Positions 1-64,000 of a stretch of 64,000 bases of DNA are shown in pieces (position 1 is the first letter of the stretch; every line of letters begins with the position of its first letter). The notes below the pieces were generated by a model, which was not told the DNA's origin, made no database searches, and was given only the letters and a program-made list of their open reading frames with translations. The stretch lies in contig JANSXY010000001.1 in NCBI GenBank assembly GCA_024742695.1, positions 1 to 64,000 of the forward strand, in the 5' to 3' direction. The position numbers and the translations under genes were made by a program. This DNA comes from Paracoccaceae bacterium (lineage in GTDB: Bacteria > Pseudomonadota > Alphaproteobacteria > Rhodobacterales > Rhodobacteraceae).

Positions 1-84
1 GTCGCCCGGCGATACATGTCGCTTGAAACGCTCGCCCGCCTCACCGACAATCCCACCGTCAGGCTGTCCGCCGTGGCGACCTGA
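1..84 (+). CDS. C-terminal end of a gene entering from the left edge
   Basis: An open frame runs from the first base to a TGA at 82-84 and gives 27 residues, including an RYMSLETLARLTDNPT stretch. It is too short to assign to a family. It could be the tail of a real gene starting outside the window, or chance. No downstream gene follows closely, and the next 500 bases look degraded. Confidence 0.3.
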   Translation, partial: VARRYMSLETLARLTDNPTVRLSAVAT

Positions 85-244
85 TCAAGCCCTGACCTCT
101 CCGAGGGTCGGCGCTCTTACACCATCCCCCGGGACACTATCTGCGGGAGCGGATGCCGAGCTACTGCTTGACCGGCGCATGCGGCAGGACGACACGACCT
201 TCATCGGCGGGATCAAGGCCCTGATGAACGAGTGAGTGGCCGGG

Positions 245-349
245 ATGTTCACAGCCTGGATGCTGCTGGATTTCGCAGGCAATGTCAGTTTCCTGCTGAT
301 CGGGATCTTCGGTTGGCGCCTGATGCGGCACGAGACCGAACCTGTCTGA
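245..349 (+). CDS. possible small membrane protein (34 aa) or remnant
   Basis: A short ATG-to-TGA frame encodes one strongly hydrophobic helix (WMLLDFAGNVSFLLIGIFGW) followed by a basic, polar tail. Just upstream in another frame another apparently coding stretch ends (LLLDRRMRQDDTTFIGGIK). This could be a single-pass membrane peptide or a piece of a larger broken gene. I do not recognise a family. The 350-603 stretch after it shows no convincing gene. Confidence 0.25.
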   Translation: MFTAWMLLDFAGNVSFLLIGIFGWRLMRHETEPV

Positions 350-603
350 CGATCCGAAGTCCTGGTTTGGACGATCCAATATCCTTCGGCATATCGACTG
401 CCTGCTGCGGCGAAAAGAAATGCCAAGCGTCCGTTGGCTGCTGCGGCTTGCAGTATTGAAGACGCCGTTCCCTGTGTCCGTAGAACTGCTGGCCGATGGT
501 CCTGCGGCCTATGGCCCTTCTCAAGCAAACAGACGTTCTGCGGGACTCCGAAGAACGATAGCGCTGACCGTCCTGTCCGTCGTCCCCCTGCCTTTGTGAT
601 TGT

Positions 604-1248
604 TCACCCGTCATCTCGCCTGATGAAATCGGGCTTTCCCGTGGTCTTTCGCCGGCCCCCCCAGAGGTTCGCCTCGGCGCCGAGTTCGTCGTAGAGAAAG
701 GATATCATGGATCGGACCCGCGCCGTGTTGCGCAGATCAGGGTGCGTGATCACCCGGAGATCCAGGTCAAGCGTCTCGATCGGATCGGATACCCGGATCA
801 GGCGGTCGTCCGTGTCTCCTACGTGGCAGGGCAGAAAGGTCAGACCCATTCCCTCGGCGGCGGCATTCTGGACAGACCGTGATGCACGGCACTGGAACAC
901 CGCACGTGCCTCGCCGTGCTCTTTCGTCTTCCAGACGGTCGGGACAAGCCAGTTCGCGGTCCCTTCGATCAGGCAGAAGGGATGCTGCTCGACGGGCATG
1001 CTCGGGGCGGTTTCAAGGTACCCTGGCGCGCCGTAAAGGGCGAACCGGAACGGGCAGATCTTTCGCCCGAAAGCCGCGTCGGGCGGAGACCTGGTGGCCC
1101 GGATCGCGATCTCCGCCTCGCGCTTGTTGAGGTCCATGGCTCAATGACCGGGGCTCACATCGATCCGGATCTCCGGATGCCGTTCCACAAAGCGCGCGCC
1201 GTAGCGGGGCATATGCTCGGCGGCAAAGGCCTCCGGGCAGGTCACCCG
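604..1248 (-). pseudogene. LysR-type regulator, substrate-binding domain fragment
   Basis: This is the C-terminal effector-binding part of a LysR-type transcriptional regulator. It starts at about RVTCPEAFAAEH, continues through FVERHPEIRIDV, and then meets an in-frame TGA at 1141-1143, where related proteins usually have a Glu codon. The same frame resumes with MDLNKREAEIAIRAT and runs to the stop at 604. The N-terminal helix-turn-helix is missing. In its place, in frame, sits the first ~278 residues of a sulfatase (1249-2082). The gene is therefore doubly broken, by a fusion deletion and a nonsense codon, and cannot make a DNA-binding regulator. Confidence 0.8.
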
Positions 1249-2082
1249 CAGATGCGCATCGCACATCGACACCAGCGCGGCGTATTCGAACCGCAGGTGC
1301 TCGGCCTCCATCGGGTGGTTGCCGGTGCGCCCGTACCAGGGCCAGTCGAACATCGGCCCGTCGTAGGTGTCGTAATGGTCGGGATAGAGCGCCTTGTAAT
1401 AGTCGTGGGTGAAGAACGGCTCGTGCGGGTCGAAGGTTTCGATATGCACCATCCAGTTGTCGTGCGCGGCGTTCTTCCCGATGAACTCCAGCCCCGCGTC
1501 GAAGGTCAGCGTCTGCGACTGGCTGGCTTCCGTCATCATGTGGCCGCGGTTCACCCAGTCCTGCCGGGCCAGGAACCGCAGCCGGTCCATCGCGGCGTCC
1601 GATTCCTCGGGGAACACCGAGCGGTAGAAGGCGAACTGGTCGGGATCGGAATGGATCGCGTTCTTGCCAAAGACGTTTTCGGGGATCGACGGTTCGTCCA
1701 GTTCGCCCTTCCAGGGGTCGCCTTCCTGGCCGCGGATGTATTCCCAGGTGGTGAACTGGGTGTGGTAGGTCAGGCCGCCATCCTCGAAGTAGTGGTTGTG
1801 GTCGGTGGCGATATGGGTGTGAACGCCCGCCTCGGACAGCATCCGCGGCATCGAGTCGTCGAAAGGTTCCAGCGGGCCCCAGGACCGGTGCAGGAAATTG
1901 GGCCGCCCGGTGTGGTAGTCGCGCCGCGCCGGCATGCAGGGCATCGAACAGACGTAGCTGGTATCGAAGGTCACCGCCCGGTCGGCCAGCCGCTGGAAGT
2001 TCGGGGCATGAACCCAATCGTTGCCATAGGGCGGCAGGTAGTGCCGGCTGAGCGTGTCGAACATCACGACGATGGCCTTCAT
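1249..2082 (-). pseudogene. type I sulfatase, N-terminal part only
   Basis: The ATG at 2082 overlaps the stop of the upstream formylglycine-generating enzyme gene by ATGA. The protein opens MKAIVVMFDTLSR with the metal-binding Asp9. It carries the sulfatase signature C49-M-P-A-R53, in which the Cys is converted to formylglycine. The alkaline-phosphatase-like fold continues to CDAHL near residue 278, and the sequence then switches in frame to a LysR effector domain. Family members are usually around 480-520 residues, so roughly the C-terminal 200 are gone. It probably once removed sulfate esters from a carbohydrate or other substrate; as it stands it should be inactive. Confidence 0.85.
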
Positions 2083-2952
2083 GGCGCGTCTCCTGTCGGG
2101 GTGGCGGCGAGGCGGAAGCCGATATGGGCGGTGGTCATGTCGGGCGCCGAGGCGCTGCGCCCGGTGACGCTGTGGCGGCCGCAATAGGACGCGTGGCACA
2201 GGAAGGACCCGCCGCGCAACACCCGGCCATCGCCCAGCGGCGGGCCTTGCGGATCGGTCCAGAGGCCATCGGCGGGCATCGCCTTGACGTGCCAGTCCCG
2301 GCTGAACCGGTCGGCGCACCATTCCCAGACATTGCCGACACAGTTGAAAAGGCCGAAGCCGTTCGGGGCGAAGGCGTCGGCCGGGCAGGTTCCGGCGTAG
2401 CCGTCCGCCGCGGTGTTCGCGGTCGGGAAGGTGCCCTGCCACACGTTGCAGGCATGACGCCCGCCCAGTTCCAGTTCGTCACCCCAAGGGATAGCGTGCG
2501 CCGTCAAGCCCGCCACGGGCGGCGTATTCCCATTCCGCCTCGGTCGGCAGGCGGCCGCCGGCCCAGCGGGCATAGGCCACCGCATCGCGCCAACTGACAT
2601 GCACGACCGGGTGCTCTTCGCGCCCGTCAAGCGTGCTGCCCGGCCCCTCGGGGCAGCGCCAGGACGCGCCGTCGCGGGGCTGCCACCACGACCCCGCGAT
2701 GCCCGGTCTGGCGCCCTCGGGTGCGAAGACATAGGACCAGCCGAACCGCTCTGCCGTGCTGACATGGCCTGTCGCCGAAACAAAGCGCCCGAAGGCCCGG
2801 TTCGTGACCGTCGTCGCGGCGATCAGGTAGGCCGACAGGCGCACGCTGCGCACCGGCCCCTCGCCATCGTCCGGATGGCAGGGGCGCACCGCACCCATCG
2901 CGAAACCGGGGGTCTCCAGCCGTACCATGGGCCTTTCCGTCGTCCGAGCCAT
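2079..2952 (-). pseudogene. formylglycine-generating enzyme (SUMF1 family), frameshifted
   Basis: FGE oxidises the signature Cys of sulfatases to formylglycine. The first part (from 2952, [20 protein letters not shown]) runs through [20 protein letters not shown]. It then stops at 2479 because of one extra A on the plus strand in the ccccaaggg tract at 2482-2490. Removing one base restores [20 protein letters not shown], and the other frame continues through NVWEWCADRF and the RGGSFLCHASYCGRH region to 2079. The C-terminal Cys pair typical of active FGE is present downstream of the lesion. The gene overlaps the truncated sulfatase, so it was a dedicated activase/sulfatase pair. An assembly error in the short homopolymer is possible. 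Confidence 0.85.
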
Positions 2953-3321
2953 GGGGACATAGTCCGCGCGTACTCCATGCCGTCAATCGCGAAAGCCGAC
3001 CTTCGCCGTCTCAAGGTCCACGGCCGCTCTTCGCCCATCCCGCAGACTGCTGCCGGCTACATGCGGGTCCGCAACGGGCTTGTGGCCGTCGCGGCAGCCG
3101 TTGGTGGCCATCGTTGGGTCTGGCAAGGCGGAGGAGTGCTTTCGTCCGCCAAGGCCTCGAATATCGATCCTTTCGGCGATGCTTCGCGCGTCGTGGAACC
3201 CGACGCCTGTCCTGCTGTCTTTCGACCGACGAACGCTTCGAGCCCTTCCTTGACTTTGCGAGCACGATGGGTGTTCCGTCCTGCCCAGCAGGGCCTGTTG
3301 TTTCCGATCGGGGTTCATTCG
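2953..3321. other. gap of about 370 bases without a convincing gene
   Basis: An open frame runs through here in phase with the ketopantoate reductase gene, but its residues are Arg/Pro/Ser-rich and show no domain. I take the region as a promoter and leader segment, possibly with degraded sequence. No clear hairpin or operator was seen. Confidence 0.5.
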
Positions 3322-4305
3322 ATGTCTGACTATCATGTGGCCGTGTTCGGTGGCGGTTCTGTCGGTCTTTGCCTGGCAGCCAGTTTCGCAAAGGCGGGAG
3401 CGCGGGTCTCGCTCTTGGTCCGCAAGTCCTCCGTCGAGACGCTGCGCAATCAGCCAATCGAGGTGTCAGGTCTTCTGGGCGACCACGAAATTCCCGCGGG
3501 AGCCATCACGCCATGCGATGCAGCCAGCCCGGGAGACGACGTTCTTCGAAGCGATCTGCTGGTATTGACGACAAAGGCCTATGACGTGGTCACGGCCCTT
3601 GAACCGTTTTCCCTTTCGGGGATTTGCCCTCCGGTCCTGTTGCTCCAGAACGGTATCGGATCGGCAGAAATCGCCAAGACGACCGTTGGCGCCGGCGTTC
3701 CCGTGTACTCAACCGCAATGATGATCGGGATGGTTCGCGAGGCACCGAACAAGGTCGCGGTAACCGCATGGTCCAGCCCGATCTTTTGCGGTCCGGTACT
3801 GGGGGATGATCCCGCGCCGCTGAACCGAATGCTGGGCGTTGCCGAACATGGTTTCGTGCCTATGGTTCTGGACGAAAAGATCAGGGATACGATATCTTTC
3901 AAGGTTCTTTTCAACACCTGCATGAACCCGACGGGTGCCATCACCGGACAGACATACGGTGAACTGCTGTCGAATGAGGATTCCAGGGAACTCATCGTCG
4001 GCCTGGCGGATGAAACGCTTGCGGCATTCGCGAGCGCCTACGACTATCATCCGGCCACGAGCGGGCGAGATTATGTGGACAACATCTTGACCCCGATAGT
4101 GTTTCCCAAATCGCAAGGGCACAGGTCTTCAATGCTCCAGGATATCCGAGCGGGTCGGAAGACCGAGATCGACTTCTTGAATGGCGCAATCATCAGGCTG
4201 GCCCGGGATCACGGGCTTTCCGCGCCCCGACATGAGGCCATTCACCATCTGATCAAGGCATGTGAAGCGTCTTCGCACGCGCGAGATGCCATCCCGTCGG
4301 ACTGA
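3322..4305 (+). CDS. panE: ketopantoate reductase-family protein (PanE/ApbA)
   Basis: The 327-residue product opens YHVAVFGGGSVGLCLAASFA, the Rossmann GxGxxG nucleotide-binding motif of the PanE/ApbA family. It continues with LLVLTTKAYD and LLLQNGIGS. The C-terminal helical domain has the K-V-L-F-N-T-C-M-N-P pattern, in which Lys and Asn are typical catalytic and substrate-contact residues. In pantothenate synthesis PanE reduces 2-dehydropantoate with NADPH. Many bacterial paralogues act on other 2-keto acids, and this copy is not beside panB or panC, so the specific substrate is uncertain. I chose the ATG at 3322 because the longer frame upstream has no homology. It is convergent with the LuxR gene at 4492. 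Confidence 0.8.
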   Translation: MSDYHVAVFGGGSVGLCLAASFAKAGARVSLLVRKSSVETLRNQPIEVSGLLGDHEIPAGAITPCDAASPGDDVLRSDLLVLTTKAYDVVTALEPFSLSGICPPVLLLQNGIGSAEIAKTTVGAGVPVYSTAMMIGMVREAPNKVAVTAWSSPIFCGPVLGDDPAPLNRMLGVAEHGFVPMVLDEKIRDTISFKVLFNTCMNPTGAITGQTYGELLSNEDSRELIVGLADETLAAFASAYDYHPATSGRDYVDNILTPIVFPKSQGHRSSMLQDIRAGRKTEIDFLNGAIIRLARDHGLSAPRHEAIHHLIKACEASSHARDAIPSD

Positions 4306-4491
4306 TTGTCGGAAGGCAGCTTCGCCTGGAACCCGGACCTCGTGCCCGGCAGCGGCACGGACGGTTCCGGGGTCTTCTCGGTCCCCGGTTTCGAACGCGG
4401 CATTCGTGAAGATCGGCCGGGGGCGGTCGGTGTCGATGATCTGCGTCCGCCTGCGATGGGCTTCGCGCCTGTCGGCGTCCGGCGCCGCGTG

Positions 4492-5631
4492 TCACGACGT
4501 GACGATCTGAAGAAGCGGATTGGAACGGATGTCCGATATCAGCTCGGCCTGTCGCCTGAACCCTGTTCGCGCGAAGATGGAAGCAAGCTGCGTCTTGGCT
4601 GTATTCGCACTGATCCCGGCGGCAACCGCGGCTTCGGCGAGGTTCTTGCCGCTCGCCAGGAGTTCCGCAAGCCGGCCTTCGGCCGGACTCAGCCCGTAGG
4701 CCGAGGCGATCGCCGCGCCTGATGGACCGCTCTGCGCTTCCGGATCGCGAAACAGGATCGCAACTGTCGGCCGATGCGGCCACCCGGTCGCGTCCGGGCC
4801 CCGGAAGGGTGACACGAGCACCGGCAGTACGTCGCCACCTGCTGCCCGCAGGCGCAACACCGTTCCGGCGCTGAGGCCTCGCCCTGAACCGGTCCGCGCC
4901 GCGGCCGCGATCCGCCATGACAGCAGGCCAAGGCTGCGGTGATGGGTGGTGCGCAGGCGTCCGTCGACGACCGTCATCCAGCGGCGCTTGGCCAGAACAC
5001 GCTCGGCCACGGTATTGGCCTGAACGATCCTGCGGTCCTCGGAGGCAAGGATCACGCCCAGATCGAGCGCTTCGACAATGTCCGGGCCAATCGCCGAGTG
5101 TGCGATGTGCAGATCGAACTGCATCGACAGGCCGACCGCCCGCGCGAAGTGCGACATCAGCAATGCGTAAAGGCCCTTTTGGGCATCGGAGAAGGGCCCC
5201 TGCCGGCGTGTGCGGTGGACGCCGCTGCCGCCCACGAGGCCGCCGGGCAGCGGATATGTGCAGCCGATCATGTGGAAGATTCCGACGCGCGGGCACCAGT
5301 CCGCGCAGAACTCCGTCCGCAGGAAATCCCCGGGATCGATCAGCTCCTCGCCGCGCCGCACGTAGGGTGGCGGGTGGGGCAGGGCCCGTTCGAACCAAAC
5401 GTTGCGTTCGTGGTAGTAGTCCGCGTAGTCCCGGCGCGCCGCGGTGTCGAAATTCTCCGAAGCGGACAGCAGCCGCACCATGTTCCCGCGGCGCGGCTCG
5501 GAGACGAAGTGAATGGAGCTTTCGGAGCCAAGCGCGCTTTCGATGACCTGCCCTGCCGAGGCCATTCGCCGAGGATCGAGGACGCGCTCGTAGATCTCAC
5601 CGATCGTGGCGTGGAGCCGGGCTTCTTCCAT
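4492..5631 (-). CDS. LuxR-family transcriptional regulator
   Basis: The 379-residue protein has a C-terminal LuxR/GerE-type helix-turn-helix in its last ~60 residues (GLSPAEGRLAELLASGKNLA, then a typical ISANTAKTQLASIF recognition helix). The long N-terminal sensory region resembles the PAS/GAF-like domains of LuxR solos and has no receiver Asp pattern. The start ATG at 5631 follows an AAGGGG ribosome-binding site; the longer frame to 5859 reads into the divergent gene and is unlikely. It is transcribed away from the DUF3303-like gene at 5741, and a short inverted repeat lies between them (5665-5682). The ligand is unknown. Confidence 0.85.
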   Translation of the reverse strand: MEEARLHATIGEIYERVLDPRRMASAGQVIESALGSESSIHFVSEPRRGNMVRLLSASENFDTAARRDYADYYHERNVWFERALPHPPPYVRRGEELIDPGDFLRTEFCADWCPRVGIFHMIGCTYPLPGGLVGGSGVHRTRRQGPFSDAQKGLYALLMSHFARAVGLSMQFDLHIAHSAIGPDIVEALDLGVILASEDRRIVQANTVAERVLAKRRWMTVVDGRLRTTHHRSLGLLSWRIAAAARTGSGRGLSAGTVLRLRAAGGDVLPVLVSPFRGPDATGWPHRPTVAILFRDPEAQSGPSGAAIASAYGLSPAEGRLAELLASGKNLAEAAVAAGISANTAKTQLASIFARTGFRRQAELISDIRSNPLLQIVTS

Positions 5632-5664
5632 ATGCCCCTTCCCGCTGGACGAATTGCCGACATC

Positions 5665-5682
5665 ATCACCTGAACGGGTGAT
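5665..5682. promoter_or_regulatory. inverted repeat in divergent promoter (ATCACC-N6-GGTGAT)
   Basis: Two perfect 6-bp arms, ATCACC and GGTGAT, are separated by TGAACG. The repeat lies 34 bp upstream of the LuxR start and 58 bp upstream of the DUF3303-like start. Its position suits an operator for the adjacent LuxR-family protein, but that assignment is inference. Confidence 0.4.
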
Positions 5683-5740
5683 TTCGGTCAATCTGCCGAC
5701 GCCCATGCTGGCCGCGCAACGAATGATTGGGAGGCAAGCG

Positions 5741-6055
5741 ATGAAGTACGTTCTGTTCTGGCGAGAGCGACCATTCGGCAGCGCGGCGGATGCCGAGGCG
5801 TCACAGGAGCGGGTTCTGGAGATGATGCAGCATTGGCAGCCGCCCGAGACCATCGCCATCCACCAGTTCCTCGTCAGGGTCGGCGAGTACGGTGGGTTTG
5901 CGGTGCTCGAGACGGACGATCTCGAAGCACTTCACCTGATGACATCGACCTTCGCGGTTTTCGAGTTCGTCCTGCACCCGGTCATCGATGTCGGGCCCGC
6001 GCTCGCGGCCGAGGGGGCGGCGGTGGCGTGGCGACGGACCTTGGCGTCGCAGTGA
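5741..6055 (+). CDS. small DUF3303-like protein
   Basis: The 104-residue protein (MKYVLFWRERPFGSAADAEA...) has a short ferredoxin-like alpha/beta pattern with a GGFAVLETDDLEAL segment. That resembles DUF3303 and related dimeric alpha-beta barrel proteins, which are small proteins of unknown role. The ATG at 5741 follows GGGAGGCAAGCG, a good ribosome-binding site, so I prefer it to the upstream in-frame start. Divergent from the LuxR regulator and probably under its control. Family assignment is tentative. Confidence 0.65.
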   Translation: MKYVLFWRERPFGSAADAEASQERVLEMMQHWQPPETIAIHQFLVRVGEYGGFAVLETDDLEALHLMTSTFAVFEFVLHPVIDVGPALAAEGAAVAWRRTLASQ

Positions 6056-6241
6056 ACCTGCGGCGCGGCGGCGGGGATCGGTCATCGGATCGCGGCCACC
6101 CGACGGCCCGGCAAGGTCAGGAGAGGCCGAGGGCGAAGGACCGGTACGCCCGCCAAGCGGATCCAGTCAGTCCCCTTGCGAATGCCGGCCTGCCGACTGA
6201 GCCGGGGCTTGTGCCGAACGCGCCGTTTGAAGGCACGCTCA

Positions 6242-7312
6242 TCACCGGGTGGCCAGGGTCCGCATCGCCGCTTGCGCCTCGTGGACAAGCTGATCGATCA
6301 GGTCACCGGCCGGCAACTCTCTGGTGAGCGCGGCGGCTTGTCCGTAAAGGAAGAATGACGCGTCGTCGTCGTCCGCGACCTCTCTGATCGGACCGCTGAG
6401 CGCGTACATTTGCGGAAACCGCGGAAGCTCCGTGCGGCTGCTCTCCATCTCCTGGGCATAGCGCGACCGCATCGCTCTTGCCGAACGGCCCGAAAAGGCG
6501 TCCGTCACCATCGTATCGCGGTCGGTGGCGCGGCGAAGCCGTTCCCGCCGCGCGGGCTCGGTCGCTGCCTCGGGGCAATTCAGGAACGCGGTTCCCATCT
6601 GAACGCCACAGGCGCCGAGCGCAAATGCAGCCGCGATGCCGCGACCGTCGCCAATTCCGCCGGCAGCGATGACGGGAACCGACACTCGATCGACGATCTG
6701 CGGGACCAGGGCCATGGTTCCCACCCCGTCGAACGGCGCGGTGGGAACGTGTGACCCGCGATGCCCTCCGGCTTCCCAACCTTGCGCGATTATCGCATCC
6801 ATTCCCGCGTCCTCGAGAGCGCGGGCCTCTGCGACGTTGGTCGCCGAACTGACAAGCACGATGCCGGCCGTCTTCAATGCCTCGATGATCCGTGCCTCGG
6901 GAACACCGAAGTGAAAGCTCACCACCTTCGGCTTCAGCGCCAGCACCAGGTCAAGCCGCTCGTCATCGAACCCCCGACCCGGGGCCGGAAGTTCGGACGG
7001 CGGCTCCCCCAGACCCAGATCCTCGTACCATGGCTGCAGCTTCTCTCTTGTCTTCTCCAGCACACGCGGGTCTGTCTCCTCCGGCTGGATGACGAAGAAA
7101 TTCAGGTTGAAGGGTCGGTTGGTCCGCGCACGAATGGCCTGGGCCTCGGCTTCGATGGTGCTGGCTGACTTCTCGCCGCAACCGAGCGAACCCATGCCGC
7201 CCGCATTGGCGACGGCACTGGCGAGCGCGGGCGTGCAACTGCCCATCATCGGCGCTTGAACGATAGGATGCTCGATACCGAAGAGGTCGCAGAGCCTCGT
7301 GTCGGGCCACAT
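6242..7312 (-). CDS. nitronate monooxygenase / 2-nitropropane dioxygenase family
   Basis: This FMN-dependent TIM-barrel enzyme oxidises nitronates and related toxic nitro compounds. From MWPDTRLCDLFGIEHPIVQA the sequence shows QAPMMG near the N terminus, a LKPKVVSFHFGVP strand, and QGWEAGGHRGSH, where the His of the GGHRG motif is catalytic in class I enzymes. AAGGIGDGRGIAAAFALGA then binds the FMN phosphate. I chose M at 7312 over the upstream ATG at 7339 because family N termini begin close to this point. It lies alone, convergent with the DUF3303-like gene, so the substrate is not indicated. Length (356 aa) fits the family. Confidence 0.85.
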   Translation of the reverse strand: MWPDTRLCDLFGIEHPIVQAPMMGSCTPALASAVANAGGMGSLGCGEKSASTIEAEAQAIRARTNRPFNLNFFVIQPEETDPRVLEKTREKLQPWYEDLGLGEPPSELPAPGRGFDDERLDLVLALKPKVVSFHFGVPEARIIEALKTAGIVLVSSATNVAEARALEDAGMDAIIAQGWEAGGHRGSHVPTAPFDGVGTMALVPQIVDRVSVPVIAAGGIGDGRGIAAAFALGACGVQMGTAFLNCPEAATEPARRERLRRATDRDTMVTDAFSGRSARAMRSRYAQEMESSRTELPRFPQMYALSGPIREVADDDDASFFLYGQAAALTRELPAGDLIDQLVHEAQAAMRTLATR

Positions 7313-7675
7313 GACTGATCCAATCCAACAATGCGTCACCGCAAGCTAGCAGTTGAAAGGCGCCATGTCTGCTAAGTCCGCCGAGCCGGTCGCGCAGGTT
7401 CCAAGGCGCCAACGACGACTCCAACTGTTGACGGAGGTTCATCAAGGTCGCAGCGATCGACCGCCTTGAGCCCGAAGCGGATCTTGTTGTCCGGCGCAGC
7501 ATTCAACGTGATCGGCGGAAAGCGGACGCCTGCTAGATGAACAAGGAAAACAAGTCCCACGCACAATCAGCCGTTTCCGGACTCCTTCACAAGCACATAA
7601 GGCATGCGACCGGACCGAGACGCTTTCACCCGACCTGCTGCAAGACCAGCCGGGGCGCAGATCCAGATGAGGCCC
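7313..7675. other. gap with one copy of a dispersed repeat
   Basis: No gene was found in this ~360-base gap. Its centre (7376-7480) is one of three copies of a dispersed ~105-bp repeat. Short open frames here have no recognisable domain. Confidence 0.6.
7376..7480 (+). repeat. dispersed ~105-bp repeat, copy A
   Basis: The repeat begins GTCCGCCGAGCCGG. It contains GGCGCCAACGACG and ends with the best-conserved core TTCATCAAGGTCGCAGCGAT followed by CGACCG. Copies B (22244-22348) and C (49907-50010) align along the whole length in the same orientation. The origin is unknown. The core could encode FIKVAAIDR, so it may be a remnant of a coding element such as an insertion sequence. Confidence 0.65.
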
Positions 7676-8779
7676 TCAGTTCTTGACGAATGGGGCGAAC
7701 ATTGTCCGGAAAGCAGTCTGCCTGCCGAGCGGATCGGTACCCATCTGCGCGAAAAGGTGCAGCATGTCCAGCGGAACCCAGTTTTCGCGGATCAGGCCTT
7801 CGTCGTGCAGGTAGAAGTCCATTACCCGCATGAAGACGGGTCTGCCGGTGGCTGGCAGGCCGCAGAACCCGCCACCGGCATGGATCGCGTAGACCGAGGG
7901 CCAGCCGCCGGTGACGGAATAGGGGCCGTCGCCGATGCGGATGTAATGGCCGGCGCCGTTGCGGGCGCGTTCGGCCATCACCTCCTCGAACGAGCCTTGG
8001 GGGCGGTGGAAGGCGATCCGGAAGGGCAGTTGGTGGCCATCGACGAAACCGGCGAGGCCTCGCGTCGTGCCGATCCCCGCCGGGCCGTACCACATCATCT
8101 TCGGATGCCAGTGTTCCCGCTGCGGCATGGCGATCAGCGCTTCGCGCGACAGGTTGCCCCGGTCGTCGAACTCCGCCAGCGACTTGTGCATTCGCAGGGT
8201 CTGTTCGAGGCTGGCGCGCCCGGCCTGCGGGTCCGACGGAACGAGCCGTAGACCGTCGGCCGTGATCGGCCCGGGCCAGGCCCCTTCCACGCCAAGCGAC
8301 GGCGCCAGGGGCCAGACGCCCGCTTGCCGCATGACGTCGAGCACGTCCCACAAGAGGTTCACCTGAACCGCCCGCCCATCTCCGCCGATCTGCCAGACCT
8401 CGCCATAGCGCAGGTAGACGGTCTTGCCGGTTGCGGGAATGCCCAGCCAGTCCTGCTGCATGGTTCCGCAGTAATGGCCCATGGCGGCGGCAAGCATACG
8501 GCCCTCGTAGCATCCCGCTACGAAGATCGCATCGCGCCGTTCGAGGTCGGGGAAGGACCGCCGAAGCGGTTGCCAGACGGCGGCAAGCGCGGCGGCATTG
8601 CCCTGCATCTCGTTCATCGGATGGGCGACACGCCAGGCGCAATCCGGCTTGGCCAACCGGTCGAGCCTCTCTGGCAGATCCTTGGCAGGTGCCTCGGCCA
8701 GAGCGCAGAGCGCCCCGTGAACGGCGCTTCGCCAAGCCGGCGATGGCGTCGCCTCGGCTTCGAATCCCCCGCTCAACAT
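7676..8779 (-). CDS. two-domain NTF2/SnoaL-fold protein
   Basis: The 367-residue protein has two cystatin-like alpha+beta repeats of the SnoaL/NTF2 superfamily, which contains polyketide cyclases, ketosteroid-isomerase-like enzymes and dehydratases. The second half carries [19 protein letters not shown] and later SVTGGWPSVYAIHAGGGFCG. Its paralogue at 14627 has the matching [19 protein letters not shown], so the family signature is W-H-P-x3-W-Y-G-P-A-G-I-G-T. GGAGGG precedes the ATG at 8779. It is divergent from the ABC transporter operon at 8944 and separated by a LacI-type operator. It probably belongs to the same unknown pathway as a third, unlinked transcript. The reaction is not known. 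Confidence 0.75.
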   Translation of the reverse strand: MLSGGFEAEATPSPAWRSAVHGALCALAEAPAKDLPERLDRLAKPDCAWRVAHPMNEMQGNAAALAAVWQPLRRSFPDLERRDAIFVAGCYEGRMLAAAMGHYCGTMQQDWLGIPATGKTVYLRYGEVWQIGGDGRAVQVNLLWDVLDVMRQAGVWPLAPSLGVEGAWPGPITADGLRLVPSDPQAGRASLEQTLRMHKSLAEFDDRGNLSREALIAMPQREHWHPKMMWYGPAGIGTTRGLAGFVDGHQLPFRIAFHRPQGSFEEVMAERARNGAGHYIRIGDGPYSVTGGWPSVYAIHAGGGFCGLPATGRPVFMRVMDFYLHDEGLIRENWVPLDMLHLFAQMGTDPLGRQTAFRTMFAPFVKN

Positions 8780-8850
8780 CGCGCGCCCTCCTTGGCGGAC
8801 CCCTGTTCTGTCGAGAGTGGATAAGGTTGAAATCGCTTGCAACATTATTC

Positions 8851-8866
8851 TTGCATACGCTTGCAA
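8851..8866. promoter_or_regulatory. LacI-type operator (TTGCATACGCTTGCAA)
   Basis: This 16-bp imperfect palindrome has a central CG and 12 of 16 positions symmetric, the classic form of LacI/GalR-family operators. The right half, CGCTTGCAA, is repeated as a direct copy at 8834-8842. It sits between the divergent starts at 8779 and 8944, so it could govern both. The best candidate regulator is the LacI protein encoded at 16422 within the operon. Confidence 0.65.
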
Positions 8867-8943
8867 ACAGATCAAACATAACAGCCGTCGCCGACGTCAG
8901 GCGAGTACCGCTGGGAGAGCGGGGATCAACAGGGAGACGACGC

Positions 8944-10191
8944 ATGACCATTTCCATGAAGGGCCTAGCCCTGTCCGCCCTCCTGGGGGCAACCGCACTC
9001 AGCCCGTCGGCGGGACTTGCGGCGGATTGCGGCATCGAGGCTGGCCGCGTTTCGATCGTCGGCAACGAGTTTCCGGCGATCAAGACCGTCGCCGCCGCCG
9101 CCGCGGATTGCGCAAATGCCGAGGTCAAGGCGAACCTCACCGCCGATCACCAGAAGATCAACCTGCCCGGCATGCAGGGCAACCCGGCCGAGTATACCAG
9201 CGCGATCATCGCGACCTCGTCGATCGTGGCGCTGATGAACGAGGATGTGATCCGTCCGCTGGACGACCTTGTCGCCGCGCTCGGCCAGGATATCCCGAAG
9301 CAGCAACTCATCACCATCGACGGGCGTGTGATGGCCGTGGGCTTCATGGCGAACGCACAGCACCTCGTCTACCGCAAGGACGTGCTGGAGCAGGTCGGGC
9401 TGGAGCCGCCGAAGACCTACGAAGAGATGCTTGCCGCGGCCGAGAAGATCCGCGCCGCCGGAATCATGCAGAACCCGGTGGGCGGCGCCTATGCCGCGGG
9501 CTGGAACCTCGCGCAGGAATTCGTGAACATGTACACTGGCATGGGCGGCGAATTCTTCGAGCCCGGCACACCCAACGTCTCGGTCAACAATGACAAGGGC
9601 GTGGCCGCGCTGGAGATGATGAAGGCGCTTTCGGGCTACATGAACCCCGATTTCCTGACGCATGACTCGAACGCCACCTCGGCGGAATGGGAAGCCGGCA
9701 ACGTCGCGCTGATGAACATGTGGGGGTCGCGCACCGGGGTGCTGATGGATGCCGAGGGTTCCGCGCCCGAGGTCCACACGAACACAATGGTCGGCGCGCC
9801 GATGAAGGTGGGTGGCGGCGACACTCCGGCGACCACGCTGTGGTGGGACGGCTGGACGGTCGCGCGCAACATCTCGGACGAGGATGCCGCGGCGACCTTC
9901 CTTGCGATGAAGCATGCCACCAGCCCGGCGATCCTCAACGACGAGACGATGGGCCAGGCGGTCTGGATGATCGCGGGCTACGAGCCCGCGCCGGTCAACG
10001 CCGGTGTGATGCAGACGATGACGATGGGGGCCAAGCCCTATCCGATGTTGCCCTACATGGGCCTGCTGCACACCGCGCTGGGCGACAACCTCGCCGACTA
10101 CCTGACCGGCAAGGAAGACGCGGCGACGGCTCTGGCCGATGTCGAGGCCGCCTATGTCGCGGCGGCCCGCGAAAAGGGTTTCCTTCAGTAA
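8944..10191 (+). CDS. ABC transporter periplasmic sugar-binding protein (family 1)
   Basis: The 415-residue family 1 extracellular solute-binding protein has a Sec signal peptide (about residues 1-26, ending PSAGLA-AD). It shows the usual pattern of sugar-binding proteins, with YRKDVLEQVGLEPPKTYEEM in the middle and WWDGWTVARNISDEDAAATF in the C-terminal lobe. AGGGAGA precedes the ATG at 8944. It is the first gene of a long operon with two permeases and an ATPase behind it, so it delivers the substrate of the catabolic genes downstream. The substrate cannot be read from sequence; the family carries sugars, polyols and sugar-like acids. An 11-bp hairpin follows the stop. Confidence 0.9.
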   Translation: MTISMKGLALSALLGATALSPSAGLAADCGIEAGRVSIVGNEFPAIKTVAAAAADCANAEVKANLTADHQKINLPGMQGNPAEYTSAIIATSSIVALMNEDVIRPLDDLVAALGQDIPKQQLITIDGRVMAVGFMANAQHLVYRKDVLEQVGLEPPKTYEEMLAAAEKIRAAGIMQNPVGGAYAAGWNLAQEFVNMYTGMGGEFFEPGTPNVSVNNDKGVAALEMMKALSGYMNPDFLTHDSNATSAEWEAGNVALMNMWGSRTGVLMDAEGSAPEVHTNTMVGAPMKVGGGDTPATTLWWDGWTVARNISDEDAAATFLAMKHATSPAILNDETMGQAVWMIAGYEPAPVNAGVMQTMTMGAKPYPMLPYMGLLHTALGDNLADYLTGKEDAATALADVEAAYVAAAREKGFLQ

Positions 10192-10199
10192 GGGCCCGC

Positions 10200-10225
10200 G
10201 GCCGGCGGCGCCCCCGCCGCCGGCC
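10200..10225 (+). promoter_or_regulatory. intercistronic hairpin after binding-protein gene
   Basis: Perfect 11-bp arms (GGCCGGCGGCG and CGCCGCCGGCC) enclose a CCCC loop, 8 bases after the stop of the binding-protein gene. Only ATTCCTTT follows, not a full T tract. It therefore probably acts as an mRNA-stabilising or attenuating hairpin that raises binding-protein expression over the permeases. Confidence 0.65.
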
Positions 10226-10307
10226 ATTCCTTTCCCCGACCGACGCCTTTCGCCGCGACGTGCGCCCGCACTGTCGTATACCCCTCCGCTGGCTCGCGGG
10301 ATCGCAA

Positions 10308-11336
10308 ATGAAACACCGTACCTTCCTGTGGTTCATGCTGCCATCGGCGACCGCGATGGTGCTGTTCATCGCACTGCCCATCGTTTCGGTGCTGATCCAG
10401 TCGGTCTATGCGCCGCATGAACAGGTCATTCGCGAGGTCGAGAACTGCACGCTGTTCGGCTGTACGACCTCCACCGTGATCGACCAGGAGGCGACGCGCG
10501 CGCTGCGCGAAGCCGAGCCGCTGGGCCGCTTCGTCGGAACGGCCATCTACACCGATCGCAACCACCTCGCGCTGTCGCAGATCGGCGCGCTCTGGTCGGC
10601 CTCGTCCGGGATCGGGGATTTCACCGGCAAGCTTCTGAACCTGCCGTTCTACGGGGCGCTCGCCTTCACGCTGACCTACACCGCGCTTGTCACGCCGCTG
10701 TCGATCATCCTTGGCTTCGTCATCGCACTGTCGGTCAACGCCGTGCCGCGGCTGATGCGCGGCCCGATGATCTTCGTCTCGCTCCTGCCGATGATCGTCA
10801 CGCCGCTTGTCGGCGCACTCATCCTGTTCTGGATGGTCGATGCGCGCGGTATTCTGGGGGCCGCGATGCAGGCGCTGGCGGGCGACCCCGACCTGTCGGT
10901 CAAGGCCTCGACGCCCCTGATGTGGGCGATGCTGATCGTCTACGGCATCTGGTCCTCGGCACCCTTCGCCTTCGTTGTCTACTACGCCGGGCTGCAGACC
11001 GTGCCGCAGGATTCGCTCGAATCCGCGATGATCGACGGGGCCAGCCGCTGGGAACGCATCCGCTATGTCGTGATCCCGCATCTGGTGCCGCTGACGACCT
11101 TCATGGCGCTCATCAAGATCATGGACAATTTCCGGGTCTTCGAACCGATCGTGAGCTTCAACGCCGCCGCGCATGCCCAGTCGCTCAGCTTCTTCATCTA
11201 CTCCGATCTCGGCGGCGAAACCCGGCTCCTGTCCTCGGCCGCTGCGACCTCGGTCCTGACGATCCTCGGCGTCGTCATCCTCCTGTCGCCGGTGCTGGTC
11301 CGGACGTGGAGAAGCTTCGGAAAGGGGGCCGCATGA
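10308..11336 (+). CDS. sugar-type ABC transporter permease (MalF-like)
   Basis: The 342-residue inner-membrane permease has about six membrane segments. The EAA-like coupling loop (SAMIDGASRWERIRYVVIP, near residues 237-255) contacts the ATPase. A long periplasmic insertion between the first and second helices (about residues 30-100) is typical of MalF-type subunits. The ATG at 10308 opens a hydrophobic N terminus (FLWFMLPSATAMVLFIALPI); the longer upstream frame overlaps the previous gene and is spurious. It overlaps the next permease by ATGA and pairs with it as the transmembrane heterodimer of the importer. Confidence 0.9.
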   Translation: MKHRTFLWFMLPSATAMVLFIALPIVSVLIQSVYAPHEQVIREVENCTLFGCTTSTVIDQEATRALREAEPLGRFVGTAIYTDRNHLALSQIGALWSASSGIGDFTGKLLNLPFYGALAFTLTYTALVTPLSIILGFVIALSVNAVPRLMRGPMIFVSLLPMIVTPLVGALILFWMVDARGILGAAMQALAGDPDLSVKASTPLMWAMLIVYGIWSSAPFAFVVYYAGLQTVPQDSLESAMIDGASRWERIRYVVIPHLVPLTTFMALIKIMDNFRVFEPIVSFNAAAHAQSLSFFIYSDLGGETRLLSSAAATSVLTILGVVILLSPVLVRTWRSFGKGAA

Positions 11337-12217
11337 CCACCCGCATCGCCGATCGCCGCCCGGCCGCGCTGCAGCTCTTCCTGACCGGCTTTCTCGTCCT
11401 TTGGCTGATCATCGCGGCCTTCCCCTTCCTCTGGACGCTCTGGGGCAGCTTCAAGGTCGAGGGCGACTTCTTCTCCAAGGCCGACTGGATGAATGCGCTG
11501 ACCGGGCCGCTGACGCAGGCCGAAACGGGCGCGGCCTTCACCGGCGCGGGCTACTGGGGCGCCTGGGTGCAGGAGGAGTTCTGGCGCGCGGCCCTCAACA
11601 CTCTGATTGTGGTCGTGAGCGTCGTCTGTATCTCGCTAACCTTCGGGACGCTTGGCGGCTATGCGCTCTCTCGTTCTCCCTATCGCTATGCCTTCTGGCT
11701 CTTGATCGTCGCGCTGGTCTTCCGCGCCATGCCCCCGATCACGCTGGTGTCGGGCTACCTGCTGCCGTTCTTCCAGTGGAACCTCTGGGGCCATCTGCCC
11801 ACCGCGATCATCGTGCTCGTCGCGATCAACCAGCCCTTCACGCTGTGGATGCTGACAAGCTTCTTCCGCAACATCCCCAAGGATCTCGACGAAAGCGCGA
11901 TGGTCGATGGCTGTTCGCGGTTCCAGGCATTCCGGCATGTCATCATCCCCGTGATGTGGCCTGGGGTGATCACCACGGGGCTGTTCAGCTTCCTTCTGGC
12001 CTACAACGACTTCGCGGTGACCGCGATGCTCCTGTCGAAGGAGAACCAGACGATGGTCCCGAAGATCGCCTCCTTCCTCGGCACGACCCAGACGAAGGGA
12101 AACGTCATGTTTGCCGTCTCCTCCGTGGTCTCGGTGACTGCGCCGCTTTTCCTGCTGGTCCTGTTCTTCCAGCGCCAGATCGTCAGCGGCCTGACCGCCG
12201 GCGCCGTGAAAGGATAA
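11333..12217 (+). CDS. sugar-type ABC transporter permease (MalG-like)
   Basis: The second membrane subunit, 294 residues, has six predicted helices. Its conserved cytoplasmic loop DESAMVDGCSRFQAFRHVII lies near residues 185-204, and a typical C-terminal GLTAGAVKG tail is present. The start ATG overlaps the stop of the MalF-like gene. Together they form the channel through which the bound substrate enters. The ATPase gene begins 3 bases after this gene's stop. Confidence 0.9.
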   Translation: MTTRIADRRPAALQLFLTGFLVLWLIIAAFPFLWTLWGSFKVEGDFFSKADWMNALTGPLTQAETGAAFTGAGYWGAWVQEEFWRAALNTLIVVVSVVCISLTFGTLGGYALSRSPYRYAFWLLIVALVFRAMPPITLVSGYLLPFFQWNLWGHLPTAIIVLVAINQPFTLWMLTSFFRNIPKDLDESAMVDGCSRFQAFRHVIIPVMWPGVITTGLFSFLLAYNDFAVTAMLLSKENQTMVPKIASFLGTTQTKGNVMFAVSSVVSVTAPLFLLVLFFQRQIVSGLTAGAVKG

Positions 12218-12220
12218 CCC

Positions 12221-13270
12221 ATGGCAGAGATCCGGCTTTCCAACCTCTCGAAGCGCTGGGGCAGCTTCGTCGGCCTCAAGACGATGAACCTGACGATCGC
12301 GGATGGCGAGTTCCTCGTGCTCCTCGGCCCTTCGGGCTGCGGCAAGACGACGACGATGCGGATGATCGCCGGGCTAGAGGATGCCACCGAAGGCGATATC
12401 GTCATCGCCGGCACCCGCGTCAACGGTCTAGAGCCGAAGGACCGCGACATCGCGATGGTGTTCCAGTCCTACGGGCTTTATCCGACAATGACGGTCTACG
12501 AGAACATCCGTTTTCCTTTGAAGGTGCGGGGCATTCCGACGGCCGAACACCACGACCGGGTCATGCGTGCCGCGGAGACGGTCGAGCTGGCCGAGTTTCT
12601 CGACCGCAAGCCCGCCGCGCTGTCGGGCGGGCAGCGCCAGCGCGTGGCACTGGCCCGTGCCATCGTGCGCAAGCCCAAGGTCTTCCTGATGGACGAGCCC
12701 CTGTCGAACCTCGACGCAAAACTCCGCGTCTCGACCCGCGCGCAGATCAAGAACCTGCATCACGAGCTGAAGACCACCACGATCTACGTCACCCACGACC
12801 AGATCGAGGCGATGACGCTGGCCGACCGCGTGGTGGTGATGAGCCGGGGCGAGGTGCAGCAGGTCGGAACGCCCCTGGAAATCTACGACCGCCCGGCCAA
12901 CACTTTCGTTGCGGGCTTCATCGGCAGCCCGGCGATGAACCTTATGGAGGGGCGCCTCAGCGGCGGCGTGTTCGAGGGGCAGAACGTCCGCATCCCCGGG
13001 TTCGTCGCGCCGGACGGGCCGGTGACGCTGGGCTTCCGGGCCGAGGATGCGGTGTTGGTGGAGACGGGCGAAATCGCCGCGCCGATCTACACCATGGAGC
13101 TCTTGGGCGATTCCTCGATGGCCACGGTGCAGGCCGGCGGCGCACTCGTCGCCGTGAAGGCACCCAAGAGCTTCGCGGGCGAGATCGGCCAGACCATTGC
13201 CGCCCATGTGCCAGCAGGCATCTGCCACCTGTTCGACGCGACGACCGGTGCGCGGATCGACACCATGTGA
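12221..13270 (+). CDS. sugar ABC transporter ATP-binding protein (MsmK/UgpC-like)
   Basis: The 349-residue ATPase of the CUT1 sugar importer class has Walker [10 protein letters not shown] at about residues 36-44, Q-loop VFQSYGLYP, and signature LSGGQRQR near residue 133. Walker [12 protein letters not shown] and the switch His in [10 protein letters not shown] follow. The C-terminal ~110 residues form the TOBE/regulatory domain seen in MalK-type proteins ([19 protein letters not shown]). It hydrolyses ATP to drive import through the two preceding permeases. The dehydrogenase gene of the catabolic part follows after 49 bases. Confidence 0.92.
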
Positions 13271-13319
13271 GCCCGGCGGAGGTGCCGCGCAACACGACCA
13301 CATCGAGGAGACCGCAAGA

Positions 13320-14630
13320 ATGGCGATCCACCACCTGAAATCCGGCAAGCCCGCCGCCGCCCGCGCCGAGGATGACGCGAAGGTCCGCGCGACCGTCGAG
13401 GGCATCCTCGCCGACATCGAGTCGCGCGGCGACGCGGCGGTGCGCGATCTCGCACAGAAGTTCGACGGTTATGCGCCGGCGAGCTTCCGCCTCAGCGCAT
13501 CTGAAATCGAGGCGGCGATGCAGAAGGTCTCTACCCGCGACATGGAGGATATCCGTTTCGCGCAGGCCCAGATCCGCCGCTTCGCCGAGGCGCAGCGCAC
13601 GTCGATGGCGGACATCGAGGTCGAAACGCTTCCTGGCGTCGTGCTTGGCCACCGGAACATTCCGGTGCAGTCGGTCGGCTGCTACGTGCCGGGCGGCAAG
13701 TTTCCGATGGTCGCCTCCGCGCATATGTCGGTCCTGACCGCGAGCGTGGCGGGAGTGCCGCGAATCGTCGCCTCCGCGCCGCCGGTGAAGGGGGAACCGC
13801 ACCCGGCGATCGTCGCGGCGATGCAGTTGGGCGGTGCGCATGAGATCTACGTTCTCGGTGGCATCCAGGCTGTCGGCGCCATGGCGCTTGGGACCGAGGC
13901 AATCGAGCCCGTCCACATGCTCGTCGGCCCCGGCAACGCCTTCGTGGCCGAGGCGAAGCGCCAGCTTTATGGCCGCGTCGGCATCGACCTTTTCGCGGGG
14001 CCCACCGAAACGATGGTGATCGCCGACGACACCGTGGATGCCGAACTGTGCGCGACCGATCTCCTCGGCCAGGCCGAACATGGCTACAACTCCCCCGCCT
14101 GCCTGATCACCAATTCCCGAAAGCTGGCTGAGGCGACGCTGGCGGAAGTGGACCGTCTGCTGGCGATCCTGCCCACGACCGAGACCGCCGCGGCAAGCTG
14201 GCGCGACTATGGTGACGTCATCCTCTGCGACAGCTACGAGGAAATGCTCTCTGTCGCCAACGACATGGCCTACGAGCATGTGCAGGTGATGACCGACCGC
14301 GACGACTGGTTCCTCGACCACATGCACAGCTACGGCGCGCTGTTTCTGGGGCCCCGAACAAATGTCGCCAACGGCGACAAGGTGATCGGCACCAATCACA
14401 CCCTGCCGACGAAAAAGGCCGGGCGCTACACCGGCGGACTTTGGGTTGGCAAGTTCCTCAAGACCCACAGCTACCAGCGCATCACGACCGACGCGGCGGC
14501 GGCGATGATGGGCGCCTATGGTTCGCGCCTGTGTATGCTCGAGGGCTTTGTCGGCCATGCCGAGCAATGCAACATCCGGGTGCGCCGCTACGGCGGCCGC
14601 AATGTGCCCTATGGGTCGGCGGCGGAATGA
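13320..14630 (+). CDS. HisD-family dehydrogenase, HpsN (sulfopropanediol dehydrogenase)-like
   Basis: The 436-residue protein belongs to the histidinol dehydrogenase superfamily of zinc-dependent, NAD-linked enzymes that oxidise a primary alcohol to an acid in two steps. The metal ligands expected from HisD are visible: Q251 and H254 ([12 protein letters not shown]), D353 ([13 protein letters not shown]) and H413 ([11 protein letters not shown]). The catalytic pair E319-H320 is in YEHVQVM. The histidinol-binding surroundings differ and no his genes are near, so it is a catabolic paralogue. HpsN, which oxidises 2,3-dihydroxypropane-1-sulfonate, is the best known relative type. By context it probably oxidises the imported compound or its product. 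The ATG at 13320 follows a GGAGACC site. Confidence 0.8.
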
Positions 14631-15661
14631 CGCACTCGGAACTCAAGGCGGTTCTGTCCCCGTTCCGCGCGGCGGCGTCCTCGGCCACGGGCGAAGGCCT
14701 GCGGGCCGCGCTGGGCCAGGTGGTCGCTCCGGATGCGACGCTCCGGCTTTGCCATCCGTTCGGAGAGGTGACCGGCCCGCAAGGATGGTTCGACACCGCG
14801 CTGGGTCCGCTGCTGGCCGCGATGCCAGACCTTGAGCGACGCGACATGATCCTGCTTGCGGGCACGACGCCCGAGGGGCAGGACTGGATCGGCTGCATGG
14901 GCAACTATCTCGGCACCTTCGCCGCGTCTTTCCTCGACATCCCGCCGACCGGGCATCTCGCGCACATGCGATACCACGAGTTCTTCCGGGTCGAGGCGGG
15001 CCGCGTTGTTGAGATTCAGGCGATCTGGGACATCCCCGAACTGATGATGCAAGCCGGGGTCTGGCCGATGGGGCCGCAACTTGGTTCCTTCCTCGCCACC
15101 CCCGCGCCGATGACGCAGGATGGGCTGGCACCGGGCGGCGACGGTTCGGCGACGATGGCGCATGTGCTGGCGATGCTGACCGATCTCTGCCGGCATCCCG
15201 CCGATCCCGACCCGGCGGTGATGAACCTGCCGCACTACTGGCACCCGCGCTGCAACTGGTACGGCCCGGCGGGCATCGGCACCGGGCGCGGCATCGCGGG
15301 GTTCCGGCACTGGCACCAGATTCCGTTCCTGCGGGGCATGCCCGACCGCGGTCTCGACAGCGGGGGCCTGCACAGCCACTGGATCGCCGAGGGGGCCTAT
15401 ACGTGCGAGACCGGCTGGCCCAACATGCGCATGACGATCACGGGCGACGGCTGGCTCGGCATCGCGCCGTCGGGCCAGCGGATCACGCTGCGCAGCCTCG
15501 ATTTCTGGCGCATGGAGGACGGGCTGATCCGCGAGAACTGGGTGCTGGTCGACCTGCTGGACATGTGGGCGCAGATCGGGGTGGATGTGCTGGGCCGGAT
15601 GCGGGAATTCGGCAAGGTGCGCAGCCTCGCGCCCGTGCCGCTGCCGGAGGGCCTTTCATGA
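14627..15661 (+). CDS. two-domain NTF2/SnoaL-fold protein, paralogue of the 7676 gene
   Basis: The 344-residue protein is built from two SnoaL/NTF2-like repeats. It shares [11 protein letters not shown] and the central W-H-P-x3-W-Y-G-P-A-G-I-G-T signature with the divergent gene at 7676-8779, and both end with a [20 protein letters not shown] type segment. The superfamily includes cyclases, isomerases and hydratases. The His and Trp residues of the signature are candidates for the active site. ATG overlaps the dehydrogenase stop (ATGA), implying translational coupling. No characterised member was recognised. Confidence 0.75.
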
Positions 15662-16425
15662 CCGGTCTGCCCCGCACGCCGTCCTTTCGCCTCGACGGGC
15701 GCCGCGCGCTTGTAACCGGCGCCTCGTCGGGGATCGGCCTTGCCGCAGCCGCCGCGCTGGCCGAGGCCGGGGCCGAGGTGACGCTGGTCGCGCGCCGCGC
15801 GACGGAACTGGAGGACGCAGCGGCATTGATCCGCGCGTCCGGCGGTCAGGCGGTGGCACTGGCGCTCGACATCACCGATCTTGCGGCAACGGCCGGGGCG
15901 GTGGCGGCACATGGACCGTTCGACGTGCTGGTCAACTCCGCGGGCCTGGCCCGCCATGCCCCCGCGATCGATACCACGCCGGAGGACTACGATGCGGCGA
16001 TGGGGTTGAACCTGCGCGCCGCCTATTTCCTGACGCGCGAGGTCGCGCGCGGGCTGCTCGCGGCAGGCAAGGGCGGCAGCCTGATCAATGTTTCCAGCCA
16101 AATGGGCCATGTCGGCGGGCCGGACCGCGCGGTCTACTGCGCCAACAAGCATGCGCTGGAAGGCATGACCAAGGCGATGGCGCTGGAATGGGCATCCCAC
16201 GGCATCCGCGTCAACACGCTGTGCCCCACCTTCATCCGAACGCCGCTTGGCGAACAGACCCTGCAGAACCGGGAACGCCGCGCCTGGATCCTGTCGAAGA
16301 TCAAGCTCGGCCGGGTGGGCGAGGTCGAGGACCTCATGGGCCCCGTCGTCTTCCTCGCCTCTGACGCCGCGGCGATGGTGACAGGCACACATCTGATCGT
16401 GGACGGGGGGTGGACAGCGGAATGA
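15658..16425 (+). CDS. short-chain dehydrogenase/reductase (SDR)
   Basis: The 255-residue classical SDR has the TGASSGIG cofactor loop near residue 20 and VNSAGLA in place of NNAG. Ser sits in INVSSQMG and the Y-x3-K pair in VYCANKHAL. The C-terminal tail FLASDAAAMVTGTHLIVDGG is typical. It should interconvert a hydroxyl and a keto group with NAD(P). It overlaps both neighbours by ATGA and therefore belongs to the catabolic operon, probably acting just before or after the HisD-like enzyme. Confidence 0.9.
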   Translation: MTGLPRTPSFRLDGRRALVTGASSGIGLAAAAALAEAGAEVTLVARRATELEDAAALIRASGGQAVALALDITDLAATAGAVAAHGPFDVLVNSAGLARHAPAIDTTPEDYDAAMGLNLRAAYFLTREVARGLLAAGKGGSLINVSSQMGHVGGPDRAVYCANKHALEGMTKAMALEWASHGIRVNTLCPTFIRTPLGEQTLQNRERRAWILSKIKLGRVGEVEDLMGPVVFLASDAAAMVTGTHLIVDGGWTAE

Positions 16426-17447
16426 GCGACCTACCCGTGAAAGTCACCGCACTCGATGTCGCCCGGCTGGCGGGTGTCAGCCAGTCGGCAGTCAGCCGCG
16501 TCTTCACGCCCGGCGCCTCGGCATCGAAGGCCACTGCTGCAAAGGTGCGGGCGGCGGCGGAGCAGCTCGGTTACCGACCCGACCCGCTGGCCCGCGCGAT
16601 GATCACCGGGCGCACCCGGATCATCGGCCTGGTCGTCGCCTACCTCGAAAACCAGTTCTACCCGATGGCGCTGGAACGGCTGAGCCGCGCGCTGCAGGAA
16701 CGCGGCTACCATGTCCTCGTCTTCATGGCCGAAAACGCCACCGAGAAGGTCGCGGAGGTCGTTCAGGAACTGATCGACTACCGGGTGGACGGGATCGTAA
16801 CCGCATCGGTCGCGATCACGAACGACCTGACGGCGCGGCTCTTGTCGCTGGGCATCCCCGTCGTCAATTTCAATCGCGGGCAGGACGATCCGCGTCTGAC
16901 CGATGTCACGTCGGACAATGTCGCGGGCGGGCGCCGCGCGACGGACTTCCTGATCGCCGCGGGCCACGAGCGGATCGCGCATGTGATGGGCTGGCAGGGT
17001 TCCTCGACCGGGCGCGACCGGGCCGAAGGGTTCCGGCAGGCGATGGCGGTCGCCGGGCTTGCCCCATTCGCGATGATCGACGGCATGTATGCTCGCGACA
17101 CCGCCGCCGCCGTGACGCGCGCGCTTTGCGCCGGCCCCGACCGCCCCGACGCCATCTTCGTCGGCAACGATCACATGGCCTTCGCGGTGATGGATGAATT
17201 GCGCTTCGGCCTCGGCCTCGACGTGCCCGGCGACGTGTCGGTGATCGGCTACGACGACGTGCCGATGGCCGCCTGGCCGTCCTATGCCCTGACCACGATC
17301 CGCCAGCCGGTGAAACGCATGGTCGCGGAGACGGTCGAGGCGATCCTTGGCCAGATCGACGGCACGGCGGCCCCGCAGAAAACCCGGATCGACGGGCCCC
17401 TCATGGTCCGCCGGTCCGCCCGAATTCCCCAAGGACAGGTGCCATGA
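16422..17447 (+). CDS. LacI-family transcriptional regulator
   Basis: The 341-residue regulator has an N-terminal LacI helix-turn-helix (VTALDVARLAGVSQSAVSRV) and hinge LGYRPDPLARAMITGRTRII. The periplasmic-binding-like sensor domain includes DAIFVGNDHMAFAVMDELR and SVIGYDDVPMAAW. I chose ATG 16422, which overlaps the SDR stop, over the ATG at 16410. Unusually it lies inside the operon, coupled on both sides, so it would be autoregulated with the catabolic genes. The operator at 8851-8866 is the likely target and a pathway intermediate or substrate the likely inducer. Confidence 0.92.
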   Translation: MSDLPVKVTALDVARLAGVSQSAVSRVFTPGASASKATAAKVRAAAEQLGYRPDPLARAMITGRTRIIGLVVAYLENQFYPMALERLSRALQERGYHVLVFMAENATEKVAEVVQELIDYRVDGIVTASVAITNDLTARLLSLGIPVVNFNRGQDDPRLTDVTSDNVAGGRRATDFLIAAGHERIAHVMGWQGSSTGRDRAEGFRQAMAVAGLAPFAMIDGMYARDTAAAVTRALCAGPDRPDAIFVGNDHMAFAVMDELRFGLGLDVPGDVSVIGYDDVPMAAWPSYALTTIRQPVKRMVAETVEAILGQIDGTAAPQKTRIDGPLMVRRSARIPQGQVP

Positions 17448-18433
17448 AAGGCTTCTCGAACCGCTGGAAGGATTTTCCCGATTACATCCTCGGCATCACG
17501 CGCGAGATCTGGGAAGACCGCGGCATCGCCACGCTCGACCATTACTACGCCCCCGACATCCCGGTGCGGACCCCGATGGGGGTGACCGTTGGCAACAAGG
17601 GCGTCGTCGCCTCGACCATGGCGACGCTGGCGGAGTTTCCCGACCGGGAACTGCTGGGCGAGGACGTGATCTGGTCGGGCGACGAGACGACAGGGTACCT
17701 GTCGTCGCATCGCATCATCTCCACCGGCACGCACCGGGGCGACGGCTGGTTCGGGCCGGCGACGGGGCGGCGGTTCGAGGTGCGCGTCATCGCCGACTGC
17801 GCCGCGAAGGCCGATACGATCTACGACGAATGGCTCGTGCGCGACAACGGCGGACTGGTGCGACAGCTGGGCGGCGACCCGCAGGATTTCGCCCGCGACC
17901 TCATCGCCCGCGAAGGCGGGCCGGACCGCGCCGCGCGGCCCTTCACGCCCGAGGCCGACATCGCCGGTGCCTATGCCGCGAGCGGCAATGACAACACATG
18001 GGGCGCCCGATATGCCGAAAGCCTCGGGCGGATCATGCAGGGCGATTTCGCCCATGTCCGCATGGCCTGGGACCGCGCCGCGGTCGGCCTTTTCCCCGGC
18101 GCGCGCAGCCTGACTGGATCGGCGGCCATCGCGGATGCCTGGCTCGGCCTCCGCTCCGCCTTTCCCTCCGCCCGGTTCCAAGTCCACCATGTCATCGGGA
18201 TGGAGGGCGGGATGATGCCGCCCCGCGCGGCGGTGCGCTGGTCGCTCGACGGGCGGCACGACGGCTGGGGCGCTTTCGGCCGACCGACCGGCGCGCCCGT
18301 CCATGTCATGGGCATCTCGCATGCCGAGTTCGGCCCCTACGGCCCCGACGGCATCGGCCTTCGCCGCGAGTTCGTCGCCTGGGACGAGATCGCGATCTGG
18401 AAACAAATCCTTCTGCACCGAGGTGACGCATGA
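17444..18433 (+). CDS. SnoaL-like (NTF2-fold) protein
   Basis: The 329-residue protein has two NTF2-like units. The first includes ITREIWEDRGIATLDHYYAP and VRTPMGVTVGNKGVVAST, typical of SnoaL-like polyketide cyclase/ester cyclase annotations. The second half has SLTGSAAIADAWLGLRSAFP and HVIGMEGGMMPPRAAVRWSL. It is clearly different from the 7676/14627 pair and is the third member of this fold in the cluster. ATG overlaps the LacI stop and its own stop overlaps the bicupin start. The function is unknown. Confidence 0.75.
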   Translation: MKGFSNRWKDFPDYILGITREIWEDRGIATLDHYYAPDIPVRTPMGVTVGNKGVVASTMATLAEFPDRELLGEDVIWSGDETTGYLSSHRIISTGTHRGDGWFGPATGRRFEVRVIADCAAKADTIYDEWLVRDNGGLVRQLGGDPQDFARDLIAREGGPDRAARPFTPEADIAGAYAASGNDNTWGARYAESLGRIMQGDFAHVRMAWDRAAVGLFPGARSLTGSAAIADAWLGLRSAFPSARFQVHHVIGMEGGMMPPRAAVRWSLDGRHDGWGAFGRPTGAPVHVMGISHAEFGPYGPDGIGLRREFVAWDEIAIWKQILLHRGDA

Positions 18434-19410
18434 CCCCGCAAGAAATGGAAGCCCGCATCGTCCGATACGGCGACCTGCGCCCCTGCAGGACCGCCTTTAT
18501 CGATGCCCACACGCCGGGATCGAACCAGAAGGAAAACTTTACGATCATCGGTGGGGGTGTTTCCGAAAGCCCCGATCAGCATGTGCATATCCGCGAGACG
18601 CCCGGCTTCAACATCGGCGCGGCCGGCCAACCGCCGAAGTGCCGCAACTCGCTCCATTCCCACCGGACGGCAGAGGTGTTCTTCGTCCTCAAGGGCCGCT
18701 GGCGCTTCTTCTGGGGGCGCTGGGGCACCGCGGGCGAGGTGGTGCTGGACGAAGGCGACATCTTCAACATTCCCACCGGCATCTTCCGCGGGTTCGAGAA
18801 CATCGGCACCGACTACGGAATGATCATGGCGGTTCTCGGCGGCGACGATGCCGGCGGCGGCGTGATCTGGGCGCCGCAGGTGATCGAGGACGCGCGTGAC
18901 CACGGCCTCGTCCTCGGCGCGAACGGCAAGCTCTACGACACCAAGAAGGGCGAGGCGCTTCCGCAGGGCGTCGCACCCATGCCGCTCCTGACCAACGAGG
19001 AGTTGAAGGCCTTCCCGGAACCGACCACGGCCGAGGTGATCCCGAACCACGTCGCCCGCTACTGGGACTTGATGGCGCTGTCGGACAAGAAGCCCGCCCT
19101 CGTGATCGGCGAGAACGGCAAGCTCCACGACCGGCCGGGCTTCGAGGTGGGCTTCATCTCGCGCGGGTCCGCGACTGAGGAAATGCACGTCCACGACCGC
19201 CCCTCCGTCCTGATGCCGATGCGCGGCTACTGGCGCCTGAAGTGGGATGGTCCCGACGGTGCCGGGGAGGCGACGTTGAATCCAGGCGATACCTGCCTCG
19301 TCCCCGCGGGGCTCAGCCACACTGTGGTGCCGGCGATGACCGGCGAGGCCAGCCTCTATCACGTCGTCGGCACCAACGATCCGGCAGGGCTGACGGGGCG
19401 ACTGCTATGA
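18430..19410 (+). CDS. bicupin protein
   Basis: The 326-residue protein has two cupin barrels. Domain 1 carries a good first motif (NSLHSHRTAEVFFVLKG: HxH and Glu), but in its second motif (IPTGIFRGFENIG) Arg occupies the usual His position. Domain 2 has MHVHDRPSVLMPMRG, with Ser where Glu is expected, but keeps the His in LVPAGLSHTVVP. Each barrel thus lacks one of the four standard metal ligands. Bicupins include dioxygenases, isomerases and decarboxylases, and the altered sites make the activity unpredictable. ATGA overlaps join it to both neighbours. Confidence 0.8.
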   Translation: MTPQEMEARIVRYGDLRPCRTAFIDAHTPGSNQKENFTIIGGGVSESPDQHVHIRETPGFNIGAAGQPPKCRNSLHSHRTAEVFFVLKGRWRFFWGRWGTAGEVVLDEGDIFNIPTGIFRGFENIGTDYGMIMAVLGGDDAGGGVIWAPQVIEDARDHGLVLGANGKLYDTKKGEALPQGVAPMPLLTNEELKAFPEPTTAEVIPNHVARYWDLMALSDKKPALVIGENGKLHDRPGFEVGFISRGSATEEMHVHDRPSVLMPMRGYWRLKWDGPDGAGEATLNPGDTCLVPAGLSHTVVPAMTGEASLYHVVGTNDPAGLTGRLL

Positions 19411-20534
19411 CCGGGCTTCTGGCGACCCACGTCGGCTCCCTCCCGCGGCCGCAGGCGGTGGTCGATTTCCTCTTCGCGCGGGAACGCGGCGAGGCGTACG
19501 ACCCCGCTGCCTTCGACGCCTGCATGACGGCCGCAGTTGCGGAAAACGTCCGCCGCCAGGTGGAGGCCGGGATCGACATCGTCTCCGACGGTGAATGTTC
19601 GAAGATCAGCTACGCCACCTACGTGAAGGACCGCTACACCGGCTTCGCGGGCGACAGCCCGCGCAACGCGCCCGCGGACCTGAAGCTTTACCCGTCGTTC
19701 CTCGACCGCATCGCGCGGTCGGGAGGCACGCCCCAATACGCGCGGCCGCAATGCGTGGGGCCGGTGGAGTCAAAGGGGCAGGGCGAGTTGCAGAAGGACA
19801 TCGCCAACCTCAAGGCCGCGATGGCTGCACATGGCGCGATGCGCGGGTTCATGAACGCGGCCTCGCCTGGCGTGATCTCGCTCTTCCTGCAGAACGCCTA
19901 CTACACCGATCGCGCGGCCTATCTGGCCGCGCTTGCCGAGGCGATGCGCGAGGAATACCGCACGATCCTCGACGCCGGGCTCGACCTGCAGCTCGACTGC
20001 CCCGATCTCGCGCTGTCGCGGCACATGCTGTTCACCGATCTCGACGACGACGCGTTCTTGAAGGTCGCCGCGACCCATGTCGAGGCGCTGGAACGCGCGC
20101 TCGACGGCCTGCCGACGGACCGGGTGCGGCTGCACATCTGCTGGGGCAACTACGAGGGCCCGCATGTCTGCGACATCGGGATGGAGAAGGTCTTTGCCCT
20201 GCTGATGCGGGTGCCGGCGCGCTATGTCCTGTTCGAGACGGCGAACCCCCGCCATGGCCATGAATGGACGGTGTTCCGCGACCGGGCAGCGGAGATTCCG
20301 GCCGACAAGGTGCTGATCCCCGGCGCGGTGGACACGACGACGAACTTCGTCGAACACCCCGACCTCGTTGCGCAAAGGCTTGAACGGTTCACCGCCATCG
20401 TCGGCCCCGACCGGGTGATCGCCGGCAGCGACTGCGGCTTTGGCACCTTCGCGGGCTTCGGCGCGGTCGACCCGGAGATCGCCTGGGCCAAGCTCGCGAC
20501 ACTCAAGGAGGGCGCGCGTCGCGTCGCCGCCTGA
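19407..20534 (+). CDS. cobalamin-independent methionine synthase-like zinc protein
   Basis: The 375-residue protein matches the C-terminal MetE / UroD-like barrel family. It opens LATHVGSLPRP, characteristic of YxjG/MetE-like and epoxyalkane:CoM transferase relatives. Zinc ligands are visible as H243 and C245 (RLHICWGNY) and C343 (AGSDCGFG); E277 (FETANPR) is a candidate fourth. Such proteins activate a thiol(ate) for methyl or alkyl transfer. The N-terminal folate-related half of MetE is absent, so it is not a housekeeping methionine synthase. In this cluster it may move a methyl or alkyl group, or act on a C-S bond; that is inference. Confidence 0.85.
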   Translation: MTGLLATHVGSLPRPQAVVDFLFARERGEAYDPAAFDACMTAAVAENVRRQVEAGIDIVSDGECSKISYATYVKDRYTGFAGDSPRNAPADLKLYPSFLDRIARSGGTPQYARPQCVGPVESKGQGELQKDIANLKAAMAAHGAMRGFMNAASPGVISLFLQNAYYTDRAAYLAALAEAMREEYRTILDAGLDLQLDCPDLALSRHMLFTDLDDDAFLKVAATHVEALERALDGLPTDRVRLHICWGNYEGPHVCDIGMEKVFALLMRVPARYVLFETANPRHGHEWTVFRDRAAEIPADKVLIPGAVDTTTNFVEHPDLVAQRLERFTAIVGPDRVIAGSDCGFGTFAGFGAVDPEIAWAKLATLKEGARRVAA

Positions 20535-21220
20535 TGCTGCCTTTGGTCCTGATCCCCGGCATGATGTGCGACGCGCGGATGTGGGGCGGCCTTCCCGCCG
20601 CGCTGCATCCGCACAGGGTGATCCACGCCCTGCCGACCGGGGGCGAGACGATGGCGGAAATCGCGCAGGCCATCCTGGCCGACGCGCCCCAGCGCTTCGC
20701 GCTGGCGGGCCTGTCGATGGGCGGGATCGTCGCGATGGAAATGCTGGCCCAGGCCCCGGACCGGATTGCGCGGCTCGCCCTTCTGGATACGAACCCTCTG
20801 GCGGAACGGGCCGAGTTGCAGGCGCGCCGGAAACTGCAGATCGACCGCGCATTGGCGGGCGACCTCGCGGGAGTTATGCGGGACGAAATGAAGCCGAACT
20901 ACCTCGCCGATGCGACCGACGGCGCGGTTCTCGACTTGTGCATGGACATGGCTCTGTCGTTGGGGCCGGAGGTGTTTTGCCGCCAGTCGCTAGCCCTGCG
21001 AGACCGCAATGACCGGACCGCGGCGCTGGCGGCCTTCACCGGCCCCGCGCTGGTGTTGATGGGGGCGGAGGACCGGCTTTGCCCACGCGACCGGCACGAT
21101 CTGATGCATGGCCTGATGCCGCAGTCGCGGCTCGTCGTCGTCGAAGGCGCAGGCCACCTGCCGCCGCTCGAACGGCCCGCCGAAACCCTTCTCGCGTTCA
21201 AGGACTGGCTTTCCCGATGA
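20534..21220 (+). CDS. alpha/beta-hydrolase
   Basis: The 228-residue single-domain alpha/beta hydrolase starts MLPLVLIPGMMCDARMW (oxyanion strand). The nucleophile elbow is GLSMG, the acid residue is in LMGAEDRLCP, and the base is His in VVEGAGHLPPLE. The triad is therefore complete. It probably hydrolyses an ester, lactone or C-C bond in the pathway. It starts in TGATG overlap with the MetE-like gene and ends in ATGA overlap with the RraA-like gene. Confidence 0.85.
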   Translation: MLPLVLIPGMMCDARMWGGLPAALHPHRVIHALPTGGETMAEIAQAILADAPQRFALAGLSMGGIVAMEMLAQAPDRIARLALLDTNPLAERAELQARRKLQIDRALAGDLAGVMRDEMKPNYLADATDGAVLDLCMDMALSLGPEVFCRQSLALRDRNDRTAALAAFTGPALVLMGAEDRLCPRDRHDLMHGLMPQSRLVVVEGAGHLPPLERPAETLLAFKDWLSR

Positions 21221-21912
21221 TCGACACCGCGCTTCTCGACCTGCTTCGCCGCGTGGATACCCCCACCGTCTGCAACGCCATCGAGGTGGTGGAAGGTCGG
21301 CGCGGCTTTGCCCGCTTCACCCGCGGCATGATGGTCTGCACCGAACCGGGCCGGTCCGTCGTGGGCTTCGCCGCGACCGCGCAGATCGCCGCGCTCGCCC
21401 CGCCGACCGAGGCGCCCGAGGTGATCCGCGCCCGCCGCATGGCCTATTACAGGGCGATGCACGACGCGCCGAAACCCTCCGTCGCCGTGGTCGAGGATCT
21501 CGATTTCCCGAACTGCATCGGAGCCTACTGGGGCGAGATAAACACCACCGTCCACAAGGGCTTCGGCATGTCGGGGGCGCTGACGAACGGCGTGACCCGC
21601 GACCTCGGCGACCTGCCCGAAGGATTCCCTGTGATAGCTGGCAGCATCGGCCCGAGCCACGGCTTCGTTCACGTCCGCAGCATCGGCCAGCCGGTGCGGA
21701 TTTTCGGCCTCGAAGTGGCGCAGGGCGACCTCGTCCATGCCGACCGGCACGGCGCGCTGGTCGTGCCGCCGGAAGTGGTGGCCGGCCTCGCGGCCGCGAT
21801 CCGCAAGTTACAGGCGACCGAGCGCCTCGTTCTCGACCCGGCCCGCGCACCGGGTTTCGACTTCGCCGCCTTCGAAGCAGCATGGGCAGAGTTCGAAAGG
21901 GCGCGGACCTAG
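21217..21912 (+). CDS. RraA-like / 4-hydroxy-4-methyl-2-oxoglutarate aldolase family
   Basis: The 231-residue protein is of the RraA/HMG aldolase superfamily. The G-A-L-T-N-G-V-T-R-D segment matches the GxxTxGxxRD pattern, where Arg and Asp bind pyruvate-like substrate and metal, and HADRHGALVVPPEV is the usual C-terminal strand. Class II pyruvate aldolases of this family split 4-hydroxy-2-oxo acids. As last gene of the operon it could carry out a retro-aldol or decarboxylation step giving a central metabolite. RraA proper, the RNase E inhibitor, is shorter and in other contexts. Confidence 0.85.
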   Translation: MIDTALLDLLRRVDTPTVCNAIEVVEGRRGFARFTRGMMVCTEPGRSVVGFAATAQIAALAPPTEAPEVIRARRMAYYRAMHDAPKPSVAVVEDLDFPNCIGAYWGEINTTVHKGFGMSGALTNGVTRDLGDLPEGFPVIAGSIGPSHGFVHVRSIGQPVRIFGLEVAQGDLVHADRHGALVVPPEVVAGLAAAIRKLQATERLVLDPARAPGFDFAAFEAAWAEFERART

Positions 21913-22409
21913 CCGACTGCTGCGGCAGGCAGGCCCGCGTCCGCAAGCTGCTCCCAAGGATCGGATCCACTGCCCCATGCCCCTGCGGAGAGGGCCGGCG
22001 AGGTGGCCGTGAAACCCCACGTGCGGCCACCCGCCCCCTTACTTACCTGACGACCGCAGTCTCGCATACTGTCACAGCCAGTGCCTCGACTCGACAAGAA
22101 CGGCGAAGCCGTCGTGGCTGCTACACGGAAGAAGAGAAGAAACGTCCGATACGAAGAAGAGCGAGGTCCGAGTTGAGCGGTTCACGACTGTCGGCGTTGG
22201 GCCGATCATGACGGTTGATGCTGCATCGGCGGGGGTCCGGAACGTCCGCAAGCCGGTCGCTCATGTTCGAGGGCGCCAACGACGGTTCCGGTCGTGGTTG
22301 GACGTTCATCAAGATAGCACCGATCCACCGCTTCGAGCCGTTTGCGGGCGCCATGCCCAATGCCGGGCGCGCGGCGGTTGATGCAGCGATCCGGGGTTCG
22401 ACAAGCTGT
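21913..22409. other. gap of about 500 bases with repeat copy B
   Basis: No gene was found. Copy B of the dispersed repeat occupies 22244-22348. Short frames flanking it are Arg/Ser-rich and have no domain. It may be relic DNA of a mobile element. Confidence 0.6.
22244..22348 (+). repeat. dispersed ~105-bp repeat, copy B
   Basis: The copy starts GTCCGCAAGCCGGTCGC, keeps GGGCGCCAACGACGG, and ends with TTCATCAAGATAGCACCGAT. It is aligned with copies A (7376-7480) and C (49907-50010). The conserved frame could encode FIKIAPIHRFEP. Confidence 0.65.
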
Positions 22410-23291
22410 TCACAATAGCGGACGGACCCAGTCGGCGAGCGGTTTCGCCAGCGGGTGGTGGGGGCCGCGGGGCAGCACCGCCACATAGTCCACCATGATC
22501 GGGCGCGGGGTGTCGATCGTCACGACGCGGCCCGAGTCGATCTCGTCGCGCGCGAGGCTCTCGGTGAAGAGCGTGGCGCCGATGCCTTCGCGGACCGCTT
22601 CGAGCAGCAAGTTGGGGCTTCCGATCCGGGCCTGCCTGAGGCGGGCCACGTCAAGCCCGCAGGTGCGCATCAGCCTGAGTTTGAGTTCCATGCCGTCGTG
22701 CCAGAGCCATGGAAGGTCTTCCGGCCGCCTTCCATGTTCGGCCACGAGCGCGGGCGCCGCAATCGCCACGCCGCGAACCCGCTTGAGATGGATGGTGTCC
22801 AGCGCATGGTCGGTGCTTTCGTCTCGCACATTGGGGTGGCGCGAGCGGATGCCGATATCAAGACCCTCCGCCACCAGGTCCACGTAGGCGCGCGTCGGCG
22901 CCAGCGAAATCTCGGCGCCGGGATGGCGCAGCCAGAAGTCCTTGAGATTGGGAACGATGACACGCTCGGCCATGAAGGGAGAGCAGGTCACGCGCAGCCC
23001 ACGGGTGCTGGCGCCCGCGCGGGTCTGGACGATCTCGTCGCTGATCGCGGAGAAAGCGGCGGTGAGCGTGCGGGCCAACCGCTGGCCCGCGCCGGTGAGC
23101 ACCACCTGTCTGCCCTGCCGCGTTGCCAGGCTCACGCCCAGTTCTTTCTCGAGCGCGCGAACCTGTTGGGCCACGGCGGCATGGGTCACGTTGAGCGCGC
23201 GGGCAGCGCCCGCAAAGCTACCCGCCCGGGCCGTGGCCTCGAAAGCGCGAAGCGCCGTGAGCGAGGGCAGGCTGCGCCAGTCAAGCAACAT
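22410..23291 (-). CDS. LysR-family regulator (GcvA-like)
   Basis: The 293-residue LTTR has winged helix SLTALRAFEATARAGSFAGA followed by VTHAAVAQQVRALEKELGVS, the GcvA/AmpR-type helix-turn-helix. A standard effector domain follows (GLRVTCSPFMAERVIVPNL). It is divergent from the GNAT acetyltransferase gene with about 100 bp between starts, so it probably controls that gene. The effector is unknown. Confidence 0.9.
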   Translation of the reverse strand: MLLDWRSLPSLTALRAFEATARAGSFAGAARALNVTHAAVAQQVRALEKELGVSLATRQGRQVVLTGAGQRLARTLTAAFSAISDEIVQTRAGASTRGLRVTCSPFMAERVIVPNLKDFWLRHPGAEISLAPTRAYVDLVAEGLDIGIRSRHPNVRDESTDHALDTIHLKRVRGVAIAAPALVAEHGRRPEDLPWLWHDGMELKLRLMRTCGLDVARLRQARIGSPNLLLEAVREGIGATLFTESLARDEIDSGRVVTIDTPRPIMVDYVAVLPRGPHHPLAKPLADWVRPLL

Positions 23292-23391
23292 GATAGCTCA
23301 CCTTTCTTCCCAAAATCATTCCTGACTACCTCCTTTCGCGCGGCATGGGCTAGCTTTTTCGACAAGCAACCGCCACCGCAGAGGCCCTCAG

Positions 23392-24009
23392 ATGACCACA
23401 GCCACCCAAGCCGGCGTGCCCCGCCCAACCGGCCCCGAAATCGGAAGCGATATCCCCGGGGCAGGTATCGACGTGCCCTGTTTGCCCGGCTACGTGGCCA
23501 GAACGTTCCGCTCGGTCGCCGAGATTCCGCGCGAAACGGCCAATGCCTTCATGCTTGAATACATCGCGACCCAGGCCGAGATCTATGAACGGGTCAATGG
23601 CGAACCGGTGGACGGGGCCGCGCATATCGCGGGGTTCTGGGCGAGCATGGAAAGGGTTCTGCCCCCGCAAGGCAGCTATTATCTCGTTTGGTCCGAGCAA
23701 GGCGGGCTCGTGGGCATGGGCGCCCTGCGCCGGGTCGATCAAACCACCGGCGAGATGAAGCATCTCTACGTCCGTCCGGAGGCGCGCGGCACGGGGCTTG
23801 GACGCTGGCTTGTCGAGCAAAGGATACGCGACGCCCGGTCGATGGGGCTCAAGACCCTCATCGCCGACACGTTGCGCGGCAACGTCGAAATGCCCGCGCT
23901 TTACTCGAAGCTCGGGTTCGTGGAGACACCGCCCAATCAGCTTGGGGCTGCCGTGAACCTCATGCCGCATGTCGCCGCCGCTCTGCATTTCTTCCGAAAG
24001 AAGCTGTGA
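23392..24009 (+). CDS. GNAT-family N-acetyltransferase
   Basis: The 205-residue GNAT has the acetyl-CoA-binding motif A region HLYVRPEARGTGLGRWLVEQ (R-x-x-G-x-G/A) and the later LIADTLRGNVEMPALYSKLG motif B. It should transfer an acetyl group to an amine of an unidentified small molecule or protein. It is divergent from the LysR gene at 22410, which is the likely regulator. The C-terminal FFRKKL ends just before a deletion scar (24086-24199). Confidence 0.85.
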   Translation: MTTATQAGVPRPTGPEIGSDIPGAGIDVPCLPGYVARTFRSVAEIPRETANAFMLEYIATQAEIYERVNGEPVDGAAHIAGFWASMERVLPPQGSYYLVWSEQGGLVGMGALRRVDQTTGEMKHLYVRPEARGTGLGRWLVEQRIRDARSMGLKTLIADTLRGNVEMPALYSKLGFVETPPNQLGAAVNLMPHVAAALHFFRKKL

Positions 24010-24085
24010 CCGGCCTGCTGCAGTGCCCTGGCAGGCTGTGCGCCAGACACGCAAGGCAGCCCGCCTTGTACGCCTGGCGGCCGGT

Positions 24086-24196
24086 TCAGGCGACGCCCAG
24101 ATACTGGCCGAAGCGCCGTTTGCCGAACATGCGGCGGTGCTCCGAAGGGGACAGGCCCGACTTGCGCTTGAAGACGCGGCGGAACGAGGCGGGATT
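24086..24196 (-). pseudogene. AraC/GlxA-family regulator, last 36 residues only
   Basis: The minus strand reads NPASFRRVFKRKSGLSPSEH, then RRMFGKRRFGQYLGVA and a stop at 24086. That is the second helix-turn-helix of an AraC-type (GlxA-like) regulator. A TGA lies immediately upstream at 24197-24199, and the remaining ~280 residues are absent. It abuts the fragment of an FAD-dependent oxidase on the other strand, consistent with one deletion across a divergent gene pair. Too short for gene prediction by length. Confidence 0.75.
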
Positions 24197-24198
24197 TC

Positions 24199-24900
24199 AT
24201 GGAAGCGGCCCCCGAGGACATCAGCTCGCTCGCCTTCTTCTGGACCGTCCCGCGCCACGAGGCTTTCCCGCGGGAGATCCGGGGGCGGCAGGTGTTTCTT
24301 TACGCTGCGCTTCATGCAGGGGCGGTCGCCGAGGGCGAGGCAGCGACCGCGGCCCTCCGGAGCATCGGGGCACCGATCCTCGGCATGTCCGGCCCCGGAC
24401 CCTACTGCGCATTGCAATCGGGCTTCGATCCGTTCTTCACGCGCGGGCCGGTACATGCCGAACTTCATGCCTACTGGAAGTCGCTCTATCTCGCCCAGTT
24501 GGCGGATGCGCATATCGACCGGATGGTCGAGACGGCGCGCAGCTTGCCGACCGAGCAGTGCCTGATCGCGCTGTGGCATCTCGGCGGCGCCATGGCGCGG
24601 GTGCCGGAGGACGCGACCGCCTTCGGCAAGCGAAATGCGCCCTATATGCTGAGCTTCGACAGCTGCTGGACCGACAGGGCGCTGAGCGATGTCGTCATCG
24701 ACTGGACGCGGGCCCAGGTGGCGGCGGCGCAGCCCTGTGCGGCGGGCGGGCTCTATCTCGACTTCCCCGGTGTCGGCGAGGCTTCGGAGGCACTCATCCG
24801 CGAGGCCTATGGCCCGAACTATGACCGTCACTCCGAGATCAAGCGCCGCCATGATCCCGGGAACCTGTTCCGCATCAACCAGAACATCGCCCCTGCCTGA
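24199..24900 (+). pseudogene. BBE-type FAD-linked oxidoreductase, C-terminal fragment
   Basis: The 233 residues correspond to the C-terminal half of berberine-bridge-enzyme-like FAD oxidases. They end with the diagnostic NYDRHSEIKRRHDPGNLFRI followed by NQNI. The FAD-binding N-terminal domain (about 220 residues) is missing, so the fragment should be inactive even if translated. The 5' end coincides with the break of the AraC fragment on the opposite strand. Confidence 0.8.
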
Positions 24901-25147
24901 TCACCGGGCCCGCAAGACCGCTCGACAAGGAGGCGTCAAGCGGCCGACCCCGTCGTGAAACCGGCCAACCTTCCTGCGATTGCTCCGTCCGCCAGCCCGA
25001 CACGGGAGGACAAGGGCGCAAACGGACGCACCCATGCTGCCCGCGCCAACGCCGGCACGACGGGGTTCGCGAATGATAGTCGTCGACTTCCGGAAAGGGT
25101 GTGTGTCATCGTCCCTCGACGGAATGGCACCGGGAGGAGGCGGGACG

Positions 25148-25537
25148 ATGGACGTGAAACGGATTGAAGGTATGGCGGCCGACTACACGGCGGCCTGGAA
25201 CTCGAAATCGGCGGAGGCCGTCGCGTCCTTCTATGCGGAAGATGGCGAGATCATCATCAATCGGGGAGAGCCGTGGACAGGGCGCTCAAGGGTTCGGGAC
25301 ATGGCGGCCGGTTTCTACGCCGACGTTCCCGACCTTTCGCTGACATGCGATGACGTTCGCTGTTCGGGCAATCACGTGATCTATGTCTGGACCTTCACGG
25401 GGCATGACGCGAAGACAGGCAACCCCTTGAGAATACGCGGATGGGAAGAATGGGATCTGGATGACGATTTCAAGGTTCGCGCGTCACGCGGCTGGTTCGA
25501 TGCGCAGGACTATGGCCGGCAGGCCGCCGGCCTGTGA
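25148..25537 (+). CDS. SnoaL/DUF4440-like NTF2-fold small protein
   Basis: The 129-residue single NTF2-like domain begins VKRIEGMAADYTAAWNSKSA, with EDGEIIINRG and a C-terminal VRASRGWFDAQDY strand. Small proteins of this fold act as dehydratases, isomerases or unknown binding proteins. GGAGGCGGG precedes the ATG at 25148. No co-transcribed partner is visible. Function unknown. Confidence 0.8.
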   Translation: MDVKRIEGMAADYTAAWNSKSAEAVASFYAEDGEIIINRGEPWTGRSRVRDMAAGFYADVPDLSLTCDDVRCSGNHVIYVWTFTGHDAKTGNPLRIRGWEEWDLDDDFKVRASRGWFDAQDYGRQAAGL

Positions 25538-25790
25538 CGGAGATGCGATGACCCGGTGATCTCCGCGCCATCCCCCCGGGCGTTGGGAAGACGGGCACCC
25601 TTGCGAGGCGGCATCCGCCGCGCCCGATCCCCGAGCCAAGGGGGCGCCGGGTCGCGGAACCCCGGCAGGCCCGCGATCCCCGCCGCATCGGCACGGCGGA
25701 CGACCGTTCCGGCGGCCGGTGCCGAATGCCGGGGGCCGAACAGGCCCGGCGCTTCGGTTTCAGGGCAACGTTCCATCGCTTCGATACCCG

Positions 25791-26189
25791 CTAGCGAAGA
25801 ACGTGGACGGGGCACTGCGCATGCCGGACGACACGGGCCGCCGTGGAGCCGATGAAGTAATCCGACAGGCCGGGCCGGTGCGACGAGACGACAATGCAGT
25901 CGACGGCGTGGGCTTCGGCCCAATCGAGGATCGAATTGGCCGAGTGGCCGGAAATGACGTGGGTCTCGATCTCCTTGTCGGTGAATTCGCTTTTCAGTTC
26001 CGCCGCGACCTCCGCGAGGTTCTTTGCCGCGAGATCGGAGGGCAGGGCGACGTAGGCGGGAACCGTTTCGAGGACGGCCAGCACGGAAATCTTTCCGCCC
26101 GGGGCCAGAAGCTTTCGCGTGACGGTCAATGCCTGCCCGTAGGCGCCGACGTGTTCGGGGGCAACCGGGATCAGAATGTGGTTGTACAT
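25791..26189 (-). CDS. universal stress protein (UspA family)
   Basis: The 132-residue protein has the Rossmann-like Usp fold (MYNHILIPVAPEHVG at the N terminus). The C-terminal nucleotide-binding pattern SSHRPGLSDYFIGSTAARVV includes the G-S-T-A loop. ATP-type UspA proteins respond to growth arrest and oxygen limitation. An FNR-like box lies 52 bp upstream of the start (26241-26254), suggesting induction under low oxygen or nitric oxide. It is followed upstream on the same strand by a phasin-like gene. Confidence 0.9.
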   Translation of the reverse strand: MYNHILIPVAPEHVGAYGQALTVTRKLLAPGGKISVLAVLETVPAYVALPSDLAAKNLAEVAAELKSEFTDKEIETHVISGHSANSILDWAEAHAVDCIVVSSHRPGLSDYFIGSTAARVVRHAQCPVHVLR

Positions 26190-26240
26190 CTTGGCCTCCT
26201 GTGTGCCCTGGAACGCTGGTATGCCGCGGGCCGAAGCGCC

Positions 26241-26254
26241 TTGATGCACGTCAA
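26241..26254. promoter_or_regulatory. FNR/NnrR-like box TTGATGCACGTCAA
   Basis: The TTGAT-N4-GTCAA dyad matches the FNR/CRP-superfamily pattern TTGA-N6-TCAA (FnrL consensus TTGAT-N4-ATCAA). It lies about 52 bp upstream of the universal stress gene start, which suits class II activation. Confidence 0.65.
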
Positions 26255-26451
26255 CCCCCGCCGGGTGTATCGCCCGTTGCCCGGACCCGGTCGCCGGCGA
26301 GGATCGGGCGCGCCGCCGCGGGGCGAGAGGTCGTGCAGGGCTGTTCACCCGGTTCGGGGTTGGGCCGCGATCGTCGCGCGCCGACAGACGAACCGGACGG
26401 GCCAGACCCGTCCGATGGCCGGACTGCCGGCCCGCGCCGACCGCCGCGAGC

Positions 26452-26805
26452 CTACAGCGGAATGTCGTCGTAGTCGCGGCGGCGACCGGACCCGACATCC
26501 GCGAAGACACCCTGCGACGCCGCGATCCCCAGTTGGTAAAAACGCATGGTCTCGGCCACATACTGCGCCACGGCCTTGCCCAGGTAGTCCGACTGAACCT
26601 GCACAAGCTCCATGGGCGACCTGCACGCCAGCGTGGCCTTCTGCGTCTCCAGGTTGCTTTCCAGCCGCTCGGTCATGAACCGGGCGCTTTCGGACACCAT
26701 GTCGATCCAGGCCGTCGCGATGGCCGGACTCGTGGCCCACAGGGCCGCCGCCGCGGCGGGCGTCTCGAGGCTGGTTCCGATCCGTTGCTGCCTTGTCGTT
26801 TTCAC
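26452..26805 (-). CDS. phasin-like small protein
   Basis: The 117-residue product starts with GTG at 26805, placed after GGAGATCACCAC. It is helical, with IATAWIDMVSESARFMTERL and MELVQVQSDYLGKAVAQYVA, which resembles phasin-family proteins that coat polyhydroxyalkanoate granules. Earlier in-frame starts would overlap the next gene. It lies 55 bases downstream of the 26861 gene on the same strand, so they may share a promoter. The family call rests on pattern only. Confidence 0.6.
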   Translation of the reverse strand: MKTTRQQRIGTSLETPAAAAALWATSPAIATAWIDMVSESARFMTERLESNLETQKATLACRSPMELVQVQSDYLGKAVAQYVAETMRFYQLGIAASQGVFADVGSGRRRDYDDIPL

Positions 26806-26860
26806 GTGGTGATCTCCTGCAAGAGGGTTTGCCCGTTTGCCGATCGGGGCGGCGCGTCGG

Positions 26861-27136
26861 TCACCGCGATCCTCGGGCGGCGTCCGGGTGTTCGGCAAGG
26901 AAGTGGCGAAGCGCCGCGAAGAGGTCGCGCGCGTGTGGCAGGTCGTCGGCATGCAGGGCCGCGCGAATGTCGTCGCACAGCATCTCGTGCACGCGCTGGG
27001 GGCCGTGATGCACATGCATCAGGTATTCTCCCAGCAGCGCGGCGTTGATCGTGGTGACATGCTCATGCTCTGCCAATGCCTCGATTTCCGCGCGGGTCAG
27101 CGCGGACATGTCCTCGATGTCGTCCAAAGAGATCAT
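26861..27136 (-). CDS. conserved-looking 91-aa protein of unknown function
   Basis: The short acidic and His-rich protein begins MISLDDIEDMSALTRAEIEA, with helix-rich EHVTTINAALLGEYLMHVHH. The ATG at 27136 follows AGGAGC. An FNR-like dyad sits 54 bp upstream. It heads a probable operon with the phasin-like gene. I do not recognise a named family; the composition suggests a small soluble helical protein. Confidence 0.65.
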   Translation of the reverse strand: MISLDDIEDMSALTRAEIEALAEHEHVTTINAALLGEYLMHVHHGPQRVHEMLCDDIRAALHADDLPHARDLFAALRHFLAEHPDAARGSR

Positions 27137-27569
27137 TGTGTCTGCTCCTTCAGGCCGGATCACTCTAGGCATGTCGGCGGGCCGCGGCCTTGACTTCGCT
27201 CAAGACGCCGCTGGCAAGCCGGCCGGCGGATTGTGGCGATCAGCCCGAGGGCCGGTGTTGACGCCGTGGCGACGGGCGCCCCGGCAAGATGCGGCCCGAA
27301 AGCCCGGCCGAGGCGGCGGCGCAGGGATGCCGACATCGGGGATGGATCGGGAAGCGGACGATCCGGTGGCGCGGCTTGCGGCGCCGAGCCGGTGCGACCC
27401 CGGCTGCCCAAAACCCTGCGGTCGGCCCCGGCGACGGCCGATCCTTCACCAACCGAGTGTGGGTTTATTTGGCCGCAAGGGCTTGATTCTTGTCGCGCGA
27501 GAAGAAAGCCTTGGCGGATAGCTGCACGCAACCCTGCCGCTTGACGCGGCGAGATCGGGATCGACATCG
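27137..27569. other. gap of about 430 bases, regulatory only
   Basis: The FNR-like box at 27190-27203 is the only recognisable element. The rest shows Arg/Ala-rich spurious frames on both strands and no hairpin I would call a terminator. Confidence 0.5.
27190..27203. promoter_or_regulatory. FNR/NnrR-like box TTGACTTCGCTCAA
   Basis: The TTGAC-N4-CTCAA dyad lies about 54 bp upstream of the 91-aa gene. It has the same shape and spacing as the box upstream of the universal stress gene, which makes chance less likely. Confidence 0.55.
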
Positions 27570-28601
27570 GTGTCCTCGACCAAGATACGCAACATGGAAG
27601 AGTTCGCCGCGGTCAGCGGCATCTCGCGTCCGACGGTATCCAAGTATTTCAACGATCCCGACAGTGTCCGGCCCTCCACCCGGAACCGGATCGAGGAGGC
27701 GCTGGAAAGATACGACTACCGCCCGAACATCTTCGCGATGAACCAGAACCGCAAGCTGACCAAGAACGTCGGCATCGTCGTTCCGTACCTGACAGACCCG
27801 TTCTTCGCCGAGATCGCAAGGAAGCTCGAGGAACGCTGCACGCTTGCCGGGTTCCGCCCGACACTCTACAGCCCCTACGGCCAGCGGGAGATGGAGGTCG
27901 AGATCCTCGACAGCATCCGGTCGCTGAAGCCGGCCGGCGTGCTTCTGGCCCCCCTTGGCCGGGCGTCGGACCACAAGGCCGTGGAAAGCTTCTGCGCCGA
28001 CGTGCCGACGGTTCTGTTCGACAGCGATATCGAGGGCGTGGGCGAAGCCTTTGTCGGATCGGACAATTTCAGTTTCGTGTCGCAAACCGTGGAGTACCTG
28101 ACCCGAACCGGGTCACCGCCGTGTTTCTTCGAGATGCGGACGCCGGCAAACCCGAACGCGAACAAGCGTCGGCTTGCCTATATCGAACTGATGGAACGCC
28201 ACGGCCACGAGCCCCGGGTGATCAAGGTCGAGGGCGAGGGCTGGGCGTTCGAACAGATCGGCCGGGACGGGGCGCTGCGCCTGCTTGAAAGCGGCGGGTT
28301 TCCCAGTGACACCGTGCTGTGCAGCAACGACCGGCTTGCCATCGGTTTGCTGGCGGCCTGCTACGAGAAGGGCATGCGCGTCGGTCGCGGCGAGGGCTGC
28401 GCGCTGCGGGTGGCGTCGCACGACGGGCATCCGTTCTCGCAATTCACCTGTCCGTCGCTGACCACCGCCTCGCACGACTACGATTCGGTTTCCGACCGTG
28501 CCATCGCGACGCTGCGCGACCTGATCGAGGCCGGGGGGCGGTTCGATGCCCGCACGGAGATGCTGTATCCGGCCAATCTGATATTGAGAGCATCCGCTTA
28601 G
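27570..28601 (+). CDS. LacI-family regulator of the polyol operon
   Basis: The 343-residue regulator has a GTG start at 27570. The LacI helix-turn-helix is MEEFAAVSGISRPTVSKYFN, with hinge YDYRPNIFAMNQNRKLTKNV. The sensor domain contains DTVLCSNDRLAIGLLAACYE, then ASHDGHPFSQFTCPSLTT. It lies 93 bp upstream of smoE in the same direction, so it is the probable regulator of polyol uptake and oxidation. The N-terminal helix differs in detail from the LacI protein at 16422, so the operators should differ. Confidence 0.9.
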   Translation: MSSTKIRNMEEFAAVSGISRPTVSKYFNDPDSVRPSTRNRIEEALERYDYRPNIFAMNQNRKLTKNVGIVVPYLTDPFFAEIARKLEERCTLAGFRPTLYSPYGQREMEVEILDSIRSLKPAGVLLAPLGRASDHKAVESFCADVPTVLFDSDIEGVGEAFVGSDNFSFVSQTVEYLTRTGSPPCFFEMRTPANPNANKRRLAYIELMERHGHEPRVIKVEGEGWAFEQIGRDGALRLLESGGFPSDTVLCSNDRLAIGLLAACYEKGMRVGRGEGCALRVASHDGHPFSQFTCPSLTTASHDYDSVSDRAIATLRDLIEAGGRFDARTEMLYPANLILRASA

Positions 28602-28611
28602 CGTCAGAATC

Positions 28612-28660
28612 TTTGCGCGCGAAAAATTTTAATTGACGCCTGAAAGTTTTCTTCTCTAGT
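28612..28660 (+). promoter_or_regulatory. candidate smoE promoter and operator
   Basis: TTGACG at 28633-28638 is a reasonable -35, and TCTAGT at 28655-28660 a weak -10, with a 16-bp spacer. Just upstream, TTTGCGCGCGAA (28612-28623) is a palindrome with 10 of 12 symmetric positions and could be the LacI-family operator. This AT-rich stretch is unusual for the window. Confidence 0.4.
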
Positions 28661-28694
28661 GTCGTGGCGACATCCAAGCTAGGGAGGACAACGG

Positions 28695-29999
28695 ATGCAT
28701 CTCAAGAACGCACTTCGTGCGGCCACTGCGCTCACGCTGATTTCGTCCGTCGGAGCCTCGGCGGAGACAATCACGATCGCCACCGTGAACAACGGCGACA
28801 TGATCCGCATGCAGGGCTACACCGACGATTTCACCGCGAAGACCGGTCACACCGTCGAGTGGGTCACGCTGGAAGAGAACGTGCTGCGCCAGCGCGTCAC
28901 GACCGACATCACCACCAAGGGCGGCCAGTTCGACATCATGACGATCGGCATGTACGAGACCCCGATCTGGGGCGCGAACGGCTGGCTCGTGCCGCTCGAC
29001 GACCTGTCGGCGGAATACGACGTGGACGATATCCTGCCGGCGATGCGGGGCGGGCTGTCGCACGACGGCACGCTCTATGCCGCGCCGTTCTACGGCGAAA
29101 GCTCGATGGTGATGTATCGCACCGACCTGATGGAAGCGGCCGGCCTTGAAATGCCGGAAGCGCCGACCTGGGCGTTCATCCGCGAGGCCGCGGCCGCGAT
29201 GACCGACCGCGAGAACGACATCAACGGCATCTGCCTGCGCGGCAAGGCCGGCTGGGGCGAGGGCGGCGCCTTCATCACCGTCACCGCGAACTCCTTCGGG
29301 GCCCGTTGGTTCGACGAAGACTGGAACGCCCAGTTCGACCAGCCGCAGTGGAAGGAAGCGCTGACCTTCTTCGTCGACATGATGAACGCCTACGGCCCGC
29401 CCGGCTACGCGACCAACGGCTTCAACGAGAACCTGTCGCTGTTCCAGCAGGGCAAGTGCGGCATGTGGATCGACGCCACCGTCGCGGCCTCCTTCGTGAC
29501 CAACCCCAACGACTCCACCGTCGCCGACAGCGTGGGCTTCGCGCTGGCCCCCGACACCGGGTTGGGCAAGCGGTCGAACTGGCTGTGGGCCTGGGCGCTG
29601 GCGATCCCGGCGGGCACGCAGAAAGAGGCCGCCGCGAAAGAGTTCATCGAATGGGCGACCTCGAAGGACTACATCGAGCTGGTGGCCAAGAACGAGGGCT
29701 GGGCCAACGTGCCGCCGGGCGCGCGCACCTCGCTGTACGAAACGCCTGAATACCAGGAAGTTCCGTTCGCGAAGATGACGCTCGACTCGATCAACGCGGC
29801 CGATCCGACGAACCCGACCGTCGATCCGGTGCCCTATGTCGGCATCCAGTTCGTCGCCATCCCGGAATTCGCGGGCATCGCCACGGAAGTCAGCCAGGAA
29901 TTCTCGGCCGTCTACGCCGGTCAGCAGACCGTCGAGGAGGCGCTCGAAAAGGCCCAGGCGCTGACCAACGACGCGATGGAAGCGGCGGGCTACCGCTAG
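28695..29999 (+). CDS. smoE: sorbitol/mannitol ABC transporter binding protein
   Basis: The 434-residue family 1 binding protein has a signal peptide (about residues 1-23, ending GASAETI). It resembles SmoE of the Rhodobacter sphaeroides hexitol transporter in context and in motifs such as VEWVTLEENVLRQRVTTDIT and FDIMTIGMYETPIWGANGWL. It captures D-sorbitol, D-mannitol or related polyols in the periplasm. AGGGAGGAC precedes the ATG at 28695. The gene order smoE-F-G-K-S-mtlK follows exactly. A perfect 11-bp hairpin follows its stop. Confidence 0.92.
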   Translation: MHLKNALRAATALTLISSVGASAETITIATVNNGDMIRMQGYTDDFTAKTGHTVEWVTLEENVLRQRVTTDITTKGGQFDIMTIGMYETPIWGANGWLVPLDDLSAEYDVDDILPAMRGGLSHDGTLYAAPFYGESSMVMYRTDLMEAAGLEMPEAPTWAFIREAAAAMTDRENDINGICLRGKAGWGEGGAFITVTANSFGARWFDEDWNAQFDQPQWKEALTFFVDMMNAYGPPGYATNGFNENLSLFQQGKCGMWIDATVAASFVTNPNDSTVADSVGFALAPDTGLGKRSNWLWAWALAIPAGTQKEAAAKEFIEWATSKDYIELVAKNEGWANVPPGARTSLYETPEYQEVPFAKMTLDSINAADPTNPTVDPVPYVGIQFVAIPEFAGIATEVSQEFSAVYAGQQTVEEALEKAQALTNDAMEAAGYR

Positions 30000-30015
30000 G
30001 CGCGGCCCAGACTTC

Positions 30016-30044
30016 CGAGGGGGGCGGTTTCCACGCCCCCCTCG
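30016..30044 (+). promoter_or_regulatory. intercistronic hairpin after smoE
   Basis: Perfect 11-bp arms CGAGGGGGGCG and CGCCCCCCTCG enclose a 7-base loop, 16 bases after the smoE stop. No T tract follows. This arrangement usually stabilises the upstream message and lowers expression of the permease genes, as between malE and malF. Confidence 0.7.
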
Positions 30045-30114
30045 AACGCTCGAACCTCTGCTAGTCTTTCATCGTCCCGGGCGGGCCCGTTCCGCCACCG
30101 CAGGAGATGTGGCC

Positions 30115-30993
30115 ATGGCGACCCAGCATTCCCGATCCGCAGCACGGCTGATGATGGCGCCGGCCGTCATCCTGCTTCTGGGCTGGATGCTCGTGCCCCT
30201 GACGATGACGCTGTACTTCAGCTTCAAGAAGTATCTGCCGATGCGCGGCGACTCGCTCGAACGCGGTCTCGATTGGGTCGGGTTCGAGAACTACAGCCGG
30301 TTCCTCAACTCCAGCTCGTTCTGGCCCAGCGTTCAGGCCACCCTGCTGATCGTGGGCGGCGTCCTGGTGATCACGGTGGTGCTGGGGGTGTTGCTGGCGA
30401 TCCTGCTCGATCAGCCGATCTGGGGCCAGGGCATCGTGCGCATCCTGATCATCGCGCCGTTCTTCGTGATGCCGACCGTCTCGGCACTGGTCTGGAAGAA
30501 CATGTTCATGGATCCGGTGAACGGCATGTTCGCCCATCTTTGGCGGTTCTTCGGCGCCGAGCCCGTGTCCTGGCTGTCCGATGCCTCGGTCCAGTCGATC
30601 ATCATGATCGTGTCGTGGCAGTGGCTGCCCTTCGCCACCCTGATCCTGCTCACCGCGATCCAGTCGCTCGACAGCGAGCAGATCGAGGCCGCCGAGATGG
30701 ACGGCGCGTCCGTCCTGTCCCGGTTCTTCTACATCGTCCTGCCGCACCTGAGCCGCGCGATCACCATCGTGATCCTGATCCAGACGATCTTCCTGCTGTC
30801 GATCTTCGCCGAGATCTTCGTGACCACCGGCGGCGCCTTCGGAACCCGGACGCTGACCTACCTGATCTTCCAGCGGGTCGTGGACAGCCAGAACATCGGC
30901 CTGGGATCGGCCGGCGGGGTCTACGCGATCATCCTTGCCAACATCGTCGCGATCTTCCTGATGCGGATCGTCGGCAAGAACCTCGATCGATAG
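30115..30993 (+). CDS. smoF: polyol ABC transporter permease
   Basis: The 292-residue permease has six membrane helices and coupling loop AAEMDGASVLSRFFYIVLPH. It starts at ATG 30115, correctly spaced from AGGAGA at 30102-30107; the GTG at 30109 is too close. It forms the membrane channel with SmoG. Order and size match smoF of the R. sphaeroides polyol operon. Confidence 0.9.
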   Translation: MATQHSRSAARLMMAPAVILLLGWMLVPLTMTLYFSFKKYLPMRGDSLERGLDWVGFENYSRFLNSSSFWPSVQATLLIVGGVLVITVVLGVLLAILLDQPIWGQGIVRILIIAPFFVMPTVSALVWKNMFMDPVNGMFAHLWRFFGAEPVSWLSDASVQSIIMIVSWQWLPFATLILLTAIQSLDSEQIEAAEMDGASVLSRFFYIVLPHLSRAITIVILIQTIFLLSIFAEIFVTTGGAFGTRTLTYLIFQRVVDSQNIGLGSAGGVYAIILANIVAIFLMRIVGKNLDR

Positions 30994-31002
30994 GGGGCGA
31001 AC

Positions 31003-31833
31003 ATGGCGCGCGCAGTCTCCACACGCCGCAAGGTGATGACCACCGCCCTGGCCTGGGCGATCGGGCTGCTGATCTTCTTCCCGATCTACTGGACGATCCT
31101 GACCAGCTTCAAGACCGAGGCCCAGGCGATCAACAACCCGCCGCTGTTCTTCGGCTTTGACTGGACGCTGGAAAACTACAGCGTCGTGCAGGAACGGTCG
31201 GATTACATGCGGTTCCTGTGGAATTCCGTCATCATCGCGGGCGGGTCCACGGCGCTGGGAATCCTCGTGGCGGTGCCGGCGGCCTGGTCGATGGCCTTCG
31301 TTCCGTCGCGGCGCACCAAGGACATCCTGCTGTGGATGCTGTCGACCAAGATGCTGCCCGCCGTCGGTGTGCTGTACCCGATTTCGCTGATCTTCGTGGA
31401 GTTCAACCTGCTCGACACCCGGATCGGCCTGATCCTCGTGCTGATGCTGATCAACCTGCCGATCATCGTCTGGATGCTCTACACCTACTTCAGGGAAATC
31501 CCTGGCGAGATCCTCGAGGCCGCGCGGATGGACGGTGCGGGCCTGCGCGAGGAAATCCTCTACGTGCTGACGCCGATGGCGATCCCGGGGATCGCGTCGA
31601 CCGTGCTGCTCAACGTCATCCTGGCCTGGAACGAGGCGTTCTGGACGCTGAACCTGACCGCCGCCAACGCCGGGCCGCTGACCGCGTTCATCGCCAGCTA
31701 TTCCAGCCCCGAGGGCCTGTTCTACGCCAAGCTGAGTGCCGCCTCGACCATGGCGATCGCGCCGATCCTGATCCTGGGATGGTTCAGCCAGAAACAACTC
31801 GTCCGCGGCCTGACCTTCGGCGCGGTGAAGTGA
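31003..31833 (+). CDS. smoG: polyol ABC transporter permease
   Basis: The 276-residue second permease has six helices, EAA loop EAARMDGAGLREEILYVLTP and C-terminal QLVRGLTFGAVK. GGGGGCGAAC precedes the ATG 9 bases after smoF. It is the SmoF partner in hexitol import. The ATPase gene follows after 12 bases. Confidence 0.9.
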   Translation: MARAVSTRRKVMTTALAWAIGLLIFFPIYWTILTSFKTEAQAINNPPLFFGFDWTLENYSVVQERSDYMRFLWNSVIIAGGSTALGILVAVPAAWSMAFVPSRRTKDILLWMLSTKMLPAVGVLYPISLIFVEFNLLDTRIGLILVLMLINLPIIVWMLYTYFREIPGEILEAARMDGAGLREEILYVLTPMAIPGIASTVLLNVILAWNEAFWTLNLTAANAGPLTAFIASYSSPEGLFYAKLSAASTMAIAPILILGWFSQKQLVRGLTFGAVK

Positions 31834-31845
31834 GGAAAACAGATC

Positions 31846-32850
31846 ATGGGAAGCATCGTCCTCGAAAAGGTGAAGAAAAGCTTCGGCGACGTCACCGTCA
31901 TTCCTCCGCTCGACCTGCAGATCGATGACGGCGAGTTCGTGGTCTTCGTCGGACCGTCGGGCTGCGGCAAGTCCACGCTCCTGCGGCTGATCGCCGGGCT
32001 CGAGGATGTCAGCGGCGGCACGATCCGGATCGACGGGCGGGACGCGACGGAAATCCCGCCGGCCCGGCGCGGCCTCGCGATGGTGTTCCAGTCCTACGCG
32101 CTCTACCCGCACATGAGCGTACGCAAGAACATCGCCTTTCCGCTGCGGATGGCGAAACTCGACCAGGCCGAGATCGACCGGCGGGTCGGCGCGGCGGCCG
32201 ATATCCTGAACCTCACCGCCTATCTCGATCGCCGTCCGGGCCAGCTTTCGGGCGGTCAGCGTCAGCGGGTCGCCATCGGACGCGCCATCGTGCGCGAACC
32301 GGCGGCGTTCCTGTTCGACGAACCCTTGTCGAACCTCGATGCGGCGCTGCGCGTGGGGATGCGGCTGGAAATCTCCGAGCTTCACAAGCGGCTCGCCACC
32401 ACGATGATCTACGTCACCCACGACCAGGTCGAGGCGATGACCATGGCCGACAAGATCGTGGTGCTGCAGGCGGGGGTGATCGAACAGGTCGGAAGCCCGC
32501 TGGAACTCTACCAACGGCCGCGCAACGTCTTCGTCGCCGGCTTCATCGGATCGCCCCGGATGAACCTGATCGAGGGCGCCGAGGCGCGCAAGCACGATGC
32601 CGCGGCGATCGGCATCCGGCCGGAGCATCTGGAAATCTCGCAGACCGAGGGGCTGTGGAAGGGCACCGTCGGGGTGTCCGAACATCTTGGCTCGGACACG
32701 TTCTTCCACGTGCAGACCAACGCCTCGGCCCAGCCGCTCACGGCGCGGGCGAGCGGCGAGCTGGCGCTCGGCTACGGATCCGAAGTCTACCTGACCCCGC
32801 GGCCCGAACACCTGCATCGCTTCGATGAAAACGGCTTGAGGATCGCGTGA
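31846..32850 (+). CDS. smoK: polyol ABC transporter ATP-binding protein
   Basis: The 334-residue CUT1 ATPase has Walker [10 protein letters not shown] at residues 36-44, Q-loop [11 protein letters not shown], signature LSGGQRQR and Walker [12 protein letters not shown]. The H-loop is in [10 protein letters not shown], and a MalK-like regulatory domain ends [12 protein letters not shown]. It energises the Smo importer and may be shared with other sugar systems, as MsmK-type ATPases often are. The stop overlaps the smoS start. Confidence 0.92.
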
Positions 32851-33620
32851 TGCGCCTTCAGGGAAAGACCGCGCTGATCACCGGGGCCGCGCGCGGCATC
32901 GGGCTGGCCTTCGCCCGCGCCTATGCGCTCGAGGGCGCGCGGGTCGCGCTTGGCGATATCGACATCGAGCGTGCCCGTGCCGCGGCCGCCGGGATCGGCG
33001 CATCGGCCACCGCCGTGGAGATGGATGTCACCCGGCAGGACAGCATCGACGCCGCCGTGGCCGCGACGGTCGGCGAGTTCGGCGGGATCGACATCCTGAT
33101 CAACAACGCGGCGATCTTCACCGCCGCGCCGATCGTCGAAATCGATCGCGAGGAGTATCGGCGGGTCTTCGACATCAACGTCGCGGGCACGCTGTTCACC
33201 CTGCAAGCCGTCGCACGCCACATGATCGCGCGGGGCAGGGGCGGCAAGATCATCAACATGGCCAGCCAGGCCGGGCGACGCGGCGAACCGCTGGTCGCGG
33301 TCTATTGCGCGTCGAAGGCGGCCGTGATCAGCCTTACCCAATCCGCCGGCCTGGACCTGATCCGGCACGGGATCAACGTGAACGCCATCGCGCCCGGCGT
33401 CGTCGACGGCGAACATTGGGACGGCGTCGACGCGCTGTTCGCCCGGTACGAGGGCAAGCCGCCGGGCCAGAAGAAGCGGGAGGTCGGCGCGGCCGTGCCC
33501 TTCGGTCGGATGGGCCGGGCCGAGGATCTCACTGGCATGGCCGTGTTCCTGGCCTCCGCCGAGGCGGACTACATCGTGGCGCAGACCTACAACGTCGACG
33601 GCGGCAACTGGATGAGCTGA
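32850..33620 (+). CDS. smoS: sorbitol (glucitol) dehydrogenase, SDR family
   Basis: The 256-residue SDR oxidises D-sorbitol to D-fructose with NAD, and galactitol or L-iditol more slowly in the known enzyme. It has TGAARGIG cofactor loop, LINNAAIF, SQAGRRGEPLV and catalytic VYCASKAAV. The C-terminal VAQTYNVDGGNWMS is characteristic of the Rhodobacter enzyme, which has the same length. I prefer ATG 32850, overlapping the smoK stop (TGATG), over the GTG at 32847. It supplies fructose from imported sorbitol. Confidence 0.93.
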   Translation: MRLQGKTALITGAARGIGLAFARAYALEGARVALGDIDIERARAAAAGIGASATAVEMDVTRQDSIDAAVAATVGEFGGIDILINNAAIFTAAPIVEIDREEYRRVFDINVAGTLFTLQAVARHMIARGRGGKIINMASQAGRRGEPLVAVYCASKAAVISLTQSAGLDLIRHGINVNAIAPGVVDGEHWDGVDALFARYEGKPPGQKKREVGAAVPFGRMGRAEDLTGMAVFLASAEADYIVAQTYNVDGGNWMS

Positions 33621-35116
33621 TGCAGAACGCCGCCACAATCGGAAACCCGGTTGCGCTTCGAAACGCATCGCTTGCGGAGCTGCCGGAGGGCATTGCCCGC
33701 CCGCTCTACGATCGTTCCGGGCTGAGGCCGGGCATCGTGCATATCGGCGTCGGCAATTTCCACCGCGCGCATCAGGCGTGGTACCTGCACCGGCTGATGC
33801 AGGGCGGCATGGCGCTCGACTGGGCGATCGTCGGCGCCGGGGTTCGGCCGCAGGACGCCGCGATGCGCGCGAAGCTTCTGGCGCAGGATTGCCTGACGAC
33901 GTTGATCGAACTCGACCCGGCCGGGAAATCCGCCGAAGTGGTCGGCTCGATGATCGATTTCCTGCCCGTGGAAGACGGCCACGGCGCGCTGATCGCGCAG
34001 ATGGCCGATCCGTCGATCCGGATCATCGGTCTCACCGTGACCGAGGGCGGCTACTACGTCGATCCGGTGACGAACGGGTTCGATGCCGAGCATCCCGATA
34101 TCCGCCACGATGTCGCGAACCCGGCCAGGCCGCGCACGGCGTTCGGCGCGATGGTGGAGGCCCTGCGCCGGCGCCGCGACGCCGGCTACGGCCCGTTCAC
34201 CGCCCAGAGCTGCGACAATCTTCTCGGCAACGGCCGGATCCTGCGCCAGACGGTCGTCGGTCTCGCCCGGCGCGTCGATCCCGGCCTCGCGGAGTGGATC
34301 GACGAAAGGTGCAGTTTCCCGAACGCGATGGTCGATTGCATCGTGCCCGCCACCGGCGAGACGGAGCTTGCCCTCGCCCGAAGCTTCGGCATCGACGATG
34401 CCGCGCCGGTCACGCACGAGAACTTCCGGCAATGGGTCATCGAGGATGATTTCTGCGCCGGTCGCCCGGACTGGGACCGCAGCGGCGCGGTCTTCTCCGA
34501 CCGGGTGCACGACTACGAGGCGATGAAGCTGCGGATCCTGAACGCGGGCCACCAGGTCCTGGCCAATGTCGGCGAGATCACCGGGTTGGAAACGATTTCG
34601 GCCTGCATGTCGCAGCCGCGGATCGCGGCCTTCTTCCGCAAGGTTCAGCGCGAGGAGATCGCGCCCCATGTCGGCGCGGTGCCGGGCATGGCGCCGGTCG
34701 ATTACATCCGCCTTGTCGAGCAACGGTTCGCGAACCCGGCGATCGTCGACACCACCCGGCGGGTCGCCTTCGACGGATCCTCGCGGCATCCGGGCTTCCT
34801 GTTGCCGACGTTGCGCGACGGGATCGCGGCCGGCACGCCGGTGCGGGGGCTGATCCTGGTCGAGGCGCTTTGGGCGCGCATGTGCGCGGCGACCCGCGAG
34901 GACGGCAGCACGATCGCGCCGAACGATCCCGACTGGGACACCCTGGTCGCGGCCGCGACGGCGGCGCGGGATCGCCCGGAGGCCTGGCTGGAACAGCGCC
35001 GGCTCTATGGCGATCTCGCCGGTCACGAACCGTTTCGCCGGGGCTTCTCGCTTTGGCTGCGCAAGATCTGGGCCGACGGCGCGATGGCGGCGCTTGACGA
35101 CTACCTGCAAGGCTGA
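33620..35116 (+). CDS. mtlK: mannitol 2-dehydrogenase (polyol dehydrogenase)
   Basis: The 498-residue member of the long-chain polyol-specific dehydrogenases has IVHIGVGNFHRAHQAWYLHR at the N terminus (nucleotide-binding GxGxFxxAH). The catalytic pattern K303, N308, H311 is in MKLRILNAGHQVLANVGEIT. It oxidises D-mannitol (and D-arabitol) to the ketose. It starts in TGATG overlap with smoS. No fructokinase gene (mtlZ in R. sphaeroides) follows; the next gene is convergent, so fructose phosphorylation must come from elsewhere. Confidence 0.92.
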   Translation: MQNAATIGNPVALRNASLAELPEGIARPLYDRSGLRPGIVHIGVGNFHRAHQAWYLHRLMQGGMALDWAIVGAGVRPQDAAMRAKLLAQDCLTTLIELDPAGKSAEVVGSMIDFLPVEDGHGALIAQMADPSIRIIGLTVTEGGYYVDPVTNGFDAEHPDIRHDVANPARPRTAFGAMVEALRRRRDAGYGPFTAQSCDNLLGNGRILRQTVVGLARRVDPGLAEWIDERCSFPNAMVDCIVPATGETELALARSFGIDDAAPVTHENFRQWVIEDDFCAGRPDWDRSGAVFSDRVHDYEAMKLRILNAGHQVLANVGEITGLETISACMSQPRIAAFFRKVQREEIAPHVGAVPGMAPVDYIRLVEQRFANPAIVDTTRRVAFDGSSRHPGFLLPTLRDGIAAGTPVRGLILVEALWARMCAATREDGSTIAPNDPDWDTLVAAATAARDRPEAWLEQRRLYGDLAGHEPFRRGFSLWLRKIWADGAMAALDDYLQG

Positions 35117-35243
35117 TCGCACCCGATGTTCCGCCGGAGAACCGGTGGCGTCGCCCGAAAGGCCGCCTTCGGGATCCTCGGCCGGTGCCTGGCGATTGCA
35201 GCCTGACCCCGAACCGGGTGAACACCCTCCCCGGATTTCACGG

Positions 35244-36002
35244 CTAGATGCACTCGCCTCCGTCGATCACCAGCGCGTGGCCGGTGACGAAGGACGAGCG
35301 GTGCGAGGCGAGGAACACGATGGCGTCGGCGATCTCGTCGACCGTGCCGAAGCGGCCCATCGGAATCGCCGAGGCGACATAGGCCTCGAGCCTGTCGCGC
35401 CCGCCCATCTGGATCTCGAAACCGCGGTTGAACGGGGTATCGATGAAGCCCGGGCAAAGCGCGTTGAAGCGGATGTTCTCGTGCGCGTAGTCGGCGGCCA
35501 TCTGCCGCGTCATCGCCAGCACGGCATGCTTGGTCGTGCAGTAGGCGATCATACCGCGATCGTACTGCACGCCGGAATTCGACGAGGTGACGATCACGCT
35601 GCCGCCGCCTGTCGCCCGCATCGGGGCCAGCGCGGCCTGCGCGGCGACGAAATGCGACCTGACGTTCAGCGCCCATGACGCGTCCATGTCGGCCACCCCA
35701 ACGTCCTCCAGCCTGCCCTCGACCTGGATGCCGGCATGGGAATGCAGGATGTCGAGCCGGCCGTGCCGCCGCGCCGCGCCCGCGATGGCGGCGGCCAGGG
35801 CCGGATCGTCCGTCACGTCCAGCGCCAGCGCCTCGGCCCGGCCGCCCGCGTCGCGGATGCCGCCGGCCACCGCCTCGGCGCCGGGGCCGTCGCGGTCGGT
35901 GACGACCACATGCGCGCCTTCGCGGGCCAGGGCGCGCGCGCCGGCGGCCCCGATCCCGGACGCGGCACCGGTCACGAACGCGACCCGGTTTTCAAGCAGC
36001 AT
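35244..36002 (-). CDS. SDR dehydrogenase of the amine-transport operon
   Basis: The 252-residue classical SDR has TGAASGIG and catalytic Y-x3-K in IAYCTTKHAV, with Ser in VTSSNSGVQ. The structural NNAG motif is changed to HSHAG. Start ATG 36002 follows GGGAGG. It is the last gene of the potA-like to potC-like operon, 25 bases after the second permease, so it may oxidise a product of the imported amine. Convergent with mtlK. The substrate cannot be predicted. Confidence 0.88.
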   Translation of the reverse strand: MLLENRVAFVTGAASGIGAAGARALAREGAHVVVTDRDGPGAEAVAGGIRDAGGRAEALALDVTDDPALAAAIAGAARRHGRLDILHSHAGIQVEGRLEDVGVADMDASWALNVRSHFVAAQAALAPMRATGGGSVIVTSSNSGVQYDRGMIAYCTTKHAVLAMTRQMAADYAHENIRFNALCPGFIDTPFNRGFEIQMGGRDRLEAYVASAIPMGRFGTVDEIADAIVFLASHRSSFVTGHALVIDGGECI

Positions 36003-36027
36003 CGAAACCTCCCTCCCGGTCATGGCG

Positions 36028-36840
36028 TCAGCGCCTTGGCCCCCGCCTGAGGATCAGTTGCGCGACGATCAGCAGCACCAGCGAGGCGACCATCACCATC
36101 GTGCCGATCGCGTTGATCTCGGGCGTCACGCCGCGCCGGATCGACGAGAACACGTAGATCGGCAGCGTGGTCTCGGATCCGGCGACGAAGAAGGCGATGA
36201 TGAAATCGTCGAAGCTGAACGTGAAGCTGAGCAGGAACCCGGCAAGGATCGCCGGCGCGATCAGCGGCAGCGTGACCTGCCGGAAGGTGCCGAGGGGCGT
36301 TGCGTAGAGATCGGCCGAGGCCTCGGCCAGCGCCTGTTCCAGCGTGCCCAGCCGGGCGCGCACGATGATGATCACCAGCGCCATCGTGAACATCGTATGC
36401 GCCGCGATCAGCGAGCCGATGCCCATCGACAGCCTCGGCGGTTGCGCGCCCTCGGGCCACAGCGCCGCAAGCCAGGGGTTCAGCACCTCGAACACGGTCA
36501 CCAGCGCGATCAGCGTGGCGATGCCGATCACGATGCCGGGGATCATCACCGCGACATAGATGATCGCGTCGAAGACGGTGCGCGCCGGTCCCCGGATGCC
36601 CTGAAGCCCGACGGCCGCCAGCGTGCCCAGCACGCTGGCCAGCGTCGCCGAGACGAAGGCGACGATCAGGCTGGTTTCCAGCGCGTCCATCACGAAGGGG
36701 TTTTTCAGCGCGCGGGCGTACCACTGCGTGGAAAACCCCTGCAACTGGCTGGCATGGCGCCCGGCGTTGAAGCTGAACAGCGCGATGATCGCGATCGGCG
36801 CGTAGAGGAAGAGATAGACGACGACGGTGTAAAGGCGCAT
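36028..36840 (-). CDS. spermidine/putrescine-type ABC permease (PotC-like)
   Basis: The 270-residue permease has six helices and coupling loop LAEASADLYATPLGTFRQVT. The N terminus MRLYTVVVYLFLYAPIAIIA and SFDDFIIAFF are typical of PotC/PotI proteins. The start at 36840 lies 11 bases after the PotB-like gene. It carries the imported polyamine-like solute together with that protein. Confidence 0.9.
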   Translation of the reverse strand: MRLYTVVVYLFLYAPIAIIALFSFNAGRHASQLQGFSTQWYARALKNPFVMDALETSLIVAFVSATLASVLGTLAAVGLQGIRGPARTVFDAIIYVAVMIPGIVIGIATLIALVTVFEVLNPWLAALWPEGAQPPRLSMGIGSLIAAHTMFTMALVIIIVRARLGTLEQALAEASADLYATPLGTFRQVTLPLIAPAILAGFLLSFTFSFDDFIIAFFVAGSETTLPIYVFSSIRRGVTPEINAIGTMVMVASLVLLIVAQLILRRGPRR

Positions 36841-36851
36841 GGCGGCGGCCC

Positions 36852-37703
36852 TCACATGATCTGGGCGTCGTCGCGGCCGAGACGCAGCCGCGCGATCAGG
36901 CGCATGTAGATCGTGACGGTGACCAGCATGATCACGATCAGCGTGAAGGCCACGGCGGAACCGAAGGCCCAGTTGCGCGATTGCAGGAACAGGTCGACCA
37001 GCGCGTTGCCGACGAAGAACACCTTGCCGCCGCCCAGAAGCGCGGGGATCAGGAACTCGCCCATCAGCAGGATGAACACCAGCAGGCAGCCGGTGGCCAC
37101 GCCGGGAATCGACAGCGGCAGCGTGACCTGCAGGAAGGTTCGGAACGGTCGCGCGCCCAGATCGGACGAGGCCTCCAGCAGCCGCTTGTCCAGCCGGTCG
37201 AGCGCCACGTAGATCGGGAACACCATCAGCGGCAGATAGCCGTAGACGATCCCGATGGTGACGGCCAAGGGCGTGTAGATCAGCCGCACGCCCTCGATCC
37301 CGATCGCCTCGAGCAGCGCGGGCAGGCCGCGCCCGCCGAGGATGAAGATCCAGGCGTAGCTGCGGATCAGGATCGAGGTCCAGAACGGCACGATCACCAG
37401 AACCAGAAGGATCGTCTTCCATTTCGGATCGGTCCGCACGGCCAGTTGATAGGCCAGCGGATAGGCGATCAGCAGCGCCGCCAGCGTGCCCAGCGGCGCA
37501 AGGATCAGCGTGTTCTTGAACGCCGTCAGCCGCGCGGGCAGGTTGGCGTATTGTTCGAGGGTGAAGGCGGGGACGTAGCCGCCGGCCGGCCCCCGCTCTC
37601 CGAAGCTGAAGACCAGGACGACGGAAAGGGGCAGCACGAGCATCACCAGAAACCACGCGCCCGCCGGCGCGACCAGCAGCCAGTTGCGCTCTTGCCGGGT
37701 CAT
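36852..37703 (-). CDS. spermidine/putrescine-type ABC permease (PotB-like)
   Basis: The 283-residue permease has six membrane helices, VPFWTSILIRSYAWIFILGG near the middle (a PotB/PotH hallmark) and EAA loop LEASSDLGARPFRTFLQVTL. It follows the binding-protein gene by 22 bases and pairs with the PotC-like protein. Confidence 0.9.
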   Translation of the reverse strand: MTRQERNWLLVAPAGAWFLVMLVLPLSVVLVFSFGERGPAGGYVPAFTLEQYANLPARLTAFKNTLILAPLGTLAALLIAYPLAYQLAVRTDPKWKTILLVLVIVPFWTSILIRSYAWIFILGGRGLPALLEAIGIEGVRLIYTPLAVTIGIVYGYLPLMVFPIYVALDRLDKRLLEASSDLGARPFRTFLQVTLPLSIPGVATGCLLVFILLMGEFLIPALLGGGKVFFVGNALVDLFLQSRNWAFGSAVAFTLIVIMLVTVTIYMRLIARLRLGRDDAQIM

Positions 37704-37725
37704 GTCCGTGCCGCCCCCGGTCCCG

Positions 37726-38880
37726 TCAGGCCGACTTGAAGCGGGCCAGAAGCTCGGCCCGGTTCGGATCGGTCAAGGTCGCCGCCGCGCCGAATTCCAG
37801 CGCGTCGAGCAACTCCTGCGCCGGGTAGAGGATCGGGTCGTTCAGGATCTCTGCGGGCAAGAGCGCGTTGGTGTTGGCGTCGGCCACCGGGTAGCCATGC
37901 GCCAGCACCTCGCGCGCGTTCACCGCCGGGTCGAGCATGTGGTTGATCAGCGCATAGGCCGCCTCGCGGTGCGGGGCGCCCTTGGGGATCGCGTAGTAGT
38001 CGCTCCAGATCTCGCCGCCCTCGCGGCCCAGGACATAGGCGATCTCGGGCATGTCGCTGTTCATCTGCTTGCCGTCGCCGGTCCAGCACATCGTCAGCCA
38101 GGCATCGCCCGACCGCATCGCCGGCTGGTAGTCCGACGAGATCGCGAAGAGATGCGGCTTGACCTCGATCAGCAGCTTCTCGGCATCCGCCAGTTCGGCC
38201 GGATCGACGGAGTTGAAGGAGTAGCCGAAATACTTCAACGCGTTGCCGATGGTGGTGAGCTGGTAGTCATGCACCATCGTGCGGCCCGAGAAATCCGTCT
38301 TCGTGCGGTCGAAGAAATCCTTCCAGGTGGCCAGCGGGGTGCCGCCGTCATGCGCGGTGTTCACCGCGAAGCCGGTGGTGCCCCAGTTCTTCGGCACGGC
38401 GTAGAGGGTGCCGTCGACCGTGCCTGCATCCGCGAAGCGCGGATCGAAGGCGGCCGGGTCGTAGTTCGGCAGTTTCGACACGTCGAGCGGTTCGATCAGG
38501 TCTTCGCCGACATAGGTGGTGATCGTGTAGTTCGTCGGCACGAACACGTCCCAGCCCGAGCCGCCGGCCTGAAGCTTGGCCAGCATCTCCTCGTTCGAGC
38601 CGAAGACATTGACCTGCACGAAGGCGCCGGTGGCGTCGGTGAAGGCATCGAAATTCGCGGTGTCGTGGTAGTTCGGCCAGGTCGCCAGCACCACCCGGTC
38701 GCCGATGTCCTGCGCGAAGGCCGGGCGCGGGCGCAGCCCCGGCACCGCCGCGCCCAGCACCGCGGTGGCGGTGCCAAGCCCGGTCACGCCCAGGAAATGC
38801 CGGCGCGTTACCGAGCCCTTCTGGTAGCGGCGCAACTCTTCCATGAACTTCCGCTTCGAGATGTGGCCATTGTCTTCCAT
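37726..38880 (-). CDS. polyamine-type ABC binding protein with twin-arginine signal
   Basis: The 384-residue PotD/PotF-family solute-binding protein begins MEDNGHISKRKF. It has a twin-arginine motif, S-V-T-R26-R27-H-F-L-G, followed by a hydrophobic stretch and AFAQD cleavage region, so it is probably exported folded by Tat. Family features include RVVLATWPNYHD, GGSGWDVFVPTNYTITTYVG and CWTGDGKQMN. The start at 38880 follows GGGAGACG. The ligand is likely a polyamine or other cationic amine; acidic and aromatic pocket residues cannot be placed without structure. Confidence 0.9.
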   Translation of the reverse strand: MEDNGHISKRKFMEELRRYQKGSVTRRHFLGVTGLGTATAVLGAAVPGLRPRPAFAQDIGDRVVLATWPNYHDTANFDAFTDATGAFVQVNVFGSNEEMLAKLQAGGSGWDVFVPTNYTITTYVGEDLIEPLDVSKLPNYDPAAFDPRFADAGTVDGTLYAVPKNWGTTGFAVNTAHDGGTPLATWKDFFDRTKTDFSGRTMVHDYQLTTIGNALKYFGYSFNSVDPAELADAEKLLIEVKPHLFAISSDYQPAMRSGDAWLTMCWTGDGKQMNSDMPEIAYVLGREGGEIWSDYYAIPKGAPHREAAYALINHMLDPAVNAREVLAHGYPVADANTNALLPAEILNDPILYPAQELLDALEFGAAATLTDPNRAELLARFKSA

Positions 38881-38915
38881 CGTCTTCGTCTCCCTGCTGC
38901 TTGGGTTGGAATCCC

Positions 38916-40055
38916 TCAATCGTTCTTCAGCACCAGCGCCGCCGCGTCGCTCCAGGCCAGGTGGGCGGTCTCGCCGGTTTCGAAGCCGCGGTCGGCCTGT
39001 TCGGCCTGCCGCGGCGTCAGGACGTTGATGTTGCCCAGCGTCTCGTGCCGGACGAGGTACTCGGTATGCTCGCCCAGGAAGATCCGGTTGTGCACCGTCA
39101 CCGCCTGGCTTTCCGGTTCCGGCGCGCGGGTCATGCGGATCTGTTCGGGCCGGATGCTGAGGCAGCCGGTCGTCCCCGCCGCCAGGCCCGCGCTTGCGCG
39201 GCCCGCCAACGTCAGGCCGGACGCGGTGACAAGCCGCGCGCGGCCGCCCTCGACGGCGTCCACCCGTCCCTCGAAGAAGTTCGAGGTTCCGACGAAATCG
39301 GCCACGTAGCGGGAGTTCGGATGATCGTACAGTTCCTGCGGACTGCCGACCTGCACGATCCGCCCGGCCCGCATCACGCAGATCCGGTCGCTCAGCGACA
39401 GCGCCTCTTCCTGGTCGTGGGTGACCAGCACGAAGGTGATGCCCAACTGGCGTTGCAGATCCTGCAACTCGATCTGCATCTCCTTGCGCAGCTTGCGGTC
39501 GAGCGCGGCCAGCGGTTCATCGAGAAGCAGCAGCTTGGGTTCGTTCACGATGGCGCGGGCCAGCGCCACGCGTTGCTGCTGGCCGCCCGACATCTCCCAG
39601 ATCCGGCGCCGATCGAACCCCGACAGGCGCACGATCTCCAGCGCGCGGCCGACCTTCTCGGCGATCTCCTGCCGGGGCAGGCGGGGCCGGCGCTGGCGCA
39701 GCCCGTAGCCGATGTTGTCGGCCACCGTCAGATGCGGAAACAGCGCGTAGCTCTGGAACACCATGTTCACGGGCCGGCGGAAGGGTTCCAGCGCGTTCAC
39801 CACCTGACCGTCGATCAGAACCTCGCCGCTGCTCGGCGCCTCGAAACCGGCGAGCATCCTCAGCGCGGTGGTCTTGCCGCAGCCCGAGGGGCCGAGGAAC
39901 GACAGGAACTCTCCGCGCGCGATGCCGAGGTTCAGATCCTGCGCCGCCAGCACATCGCCGAAGGATTTCGAGACGGATCGCAGCTCCGCGACCGTTGCGG
40001 AGACCCCGGCCTGCGGCCGGGCGGCGTATTGCGCGAATGATGCTTTCGGGGCCAT
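38916..40055 (-). CDS. polyamine-type ABC ATPase (PotA-like)
   Basis: The 379-residue ATPase has Walker [24 protein letters not shown], signature [14 protein letters not shown], Walker B LLLLDEPLAALD and H-loop LVTHDQEEAL. A C-terminal TOBE domain contains GTTGCLSIRPEQI. It is the first gene of the leftward operon. A 22-bp palindrome lies just upstream of its start (40068-40089). Confidence 0.92.
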   Translation of the reverse strand: MAPKASFAQYAARPQAGVSATVAELRSVSKSFGDVLAAQDLNLGIARGEFLSFLGPSGCGKTTALRMLAGFEAPSSGEVLIDGQVVNALEPFRRPVNMVFQSYALFPHLTVADNIGYGLRQRRPRLPRQEIAEKVGRALEIVRLSGFDRRRIWEMSGGQQQRVALARAIVNEPKLLLLDEPLAALDRKLRKEMQIELQDLQRQLGITFVLVTHDQEEALSLSDRICVMRAGRIVQVGSPQELYDHPNSRYVADFVGTSNFFEGRVDAVEGGRARLVTASGLTLAGRASAGLAAGTTGCLSIRPEQIRMTRAPEPESQAVTVHNRIFLGEHTEYLVRHETLGNINVLTPRQAEQADRGFETGETAHLAWSDAAALVLKND

Positions 40056-40067
40056 TCTGCGTGCTTG

Positions 40068-40089
40068 GCCTCATATTGCAGTATGAGGC
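40068..40089. promoter_or_regulatory. 22-bp palindromic operator GCCTCATA-N6-TATGAGGC
   Basis: Perfect 8-bp arms GCCTCATA and TATGAGGC are separated by TTGCAG. It begins 12 bp upstream of the PotA-like start and ends 102 bp before the LuxR start at 40192. Its length and symmetry fit a LuxR-family binding site. AT-rich sequence suitable for promoters lies at 40110-40140. Confidence 0.6.
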
Positions 40090-40191
40090 AATGATGGAAA
40101 CTTCACTTTGATTCTGTAAATATGCTTTTTATAGTAGTCACAGCTTGGCCGAGGAGGGCCGGCCAGGAATGAACCGGTCGGGGGAGGGTGC

Positions 40192-41034
40192 ATGGAGTGG
40201 CTCGAGGCAGCCGGGCGGATCATCGACCGGATCGGGACGCCGGAGTTTCCGCGCGCCTTGGCCGATGGCCTGCACGACATCGCGGACTACGATTTCACGG
40301 TGATCTTCGGCTACGTCGGTTCGGCCCGTCCGATCGATCTGTATGACGATTTCCCGCCCGATCGCCGCCGCCTTCACGTCGAGGAATACCAGGAAGGGCC
40401 GTACCTGCTGGACCCGTTCTTCCTGGCCAGCCGCGGCCGCGCGGACCCCGGGCTCTGGCGGCTGAGGGAAATCGCGCCGGACCGGTTCTACCAGGGCGAA
40501 TACTATCGCAACTACTACGCCCAGACCGGCCTGGCCGAGGAGATCGGCTTTCTTGTCCGGCTGGCCGGCGACATGGCGCTCGTGATCTCGCTGATGCGCA
40601 AGGAACGGCGGTTCTCGAATGCCGAGATGCGCGCGCTGAAGCGGGCCTGGCCCGTTGTCGACGCGGCCTGCCGGCAGCACTGGCGCGATCTCGCCCTCAC
40701 CGACAGCCGGATGCCGTCGGGCATGGACGCGCGGGTCGAGACCGCGTTTCGCAGCATCGGCGAGGGGGTGCTGACATCGCGCGAGCGCGAGGTGGTGGAG
40801 CTGACCCTGCGGGGGCATTCCGCGGACGCGATCGGCAAGCTTCTGGGGATCTCGGCCGGCACCGTCCGCATCCACCGGCGCAACATCTACAGCAAGCTCA
40901 GGATCAGTTCGCAGGGAGAGCTGTTTTCCCTGTTCATCAATGCGATGGTCGAGACGGCACCATCGTCGTCGTCGTCATCCTCGGCGGCGGCGGGCCCGCC
41001 GCCGATGCATGGGCCCCGGGGCCGATCCGCCTGA
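40192..41034 (+). CDS. LuxR-family regulator
   Basis: The 280-residue protein has a C-terminal LuxR helix-turn-helix at about residues 193-250 (VLTSREREVVELTLRGHSAD, then ISAGTVRIHRRNIYSKL). The N-terminal sensory domain lacks the classic acyl-homoserine-lactone pocket pattern as far as I can see. The last ~25 residues are a Ser run followed by Ala/Gly/Pro, encoded by a TCG repeat. Divergent from the polyamine-type operon and therefore its likely regulator, perhaps sensing the amine. Confidence 0.85.
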   Translation: MEWLEAAGRIIDRIGTPEFPRALADGLHDIADYDFTVIFGYVGSARPIDLYDDFPPDRRRLHVEEYQEGPYLLDPFFLASRGRADPGLWRLREIAPDRFYQGEYYRNYYAQTGLAEEIGFLVRLAGDMALVISLMRKERRFSNAEMRALKRAWPVVDAACRQHWRDLALTDSRMPSGMDARVETAFRSIGEGVLTSREREVVELTLRGHSADAIGKLLGISAGTVRIHRRNIYSKLRISSQGELFSLFINAMVETAPSSSSSSSAAAGPPPMHGPRGRSA

Positions 41035-41198
41035 CCCCGGCCCACCCGGCGGTTTCGCGCCGGGGTGGCATCACGGCGGGCATCGCCGCGCGCGCCGGTG
41101 GCCGCCCGGTGCCGGTTTCGACCGCCGGAACGACAACGCGTGTTCCGCCGTTCCCGCGAACCTTCTAACCTGTCGGCGTCCCATCACGGAGTTCTCCC

Positions 41199-42323
41199 AT
41201 GCCGGAGCCAGCCGAAACCGTCTCTCCCTTGCTGAAGTCCTGCCCGCCGTCGTTGCCCGCCACCGCCTACATCGATCCGCAGTGGTACGCGCGCGAGTGC
41301 GACCGGATCTGGCGGCGCGAATGGATCTATGCCGGCCGGATGAACGACCTGCCCGCCAACACCCTGCGCCGGGTTGAAACGGCCGCCGGCGCCTGTCTCG
41401 TGGCGCGTGGCGCGGAGGACCGGGTTTCGGCCTTCCTCAACGTCTGCCCGCATCGCGGGGCCGAACTGTGCGGCGCCGCCGACCGCGATTTCAACGGGGC
41501 GCTGATCACCTGTCCCTACCACGCCTGGGCCTACGATCTGGACGGGCGGTTGCGCTCCACCGCCTTCGCCACGCCGACACCGGATTTCGACCGCGCGGCG
41601 CATGGTCTGACCGGCGTGGCGCACCGCGTCTGGAACGGATGCCTGTTCCTGTGCCTTTCCGACGATCCCCCCGATTTCTCGCCCGACCTAGGCCTTGCGG
41701 CGCTCGACAACTGGCCGATGGATCGGCTGGTGACCGGCCATGCGATGGAGGTCGAGCTTGCCTGCAACTGGAAGGTGTTTTGGGAAAACTACAACGAATG
41801 CCTGCATTGCCCCGGCATTCATCCCGCGCTCAGCCGGCGCGTGCCGGTCTACCGGCAGGGGGTGATGTCGGCCGCGGAAACCTCCGCGCCGGGGGCCGCC
41901 GGGCCGGCGCTCGAACCCGGCACGCAAAGCTGGACGGTCGATGGGCGCCCCTGTGGCCCGGAGTTTCCCGATCTGTCGGCGGCGGAGCGTGCCGCCGGCC
42001 ACACCTTCGTGACGATCTATCCCGGCGTCTTCCTTGTCGCGCATGTCGACTATCTGCGCATCGTGTCGCTGACGCCGCTTGCGCCGGAACGGACGCGGCT
42101 GCGGGCGGAATGGCTGTTCGCGCCCGAAACGCTGGCGGCGCCGGGCTTCGACCTTGGCAATGTCGTGGACTTCGCCGCCACGGTGCTGGCCGAGGATGGC
42201 GCGGCCTGCGAGATGAACCAGCGCGGCCTGCGAACCCCGGGGTTTCGGGCCGGCCGGCTGATGCCGCAGGAATTCGAGATCAGGGCCTTCCACGACTGGG
42301 TGCTGGCGCGGCTGGACGACTGA
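41199..42323 (+). CDS. Rieske-type ring-hydroxylating/demethylating oxygenase alpha subunit
   Basis: The 374-residue oxygenase has Rieske [2Fe-2S] ligands C83-x-H85 (VCPHRGAEL) and C105-x2-H108 (TCPYHAW). The mononuclear iron site begins at NYNECLHCPGIHPAL, with two His and a later acidic ligand. The family includes glycine betaine and carnitine monooxygenases that release methyl groups from quaternary amines, as well as aromatic dioxygenases. Context next to a polyamine-type importer and a glutamine-synthetase-like ligase suggests an amine substrate. No reductase gene is adjacent. Confidence 0.88.
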   Translation: MPEPAETVSPLLKSCPPSLPATAYIDPQWYARECDRIWRREWIYAGRMNDLPANTLRRVETAAGACLVARGAEDRVSAFLNVCPHRGAELCGAADRDFNGALITCPYHAWAYDLDGRLRSTAFATPTPDFDRAAHGLTGVAHRVWNGCLFLCLSDDPPDFSPDLGLAALDNWPMDRLVTGHAMEVELACNWKVFWENYNECLHCPGIHPALSRRVPVYRQGVMSAAETSAPGAAGPALEPGTQSWTVDGRPCGPEFPDLSAAERAAGHTFVTIYPGVFLVAHVDYLRIVSLTPLAPERTRLRAEWLFAPETLAAPGFDLGNVVDFAATVLAEDGAACEMNQRGLRTPGFRAGRLMPQEFEIRAFHDWVLARLDD

Positions 42324-42357
42324 CGCCGGTGCGCGGCGGACGGGGGCGCGACCGGGG

Positions 42358-43722
42358 CTAGAGATACCAGTCGTATTCGCGCGGCGAGATCGCTTCGCGG
42401 AAGGCGGCGAATTCGGCATCCTTCACGGCGGTGTAGATCTCGACGTAATCGGCGCCGAGATAGTCGGGCAGGATCGTGCCGGCGCGCATCGCGGCGATCG
42501 CGTCCCACAATGTCAGGGGCAGCGTTTCGTCCATCTCCGCCCCGGCGTTGCCGCCGGCCTTCGGGCCCGGATCGAGGCGGTGGCGCAACCCGTGGTGCAC
42601 GCCGGCCAGAACCGCGGCCGTCACCAGGTAGGGGTTGGCCTCGGCCCCGGCGACGCGGTGTTCCAGCCGGCGGCCCGCGCCCGAGGTCGCCACCGGCAGG
42701 CGGAAGGCGACGGACCGGTTGTTTTCGCCCCAGTCGCGGGTGACCGGGGTGAACACGTCGGGTTCGAAACGGCGGTAGACGTTGATGTTGGGGGCGTAGA
42801 TCGCCATCGCCTCGGCCATGGTGGCCTGCAGCCCGGCCACGGCCTGGCCCAGCCGTTCCTCGCCATCCGCCCGCGACGGGTCGAACACGTTGCCGGCATC
42901 GTCCGACAGGCTCAGGTGCACATGCAGGCCGCTGCCGGTCTGGCCGGCGAAGGGCTTGGACAGGAAGGTGGCGTCATGGCCGGCGGCGCGGGCGGTGGCC
43001 CGCACGACGCGGCGCAGCAGCGCGGCATGGTCGGCGGCGGCCAGCGGATCGGCGACATGGGCGAGGTTGATCTCGAACTGGCCGGCGCCGTATTCGCTGA
43101 TCAGCGTCGTGACCGGCAGCCCCTGTGCCCGCGCCGCATCCTCGATCGCCGTCAGCACCGGCTGGAATTCCTCGATCTTGCCCAGCGACAGAACCCGGCC
43201 CTGGTCCTCGCGCCGTCCGGTCAGCGGCGAGGCCGCGGGCAGGGGCTCGCCCATGGGGCCGCGCCGGATGTCGATCAGGTAGAATTCAAGCTCCAGCGCC
43301 ACCACCGGCGTGAGACCGGTCTCGCCGAACCGCTGCACGACGCGCTCGAGAACGGCGCGCGGTTCGTACCAGTAGGGGGCCGAGGTCGCCGGGTCGCACA
43401 TCTGGCACAGCGCCTGCGCGCCGGCCCCGTCCGACCACGGGATCGGTGCGAAACCGCCCGACAGCGGTCGCGCCAGCCCATCGGGATCGCCGTCGGAAAA
43501 CCCGTGCCCCATCGGGTCGGCGGTGTTGCCGATCACGTCGACAAGCTGCATGGCGCCGCAGACGGGTGTGCCGCGTTCCAGGATCGCGGGCACCATCGCC
43601 ACCGGCAACCGCTTGCCGATCGGGTTTCCGCACAGGTCGATCACCACGGTGTCGAGGTAGCGGATGCCGGGATGGCGATCGAGAAAGGCCTGCCATTCGG
43701 CAAGATCGGCAAAGCGGCTCAT
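42358..43722 (-). CDS. glutamine synthetase-family ligase (PuuA / gamma-glutamyl-amine type)
   Basis: The 454-residue protein of the GlnA superfamily has the N-terminal beta-grasp (VVIDLCGNPIGKRLPVAMVP), metal and Glu sites in ALELEFYL and EYGAGQFEINL, SGLHVHLSL, and C-terminal RLEHRVAGAEANPYLV. The pattern matches non-canonical members that link glutamate to an amine (gamma-glutamylputrescine synthetase and relatives). I set the start at 43722 since the upstream extension is non-homologous. Convergent with the Rieske gene. It probably begins or shields the amine in a catabolic route. Confidence 0.85.
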   Translation of the reverse strand: MSRFADLAEWQAFLDRHPGIRYLDTVVIDLCGNPIGKRLPVAMVPAILERGTPVCGAMQLVDVIGNTADPMGHGFSDGDPDGLARPLSGGFAPIPWSDGAGAQALCQMCDPATSAPYWYEPRAVLERVVQRFGETGLTPVVALELEFYLIDIRRGPMGEPLPAASPLTGRREDQGRVLSLGKIEEFQPVLTAIEDAARAQGLPVTTLISEYGAGQFEINLAHVADPLAAADHAALLRRVVRATARAAGHDATFLSKPFAGQTGSGLHVHLSLSDDAGNVFDPSRADGEERLGQAVAGLQATMAEAMAIYAPNINVYRRFEPDVFTPVTRDWGENNRSVAFRLPVATSGAGRRLEHRVAGAEANPYLVTAAVLAGVHHGLRHRLDPGPKAGGNAGAEMDETLPLTLWDAIAAMRAGTILPDYLGADYVEIYTAVKDAEFAAFREAISPREYDWYL

Positions 43723-44032
43723 GGCCGGTGCGCCTTGCGGCAGGGCCGTGCCTGCGCACGGATCCGGGCGGGACGGGCTGTCTGCGGCATCGCTGTGTCC
43801 TGGGTTTTCTGGTCGTCGTCGGCGGGCGCTGCCCGGTTCGGGCCGTCCGCGCGGAGGCCAGCTTGCCAAGAAATCGATCCGGGCGCAAAGGCTACTCTTC
43901 CGCTCGATCGGCATGACCGGTGCGCCGAAGGCGAACCGGCGGCGCCCAGTGCGGCGAACCGGATATCAGGCGGGCAGGCCAAGGGTGCACCGGGCCGGGG
44001 CACCGGCCCGCGGCGGCCTCGGCGCAAGGCAG
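43723..44032. other. gap of about 310 bases, no gene seen
   Basis: It lies between two leftward genes. Frames through it are shadow-like, and no operator or terminator was recognised. It should hold the promoter of the glutamine-synthetase-like gene. Confidence 0.4.
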
Positions 44033-45718
44033 CTAGTCCAGCAGCCGGACCACCCGGTAGACAAGCGACTGGGTTCCGTTGGTCGGGATGTGTTCCACCA
44101 CCTCCAGCCAGATCGGATCGTTGCCGCCCTCAGCGGGTTCGGTGAGGAACATCAGGAAGTAGTCGACCGCCGGAATGTTCTCGGCCCGGCCGCGAACCTC
44201 GGCATTCGCGCAATCGACCGCCGCGCCGACCATCAGGCGCCGTGCGGCCCCATCCGCGCTGACGCTGGAACCGGGCGGGCTGGTCGTTTCCGGCATCCCG
44301 CTCAGGCAGCGGTTCTGCAGGATATCCCGGGTCGCGGGGTTGTTGGTGCCGTTCGGATAGGCGTAGGCGATCTCGGCCTGGTACAGTTCCCAGCGCGTGG
44401 AGGCGGTGCTGATGGCCTGCCACTGGGCCAGGGTGCCCGAGAAGTCCTCGGGCGTGTCGCCGCCATCGGGCAGGGGGCCATAGTTCGTGGTCAGGTAGAC
44501 GCTGCGCCCGGCATCCCAGTTGCCGTCGCCGATACTCGTGCAGCCGCCAGCTGCAAAGCAGGTGTCTCGCGGCAGGCTCGCCACCGGCAGCGCGCCGCCG
44601 CCGCCGCCGTTTCCACCACCATTGCCGCCGCCGCCACCGTTGCCGCCACCGTTGCCGCCACCGTTGCCGCCGCCGTTGCCGCCGCCGTTGCCGCCACCGT
44701 TGCCGCCGCCGTTGCCACCGCCGTTGCCGCCGCCATTGTCACCGCCGTTGCCACCGCCGGCGACGCCGCATTCGCGTATCACGTTCGGCGCGGGCCGGTA
44801 GTCGGGGTTGTCGAGGCCGCGCGAGATCGCCGCGCCGCTCCAGATATCGAAGCGGGTGTTGATCGCGGCAAGGAAGTTGCCGCCCTTCACACCCGGCTCC
44901 GTGTCCAGCGCTCCGTCGTCGATCTCGAAGCAACTCGATGTGGCGCCCTCGGCGCCGTACATGCAAATCTCGTAGTCGATACCGTTCAGGCTCAGCCCCG
45001 CGCAGGGGCCCTCGACATTGGGGAACATGCTGGACATGTCCAGCAGGCCGGAATTGCCCGGCCCGAAATCGTCGATTCGAACCTGGCGCCCGACAAGGCT
45101 GGACGGGTCATAGCCGCCGCCCGGTGCCACGCAGAACCCGAAGCGGACCGGTTCGCAGGCGAAGGTCGCCGCGCCCGCGGTGGCCGTGGCCCTGGCGTCG
45201 AAGAACTCCAGCCCGCTTCCGCCGGTCAGAAGCGCCACGCCGCGCGAGAACGGTGTCTGCACCCGCCGCGGCACCGCGCTGACGCGGACCGCGCGCGTCG
45301 CGCTGTCGGTCAGCGCCGTGGCGCCGGCGCTGTCAAGGAAGGTCAGGGTGTAGTCGCCCGCGCAGTCCGCCGGATCGCCGCCGTCCTGAACCAGCGCGTC
45401 GCATTCCGCGGCATCCAGGGCCCGGCCGCGGTTCAGGGCCTGCCCACCATCGCCGAAGGTCTGGAACTTGTTGCTGATCAGGTCTTCGGCGGCGGCGATG
45501 GCGCGCGACCGGGCGCCCGGCATCCGGTCAAGTTCGCCGCCCGCGGCGAGCGCGATCTCGTCGACCAGCGTCTGCATTTCGGTTTGAGTATTGGCGATCC
45601 GCCCGACATCGAGCGACAGGGCGACGAAGCCGAGAAAGCCCACCACACCCAGCGCCCAGAAGATCAGCACGCCGCCGCCGTCGCTGTCGCGGAAGCGACG
45701 TGCGACGCGGGCCAGCAT
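44033..45718 (-). CDS. TadG-like protein with Gly/Asn repeat
   Basis: The 561-residue protein has an N-terminal TadE/TadG-like membrane anchor (GGGVLIFWALGVVGFLGFVA, then SLDVGRIANTQTEMQTLVDE), as in Flp pilus-assembly proteins. The rest is predicted exported. It contains several Cys, a low-complexity region of GGGN units at about residues 320-375, and a C-terminal domain of unknown type. Start chosen at ATG 45718, giving the expected short cytoplasmic segment; the longer upstream frame is Arg-rich. No tad cluster is in the window. Possibly a surface-associated protein. Confidence 0.75.
   Translation of the reverse strand: MLARVARRFRDSDGGGVLIFWALGVVGFLGFVALSLDVGRIANTQTEMQTLVDEIALAAGGELDRMPGARSRAIAAAEDLISNKFQTFGDGGQALNRGRALDAAECDALVQDGGDPADCAGDYTLTFLDSAGATALTDSATRAVRVSAVPRRVQTPFSRGVALLTGGSGLEFFDARATATAGAATFACEPVRFGFCVAPGGGYDPSSLVGRQVRIDDFGPGNSGLLDMSSMFPNVEGPCAGLSLNGIDYEICMYGAEGATSSCFEIDDGALDTEPGVKGGNFLAAINTRFDIWSGAAISRGLDNPDYRPAPNVIRECGVAGGGNGGDNGGGNGGGNGGGNGGGNGGGNGGGNGGGNGGGNGGGGGNGGGNGGGGGALPVASLPRDTCFAAGGCTSIGDGNWDAGRSVYLTTNYGPLPDGGDTPEDFSGTLAQWQAISTASTRWELYQAEIAYAYPNGTNNPATRDILQNRCLSGMPETTSPPGSSVSADGAARRLMVGAAVDCANAEVRGRAENIPAVDYFLMFLTEPAEGGNDPIWLEVVEHIPTNGTQSLVYRVVRLLD
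44592..44759. repeat. in-frame 12-bp minisatellite (GGGN repeats)
   Basis: About a dozen variants of the 12-bp unit CCGTTGCCGCCA encode Gly-Gly-Gly-Asn on the minus strand, inside the TadG-like gene. Units differ only by C/A or T/A at single positions. Slippage would change protein length without frameshift. Confidence 0.8.
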
Positions 45719-46157
45719 CGCCCCCGACCCGTCGCGCGCGGCGCCTGCGCCGGCGTGGCGCGGCCGGATGACCGTGGATTGAGAGTGCCGTGGATCACGC
45801 CGCGGTTGCGATGAACCGATCCGAGCCGGTCGGAGACCGCCGCACCGTGCACTTGCAAAAGAACCGGACATGTCGCGCAACCGTTGCCACCCGAAAGACG
45901 GACAATGAAAAATAACGTCAGGTCTCAATGACGGCGGACTATAGGTCCGGCATCGCCAACTCTCAAGGATTATGGTGATCGTTCCGTTAAGGCGCATGGT
46001 GCTTCGGATGCCCGCTTGCGCCCCTGGTCCGGCGGCGCCCCGCGCATTGCCCACCGGTCCGCCCGCCGGCCCGCGCCGCGCGATCCGGCACCGGCCCAGC
46101 ATTGCACCAACGGCGGGCTTGCCAGCACCCGCCCGCGCCGGTTAGACGACCGGCGGC
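45719..46157. other. gap of about 440 bases upstream of tRNA-Val
   Basis: It contains the presumed leftward promoter of the TadG-like gene (AT-rich around 45900-45930) and the rightward tRNA promoter. No gene was found; the long leftward frame here crosses the tRNA and is spurious. Confidence 0.5.
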
Positions 46158-46233
<76 letters not shown>

Positions 46234-46269
46234 TCCAGCCCTTTGACAATACAAGCGCCGTTCGCGGAT

Positions 46270-46518
46270 CGTCACCTCTTTGCGAAGTGCTTGCAGGGTC
46301 ATCGAACCCTGGCAGGTCGAGTGTCCTCGCCGCATCGCAAAACGCTCGGGTATGACGCGCGCATGGATGCGTCCGGTGATCTCGATGCTGGAGTGGCCGG
46401 GGAACTGCGACACGTCCACCAGGGGCCGGCCCGCCTGCAGCATCTTCACGGCCACCGTGTGACGGATCCGGGGGATCGAACGGTCGGACAGGTCTTCAGT
46501 CCTGCGCTTGCGCATCAC
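46270..46518 (-). pseudogene. phage-type tyrosine integrase remnant
   Basis: The minus strand reads IPRIRHTVAVKMLQAGRPLV then DVSQFPGHSSIEITGRIHAR. This is the catalytic C-terminal part of a tyrosine recombinase, with R/H of the RHT box and GHSSI box. At the catalytic Tyr position of the usual T..TYAR motif there is His (RIHARV), and the protein lacks the N-terminal ~250 residues. It lies directly downstream of tRNA-Val and is probably the leftover of an element that integrated at the tRNA 3' end. Confidence 0.7.
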
Positions 46519-46642
46519 CGCTTCGCCTTCTGCTTCGGGTAGCCGTCTCAGGTTGCCCGACCGGGGGAGGCGGCCGGTTCATCCCGTCAGCGGACACAAG
46601 CGATGCAAGTCGATCGCCGCCGGTTGCAAGAGCCCCGCCGAC

Positions 46643-47464
46643 CTAGGCCCGATGAAACACGAACGACCGCATGGAGACCGAGCCCAGATCGATGGATTCG
46701 GTCATGAAGGTGAGTTCGTCGCCCGCATCGGACGCACCGGCGATGGTGAGGGCGGGCAAGTAGTGGTCGACCGTCGGATGCGCGAGGTGCAGGAGGCTGC
46801 CCAGCCTCTCGGTGTTGCTCAATGCGCCGAAGTCGCGGTCGGCGAGCCGGTCAGCGAAGATCGTGTCGAACTCGGTGGCGAAGTCGCGCGGCGCGCGGCC
46901 GCGCTGCATGGCGCGCAGGTTGTGGACGATGTTGCCCGAGCCGAGGATGAGAACGCCTCTGTCCCTGAGCTCCGAAAGGCTGCGCCCGATCTCGAGCTGG
47001 TGCGACAGACCGCGCGCCATGTCGATCGACACCTGGAACACCGGAATGTCCGCGTCTGGATAGAGAAACTTCAGGACGGCCCAAGCTCCGTGATCGAGGC
47101 CCCAGGTATCGTCCTCTTCGGCGCGGTGGCTTGCCAGCAGCGTCACCACTTCGCGGGCGAGTTCCGGCGCACCCTCGGCGGGATAGGCCTGGTCGTAGAG
47201 GGCTTCGGGGAACCCGTAGAAGTCGTGGATGGTTCGTGGCATCGCGGAGATGTCCACCAGCGTCGTGCCCCGCGTCATCCAGTGCGCCGAGACGACAAGG
47301 ATCGCCTTCGGTCGCGGCAGATTGCGCCCAAGCTCCGACCATGCGCGGCCATACTCGGTGTCCTCGATGACGTTCATCGGGCTTCCGTGCCCGAGGAACA
47401 CGACCGGAAGGCGGTCCGACGGGGCGAAACGGTCCTTGAGGTCTTGCAGGCTTTGGATGCGCAT
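46643..47464 (-). CDS. ygiD: extradiol (LigB/DODA-type) dioxygenase
   Basis: The 273-residue class III extradiol dioxygenase-like protein of the 4,5-DOPA dioxygenase (YgiD) group has metal-binding His candidates in LGHGSPMN, VSAHWM, DFYGFP and GSGNIVHNL. A late AHPTVDHYLPALT segment follows. The family cleaves catechols with non-heme metal, although YgiD itself has weakly defined physiology. It lies 59 bases after doxX on the same strand and is divergent, with it, from a LysR regulator. This is a common doxX-ygiD operon type of the quinone/catechol stress response. Confidence 0.85.
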   Translation of the reverse strand: MRIQSLQDLKDRFAPSDRLPVVFLGHGSPMNVIEDTEYGRAWSELGRNLPRPKAILVVSAHWMTRGTTLVDISAMPRTIHDFYGFPEALYDQAYPAEGAPELAREVVTLLASHRAEEDDTWGLDHGAWAVLKFLYPDADIPVFQVSIDMARGLSHQLEIGRSLSELRDRGVLILGSGNIVHNLRAMQRGRAPRDFATEFDTIFADRLADRDFGALSNTERLGSLLHLAHPTVDHYLPALTIAGASDAGDELTFMTESIDLGSVSMRSFVFHRA

Positions 47465-47522
47465 GGCGAAAGCTCCTTGAGAACTCGCGGGCCGCGATGG
47501 CGCGGCCCGGAGACGGGTTGGA

Positions 47523-47945
47523 TCAGGCGAACTGGCCCGGGGCGCGGCGCAGGCCGGGGATCTGAAGCGCGAAGGCGCCGCTTCCCAGGGTGGCGATTGC
47601 CCCCTGCACGATTGCCCAGAACAGCGGGAATTCCCAGCCGCCGCCCTCGCCGGAGAACAGCCAGCCGTTCGCGGCGTGGACCCAGGTCGCGCCAAGCAGC
47701 ACCGGGATCAGGGCCAGCGACACGACGCGCGTGCCCACGCCGAGGATGAGGGCCGCGCCGCCGGCGAGTTCGGCGAAGATGACGAGATACGCCAGAAGGC
47801 CGGGCAGTCCCAGGCTTTCGAAGTAACCGACGGTGCCGGCAACGGTGAAGACGCTGACCTTGAGCCAGCCGTGGGCGAGGAAGAGGGCACCGCTCGAGAC
47901 GCGCAGGGCGAAGGCGGCGTAGTCGGTGTGCGTTTGCGAGGTCAT
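47523..47945 (-). CDS. DoxX-family membrane protein
   Basis: The 140-residue protein has four membrane segments and the DoxX start pattern AFALRVSSGALFLAHGWLKV, plus LVIFAELAGGAALILGVGTR. Members are membrane parts of thiosulfate:quinone or stress-related redox systems. It is the first gene of the doxX-ygiD operon under the divergent LysR regulator. The precise reaction is unknown. Confidence 0.85.
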   Translation of the reverse strand: MTSQTHTDYAAFALRVSSGALFLAHGWLKVSVFTVAGTVGYFESLGLPGLLAYLVIFAELAGGAALILGVGTRVVSLALIPVLLGATWVHAANGWLFSGEGGGWEFPLFWAIVQGAIATLGSGAFALQIPGLRRAPGQFA

Positions 47946-48033
47946 GTGTGGCTCCTGTCGCAAGGCCGCTGGATGCGCGGCGTGATTGCATGGTCCCGAT
48001 CTACGTCTTGCGCGTTGCGGCGAACATGGCGAA

Positions 48034-48050
48034 GATAGGAAAAGACTATC
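48034..48050. promoter_or_regulatory. LysR-type box GATAG-N7-CTATC
   Basis: A perfect 5-bp inverted repeat with T-N11-A symmetry, the LTTR consensus form, lies 22 bp upstream of the LysR start and 89 bp upstream of doxX. It is the likely binding site of the adjacent LysR regulator. Confidence 0.65.
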
Positions 48051-48071
48051 CTCGTTTTGTTCTGAAACGTC

Positions 48072-48968
48072 ATGGACCGCCTCGACCAACTCCGCGCCTT
48101 CGTGGCGACCGCCCAAACGGGATCCTTCACCGCGGGGGCGGCGAAGCTGGGGATATCGAACAGGCTCGCCTCGAAATACGTGGCCGCCCTCGAGGCATCG
48201 CTCGGCATTCGGCTGTTTCAACGCACGACGCGACGGATCGGACTGACGCCCGCGGGCGAGGATCTCCTGGCGCGCGCGCCTGCCCTCCTCGAAGACCTCG
48301 ACGATCTGGTCGCTTCGGTCTGCGAAGGCTCTCGCGGGCTTTCGGGCGAACTGCGCGTTGCTGCGCCGGTGAGTTTCGGCGAGGTCTATGTCACCGGAAT
48401 GCTGGCGCGCTTCGTGGAAGCCCATCCGAACGTCTCGATCGATCTCAGACTGAACGACCGATACATCGACCTCGCGGCCGAGGGCATCGACCTTGCGTTC
48501 CGAATAGGCCGCTTCGATCTGGCGTCTCTCAAGGTTCGACGGCTCGGGCGCTTCCGCAGCCTTGTCGTGGCAAGCCCGGACTATCTGGCGCGCAATGGTG
48601 TGCCCCGGGCGCCGGAAGACCTGCCCGGGCACGCCTGTATCGTGGACACGAACCGCCGCACATCGCGCCGGTGGACCTTCGAGCGGGCGGGAACGGACCG
48701 GGCCGTGACGGTCTCGGGCCGCTTCGAGGTCAATTCCGCCAATGCCGCCGCGGATCTCGCGCGGCGGGGTATGGGCATCGCCTACGCCCCGCGCTTCGCG
48801 CTTGGCCGGTCATTGGAGGACGGAAGTCTGGTGCCCCTGCTGGAGGATTATTCCGGTGAAGTCGGCGAGCTCGGCGCGGTCTACCTCGAAGGGCGCACAC
48901 TGCCCCGCAAGGTCCGGGCGCTGATCGACTTCGTCGTCGACGACATCCGCTCCGCAGACATTCTCTGA
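48072..48968 (+). CDS. LysR-family regulator of doxX-ygiD
   Basis: The 298-residue LTTR has helix-turn-helix MDRLDQLRAFVATAQTGSFT, then KLGISNRLASKYVAALEAS. The effector domain LRVAAPVSFGEVYVTGMLAR has the DsdC/PcaQ-like 'S-x-x-A' features of the large AaeR/CrgA subgroup. Divergent from doxX-ygiD, with the LTTR box between. It probably senses a quinone or aromatic compound; that is inference from the operon. Confidence 0.9.
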   Translation: MDRLDQLRAFVATAQTGSFTAGAAKLGISNRLASKYVAALEASLGIRLFQRTTRRIGLTPAGEDLLARAPALLEDLDDLVASVCEGSRGLSGELRVAAPVSFGEVYVTGMLARFVEAHPNVSIDLRLNDRYIDLAAEGIDLAFRIGRFDLASLKVRRLGRFRSLVVASPDYLARNGVPRAPEDLPGHACIVDTNRRTSRRWTFERAGTDRAVTVSGRFEVNSANAAADLARRGMGIAYAPRFALGRSLEDGSLVPLLEDYSGEVGELGAVYLEGRTLPRKVRALIDFVVDDIRSADIL

Positions 48969-49123
48969 CACGGTCCAGGAGGGTCGGGCGGCGCGCCTTC
49001 GCGGCTGGCGCGCCGCGTGGTTGGACAACGCCGAAGGCGAGCGTCGGCATTGTCGGCGCAATGGTCGTTGGGGTCGTCTGCAGCGACCGACGGCGTCAAG
49101 CCCGATGCGGTGCTCTGGTCTGC

Positions 49124-49441
49124 TCAGGACCAGGCGATAGCGGTGCCAACCAATACGAGACCAATTCCGGCGACTTCCCTGTAGGAATAGCTTTCGCCGA
49201 AGAACCAGATCGACGCCGCGCCTAGGATGACGACCTCCGCCCCGAGTATGCCGACATAGATGAGGCCAAGCCGTTCTTCCCTGAGTGCCGCCACCTCGAA
49301 CACGGCCGCCACGAGAAGTGCCCCGGCGATCAGACCGGCCATCGCGGGGCTGGGCAGGCTCCACCACGACTTCATGGCGACCATTGCGACACAGTAAAAG
49401 GACGCTGACGCCAGTGCCAGCACTGCCACCGGGCCAAACAC
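49124..49441 (-). CDS. small DMT/SMR-like membrane protein
   Basis: The 105-residue protein has four hydrophobic helices and ends ASIWFFGESYSYREVAGIGL then VLVGTAIAWS, the typical end of DMT-superfamily and small multidrug resistance proteins. The conserved Glu of helix 1 in true SMR pumps is not evident. Start is GTG at 49441 after GGAGGGG. An inverted repeat (49451-49482) overlaps its probable promoter, implying a dedicated repressor. Substrate unknown. Confidence 0.75.
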   Translation of the reverse strand: MFGPVAVLALASASFYCVAMVAMKSWWSLPSPAMAGLIAGALLVAAVFEVAALREERLGLIYVGILGAEVVILGAASIWFFGESYSYREVAGIGLVLVGTAIAWS

Positions 49442-49450
49442 CGCCCCTCC

Positions 49451-49482
49451 ATACTTTTGATTATTTCTACATCTTAAAGTAT
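49451..49482. promoter_or_regulatory. inverted repeat ATACTTT-N18-AAAGTAT upstream of SMR-like gene
   Basis: Perfect 7-bp arms at 49451-49457 and 49476-49482 lie in an AT-rich stretch directly before the small membrane protein gene. The form resembles operators of winged-helix repressors (HxlR/MarR type). No regulator gene is adjacent. Confidence 0.5.
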
Positions 49483-50210
49483 GTCACAGGAAGCCACGCA
49501 AGCGGACTCAAAAAAAACGCTTGTGGCGCGTAGGTTTGAGCCGAACGCAAGGATCGGGGTCACCGCGAATCCCCGCAGAAGGCGGGTGAGCGGAGCCGGG
49601 GTCTGGAATCCCTACTTGTGAATTCTCGAGGTTGGCGGGACATCGTCACGCTGGCGCGGAGACTGCGCCTGACTGGCGACAGTCACGCGGCCCTGAACAG
49701 GTGACTGCACATGACCGGGCGGGCACCGTCGACAGAGGCAGGCACGAGATCGGGGCCGTGAAGCAGGGGCGATGCTGGCAGAGGAACGAACGATAGCCTC
49801 GTTCCGTACCTATCGGGCTTGATGGGCAATGGCGCGCCTGCGAGCGATGGTGGCGCGACGCATTCGGAATTGCGGTCATTCCGAAAAAGCTGCGCAGGTT
49901 CGCTTCGTCCGCCGAGCCGGCGATCGATGCGACGAGGGTCTAGGGCCGCTCCCGCAGGCAGTGGACCTTCATCAAGGTCGCAGCGATCGACGGATTCGAA
50001 CCCTCTTCGACGGATGCCGCGAAATCCCTGGATGTCCGCACTAGAGACAATGCCGCGTTGACGGCTTAAGGCTTGCGCCATGGATGCTGTTCACAACTCT
50101 GCTCTGTGCCAGCCGCTCGGGCCGCTCTGCCCGGTCGTCCGTAGGAACTGCCTTGCCAAGCCCGCCGTGATCCGGCTGATGGCGGCACTCACGTTACGTT
50201 CGATCAGAGC
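49483..50210. other. gap of about 730 bases with repeat copy C
   Basis: No gene was recognised. It contains copy C of the dispersed repeat (49907-50010) and a short CCCGC/GCGGG hairpin near 49575 without a T tract. Leftward and rightward frames are repetitive and shadow-like. Probably relic mobile DNA. Confidence 0.55.
49907..50010 (+). repeat. dispersed ~105-bp repeat, copy C
   Basis: It begins GTCCGCCGAGCCGG like copy A and ends CTTCATCAAGGTCGCAGCGA followed by TCGACGGATTCGAACCC. The conserved core is identical to copy A over about 24 bases. The middle has diverged. Confidence 0.6.
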
Positions 50211-50651
50211 GTGGTGACCGGCCTCACCGTCTATGGCGGTCTGTTTCTCTCTGCGCTGGTCGCGGCAACGATCCTTCCCGCCCAGTCGGAAATCGTGCTG
50301 GCTGCGCTCCTGCGATCTGGCGAGTGGTCGACCTGGGGCCTTCTTCTCAGCGCGAGTATCGGCAACGTTCTGGGCTCGCTGATCAACTACGGGCTGGGGC
50401 GTTGGGCGGAGACATTCAGCGACCGGCGCTGGTTTCCCGCAAGCGCACCTGCCCTTGCCCGCGCGCGGCGATGGTACGCCAAGTATGGGCGCTGGTCCCT
50501 GCTTCTGAGCTGGATGCCCATCGTCGGCGATCCACTTACCGTCGCCGCGGGCCTCCTGCGCGAACCGATGTGGCGGTTTCTGCTGCTGGTCACGATTGCC
50601 AAGGTCGGGCGCTACGTGGTTCTGGCAATCGCCGTGCTTGGGCTCCGATGA
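50211..50651 (+). CDS. YqaA/DedA-like membrane protein
   Basis: The 146-residue membrane protein has GGLFLSALVAATILPAQSEI followed by GNVLGSLINYGLGR. The GDPLTVAAGLLR segment is typical of the SNARE-associated (VTT/DedA) superfamily, YqaA branch. Such proteins contribute to membrane homeostasis and lipid flipping. The start is a GTG (50211 or 50214); a weak GATCAGAG precedes it. Transcribed alone. Confidence 0.75.
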   Translation: MVTGLTVYGGLFLSALVAATILPAQSEIVLAALLRSGEWSTWGLLLSASIGNVLGSLINYGLGRWAETFSDRRWFPASAPALARARRWYAKYGRWSLLLSWMPIVGDPLTVAAGLLREPMWRFLLLVTIAKVGRYVVLAIAVLGLR

Positions 50652-50779
50652 TGCGATAGCGGATGTGGTTCCCGGCTGAAACGGACATTCGAGTGCACGC
50701 AGTGCGTTGACACCTCGTCCGGCACCCTCGGTTGACCGCGTCGGTCTCGAGGTGGGCCCGGTTCCCGGGGGCAGGCAGG

Positions 50780-51739
50780 CTAGTGCGGGGAAAGCTCCCT
50801 TTGGAGGTCTTCCAGGAGAATGACGCTGTCCGCGAGCGGGTCTTCACCCTCCTGAAAAGGCCCAAGCCGAACGGACGACACGGCGAAGACTTCGGGCGTC
50901 ACCTGTTGCCAAACCGTGCAGTATCGAAGCTGGGGCCCCCGTGTGCTGTCGCCACAAATGTATCCCTCGCGTTCACCATCCCTACGCGCTTGGGCGATCA
51001 GGTCCGGATTGAACTGGCCCAGCGATGGCAGGGAAATGCCTTCCGGGGTCGCATAGAACTGCACGATGGTCGGCTCCGTCCGCGCCAACGCCGCGCAGGC
51101 GGGCTGCCGAGACGACGGGGCAGCCCCGCTTTCGCACGCCGCTTCGAGTTCGCGCCGGAACGAACCGAACGACATCCAGATATGGGACACCTCGATCGGT
51201 TCGGTCCCACCTTTCGTGACCCGACACAAGGCGCGGACATGCGGCTTGCCGCCTGGCCCGTCCCCGTAGGAACCCTCCCATTCCTGTGCGGGCGCTGCTT
51301 CCGCCGCGACGGAACGGAGGCCGAAACCTCGCGGAACGGTGAGCTTCAGGTCACCGACATGAAACTCGACCTCTGCGGCGCATGAGGCGTCCGGTACGCG
51401 CTGACGTTCCAGAAGGTAGGCCGACCCCGCGAGCCACGGAGCGAGAGTCACAAGCACCACGGGCAAGACCCCCGCGACGCGACGCGCCAGGGCGCCCCAG
51501 GCAAGGCCCGCCAGCAGTACGCCCGCCGTCCACGCGCCGGCATAGATCGCCGCGCCGATCGTGTAGTGATCCAGACCGAGAAAAAGCGCCACGGGCCACG
51601 GCCACGCTGCCCCGACGATCAGAAGGATCGCGCAGAGCGTAAGCGCCGGCCGTTCGCGGAAGGCCGTGAAGGCGGCAGCGGACGCGGCGACCGCGGCCAT
51701 GACCAGAAGAAGGCTCGTGCTCTCGTGAAGGGGAAACAT
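50780..51739 (-). CDS. membrane-anchored protein of unknown function
   Basis: The 319-residue protein has four hydrophobic segments in the first ~115 residues (LLLVMAAVAASAAAFTAF; LTLCAILLIVGAAWPWPVAL; TIGAAIYAGAWTAGVLLAGL; VLPVVLVTLAPWLAGSAYLL). A soluble domain of ~200 residues follows with several Cys, presumably periplasmic. I do not recognise the family. It is the only gene between the DedA-like and the 52226 genes, with G/C codon bias like its neighbours. Confidence 0.7.
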   Translation of the reverse strand: MFPLHESTSLLLVMAAVAASAAAFTAFRERPALTLCAILLIVGAAWPWPVALFLGLDHYTIGAAIYAGAWTAGVLLAGLAWGALARRVAGVLPVVLVTLAPWLAGSAYLLERQRVPDASCAAEVEFHVGDLKLTVPRGFGLRSVAAEAAPAQEWEGSYGDGPGGKPHVRALCRVTKGGTEPIEVSHIWMSFGSFRRELEAACESGAAPSSRQPACAALARTEPTIVQFYATPEGISLPSLGQFNPDLIAQARRDGEREGYICGDSTRGPQLRYCTVWQQVTPEVFAVSSVRLGPFQEGEDPLADSVILLEDLQRELSPH

Positions 51740-52225
51740 CCGAAGCCGGCAGTGAAAATGAACTCAGCCGGACCTATCACGAAAGCGGCCCCGCCGGATC
51801 AACTGATTGGCGCCAGCTGCACCCGCCCACCTTTCGCCGACGACCGGCACGGTCAACCACGGTTCCGGACGCACGGCGGGCGCTCAAGCCGGCAGAGGTC
51901 TTGACGCCGCCGCATCGATCGCGCGGAGCCCCCTTCGGCCACGGCTTTCGATGTCTGTTTCGGTTCCGGTGATCGCGCTTGCCGCGCTGTTGTTCTCGCA
52001 GGCGCCCATCGCGTAGATCGTATCCCGGTCACTGCCCGGAGGGGGCAGATCGACCTGTCCGTTGGCAACCGGACGTCCGACGGCCCCTCTGGCCGTTGCG
52101 ATCCATGGCGCGCGCATCATCGTTCAGGTGGCGGCCGCGGTGGCCTTCGCCCGGCCTGTCGGCCCATGCCGGCCGGTCGCGAATGGCCCGGCGCATCGCC
52201 GCCATGGGCCGATAGCGCCGGACAG
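51740..52225. other. gap of about 490 bases, one possible small frame
   Basis: A leftward frame at 51884-52120 (78 aa) has coding-like G/C third positions but no recognised domain. Otherwise nothing is recognisable. Confidence 0.4.
51884..52120 (-). CDS. possible 78-aa protein or gene fragment
   Basis: The frame PPPGSDRDTIYAMGACENNS continues ASAITGTETDIESRGRRGLR with regular codon usage on the minus strand. There is no clear ribosome-binding site and no signal peptide. It could be a remnant of a longer exported protein. Low confidence. Confidence 0.25.
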   Translation of the reverse strand: MMRAPWIATARGAVGRPVANGQVDLPPPGSDRDTIYAMGACENNSAASAITGTETDIESRGRRGLRAIDAAASRPLPA

Positions 52226-52798
52226 TCAGCCCGGGCCGGGCATGGGCAGCGAATGCTGCGCCTGCTCGGCGGTATATGTGCGCGCTGGACCTGCCCGAAG
52301 GATCGGAACGACGACGGCAAGGTTCACCGCCGCGATCGAGACCGGCACAAGCACCGCCGACAGGGGCGCGCCGGTCAGCGTGGCCCAGGCCGCGACGATC
52401 AGGATGACGGCCGAGGCCAGCAAGCCGATCCATGAGGCCAGCCATTGCAGCCGGCTCGGGCCCAGGACGACCGGCATCGTGGGCTGCACCGCCGCAACCC
52501 GTGCAATCAGCGATCGGACGAATGATCTGGCGCCTGCATCGGAGCTTGCCGTGCACCGCAACCGAAGGGTCCGTGCGGTGCCATCCGCAGGCGAGATGGT
52601 CAGGGCAAGCCGAAGGGGCGCCCGCGCGCCAAGGCCGATCGCCGCCAACCGGCCATAGTCCACCCGGCTCACCTCCGATCCGCGCCGGATCTCGAGGCCC
52701 TCGTCCGCCAACCGCAGCGTGATATCACGGCCAAGGAAAGACGACCGCCCGGTCAGCTCCGCCTCCGTCGCGCTCAGCATCTTTCGGGCATCCCGCAT
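52226..52798 (-). CDS. two-helix membrane protein with N-terminal soluble domain
   Basis: The 190-residue protein starts with an N-terminal ~100-residue soluble region (TGRSSFLGRDITLRLADEGL, VSRVDYGRLAAIGLG) that resembles a PH-like or bPH domain. Two membrane helices follow (WLASWIGLLASAVILIVAAW; LSAVLVPVSIAAVNLAVVVP) and a short polar tail. Function unknown; the domain reading is by pattern only. Confidence 0.65.
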   Translation of the reverse strand: MRDARKMLSATEAELTGRSSFLGRDITLRLADEGLEIRRGSEVSRVDYGRLAAIGLGARAPLRLALTISPADGTARTLRLRCTASSDAGARSFVRSLIARVAAVQPTMPVVLGPSRLQWLASWIGLLASAVILIVAAWATLTGAPLSAVLVPVSIAAVNLAVVVPILRAGPARTYTAEQAQHSLPMPGPG

Positions 52799-52976
52799 CG
52801 CCTGCCGGTTCGGGATCCGCCCCGGTGACCCGACGGCACCGGCCGCCCCGGCGGCGGACAGCCACGTTGCCGCTTCGGCCTCTCCGGGGGTGCCGGGGCC
52901 ACGACGTCACCGGCGCATCGCGACAGGGCCCGTCGCGCGGCGGCGAGATCGGCGCGGAAGGACCGGCCGCACGGGG

Positions 52977-53570
52977 TCACGGCGACATTTCCAGGATGAG
53001 AAACGCGGCCTCCTCCGAGGCGGCCGGGAATTCCAGCCGCAACCGTCCATCCGCCACGCGTGTCAGCACGGCGATCCGGTTCTGACCGGCGGGCAGGGAA
53101 CCCGTTTCCGCCGCGGCGCCATCGTTGCGCAGGTCGCCGACGTAGAGCAACCGTTCCTCCGTCAGCCTGAAGAGGCGGCCGCTGCCTTGCAGGGTGCCGG
53201 CCTCCTTGCGCAACACCCATCCGGCGCCGTCGTCGAAGATCCGGCAGGCGAACCAGTCGCCGACGCGCACACCGGGCGCGCCGCCAAGCCGGAAGAACCG
53301 GCACCGCCAGTCGCCGCTTGGATCGTAGCTTGCGTCGAACGGCAGGGTCTCTCCGGCCAGCGCATCGGACAGGGCCGCGTCCGTACCCTCTTCGGCATGG
53401 GCGCGGGCCTCGCTGATCGCGATCTCCCGTCGCGTGTCGAACTGCGCCAGCGCGGCTTCGTCCGCCTCCGACAGCAGATTCGGCAGCGCGCCGTCGGCCA
53501 GCGCCGCATCGGGGTGCAGGGCCCCGGCCAGCGCCGCCGACAGAACGACCGAACAGAGCAATGTCCTCAT
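52977..53570 (-). CDS. DUF4893-like exported protein
   Basis: The 197-residue protein has a signal peptide (MRTLLCSVVLSAALAGALHP, cleavage near ALADG). The conserved region FDTRREIAISEARAHAEEGT, LPFDASYDPSGDWRCRFFRL and FACRIFDDGAGWVLRKEAG matches the DUF4893 pattern. Periplasmic or outer-membrane-associated; the role is unknown. Two Cys (GDWRCRF and FACRI) could form a disulfide. Confidence 0.8.
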   Translation of the reverse strand: MRTLLCSVVLSAALAGALHPDAALADGALPNLLSEADEAALAQFDTRREIAISEARAHAEEGTDAALSDALAGETLPFDASYDPSGDWRCRFFRLGGAPGVRVGDWFACRIFDDGAGWVLRKEAGTLQGSGRLFRLTEERLLYVGDLRNDGAAAETGSLPAGQNRIAVLTRVADGRLRLEFPAASEEAAFLILEMSP

Positions 53571-53679
53571 CTGATCTCCATCTCCGGGCTCGTGCCGGAT
53601 CTCGAATGGCGCGGGTCGAACGGGTTGCGGGTCACGGCACGGGGCAGGACGGGCCTTCGCCGTTCGGATGTCACGTTTT

Positions 53680-54120
53680 TCACCACTGGATCTGCGGTAT
53701 CCCGTCCGGGTTCCAGACCTGAGACAGCATGCAGTCGATCAGGTAGGGCCGCGTCGCAAGGCTGCAAAGCTGCGGAACGATGGCCTCGGCCGTCTCGCGG
53801 CTGTCGAAGCCGCAGAAGATTTCGTGCCAATGCAGACCTTCGCGGTGCTGCAAGAAGACATCGACCGACCAGCCGGCGGGGCTGCAGGCAGTGGTCACGA
53901 CACAATCCCCGGGATGGCCGCAATCCTCCATCGCCCGGTCGATCGCCTCGGCCAGGCCGCCCCCCAGCCCGATGCCGAACGACATCTCCGGTGCCTGTGC
54001 GAAGGCAATGGCCTCTGCCGCTGCGGGGGCGGCGGTGGTCGCGAGAGCGAGCGAAAGCGTCAGGGAACGGATCACGGTGTCACCGGAACTCTTGGGGCGG
54101 CAAGCCCGCGTGGAAGTCAT
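53680..54120 (-). CDS. DUF4189-like exported protein
   Basis: The product has a signal sequence (RSLTLSLALATTAAPAAAEA) followed by a short domain with regularly spaced Cys: AMEDCGHPGDCVVTTACSPA, EIFCGF, QLCSLA, LIDCML. This recalls DUF4189-type proteins. Start at ATG 54120 after GGAGCAGACG gives 146 residues; an inner GTG at 54075 would place the signal peptide closer to the N terminus. Function unknown. Confidence 0.65.
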   Translation of the reverse strand: MTSTRACRPKSSGDTVIRSLTLSLALATTAAPAAAEAIAFAQAPEMSFGIGLGGGLAEAIDRAMEDCGHPGDCVVTTACSPAGWSVDVFLQHREGLHWHEIFCGFDSRETAEAIVPQLCSLATRPYLIDCMLSQVWNPDGIPQIQW

Positions 54121-54482
54121 CGTCTGCTCCGCTGCCGGCAACGCGGCCCCGGATGCCGGCAACGTACCGGAGCGACGCAACATCGGACAACCTCCGTCGG
54201 CACTATACTTACGGATGTATTCTTGAGTGTGCACATCCTTTAGGCGTATGTTTACCCAACATGGCACATCCTTGAGGAGAGTTCCGCCGGTCAGAATACC
54301 TGCGGCGCTTGTCCGCCATTCTGCCACGGGGGTGCTACCTTGCTTCTGGATCGACCGAACATTTCGACGAAACTGCCGGGCTGCCCGGTGATTCTGACCG
54401 GCAGAGCCGTCGGCACGACGGCCCTGTTCGCCGCGTGCGCGGCCCGCCTTGCCCAACGCGGCGCGGCCCGACGGGGCAGGGG
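54121..54482. other. gap of about 360 bases upstream of the BLUF gene
   Basis: It contains GCACATCCTT twice (54231-54240 and 54264-54273) and an inverted partner GGATGT near 54213. These may be operator elements. An open frame through it, in phase with the BLUF gene, has no homology. Confidence 0.4.
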
Positions 54483-54923
54483 ATGAAGCAGCTGATCTAT
54501 ACCAGCTCCGCATCGGGCGGTGTTGCGGCGAAGACGCTCGGCAGGATCATGGCGAGTGCCCATCGAAACAACGAGAGGTCCGGCGTCACCGGGCTGCTCA
54601 TGTACAACGACGGATCGTTCATCCAGATCCTCGAAGGCGAGGCGCGGTCGGTGGACGAGACGTTCTCGCGCATCCGCGCCGACCGCCGGCACTTGCGCGT
54701 GCTGAAACTGGCGGAGCGCGAGGGGCAGGATCGGCTCTTTCCCGATTGGAGCATGGCGCTCGCCCGGCCCGAGGACGTGCCGGATGCCGACGCGCAGGTT
54801 CTCCGACCCTTCGGCGAGGTTCTGGGGATGCTGTCGGCCCTGCGCGAGGTGGACCCGAGAGTGTCGCAGCTGCTGAACGCCTTTGCCGGCGCCGGCAACG
54901 TCGCCGAGGCAAGGACGGGCTGA
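54483..54923 (+). CDS. BLUF-domain blue-light photoreceptor (short)
   Basis: The 146-residue protein has an N-terminal BLUF domain that binds FAD and senses blue light. The three key residues fit AppA exactly in spacing: Y6 (QLIYTS), N30 (HRNNERSG) and Q48 (SFIQILEG). There is no output domain, so it is a short BLUF protein that must act by binding a partner. ATG 54483 follows a GGCAGGGG site. The next gene downstream is a hypothetical protein 149 bases away; the pair may be co-transcribed. Confidence 0.92.
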   Translation: MKQLIYTSSASGGVAAKTLGRIMASAHRNNERSGVTGLLMYNDGSFIQILEGEARSVDETFSRIRADRRHLRVLKLAEREGQDRLFPDWSMALARPEDVPDADAQVLRPFGEVLGMLSALREVDPRVSQLLNAFAGAGNVAEARTG

Positions 54924-55072
54924 CATGCGCCGGGGGGCGGCGGCGCGACGCGATATCCATCCCGGATCGGGGTCCGCAAGGCCGCCCCGTGCCCGGCGGT
55001 CGCGCCCGGAACCGCCATGACCCGCAAGGCCGGCCGCCATGGTCCGGCGAGAGACCGGAAGGAAAAGATCGC

Positions 55073-55579
55073 ATGTATTCCCTGATGGAGATCCTGTTTC
55101 CCGAAAGGCCGACGATCGTTCAGACGGCGAAGGCCTGCCTGTTTCGGACACCGGTATCCGGCACCGCGCCGAAGGATGGCCCGGTCGTCTGCGTTCGGGG
55201 CGAGGGCGGCGCTTCTCCGGTCAGCATGGTCGCGGGGCGGGATCTCGTTTCGGTGGCCGTTTCCGAGCATCGCCAGAGCCTGTCGCTATTCCCGGATGGA
55301 CGCATGCTCGTTCGGGCCGAAGACACGGTGTTCCAGGCGGCGCCGGGGCGCGAGGGGGCGCAACTGATCTCGGCGGGCACCAGCGTGACGATCGGACGGG
55401 ACGGCGACGTCATCGTCGTCGGCGACGGCTTCACCGTCGTGGTCGATGCGCTTGGGCGGGTCTTCCAGCCCGATGCGATCGATCCCGCCAGCGATGGCGC
55501 CGGTCCTGCGGCAGGGGGCGGCGCCGTCGCGGCCAATATCCTGCGGTTCCCGGCCGGCCGGTCCTCGCCAAACGGCTGA
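55073..55579 (+). CDS. hypothetical protein downstream of BLUF
   Basis: The 168-residue soluble protein is rich in short beta-strand patterns (LISAGTSVTIGRDGDVIVVG, GFTVVVDALGRVFQPDAI) and ends in a Gly/Ala-rich tail. GGAAGGAAAAG precedes ATG 55073. No family recognised. It could be a partner of the BLUF protein. Convergent with the chemoreceptor gene. Confidence 0.65.
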   Translation: MYSLMEILFPERPTIVQTAKACLFRTPVSGTAPKDGPVVCVRGEGGASPVSMVAGRDLVSVAVSEHRQSLSLFPDGRMLVRAEDTVFQAAPGREGAQLISAGTSVTIGRDGDVIVVGDGFTVVVDALGRVFQPDAIDPASDGAGPAAGGGAVAANILRFPAGRSSPNG

Positions 55580-55635
55580 CCGGCGCGCGGCCGGCCCGCC
55601 CGGACGCGGCGCCGGCCTGCGGCCGGGGCGCTTCG

Positions 55636-57915
55636 CTAGCTGCCGCCGCTCACCTGGGCCGGTTTCTTGCTGCGCACCGTTTCGAAGGCGGCAGGGCCGA
55701 CATCCGCGACATAGACGAATGCCGTCACCGCCTCGGTCAGCGACGCGGCTTCGGCGCGAAGCCCTTGCACCGCGGCGTTGGTCTCTTCGAACATCGCCGC
55801 GCCCTGCTGGGTGCTGCGGTCGAGTTCGTTCGTCGCGACGGTCACTTCCCGGATCCCGACGGCGGTCTCGCGGGCGGCGGTGACGATTTCCTGCGTGCGC
55901 TCGGAAATCCGCTGCACGCCATCGAGGATGCTGTGCAGCTTGCCCGAGGAATCCTCGACAAGGCTGACGCCCTGGGCGACCTTGGCGTTCGCCTCGGCGA
56001 TCAGCCCGCCGATCTCGCGTGCGGCGGTCGACGAGCGCGATGCCAGCGCCCGCACCTCCGAGGCGACCACGGCAAAGCCGCGACCGGCATCGCCGGCGCG
56101 GGCCGCCTCGACCCCCGCGTTCAGGGCCAGCAGGTTGGTCTGGAAAGCGATCTCGTCGATCACCTTGATGATCTGCGAGATCCCGGCCGAGGAGTGCTGG
56201 ATCGCCTCCATCGCGCGGAACGTCTCGTCCAGCACCTGGCGGCTGTTCTGGGCCTCGCCGGCAATCGCGGAGACCTCGGCATGGGCGCTGTCCGCCGCGC
56301 CGGCGGCAGAGTTGACGGTTGTCGTCATCTCTTCCAGCGCGGCCGCGGTCTGTTCGAGCATGGCCGCGTTGCGTTCGGTCTGGCGGGCCAGGTCGTCGGT
56401 GGTGCCGGCGATCTCGCTGGCGGCGCTGTCGACGGCCTCGGTGGCCTCGGCGACCGAGGCGATGGTGCCCGACAACCGGTCGAGGCTTCGGTTCAGGATC
56501 TCGGCGATCTCGGCGAAGACGCCGGGAAGATCATCGGGCAGGCGGGCGGTCAGATCGGCCTCCGACAACCGTTCCAGCGCTTCGCGGACGGCCCCCAGGC
56601 CGGCCTGCTGCTCGGCTGCCTGCACCGCCAGTCTTCGCGTCTCCTCGGCCATCGCCGCTGCCTTGCGGTCCGCCTCGTCACGGTCCCGTTCCACCATCCG
56701 GGCGCGTTCCTGCAACGCCTTGCGGAACGCTTCGACGGCCTCGCCCAGCACCCGGATCTCGCGCAGATCGCCGCGCCCGCGGGCGACGCCCGCCTCGAGA
56801 TCGCCGCCGGAAATCCGCTCGAGCACGCCGCTGACGGTACCCAGCGCCACCGCCACCTTGCGGTGCAGCAGCCAGGCGCAGCCGGCCAGCCCGAGGAACA
56901 CGAACCCCGCCAGCGCGATGTTCGCCATTGCCGCGGCAGCGGCCGAGGCGCGCCGTTCGTCCCAATAGGCGGCAAGGGCTTCGCCGGCGTTGCGCGACAG
57001 GGTCTCCATCGCGCCCAGTGCCGCGTTCGACAGGGCGAAGAAATCCTCGAAACTGGTTCCGTAGGCCGGCGCGCGGCCCGCCGACAGCGCCGTCTCCGAC
57101 GCCGTTTCCAGCCGCGCGACTTCGGCGATGTAGTCGTCGAAGTACAGCGCCTCCGCCGCTTCGATCTCGGCGAGCAGGCCGGCGGGCAGGTCCGGCACCC
57201 CGGCGGTCGCGTTGCGCAGCGCCTGCCAGGCCTCGCCCGCGCGCGTGTTGTCGAGCGCCAGTTGCGCCTGGTCCACCGGGTCGATCGGGGCCCGGTTCAG
57301 GGTGGCGATCGCCAGGTGGGTCCGGGCCCGGCCGCCGAATTCACGCACCTCCCAGCTGCGCAGCTGGATCGCCTCGAGCACGCCGACGCGGTCGCTCGAC
57401 ACGCCGACCCGGTTGCGCAGCAACTCGGTCGCGTTGCGCAGGCGCACGACCTCGGCCTTCAGCGCCACCGGCAGGTCATAGGCGCGGACCTTGTCGCGCT
57501 GTGGCATCGGCCGTGCGATCATCGCGTCGATCTCGCCACGCAGTTTCGTCACACGGTCAAGGCTGGCGCGGGTCTGGTCGAGATAGGCCGCGACATTGCT
57601 CAGATGGCCCATCTCGGCGACGTCGCCCAGCGCCTCGGCGATGCCGGCATCGGCCAGCGCGCGCTGCGTGGTGACGAGATCGCGAAACGCCTGCGGGATC
57701 GGTTCGTCCATCGCCAGCGCCACCTGGATCACGCTGCGCTCCAGCGACATCGCCACCGTGGCGCTCATCGCGGTCGAGGCGGCGCGGCCCAGTTCGGCCG
57801 CCTGCCGGGTTTCCCGCAACTCGTCGAGCGAGCGCGAGACCTGTGTTGCCGTAAGGATGAAAAGCACGAGACCGATGGACAGGAAGACACCGGACAGAAG
57901 CCGCGACAGGCGCAT
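55636..57915 (-). CDS. methyl-accepting chemotaxis protein
   Basis: The 759-residue transmembrane chemoreceptor has its first membrane helix at residues ~8-28 (LSGVFLSIGLVLFILTATQV) and a long helical periplasmic sensor of ~300 residues. The second helix is AMANIALAGFVFLGLAGCAW, followed by HAMP-type segments and the signalling domain. The invariant hairpin tip is in IDEIAFQTNLLALNAGVEAA. The tip interacts with CheA and CheW; methylation sites would lie on either side. Start 57915 selected (MRLSRLLSG). No che genes are adjacent. Confidence 0.93.
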   Translation of the reverse strand: MRLSRLLSGVFLSIGLVLFILTATQVSRSLDELRETRQAAELGRAASTAMSATVAMSLERSVIQVALAMDEPIPQAFRDLVTTQRALADAGIAEALGDVAEMGHLSNVAAYLDQTRASLDRVTKLRGEIDAMIARPMPQRDKVRAYDLPVALKAEVVRLRNATELLRNRVGVSSDRVGVLEAIQLRSWEVREFGGRARTHLAIATLNRAPIDPVDQAQLALDNTRAGEAWQALRNATAGVPDLPAGLLAEIEAAEALYFDDYIAEVARLETASETALSAGRAPAYGTSFEDFFALSNAALGAMETLSRNAGEALAAYWDERRASAAAAAMANIALAGFVFLGLAGCAWLLHRKVAVALGTVSGVLERISGGDLEAGVARGRGDLREIRVLGEAVEAFRKALQERARMVERDRDEADRKAAAMAEETRRLAVQAAEQQAGLGAVREALERLSEADLTARLPDDLPGVFAEIAEILNRSLDRLSGTIASVAEATEAVDSAASEIAGTTDDLARQTERNAAMLEQTAAALEEMTTTVNSAAGAADSAHAEVSAIAGEAQNSRQVLDETFRAMEAIQHSSAGISQIIKVIDEIAFQTNLLALNAGVEAARAGDAGRGFAVVASEVRALASRSSTAAREIGGLIAEANAKVAQGVSLVEDSSGKLHSILDGVQRISERTQEIVTAARETAVGIREVTVATNELDRSTQQGAAMFEETNAAVQGLRAEAASLTEAVTAFVYVADVGPAAFETVRSKKPAQVSGGS

Positions 57916-58093
57916 GATGAAGACCCACTTGAAAGACACACGCGCCCAGTCTTGCCGCAAGAAGAGTTACCGTTCGGATAAGCCCTTTCGCCGGCCGCCG
58001 ATGTCGCCGGTGGACAACTGCGCGCCGCGCGCGGGTCTAGGCGCGGCGGCGCGCGCGGGCTAGTCAGGTGCGACTGGCAGGGCGGGCGGGACC

Positions 58094-60112
58094 ATGGGCT
58101 ATCTACTGGGGATCGACACGGGCGGCACCTATACCGACGCGGTGCTTCTGGACGAGGCCGCGACGCGCGTCGTCGCATCCGCCAAGGCGTTGACAACGCG
58201 GCCCGATCTGGCGCGCGGCATCGGTGCGGCGATCGACGCGGCGCTGGCCGCGGGCGGGATTGCGGCGGGCGAGGTGGCGCTGGTGTCGCTGTCGACGACG
58301 CTGGCCACCAATGCGCTGGTCGAGGGGCAGGGCGGGCGCGTGGCGCTGGTGTTCATCGGCTTTTCCGCGGCGGAACTGGACCGGGCGGGGCTGGCCGAGG
58401 CGCTCAGGGGCGACCCGGTGATCGCGGTGGCCGGCGGCCACGGGCATGACGGGGGCGATGCCACGCCGCTCGATCTTGCGGCACTGGAGGCCGGGTTGGC
58501 GGCCCTGCCGGCGGGGATCACCGGTTTCGCGGTGGCCGCGGCCTTCGCCACCCGCAACCCGGCGCATGAACGCGCGGCGCGCGATCTGGTGCGCGCCCGC
58601 ACCGGCCTGCCGGTGACCTGTTCGCACGAACTGTCGGCCGGTCTGAACGGGCCGAAGCGGGCGCTGACCGCGGTTCTGAACGCGCGGCTGATCGGCCTGA
58701 TCGCGCGGCTGATCGCGGCCTGCGAGGGCCACCTGGCCCGCCTGGGGATCGCCGCGCCACTGATGGTGGTGCGCGGCGACGGTGCGCTGGTTTCGGCGGC
58801 GCTGGCGCGCGAACGGCCGATCGAGACGATCCTGTCGGGCCCCGCCGCCTCGATCGAGGGCGCGCGCTGGCTGACCGGCGAAACCGACGCGCTGGTCGCC
58901 GATATCGGCGGCACCACGACCGACGTGGCGCTGCTGCGCGGCGGCCGGCCCGAGATCGACCCGGCCGGCGCCCGTGTCGGCGGCTTCCGCACGATGGTCG
59001 AGGCGGTGGCGATGCGCACCACCGGGCTGGGCGGCGACAGCGAGGTGACGCCGGGCGAGGGGCTGGGCGCCGGGCTTCGTCTTGGCCCGCGGCGGCTGGT
59101 GCCGGTGTCGTTGCTGGCCTCCGATCATCCCCGGCTGGTGCACGACGCGCTCGACCGGGCGCTGGCCGCCGAGGTTTCGGGCGAACAGGACGGGCGCTTC
59201 GCGATCCCGATGTGGCACGGCCCGCCCCCGCCCGCCGCCGGTCCGCGCGAAGAGGCGATCCTGGAGCGGCTCGCGGCGGGCCCGGTGCGGCTGGGCGCGG
59301 CGGTGCGGACCCGGCTGGAAGAGGCCGCGCTGAACAGGCTGGTCGCGCGCGGCGAGGTCATGGTGTCGGGCGTCACGCCCTCCGATGCGGCGCATGTGCT
59401 GGGGCGGCTGTCGGCCTGGGATGGCGCGGCGGCGGAAAAGGCGCTGGCGCTGTTCGCCAGACGACGCGACGCCAGCGGCGAGCGGATCGCGCCGGATGCG
59501 CGGACGATGGCCGGGCGGGTGATCGACCAGTTGACCCGGCAGACCGTCACCTGCCTGCTGGAAGCCGCGTTCGCCGAGGATCGCCGCGACTGGGACGAGC
59601 GGCCCGAGGCGCTGGCGGCGCACCCGCTGACGCTGGCCGGGCTTGACGGGCACGCGGGGATCGTCCGCACGACGCTGTGCCTGGGCGTGCCGGTCGTCGG
59701 GCTTGGCGCGTCCGCGCCCAGCTACTACGGCGCGGTGGGCGCGCGGCTGGGCACCCGGATGGTGCTGCCCGACCATGCCGGGGTGGCGAACGCGATCGGC
59801 GCGGTGGTGGGGCAGGTGGCGATGCATGTCGAGGGCACCGTCACCTCGCCCGGTGCCGGGCGGTTCGTCGCGCATCTGCCCGGCGGGCCGAAACCCTTCG
59901 CCGAAGCCGGCGCCGCGATGGCCGCGCTGGAGGCCGCGCTGTCGGACGAGGCCGCGCGCCGGGCCCGCGCCGCCGGGGTCGAGGCCGCGCGGCTGTCGGT
60001 CGAACGGGCGATCGACGAAGCCGAGATCGAGGGCCAGCCGGTGTTCATCGAAGGCCGCCTGCGGGTCACCGCGCGGGGCCGGCCGCGGATCGCCACCCGG
60101 GCGCCCGACTGA
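58094..60112 (+). CDS. hyuA: hydantoinase/5-oxoprolinase A-type protein
   Basis: The 672-residue protein has the ASKHA-like ATP-binding N terminus GYLLGIDTGGTYTDAVLLDE, then VADIGGTTTDVALLRGG, and the C-terminal GLGASAPSYYGAVGARLGTR region of HyuA/OplahA. Such proteins use ATP to open hydantoin, oxoproline or related rings and normally require a HyuB partner. No HyuB gene lies in the window. It precedes a branched-chain ABC importer operon in the same direction, so the imported compound may be its substrate. Confidence 0.88.
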   Translation: MGYLLGIDTGGTYTDAVLLDEAATRVVASAKALTTRPDLARGIGAAIDAALAAGGIAAGEVALVSLSTTLATNALVEGQGGRVALVFIGFSAAELDRAGLAEALRGDPVIAVAGGHGHDGGDATPLDLAALEAGLAALPAGITGFAVAAAFATRNPAHERAARDLVRARTGLPVTCSHELSAGLNGPKRALTAVLNARLIGLIARLIAACEGHLARLGIAAPLMVVRGDGALVSAALARERPIETILSGPAASIEGARWLTGETDALVADIGGTTTDVALLRGGRPEIDPAGARVGGFRTMVEAVAMRTTGLGGDSEVTPGEGLGAGLRLGPRRLVPVSLLASDHPRLVHDALDRALAAEVSGEQDGRFAIPMWHGPPPPAAGPREEAILERLAAGPVRLGAAVRTRLEEAALNRLVARGEVMVSGVTPSDAAHVLGRLSAWDGAAAEKALALFARRRDASGERIAPDARTMAGRVIDQLTRQTVTCLLEAAFAEDRRDWDERPEALAAHPLTLAGLDGHAGIVRTTLCLGVPVVGLGASAPSYYGAVGARLGTRMVLPDHAGVANAIGAVVGQVAMHVEGTVTSPGAGRFVAHLPGGPKPFAEAGAAMAALEAALSDEAARRARAAGVEAARLSVERAIDEAEIEGQPVFIEGRLRVTARGRPRIATRAPD

Positions 60113-60142
60113 AAAAAAGGCCTCGTCCGCCAGGACGAGGCC
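60112..60142 (-). terminator. rho-independent terminator on the minus strand
   Basis: A perfect 10-bp stem (GGCCTCGTCC / GGACGAGGCC) with a 4-base loop lies directly after the hyuA stop. The run of seven A at 60112-60118 is a T tract only when read on the minus strand. It therefore terminates a leftward transcript. Confidence 0.75.
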
Positions 60143-60205
60143 GCGAGTTGAGCGCAGACACCTGGACCCCCAGGTGATCCCATCCTGCCAAGCCGCCGGC
60201 GTTCC
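60112..60205 (-). ncRNA. candidate small RNA ending at the minus-strand terminator
   Basis: No protein gene lies leftward of here to explain the terminator. Read leftward, a 7-bp hairpin (60159-60165 with 60170-60176) precedes the terminator by ~17 bases. The whole would be a ~90-nt structured RNA. The 5' end is a guess; no strong promoter was found. Confidence 0.35.
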
Positions 60206-60405
60206 CGGGATCGGCGATAGGTGTGGTTCGGCGGCAAAGTGTATCTGGCGGATGCGCGAAAGTGTGCCGGCCTCCCGGCCTTGCGGCGGGCGACGGGGGC
60301 AGGCCGCGCCCGCGCCCAACCCGCCGGCGGGGCCGAAAACCCACTGGACGCGCGCGCGTGGGTGGGCATCATGGCGGCCAAGATCGCAAAACAGGGAGAG
60401 GACCG

Positions 60406-61548
60406 ATGAAGAGAATCCTGACGGGGGTCGCCGCGGCGGCGCTGATCGCGGCAGGCGCGGCACAGGCCGAGGGCGTGAAGGTCGGCATGATCACCACGCT
60501 GTCGGGCGGCGGCGCCGGCCTTGGCATCGACGTGCGCGACGGGTTCCAGCTGGCGCTGAAGATGGCCGGCGATGCCGGCGCGGCGGTCGACCTCGTGGTC
60601 GAGGACGATCAGCAAAAGCCCGACGTGGCGGTGCAGCTGGCCGACAAGATGATCCAGGCCGAACAGGTCGACGTGCTGACCGGCATCATCTGGTCGAACC
60701 TCGCGATGGCGGTGGTTCCGGCGGCGACGGCGCAGGGCAAGTTCTACCTGTCGCCGAATGCCGGGCCTTCGGCGCTGGCGGGCGCGAACTGCCATCCGAA
60801 CTACTTCAACGTCGCCTGGCAGAACGACAACCTGCACGAGGCGGCCGGCGCCTACGCCAACTCCGCCGGCTTCACCAACAGCTTCATCCTCGCGCCGAAC
60901 TACCCGGCGGGCACCGATGCGCTGGCCGGCTACAAGCGGTTCTACGAAGGCGCGCTGGCCGGCGAGGTCTATACCCAGCTCGGCCAGACCGACTATGCCG
61001 GGGAGATCGCGCAGATCCGCGCCTCGGGCGCCGACAGCGTGTTCTTCTTCCTGCCCGGCGGCATGGGCATCGCCTTCATGAAGCAATACGCGGAATCGGG
61101 CGTGGACATCCCGCTCGTCGGCCCCGCCTTCAGCTTCGACCAGGGCATCCTGCAGGCCGTCGGCGCGGCGGCGCTGGGGGTCAAGAACACCTCGCAATGG
61201 TCCAAGGATCTCGACAACGCCGCGAACCAGGCCTTCGTCGCGGCCTTCCAGGAGGAATACGGGCGGCTGCCCTCGCTCTATGCCAGCCAGGGCTATGACA
61301 CCGCCAACCTTCTGCTGTCGGCGATGGCCAAGGCCGACGTGGCCGACCAGGACGCGTTCCGCGCGGCGCTGGAAGAGGCCGATTTCGCCTCCACCCGCGG
61401 TGATTTCGCCTTCAACAGCAACCATCACCCGATCCAGGACATCTATGTCCGCGAGGTGATCCAGGAAGGCGACGTCTTCACCAACAAGGTGATCGGCGTG
61501 GCGCTGGAAGATCGCGGCGACGCCTACGCCGATCAGTGCAACATGTGA
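60406..61548 (+). CDS. branched-chain-type ABC substrate-binding protein (LivJ/AmiC class)
   Basis: The 380-residue type I periplasmic binding protein has a signal peptide (ILTGVAAAALIAAGAAQAEG, cleavage near residue 20). The first strand is VKVGMITTLSGGGAGLGIDV, and DNLHEAAGAYANSAGFTNSF, LAPNYPAGTD and FFLPGGMGIAFMKQYAESGV follow. ATG 60406 follows GGGAGAGGACC. The family binds amino acids, amides, urea and aromatic acids; the hyuA neighbour suggests a cyclic amide or its product. An 11-bp hairpin follows. Confidence 0.9.
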   Translation: MKRILTGVAAAALIAAGAAQAEGVKVGMITTLSGGGAGLGIDVRDGFQLALKMAGDAGAAVDLVVEDDQQKPDVAVQLADKMIQAEQVDVLTGIIWSNLAMAVVPAATAQGKFYLSPNAGPSALAGANCHPNYFNVAWQNDNLHEAAGAYANSAGFTNSFILAPNYPAGTDALAGYKRFYEGALAGEVYTQLGQTDYAGEIAQIRASGADSVFFFLPGGMGIAFMKQYAESGVDIPLVGPAFSFDQGILQAVGAAALGVKNTSQWSKDLDNAANQAFVAAFQEEYGRLPSLYASQGYDTANLLLSAMAKADVADQDAFRAALEEADFASTRGDFAFNSNHHPIQDIYVREVIQEGDVFTNKVIGVALEDRGDAYADQCNM

Positions 61549-61554
61549 TCTGAT

Positions 61555-61581
61555 CCGGGGGCCGGCACGTCCGGCCCCCGG
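61555..61581 (+). promoter_or_regulatory. intercistronic hairpin after liv-type binding-protein gene
   Basis: Perfect 11-bp arms CCGGGGGCCGG and CCGGCCCCCGG enclose loop CACGT, 6 bases after the stop. No T run follows. It has the same position and arm length as those at 10200 and 30016. Confidence 0.7.
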
Positions 61582-61599
61582 ACACCGGGGGCCCTTCCG

Positions 61600-62520
61600 A
61601 TGTCCGCGCTGCTTGTCGCCGAGCAGGTCCTCAACGGCCTGCAATACGGCATGATGCTGTTCCTGATGGCTGCCGGGCTGACGCTGGTGTTCGGCGTCAT
61701 GGGTCTGATCAATCTCGCGCATGGCGCGCTTTACATGACCGGCGCCTTCGCCTGCGCGGCGGTCGCCGCGGCGACGGGATCGTTCTGGCTGGGCCTCGCC
61801 GCCAGCCTGGCGGCGGCGGCGTCGGCCGGCGCGCTGGTCGAACTCGCGGTGATCCGGCGGCTTTACGCGCGCGACCATCTCGACCAGGTGCTGGCGACCT
61901 TCGCGCTGATCCTCGTGTTCTCCGAAACCACGCGCTGGCTGTTCGGCTCCTTCCCGCTCTACCTGTCGCTGCCCGAGGCGCTTTCGGGCGCGGTCGACCT
62001 GCCGGGCGGGCTGGTCTATCCCGCGTTCCGGCTGGCGATCATCGGCATCGGCTTCGCCGTCGCGGTGTTCCTGTTCTGGCTGATCGGCCGCACCCGGCTG
62101 GGCATCCGGATCCGCGCCGGCGAGGCGGATCGCGAGATGATCGCGGCGCTCGGTGTCGATATCGGCCGGCTTTACACGCTGGTCTTCGCGCTTGGCGCGG
62201 CGCTGGCGGGGCTGGCCGGGGCGCTGGTGGGCACGATCCAGTCGGTGCAGGTGGGGATGGGCGAACCGGTGCTGATCCTCGCCTTCGTGGTGATCGTGAT
62301 CGGCGGCATCGGCTCGATCCGCGGGGCACTGGTCGGCGCGCTGGTGGTCGGGATGACCGACACGCTGGGCAAGGCGTTCCTGCCGCAGCTTTTCGCGCTG
62401 GCGATGGAGCCCTCGGCGGCACGCGCGGTGGGCTCGGCGCTGGCCTCGATGCTGATCTACATCCTGATGGCCGCGGTTCTGATCGTGCGGCCGCAGGGCC
62501 TGTTCGGGGCGCGGGCATGA
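61600..62520 (+). CDS. livH: branched-chain-type ABC permease (LivH-like)
   Basis: The 306-residue permease has about eight helices. MAAGLTLVFGVMGLINLAHG near the N terminus is the LivH hallmark, with GIRIRAGEADREMIAALGVD as coupling region and VGMTDTLGKAFLPQL near the end. It pairs with the LivM-like protein, whose start overlaps its stop. Confidence 0.92.
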   Translation: MSALLVAEQVLNGLQYGMMLFLMAAGLTLVFGVMGLINLAHGALYMTGAFACAAVAAATGSFWLGLAASLAAAASAGALVELAVIRRLYARDHLDQVLATFALILVFSETTRWLFGSFPLYLSLPEALSGAVDLPGGLVYPAFRLAIIGIGFAVAVFLFWLIGRTRLGIRIRAGEADREMIAALGVDIGRLYTLVFALGAALAGLAGALVGTIQSVQVGMGEPVLILAFVVIVIGGIGSIRGALVGALVVGMTDTLGKAFLPQLFALAMEPSAARAVGSALASMLIYILMAAVLIVRPQGLFGARA

Positions 62521-63494
62521 ACCGCGCGGCGATCATCGACGCGGGCCTCTTCGCCGCGCTGGTCGCCGTGGCGCTTGTCGCCCAGGCGGCGGGAGAGCCC
62601 TTCGTGATCACCCTGGCCACCAAGGCGGCGATCTTCGCGCTGGCCGGGGTGGGGCTGAACCTCGTTCTGGGTTACGGCGGGCTGGTGTCCTTCGGCCACG
62701 CGGCCTTCTTCGGGATCGGCGGCTATGTCGCGGGTATCCTTGCCAGCCACGCGATGTCCGGCGCGCCGGTGGCGACCTTTCCCTTCACCATGCAGGGCAC
62801 CAACGAGATGCTGGCGATCTGGCCGATGGCGATGGCCGTGGCCGGGCTGGTGGCGCTGGCGATCGGCGCGCTCAGCCTGCGCACCTCGGGCGTCTACTTC
62901 ATCATGGTCACGCTCGCCTTCGCGCAGATGCTCTATTATTTCGCGATCTCCTGGCCGGCCTATGGCGGCGAGGACGGGCTGTCGTTCTACGTGCGCAATA
63001 CCTTTCCGGGCCTCAACACCTTCGATCCGATCCAGTTCTTCGCGATCGTCGCGGTTCTGCTGGGCCTTGCCCTTGGCCTGTCGGCGCTGATCGTGCGGTC
63101 GCGCTTCGGCCTGGCGCTGCGCGCGGCGCGGGCGGCGCCGGGGCGGGCGGTGGCGGTGGGGATCCGGCCGTTCGGCATCCGGCTCACCGCCTTCGTGATC
63201 TCGGGGATGATCACCGGGCTGGCCGGCGCGCTCTACGCCGATCTCAACCGCTTCGTCAGCCCCGCGATGCTCAGCTGGCACATGTCGGGCGAGATCATGG
63301 TCTTCGTGATCCTTGGCGGCGTCGGGCGGCTGGCGGGCCCCTTGGCCGGCGCCGGCGCCTATATCCTGCTCGAACACCTGCTGGGCGGGGTCAGCGAGTA
63401 CTGGCAGGCGCTGCTTGGGCTCTTGCTGCTGGTGATCGTGCTGTTCGCGCCGGGCGGGATCGTCGGCATGCTGAACGGGGGGCGCGGGCGATGA
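62517..63494 (+). CDS. livM: branched-chain-type ABC permease (LivM-like)
   Basis: The 325-residue permease has ALAGVGLNLVLGYGGLVSFG then HAAFFGIGGYVAG, typical of LivM. The coupling segment is [20 protein letters not shown]. Overlaps LivH by ATGA and the LivG-like ATPase by ATGA. Confidence 0.92.
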   Translation: MNRAAIIDAGLFAALVAVALVAQAAGEPFVITLATKAAIFALAGVGLNLVLGYGGLVSFGHAAFFGIGGYVAGILASHAMSGAPVATFPFTMQGTNEMLAIWPMAMAVAGLVALAIGALSLRTSGVYFIMVTLAFAQMLYYFAISWPAYGGEDGLSFYVRNTFPGLNTFDPIQFFAIVAVLLGLALGLSALIVRSRFGLALRAARAAPGRAVAVGIRPFGIRLTAFVISGMITGLAGALYADLNRFVSPAMLSWHMSGEIMVFVILGGVGRLAGPLAGAGAYILLEHLLGGVSEYWQALLGLLLLVIVLFAPGGIVGMLNGGRGR

Positions 63495-64000
63495 ACGGGC
63501 CGATCCTCGAGGTCGAGGGGCTGCAGAAAAGCTTCGGCGCGCTGAAGGCCACCGACGAGGTCACGCTTGATCTTCGACCGGGCGAGATCCACGCGCTGAT
63601 CGGGCCGAACGGCGCGGGAAAGTCCACCCTGATCAAGCTGATCACCGGCGAGATCGCCGCCGATGCCGGCCGCATCCGGTTCGAGGGGCAGGCGATCGAC
63701 ACGGTGGATGCGGCGGGCCGGGCGCGGCTGGGCCTTGCGCGGTCGTTCCAGGTCTCGCAGCTGGTGCCGGATTTCACGGCGCTGGAGAACGTGATGCTGG
63801 CGGTGCAGGGCGCCTCGGGCGAAAGCTTCCGGTTCCTGCGCCCGGCGCTCGCCGATCCGGCGCTGACCGAACCGGCGGCCTTCCACCTTGCCCATGCCGG
63901 GCTTTCGGGGCGCGAGCGGGTGGCCGCCGCCGCGCTCAGCCACGGCGAACGCCGGCGGCTGGAAATCGCGATGGCGCTGGCGATGCGGCCGCGCGCCTTC
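63491..64000 (+). CDS. livG: branched-chain-type ABC ATPase (LivG-like), cut by window end
   Basis: The first 170 residues of the ATPase have Walker A GPNGAGKST, LARSFQVSQLVPDFTALENV and signature-type LSHGERRRLEIAMALA. Walker B begins after the window end. A LivF-type second ATPase probably follows outside. Confidence 0.92.
   Translation, partial: MNGPILEVEGLQKSFGALKATDEVTLDLRPGEIHALIGPNGAGKSTLIKLITGEIAADAGRIRFEGQAIDTVDAAGRARLGLARSFQVSQLVPDFTALENVMLAVQGASGESFRFLRPALADPALTEPAAFHLAHAGLSGRERVAAAALSHGERRRLEIAMALAMRPRAF

Follow-up and report, generated by a model that had tools for sequence, protein, structure and literature searches.

The analysed window is the whole 64,000-nucleotide stretch of DNA, and the site described here lies where a hyuA-like gene ends, to the left of a livK-like gene on the same strand. 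The features of the site, from left to right, are:

58094-60112, plus strand: hyuA-like gene (hydantoinase/oxoprolinase), the 3' flank of which would be antisense to a leftward RNA
60112-60118, minus strand: U7 tract of the leftward terminator, read from the sequence, its last base pairing with the last A of the hyuA stop codon
60119-60142, minus strand: terminator hairpin with a perfect 10-bp stem and a 4-nt loop, approximately -20.6 kcal/mol
60143-60158, minus strand: linker between the two hairpins, read from the sequence as TCTGCGCTCAACTCGC, without the CCTCCCTG motif of SorX/SorY-type sRNAs
60159-60176, minus strand: upstream hairpin or palindrome with a perfect 7-bp stem, CACCTGG-GGGT-CCAGGTG, at chance level
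60344-60372, plus strand: candidate liv promoter to the right of the hairpins, CTGGAC-17-CATCAT or TGGACG-16-CATCAT
60406-61548, plus strand: livK-like substrate-binding protein gene, the first of an ABC transporter operon to the right

On the minus strand, the terminator reads GGCCTCGTCC-TGGC-GGACGAGGCC followed by TTTTTTT. The stem is GC-rich and the U tract follows it directly, as in intrinsic terminators. The hyuA stop codon (TGA) occupies 60110-60112 and is overlapped by the T tract by one base. When the 296-nt gap between hyuA and livK was shuffled 2000 times with its dinucleotides preserved, a perfect 10-bp stem with T7 never arose, and the exact stem was present in a single copy in the genome search. 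Three terminator-like sites were present between 58 and 62 kb, of which the hyuA-end site had both the longest stem and the longest T tract. The leftward terminator is genuine, in agreement with the first-pass annotation, which had described a strong leftward intrinsic terminator with its T tract overlapping the hyuA stop codon. The element is one-sided, as neither hairpin has a T tract behind it on the rightward strand; for the terminator stem, that strand has at most two T in the seven bases after it and seven A before it. An origin as a repeat family or mobile copy was considered and rejected, because the genome has a single exact copy of the stem and a single mismatch-free copy of the palindrome of the upstream hairpin. 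A second BLASTN place in the same genome (C29:44065-44121, 76%) showed by eye no such hairpin with T7, and no match to the element was found in the plasmid collection.

The second hairpin, which had been placed upstream in the transcript sense, was indeed present at 60176-60159. However, at least one perfect 7-bp stem was found in 23% of the gap shuffles, so this hairpin is not above chance. The 60 nt preceding the terminator folded no better than those preceding other terminators, 44% of 99 being at least as stable.

According to the codon-usage gene caller, livK and further plus-strand genes lie to the right of the terminator, and no minus-strand gene precedes it within 5.8 kb, which confirms that the terminator has no leftward gene before it. 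A 92-codon minus-strand ORF listed mechanically at 60344-60066 overlaps the terminator and was not called as a gene. For the candidate liv promoter the best score was 7.5, a value that is weak on its own, being reached by 13% of random windows. On the minus strand, no promoter-like site scored above random, the best being equalled by 88% of 293-nt and 68% of 165-nt random windows. This score does not decide the matter, because promoter scores were also unremarkable (32-74%) at four of six other sRNA-like loci.

Terminator-like hairpins, taken as intergenic hairpins with E ≤ -9 and at least 5 T of 7, were collected from 2.064 Mb of the genome with 1935 genes called by codon usage (a first part of 1.264 Mb with 1199 genes and a second of 0.8 Mb with 736). 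The sample contained 106 such sites, about half of which may be chance, as an A-tract control gave 31 sites in the first part and 22 in the second. An uninterrupted T7 was present at seven sites; the other 99 had shorter or interrupted T tracts. The A-tract control for T7 sites gave none in the first part and one in the second at E ≤ -9, and none at E ≤ -14. The CCTCCCTG linker was found at three of the seven T7 sites compared with one of the 99 sites with 5-6 T (Fisher 7e-4), in a post hoc comparison of seven sites among which the hyuA-end site itself lacks the linker. With the hyuA-end site and the previously known C49 locus omitted, the linker was present at 2/5 versus 1/99 (p 0.005). The second sample was a weak test of this association, since its T7 sites were C49 and two that lack the linker, C11:140108 and C7:98386. 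The other T7 sites, together with one further locus carrying the linker, are:

C22:89622-89642 (L249 9578-9648), plus strand: SorX sRNA (RF02784), 70.3 bits against a cut-off of 46.6, with T7 and linker
C28:159251-159333 (L196; C28:159265), minus strand: SorX-like sRNA locus, orphan, with T7 and linker; SorX 30.9 and suhB 26.6 bits, below cut-offs
C49:48572-48635 (L198; C49:48587), minus strand: SorY-like locus with T7, the CCTCCCTG linker and a GGCC terminator; SorY 54.2 and SorX 44.1 bits, below cut-offs
C28:258803-258881 (L197; C28:258818), minus strand: orphan T7 terminator of a candidate unclassified sRNA, without the CCTCCC linker, with a promoter-like TTGGCC-17-TATAAC 55 nt before the stem
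C11:140108: T7 site 167 nt after a sense gene, counted by the script as an orphan as the sample ended there
C7:98386: T7 site with a weak hairpin
C28:221107-221191 (L200), minus strand: locus 41 nt downstream of a sense gene, carrying both the CCTCCCTG linker and a GGCC terminator

The promoter score at C28:258818 (8.4) was the best of the loci tried and is reached by 0.2% of random windows.

The hyuA-end locus was compared with known sRNA families. With SorX and SorY of Rhodobacterales it shares an upstream hairpin, a short linker and a GGCC-rich terminator with U7. It differs from them in having no ACCUCCCUGUUGGAC linker, no Rfam match and no conservation: no covariance match to SorX (RF02784) or SorY (RF02651) was obtained at E ≤ 5, and the CCUCCCUG linker that precedes the SorX/SorY terminator is absent, the linker here being UCUGCGCUCAACUCGC. 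The suhB/mmgR RNA (RF00519), which according to PMC1273637 was originally described as also transcribed opposite a gene, has a short 5' helix and a terminator in common with the locus and gave a weak match across all 77 positions. The score, however, was 21.6 bits against a gathering score of 41, and the CUCCC linker is absent. Five genome loci, a list that does not contain the hyuA-end locus, scored 21.5-26.6 bits with the suhB model, and the CCTCC linker was present in four of these. Membership of suhB or isrD was therefore rejected, both scores being below the cut-offs, and no Rfam match above a cut-off was obtained.

Relatives of the locus were examined from the hyuA side in 110 hyuA loci including the window's own, namely 80 of the 426 named-record relatives listed and the best 30 of 125 matching whole genomes, with 104 distinct flanks. 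The flanks were scanned from -15 to +200 bases around the stop codon (two loci had fewer than 200 bases). In this stretch the T7 terminator was found at 0 of the 109 other hyuA loci listed, and only at the window's own. A leftward hairpin with 4-5 T was present at 18 of the 109.

From the livK side, 29 of 127 other matching genomes were compared, giving 28 usable upstream flanks (L135 was incomplete). When the gap was aligned to these flanks by BLASTN, L122 alone fell below E 0.1, with matches of 35 and 33 bases at 77-79% identity. These lie at 60342-60376 and 60287-60317, outside the hairpins. The first spans the candidate liv promoter, similar letters thus being present upstream of livK in that locus.

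Across the family, the 116-nt element was searched by BLASTN (E ≤ 0.01) against 295 genomes, each of its own genus; the window's genus is represented by one genome, so the comparison is one between genera. Matches were found in 24/295 genomes including its own (23/294 in other genera), and those in other genomes were 19-43 bases long and scattered over different parts of the query. The same search with the SorX-like locus C28:159265 as control gave 213/295 including its own (212/294 in other genera), mostly through its linker and terminator, so these matches are perhaps other members of the class. BLASTN can therefore detect conserved sRNAs of the SorX-like kind, and the hyuA-end locus is not one of them. 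Conservation in relatives, a usual though not necessary feature of sRNA genes, was thus absent from the hyuA, livK and BLASTN comparisons across genera. This does not exclude an sRNA, since 8 of the 16 sRNAs confirmed in Paracoccus denitrificans lacked homologues elsewhere according to PMC5107571; the same source gives 83 of 167 RNA-seq sRNAs in that species as antisense.

Because the uninterrupted T7 terminators in the sampled half-genome are enriched for sRNA-type linkers, the best single reading is a short RNA, specific to the lineage, that would run leftward in antisense to the 3' flank of hyuA and have its 3' end in this element. We give this reading, in which transcription is inferred, a probability of about 0.45. 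Against it count the SorX/SorY-type linker missing at the site, a minus-strand promoter score within the random range, the chance-level upstream hairpin, the unremarkable fold before the terminator and the short, scattered matches in other genera. A short non-coding transcription unit would read leftward from the hyuA-livK gap and end in U7 at the hyuA stop codon, with a product of approximately 70-290 nt depending on the putative start. A U7 tail is of the kind carried by Hfq-type sRNAs, which are said, in work attributed to Otaka and colleagues in 2011, to need a tail of about seven U; the predicted RNA may likewise bind Hfq. The RNA would be fully complementary to any 3' flank that the hyuA mRNA carries, and could pair with the hyuA mRNA or with a hyuA-liv read-through transcript, exposing the duplex to double-strand cleavage. 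Of the leftward small RNA of about 90 nt that had been predicted to end at the hyuA stop, the RNA itself is thus retained as the best single reading on the strength of the T7/linker enrichment (3/7 versus 1/99), while its length and promoter gained no support, the promoter score being no better than random and the second hairpin being at chance level. A bolder version of this reading is considered unlikely: here the element would belong to an Hfq-type sRNA gene that arose recently in this lineage, lacks the CCUCCC seed and is made opposite the 3' flank of hyuA, and uninterrupted U7 terminators would mark sRNA genes in this genome and not mRNA ends.

The main rival is that the terminator blocks antisense transcription, halting stray leftward transcripts (such as those arising at the back of the liv promoter region) ahead of hyuA, with no defined functional RNA product. 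The position exactly at the hyuA stop would suit this role, as would a linker that is neither conserved nor of a known family and the lack of a minus-strand promoter in the search. Orphan terminator-like sites are also common in the sample, at 42/106, a count that includes the miscalled C11:140108 and of which the A-tract control gives 24 by chance (11 + 13). Counting against the small-RNA reading, orphan position among T7 sites was not enriched at E ≤ -9 (3/7 after correction versus 38/99, p = 1); at E ≤ -14 it was found at 4/5 versus 11/53, an uncorrected count in which one of the four is the miscalled C11 site. However, 99 of the 106 sampled sites have shorter or interrupted T tracts, and the uninterrupted T7 is the form found at sRNA-type loci. 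There is also no apparent reason why the window's hyuA, alone among the 110 loci listed, would need such a terminator. Blocking of antisense transcription is regarded as possible but less probable than a short leftward RNA.

The neighbourhood of hyuA bears on a second alternative, namely that the terminator is a relic of a leftward gene or sRNA that once lay on the right of hyuA and disappeared as hyuA became the neighbour of the liv operon. livK was found at the window's locus and at 0 of the 109 others listed, within the available flank (12 of 110 had less than 1.4 kb downstream). Instead, a tRNA gene was found by ARAGORN within 320 nt downstream of the hyuA stop in 46 of the 110 loci listed (44 tRNA-Met and 2 tRNA-Ser), and is absent at the window's locus. 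The hyuA-liv junction therefore looks lineage-specific, in line with a relic. The site nearest in kind among the hyuA loci listed, a two-sided terminator approximately 20 nt after the hyuA stop in locus L087, is also consistent with this. Against it, stem and T7 have both stayed perfect and show no decay, and a relic is considered improbable.

Still more improbable is a rightward element, a 3' stem-loop that stabilises or ends the hyuA mRNA with the A tract incidental or aiding termination: the fold is better relative to shuffles on the rightward strand (z = -4.46 versus -2.61 leftward, so that folding gives the leftward direction no advantage) and A tracts are, according to PMC7566282, also enriched before in-line terminators in Zymomonas mobilis, but the plus strand has no T tract after either hairpin and no more than two T in the seven bases after the stem. 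The first-pass annotation had itself raised the case of a hairpin acting only on rightward transcription; the sequence does not suggest this, as the rightward T tract is missing. Bidirectional intrinsic terminators between convergent genes (Ju et al. 2019, as cited in PMC7566282 and PMC9438474) share with the hyuA end the layout of an A tract and hairpin directly after the stop codon. The hyuA-end site differs in having a T tract on one strand only and no convergent gene, its neighbours being co-directional.

If the predicted leftward RNA is transcribed, the family would gain a further species-specific sRNA, antisense or trans-acting, here beside a branched-chain amino acid-type ABC transporter operon, and judged from its sequence the hyuA-end locus is a candidate for a further sRNA of an already known kind. 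In R. sphaeroides, SorX is listed with the target potA in PMC9438474, and the title of a reference in PMC7074977 speaks of an effect of SorY on a metabolite transporter. The targets named for the predicted RNA, hyuA or the liv transcript, gained no support: when the linker or 5' part was paired with 1195 gene starts of the first sample, hyuA ranked 626 and livK 1157, so that neither stood out.

Possibly more useful is the methodological point that, GC-rich as this genome is, an uninterrupted T7 at a terminator seems to single out sRNA genes in it, on a count of seven sites so far. Used as a criterion, T7 would give a cheap listing of sRNA candidates that are missed by comparative searches.

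Two observations concern the transporter itself. In another genus, a livK relative adjoins a tryptophan 2,3-dioxygenase gene (L120, PF03301), and another livK relative (L123) adjoins a lone Lrp/AsnC ligand-binding-domain gene (PF01037), with similar neighbours seen elsewhere by eye. These neighbours hint that the substrate of the transporter encoded at 60406-63494 is related to tryptophan or its breakdown.
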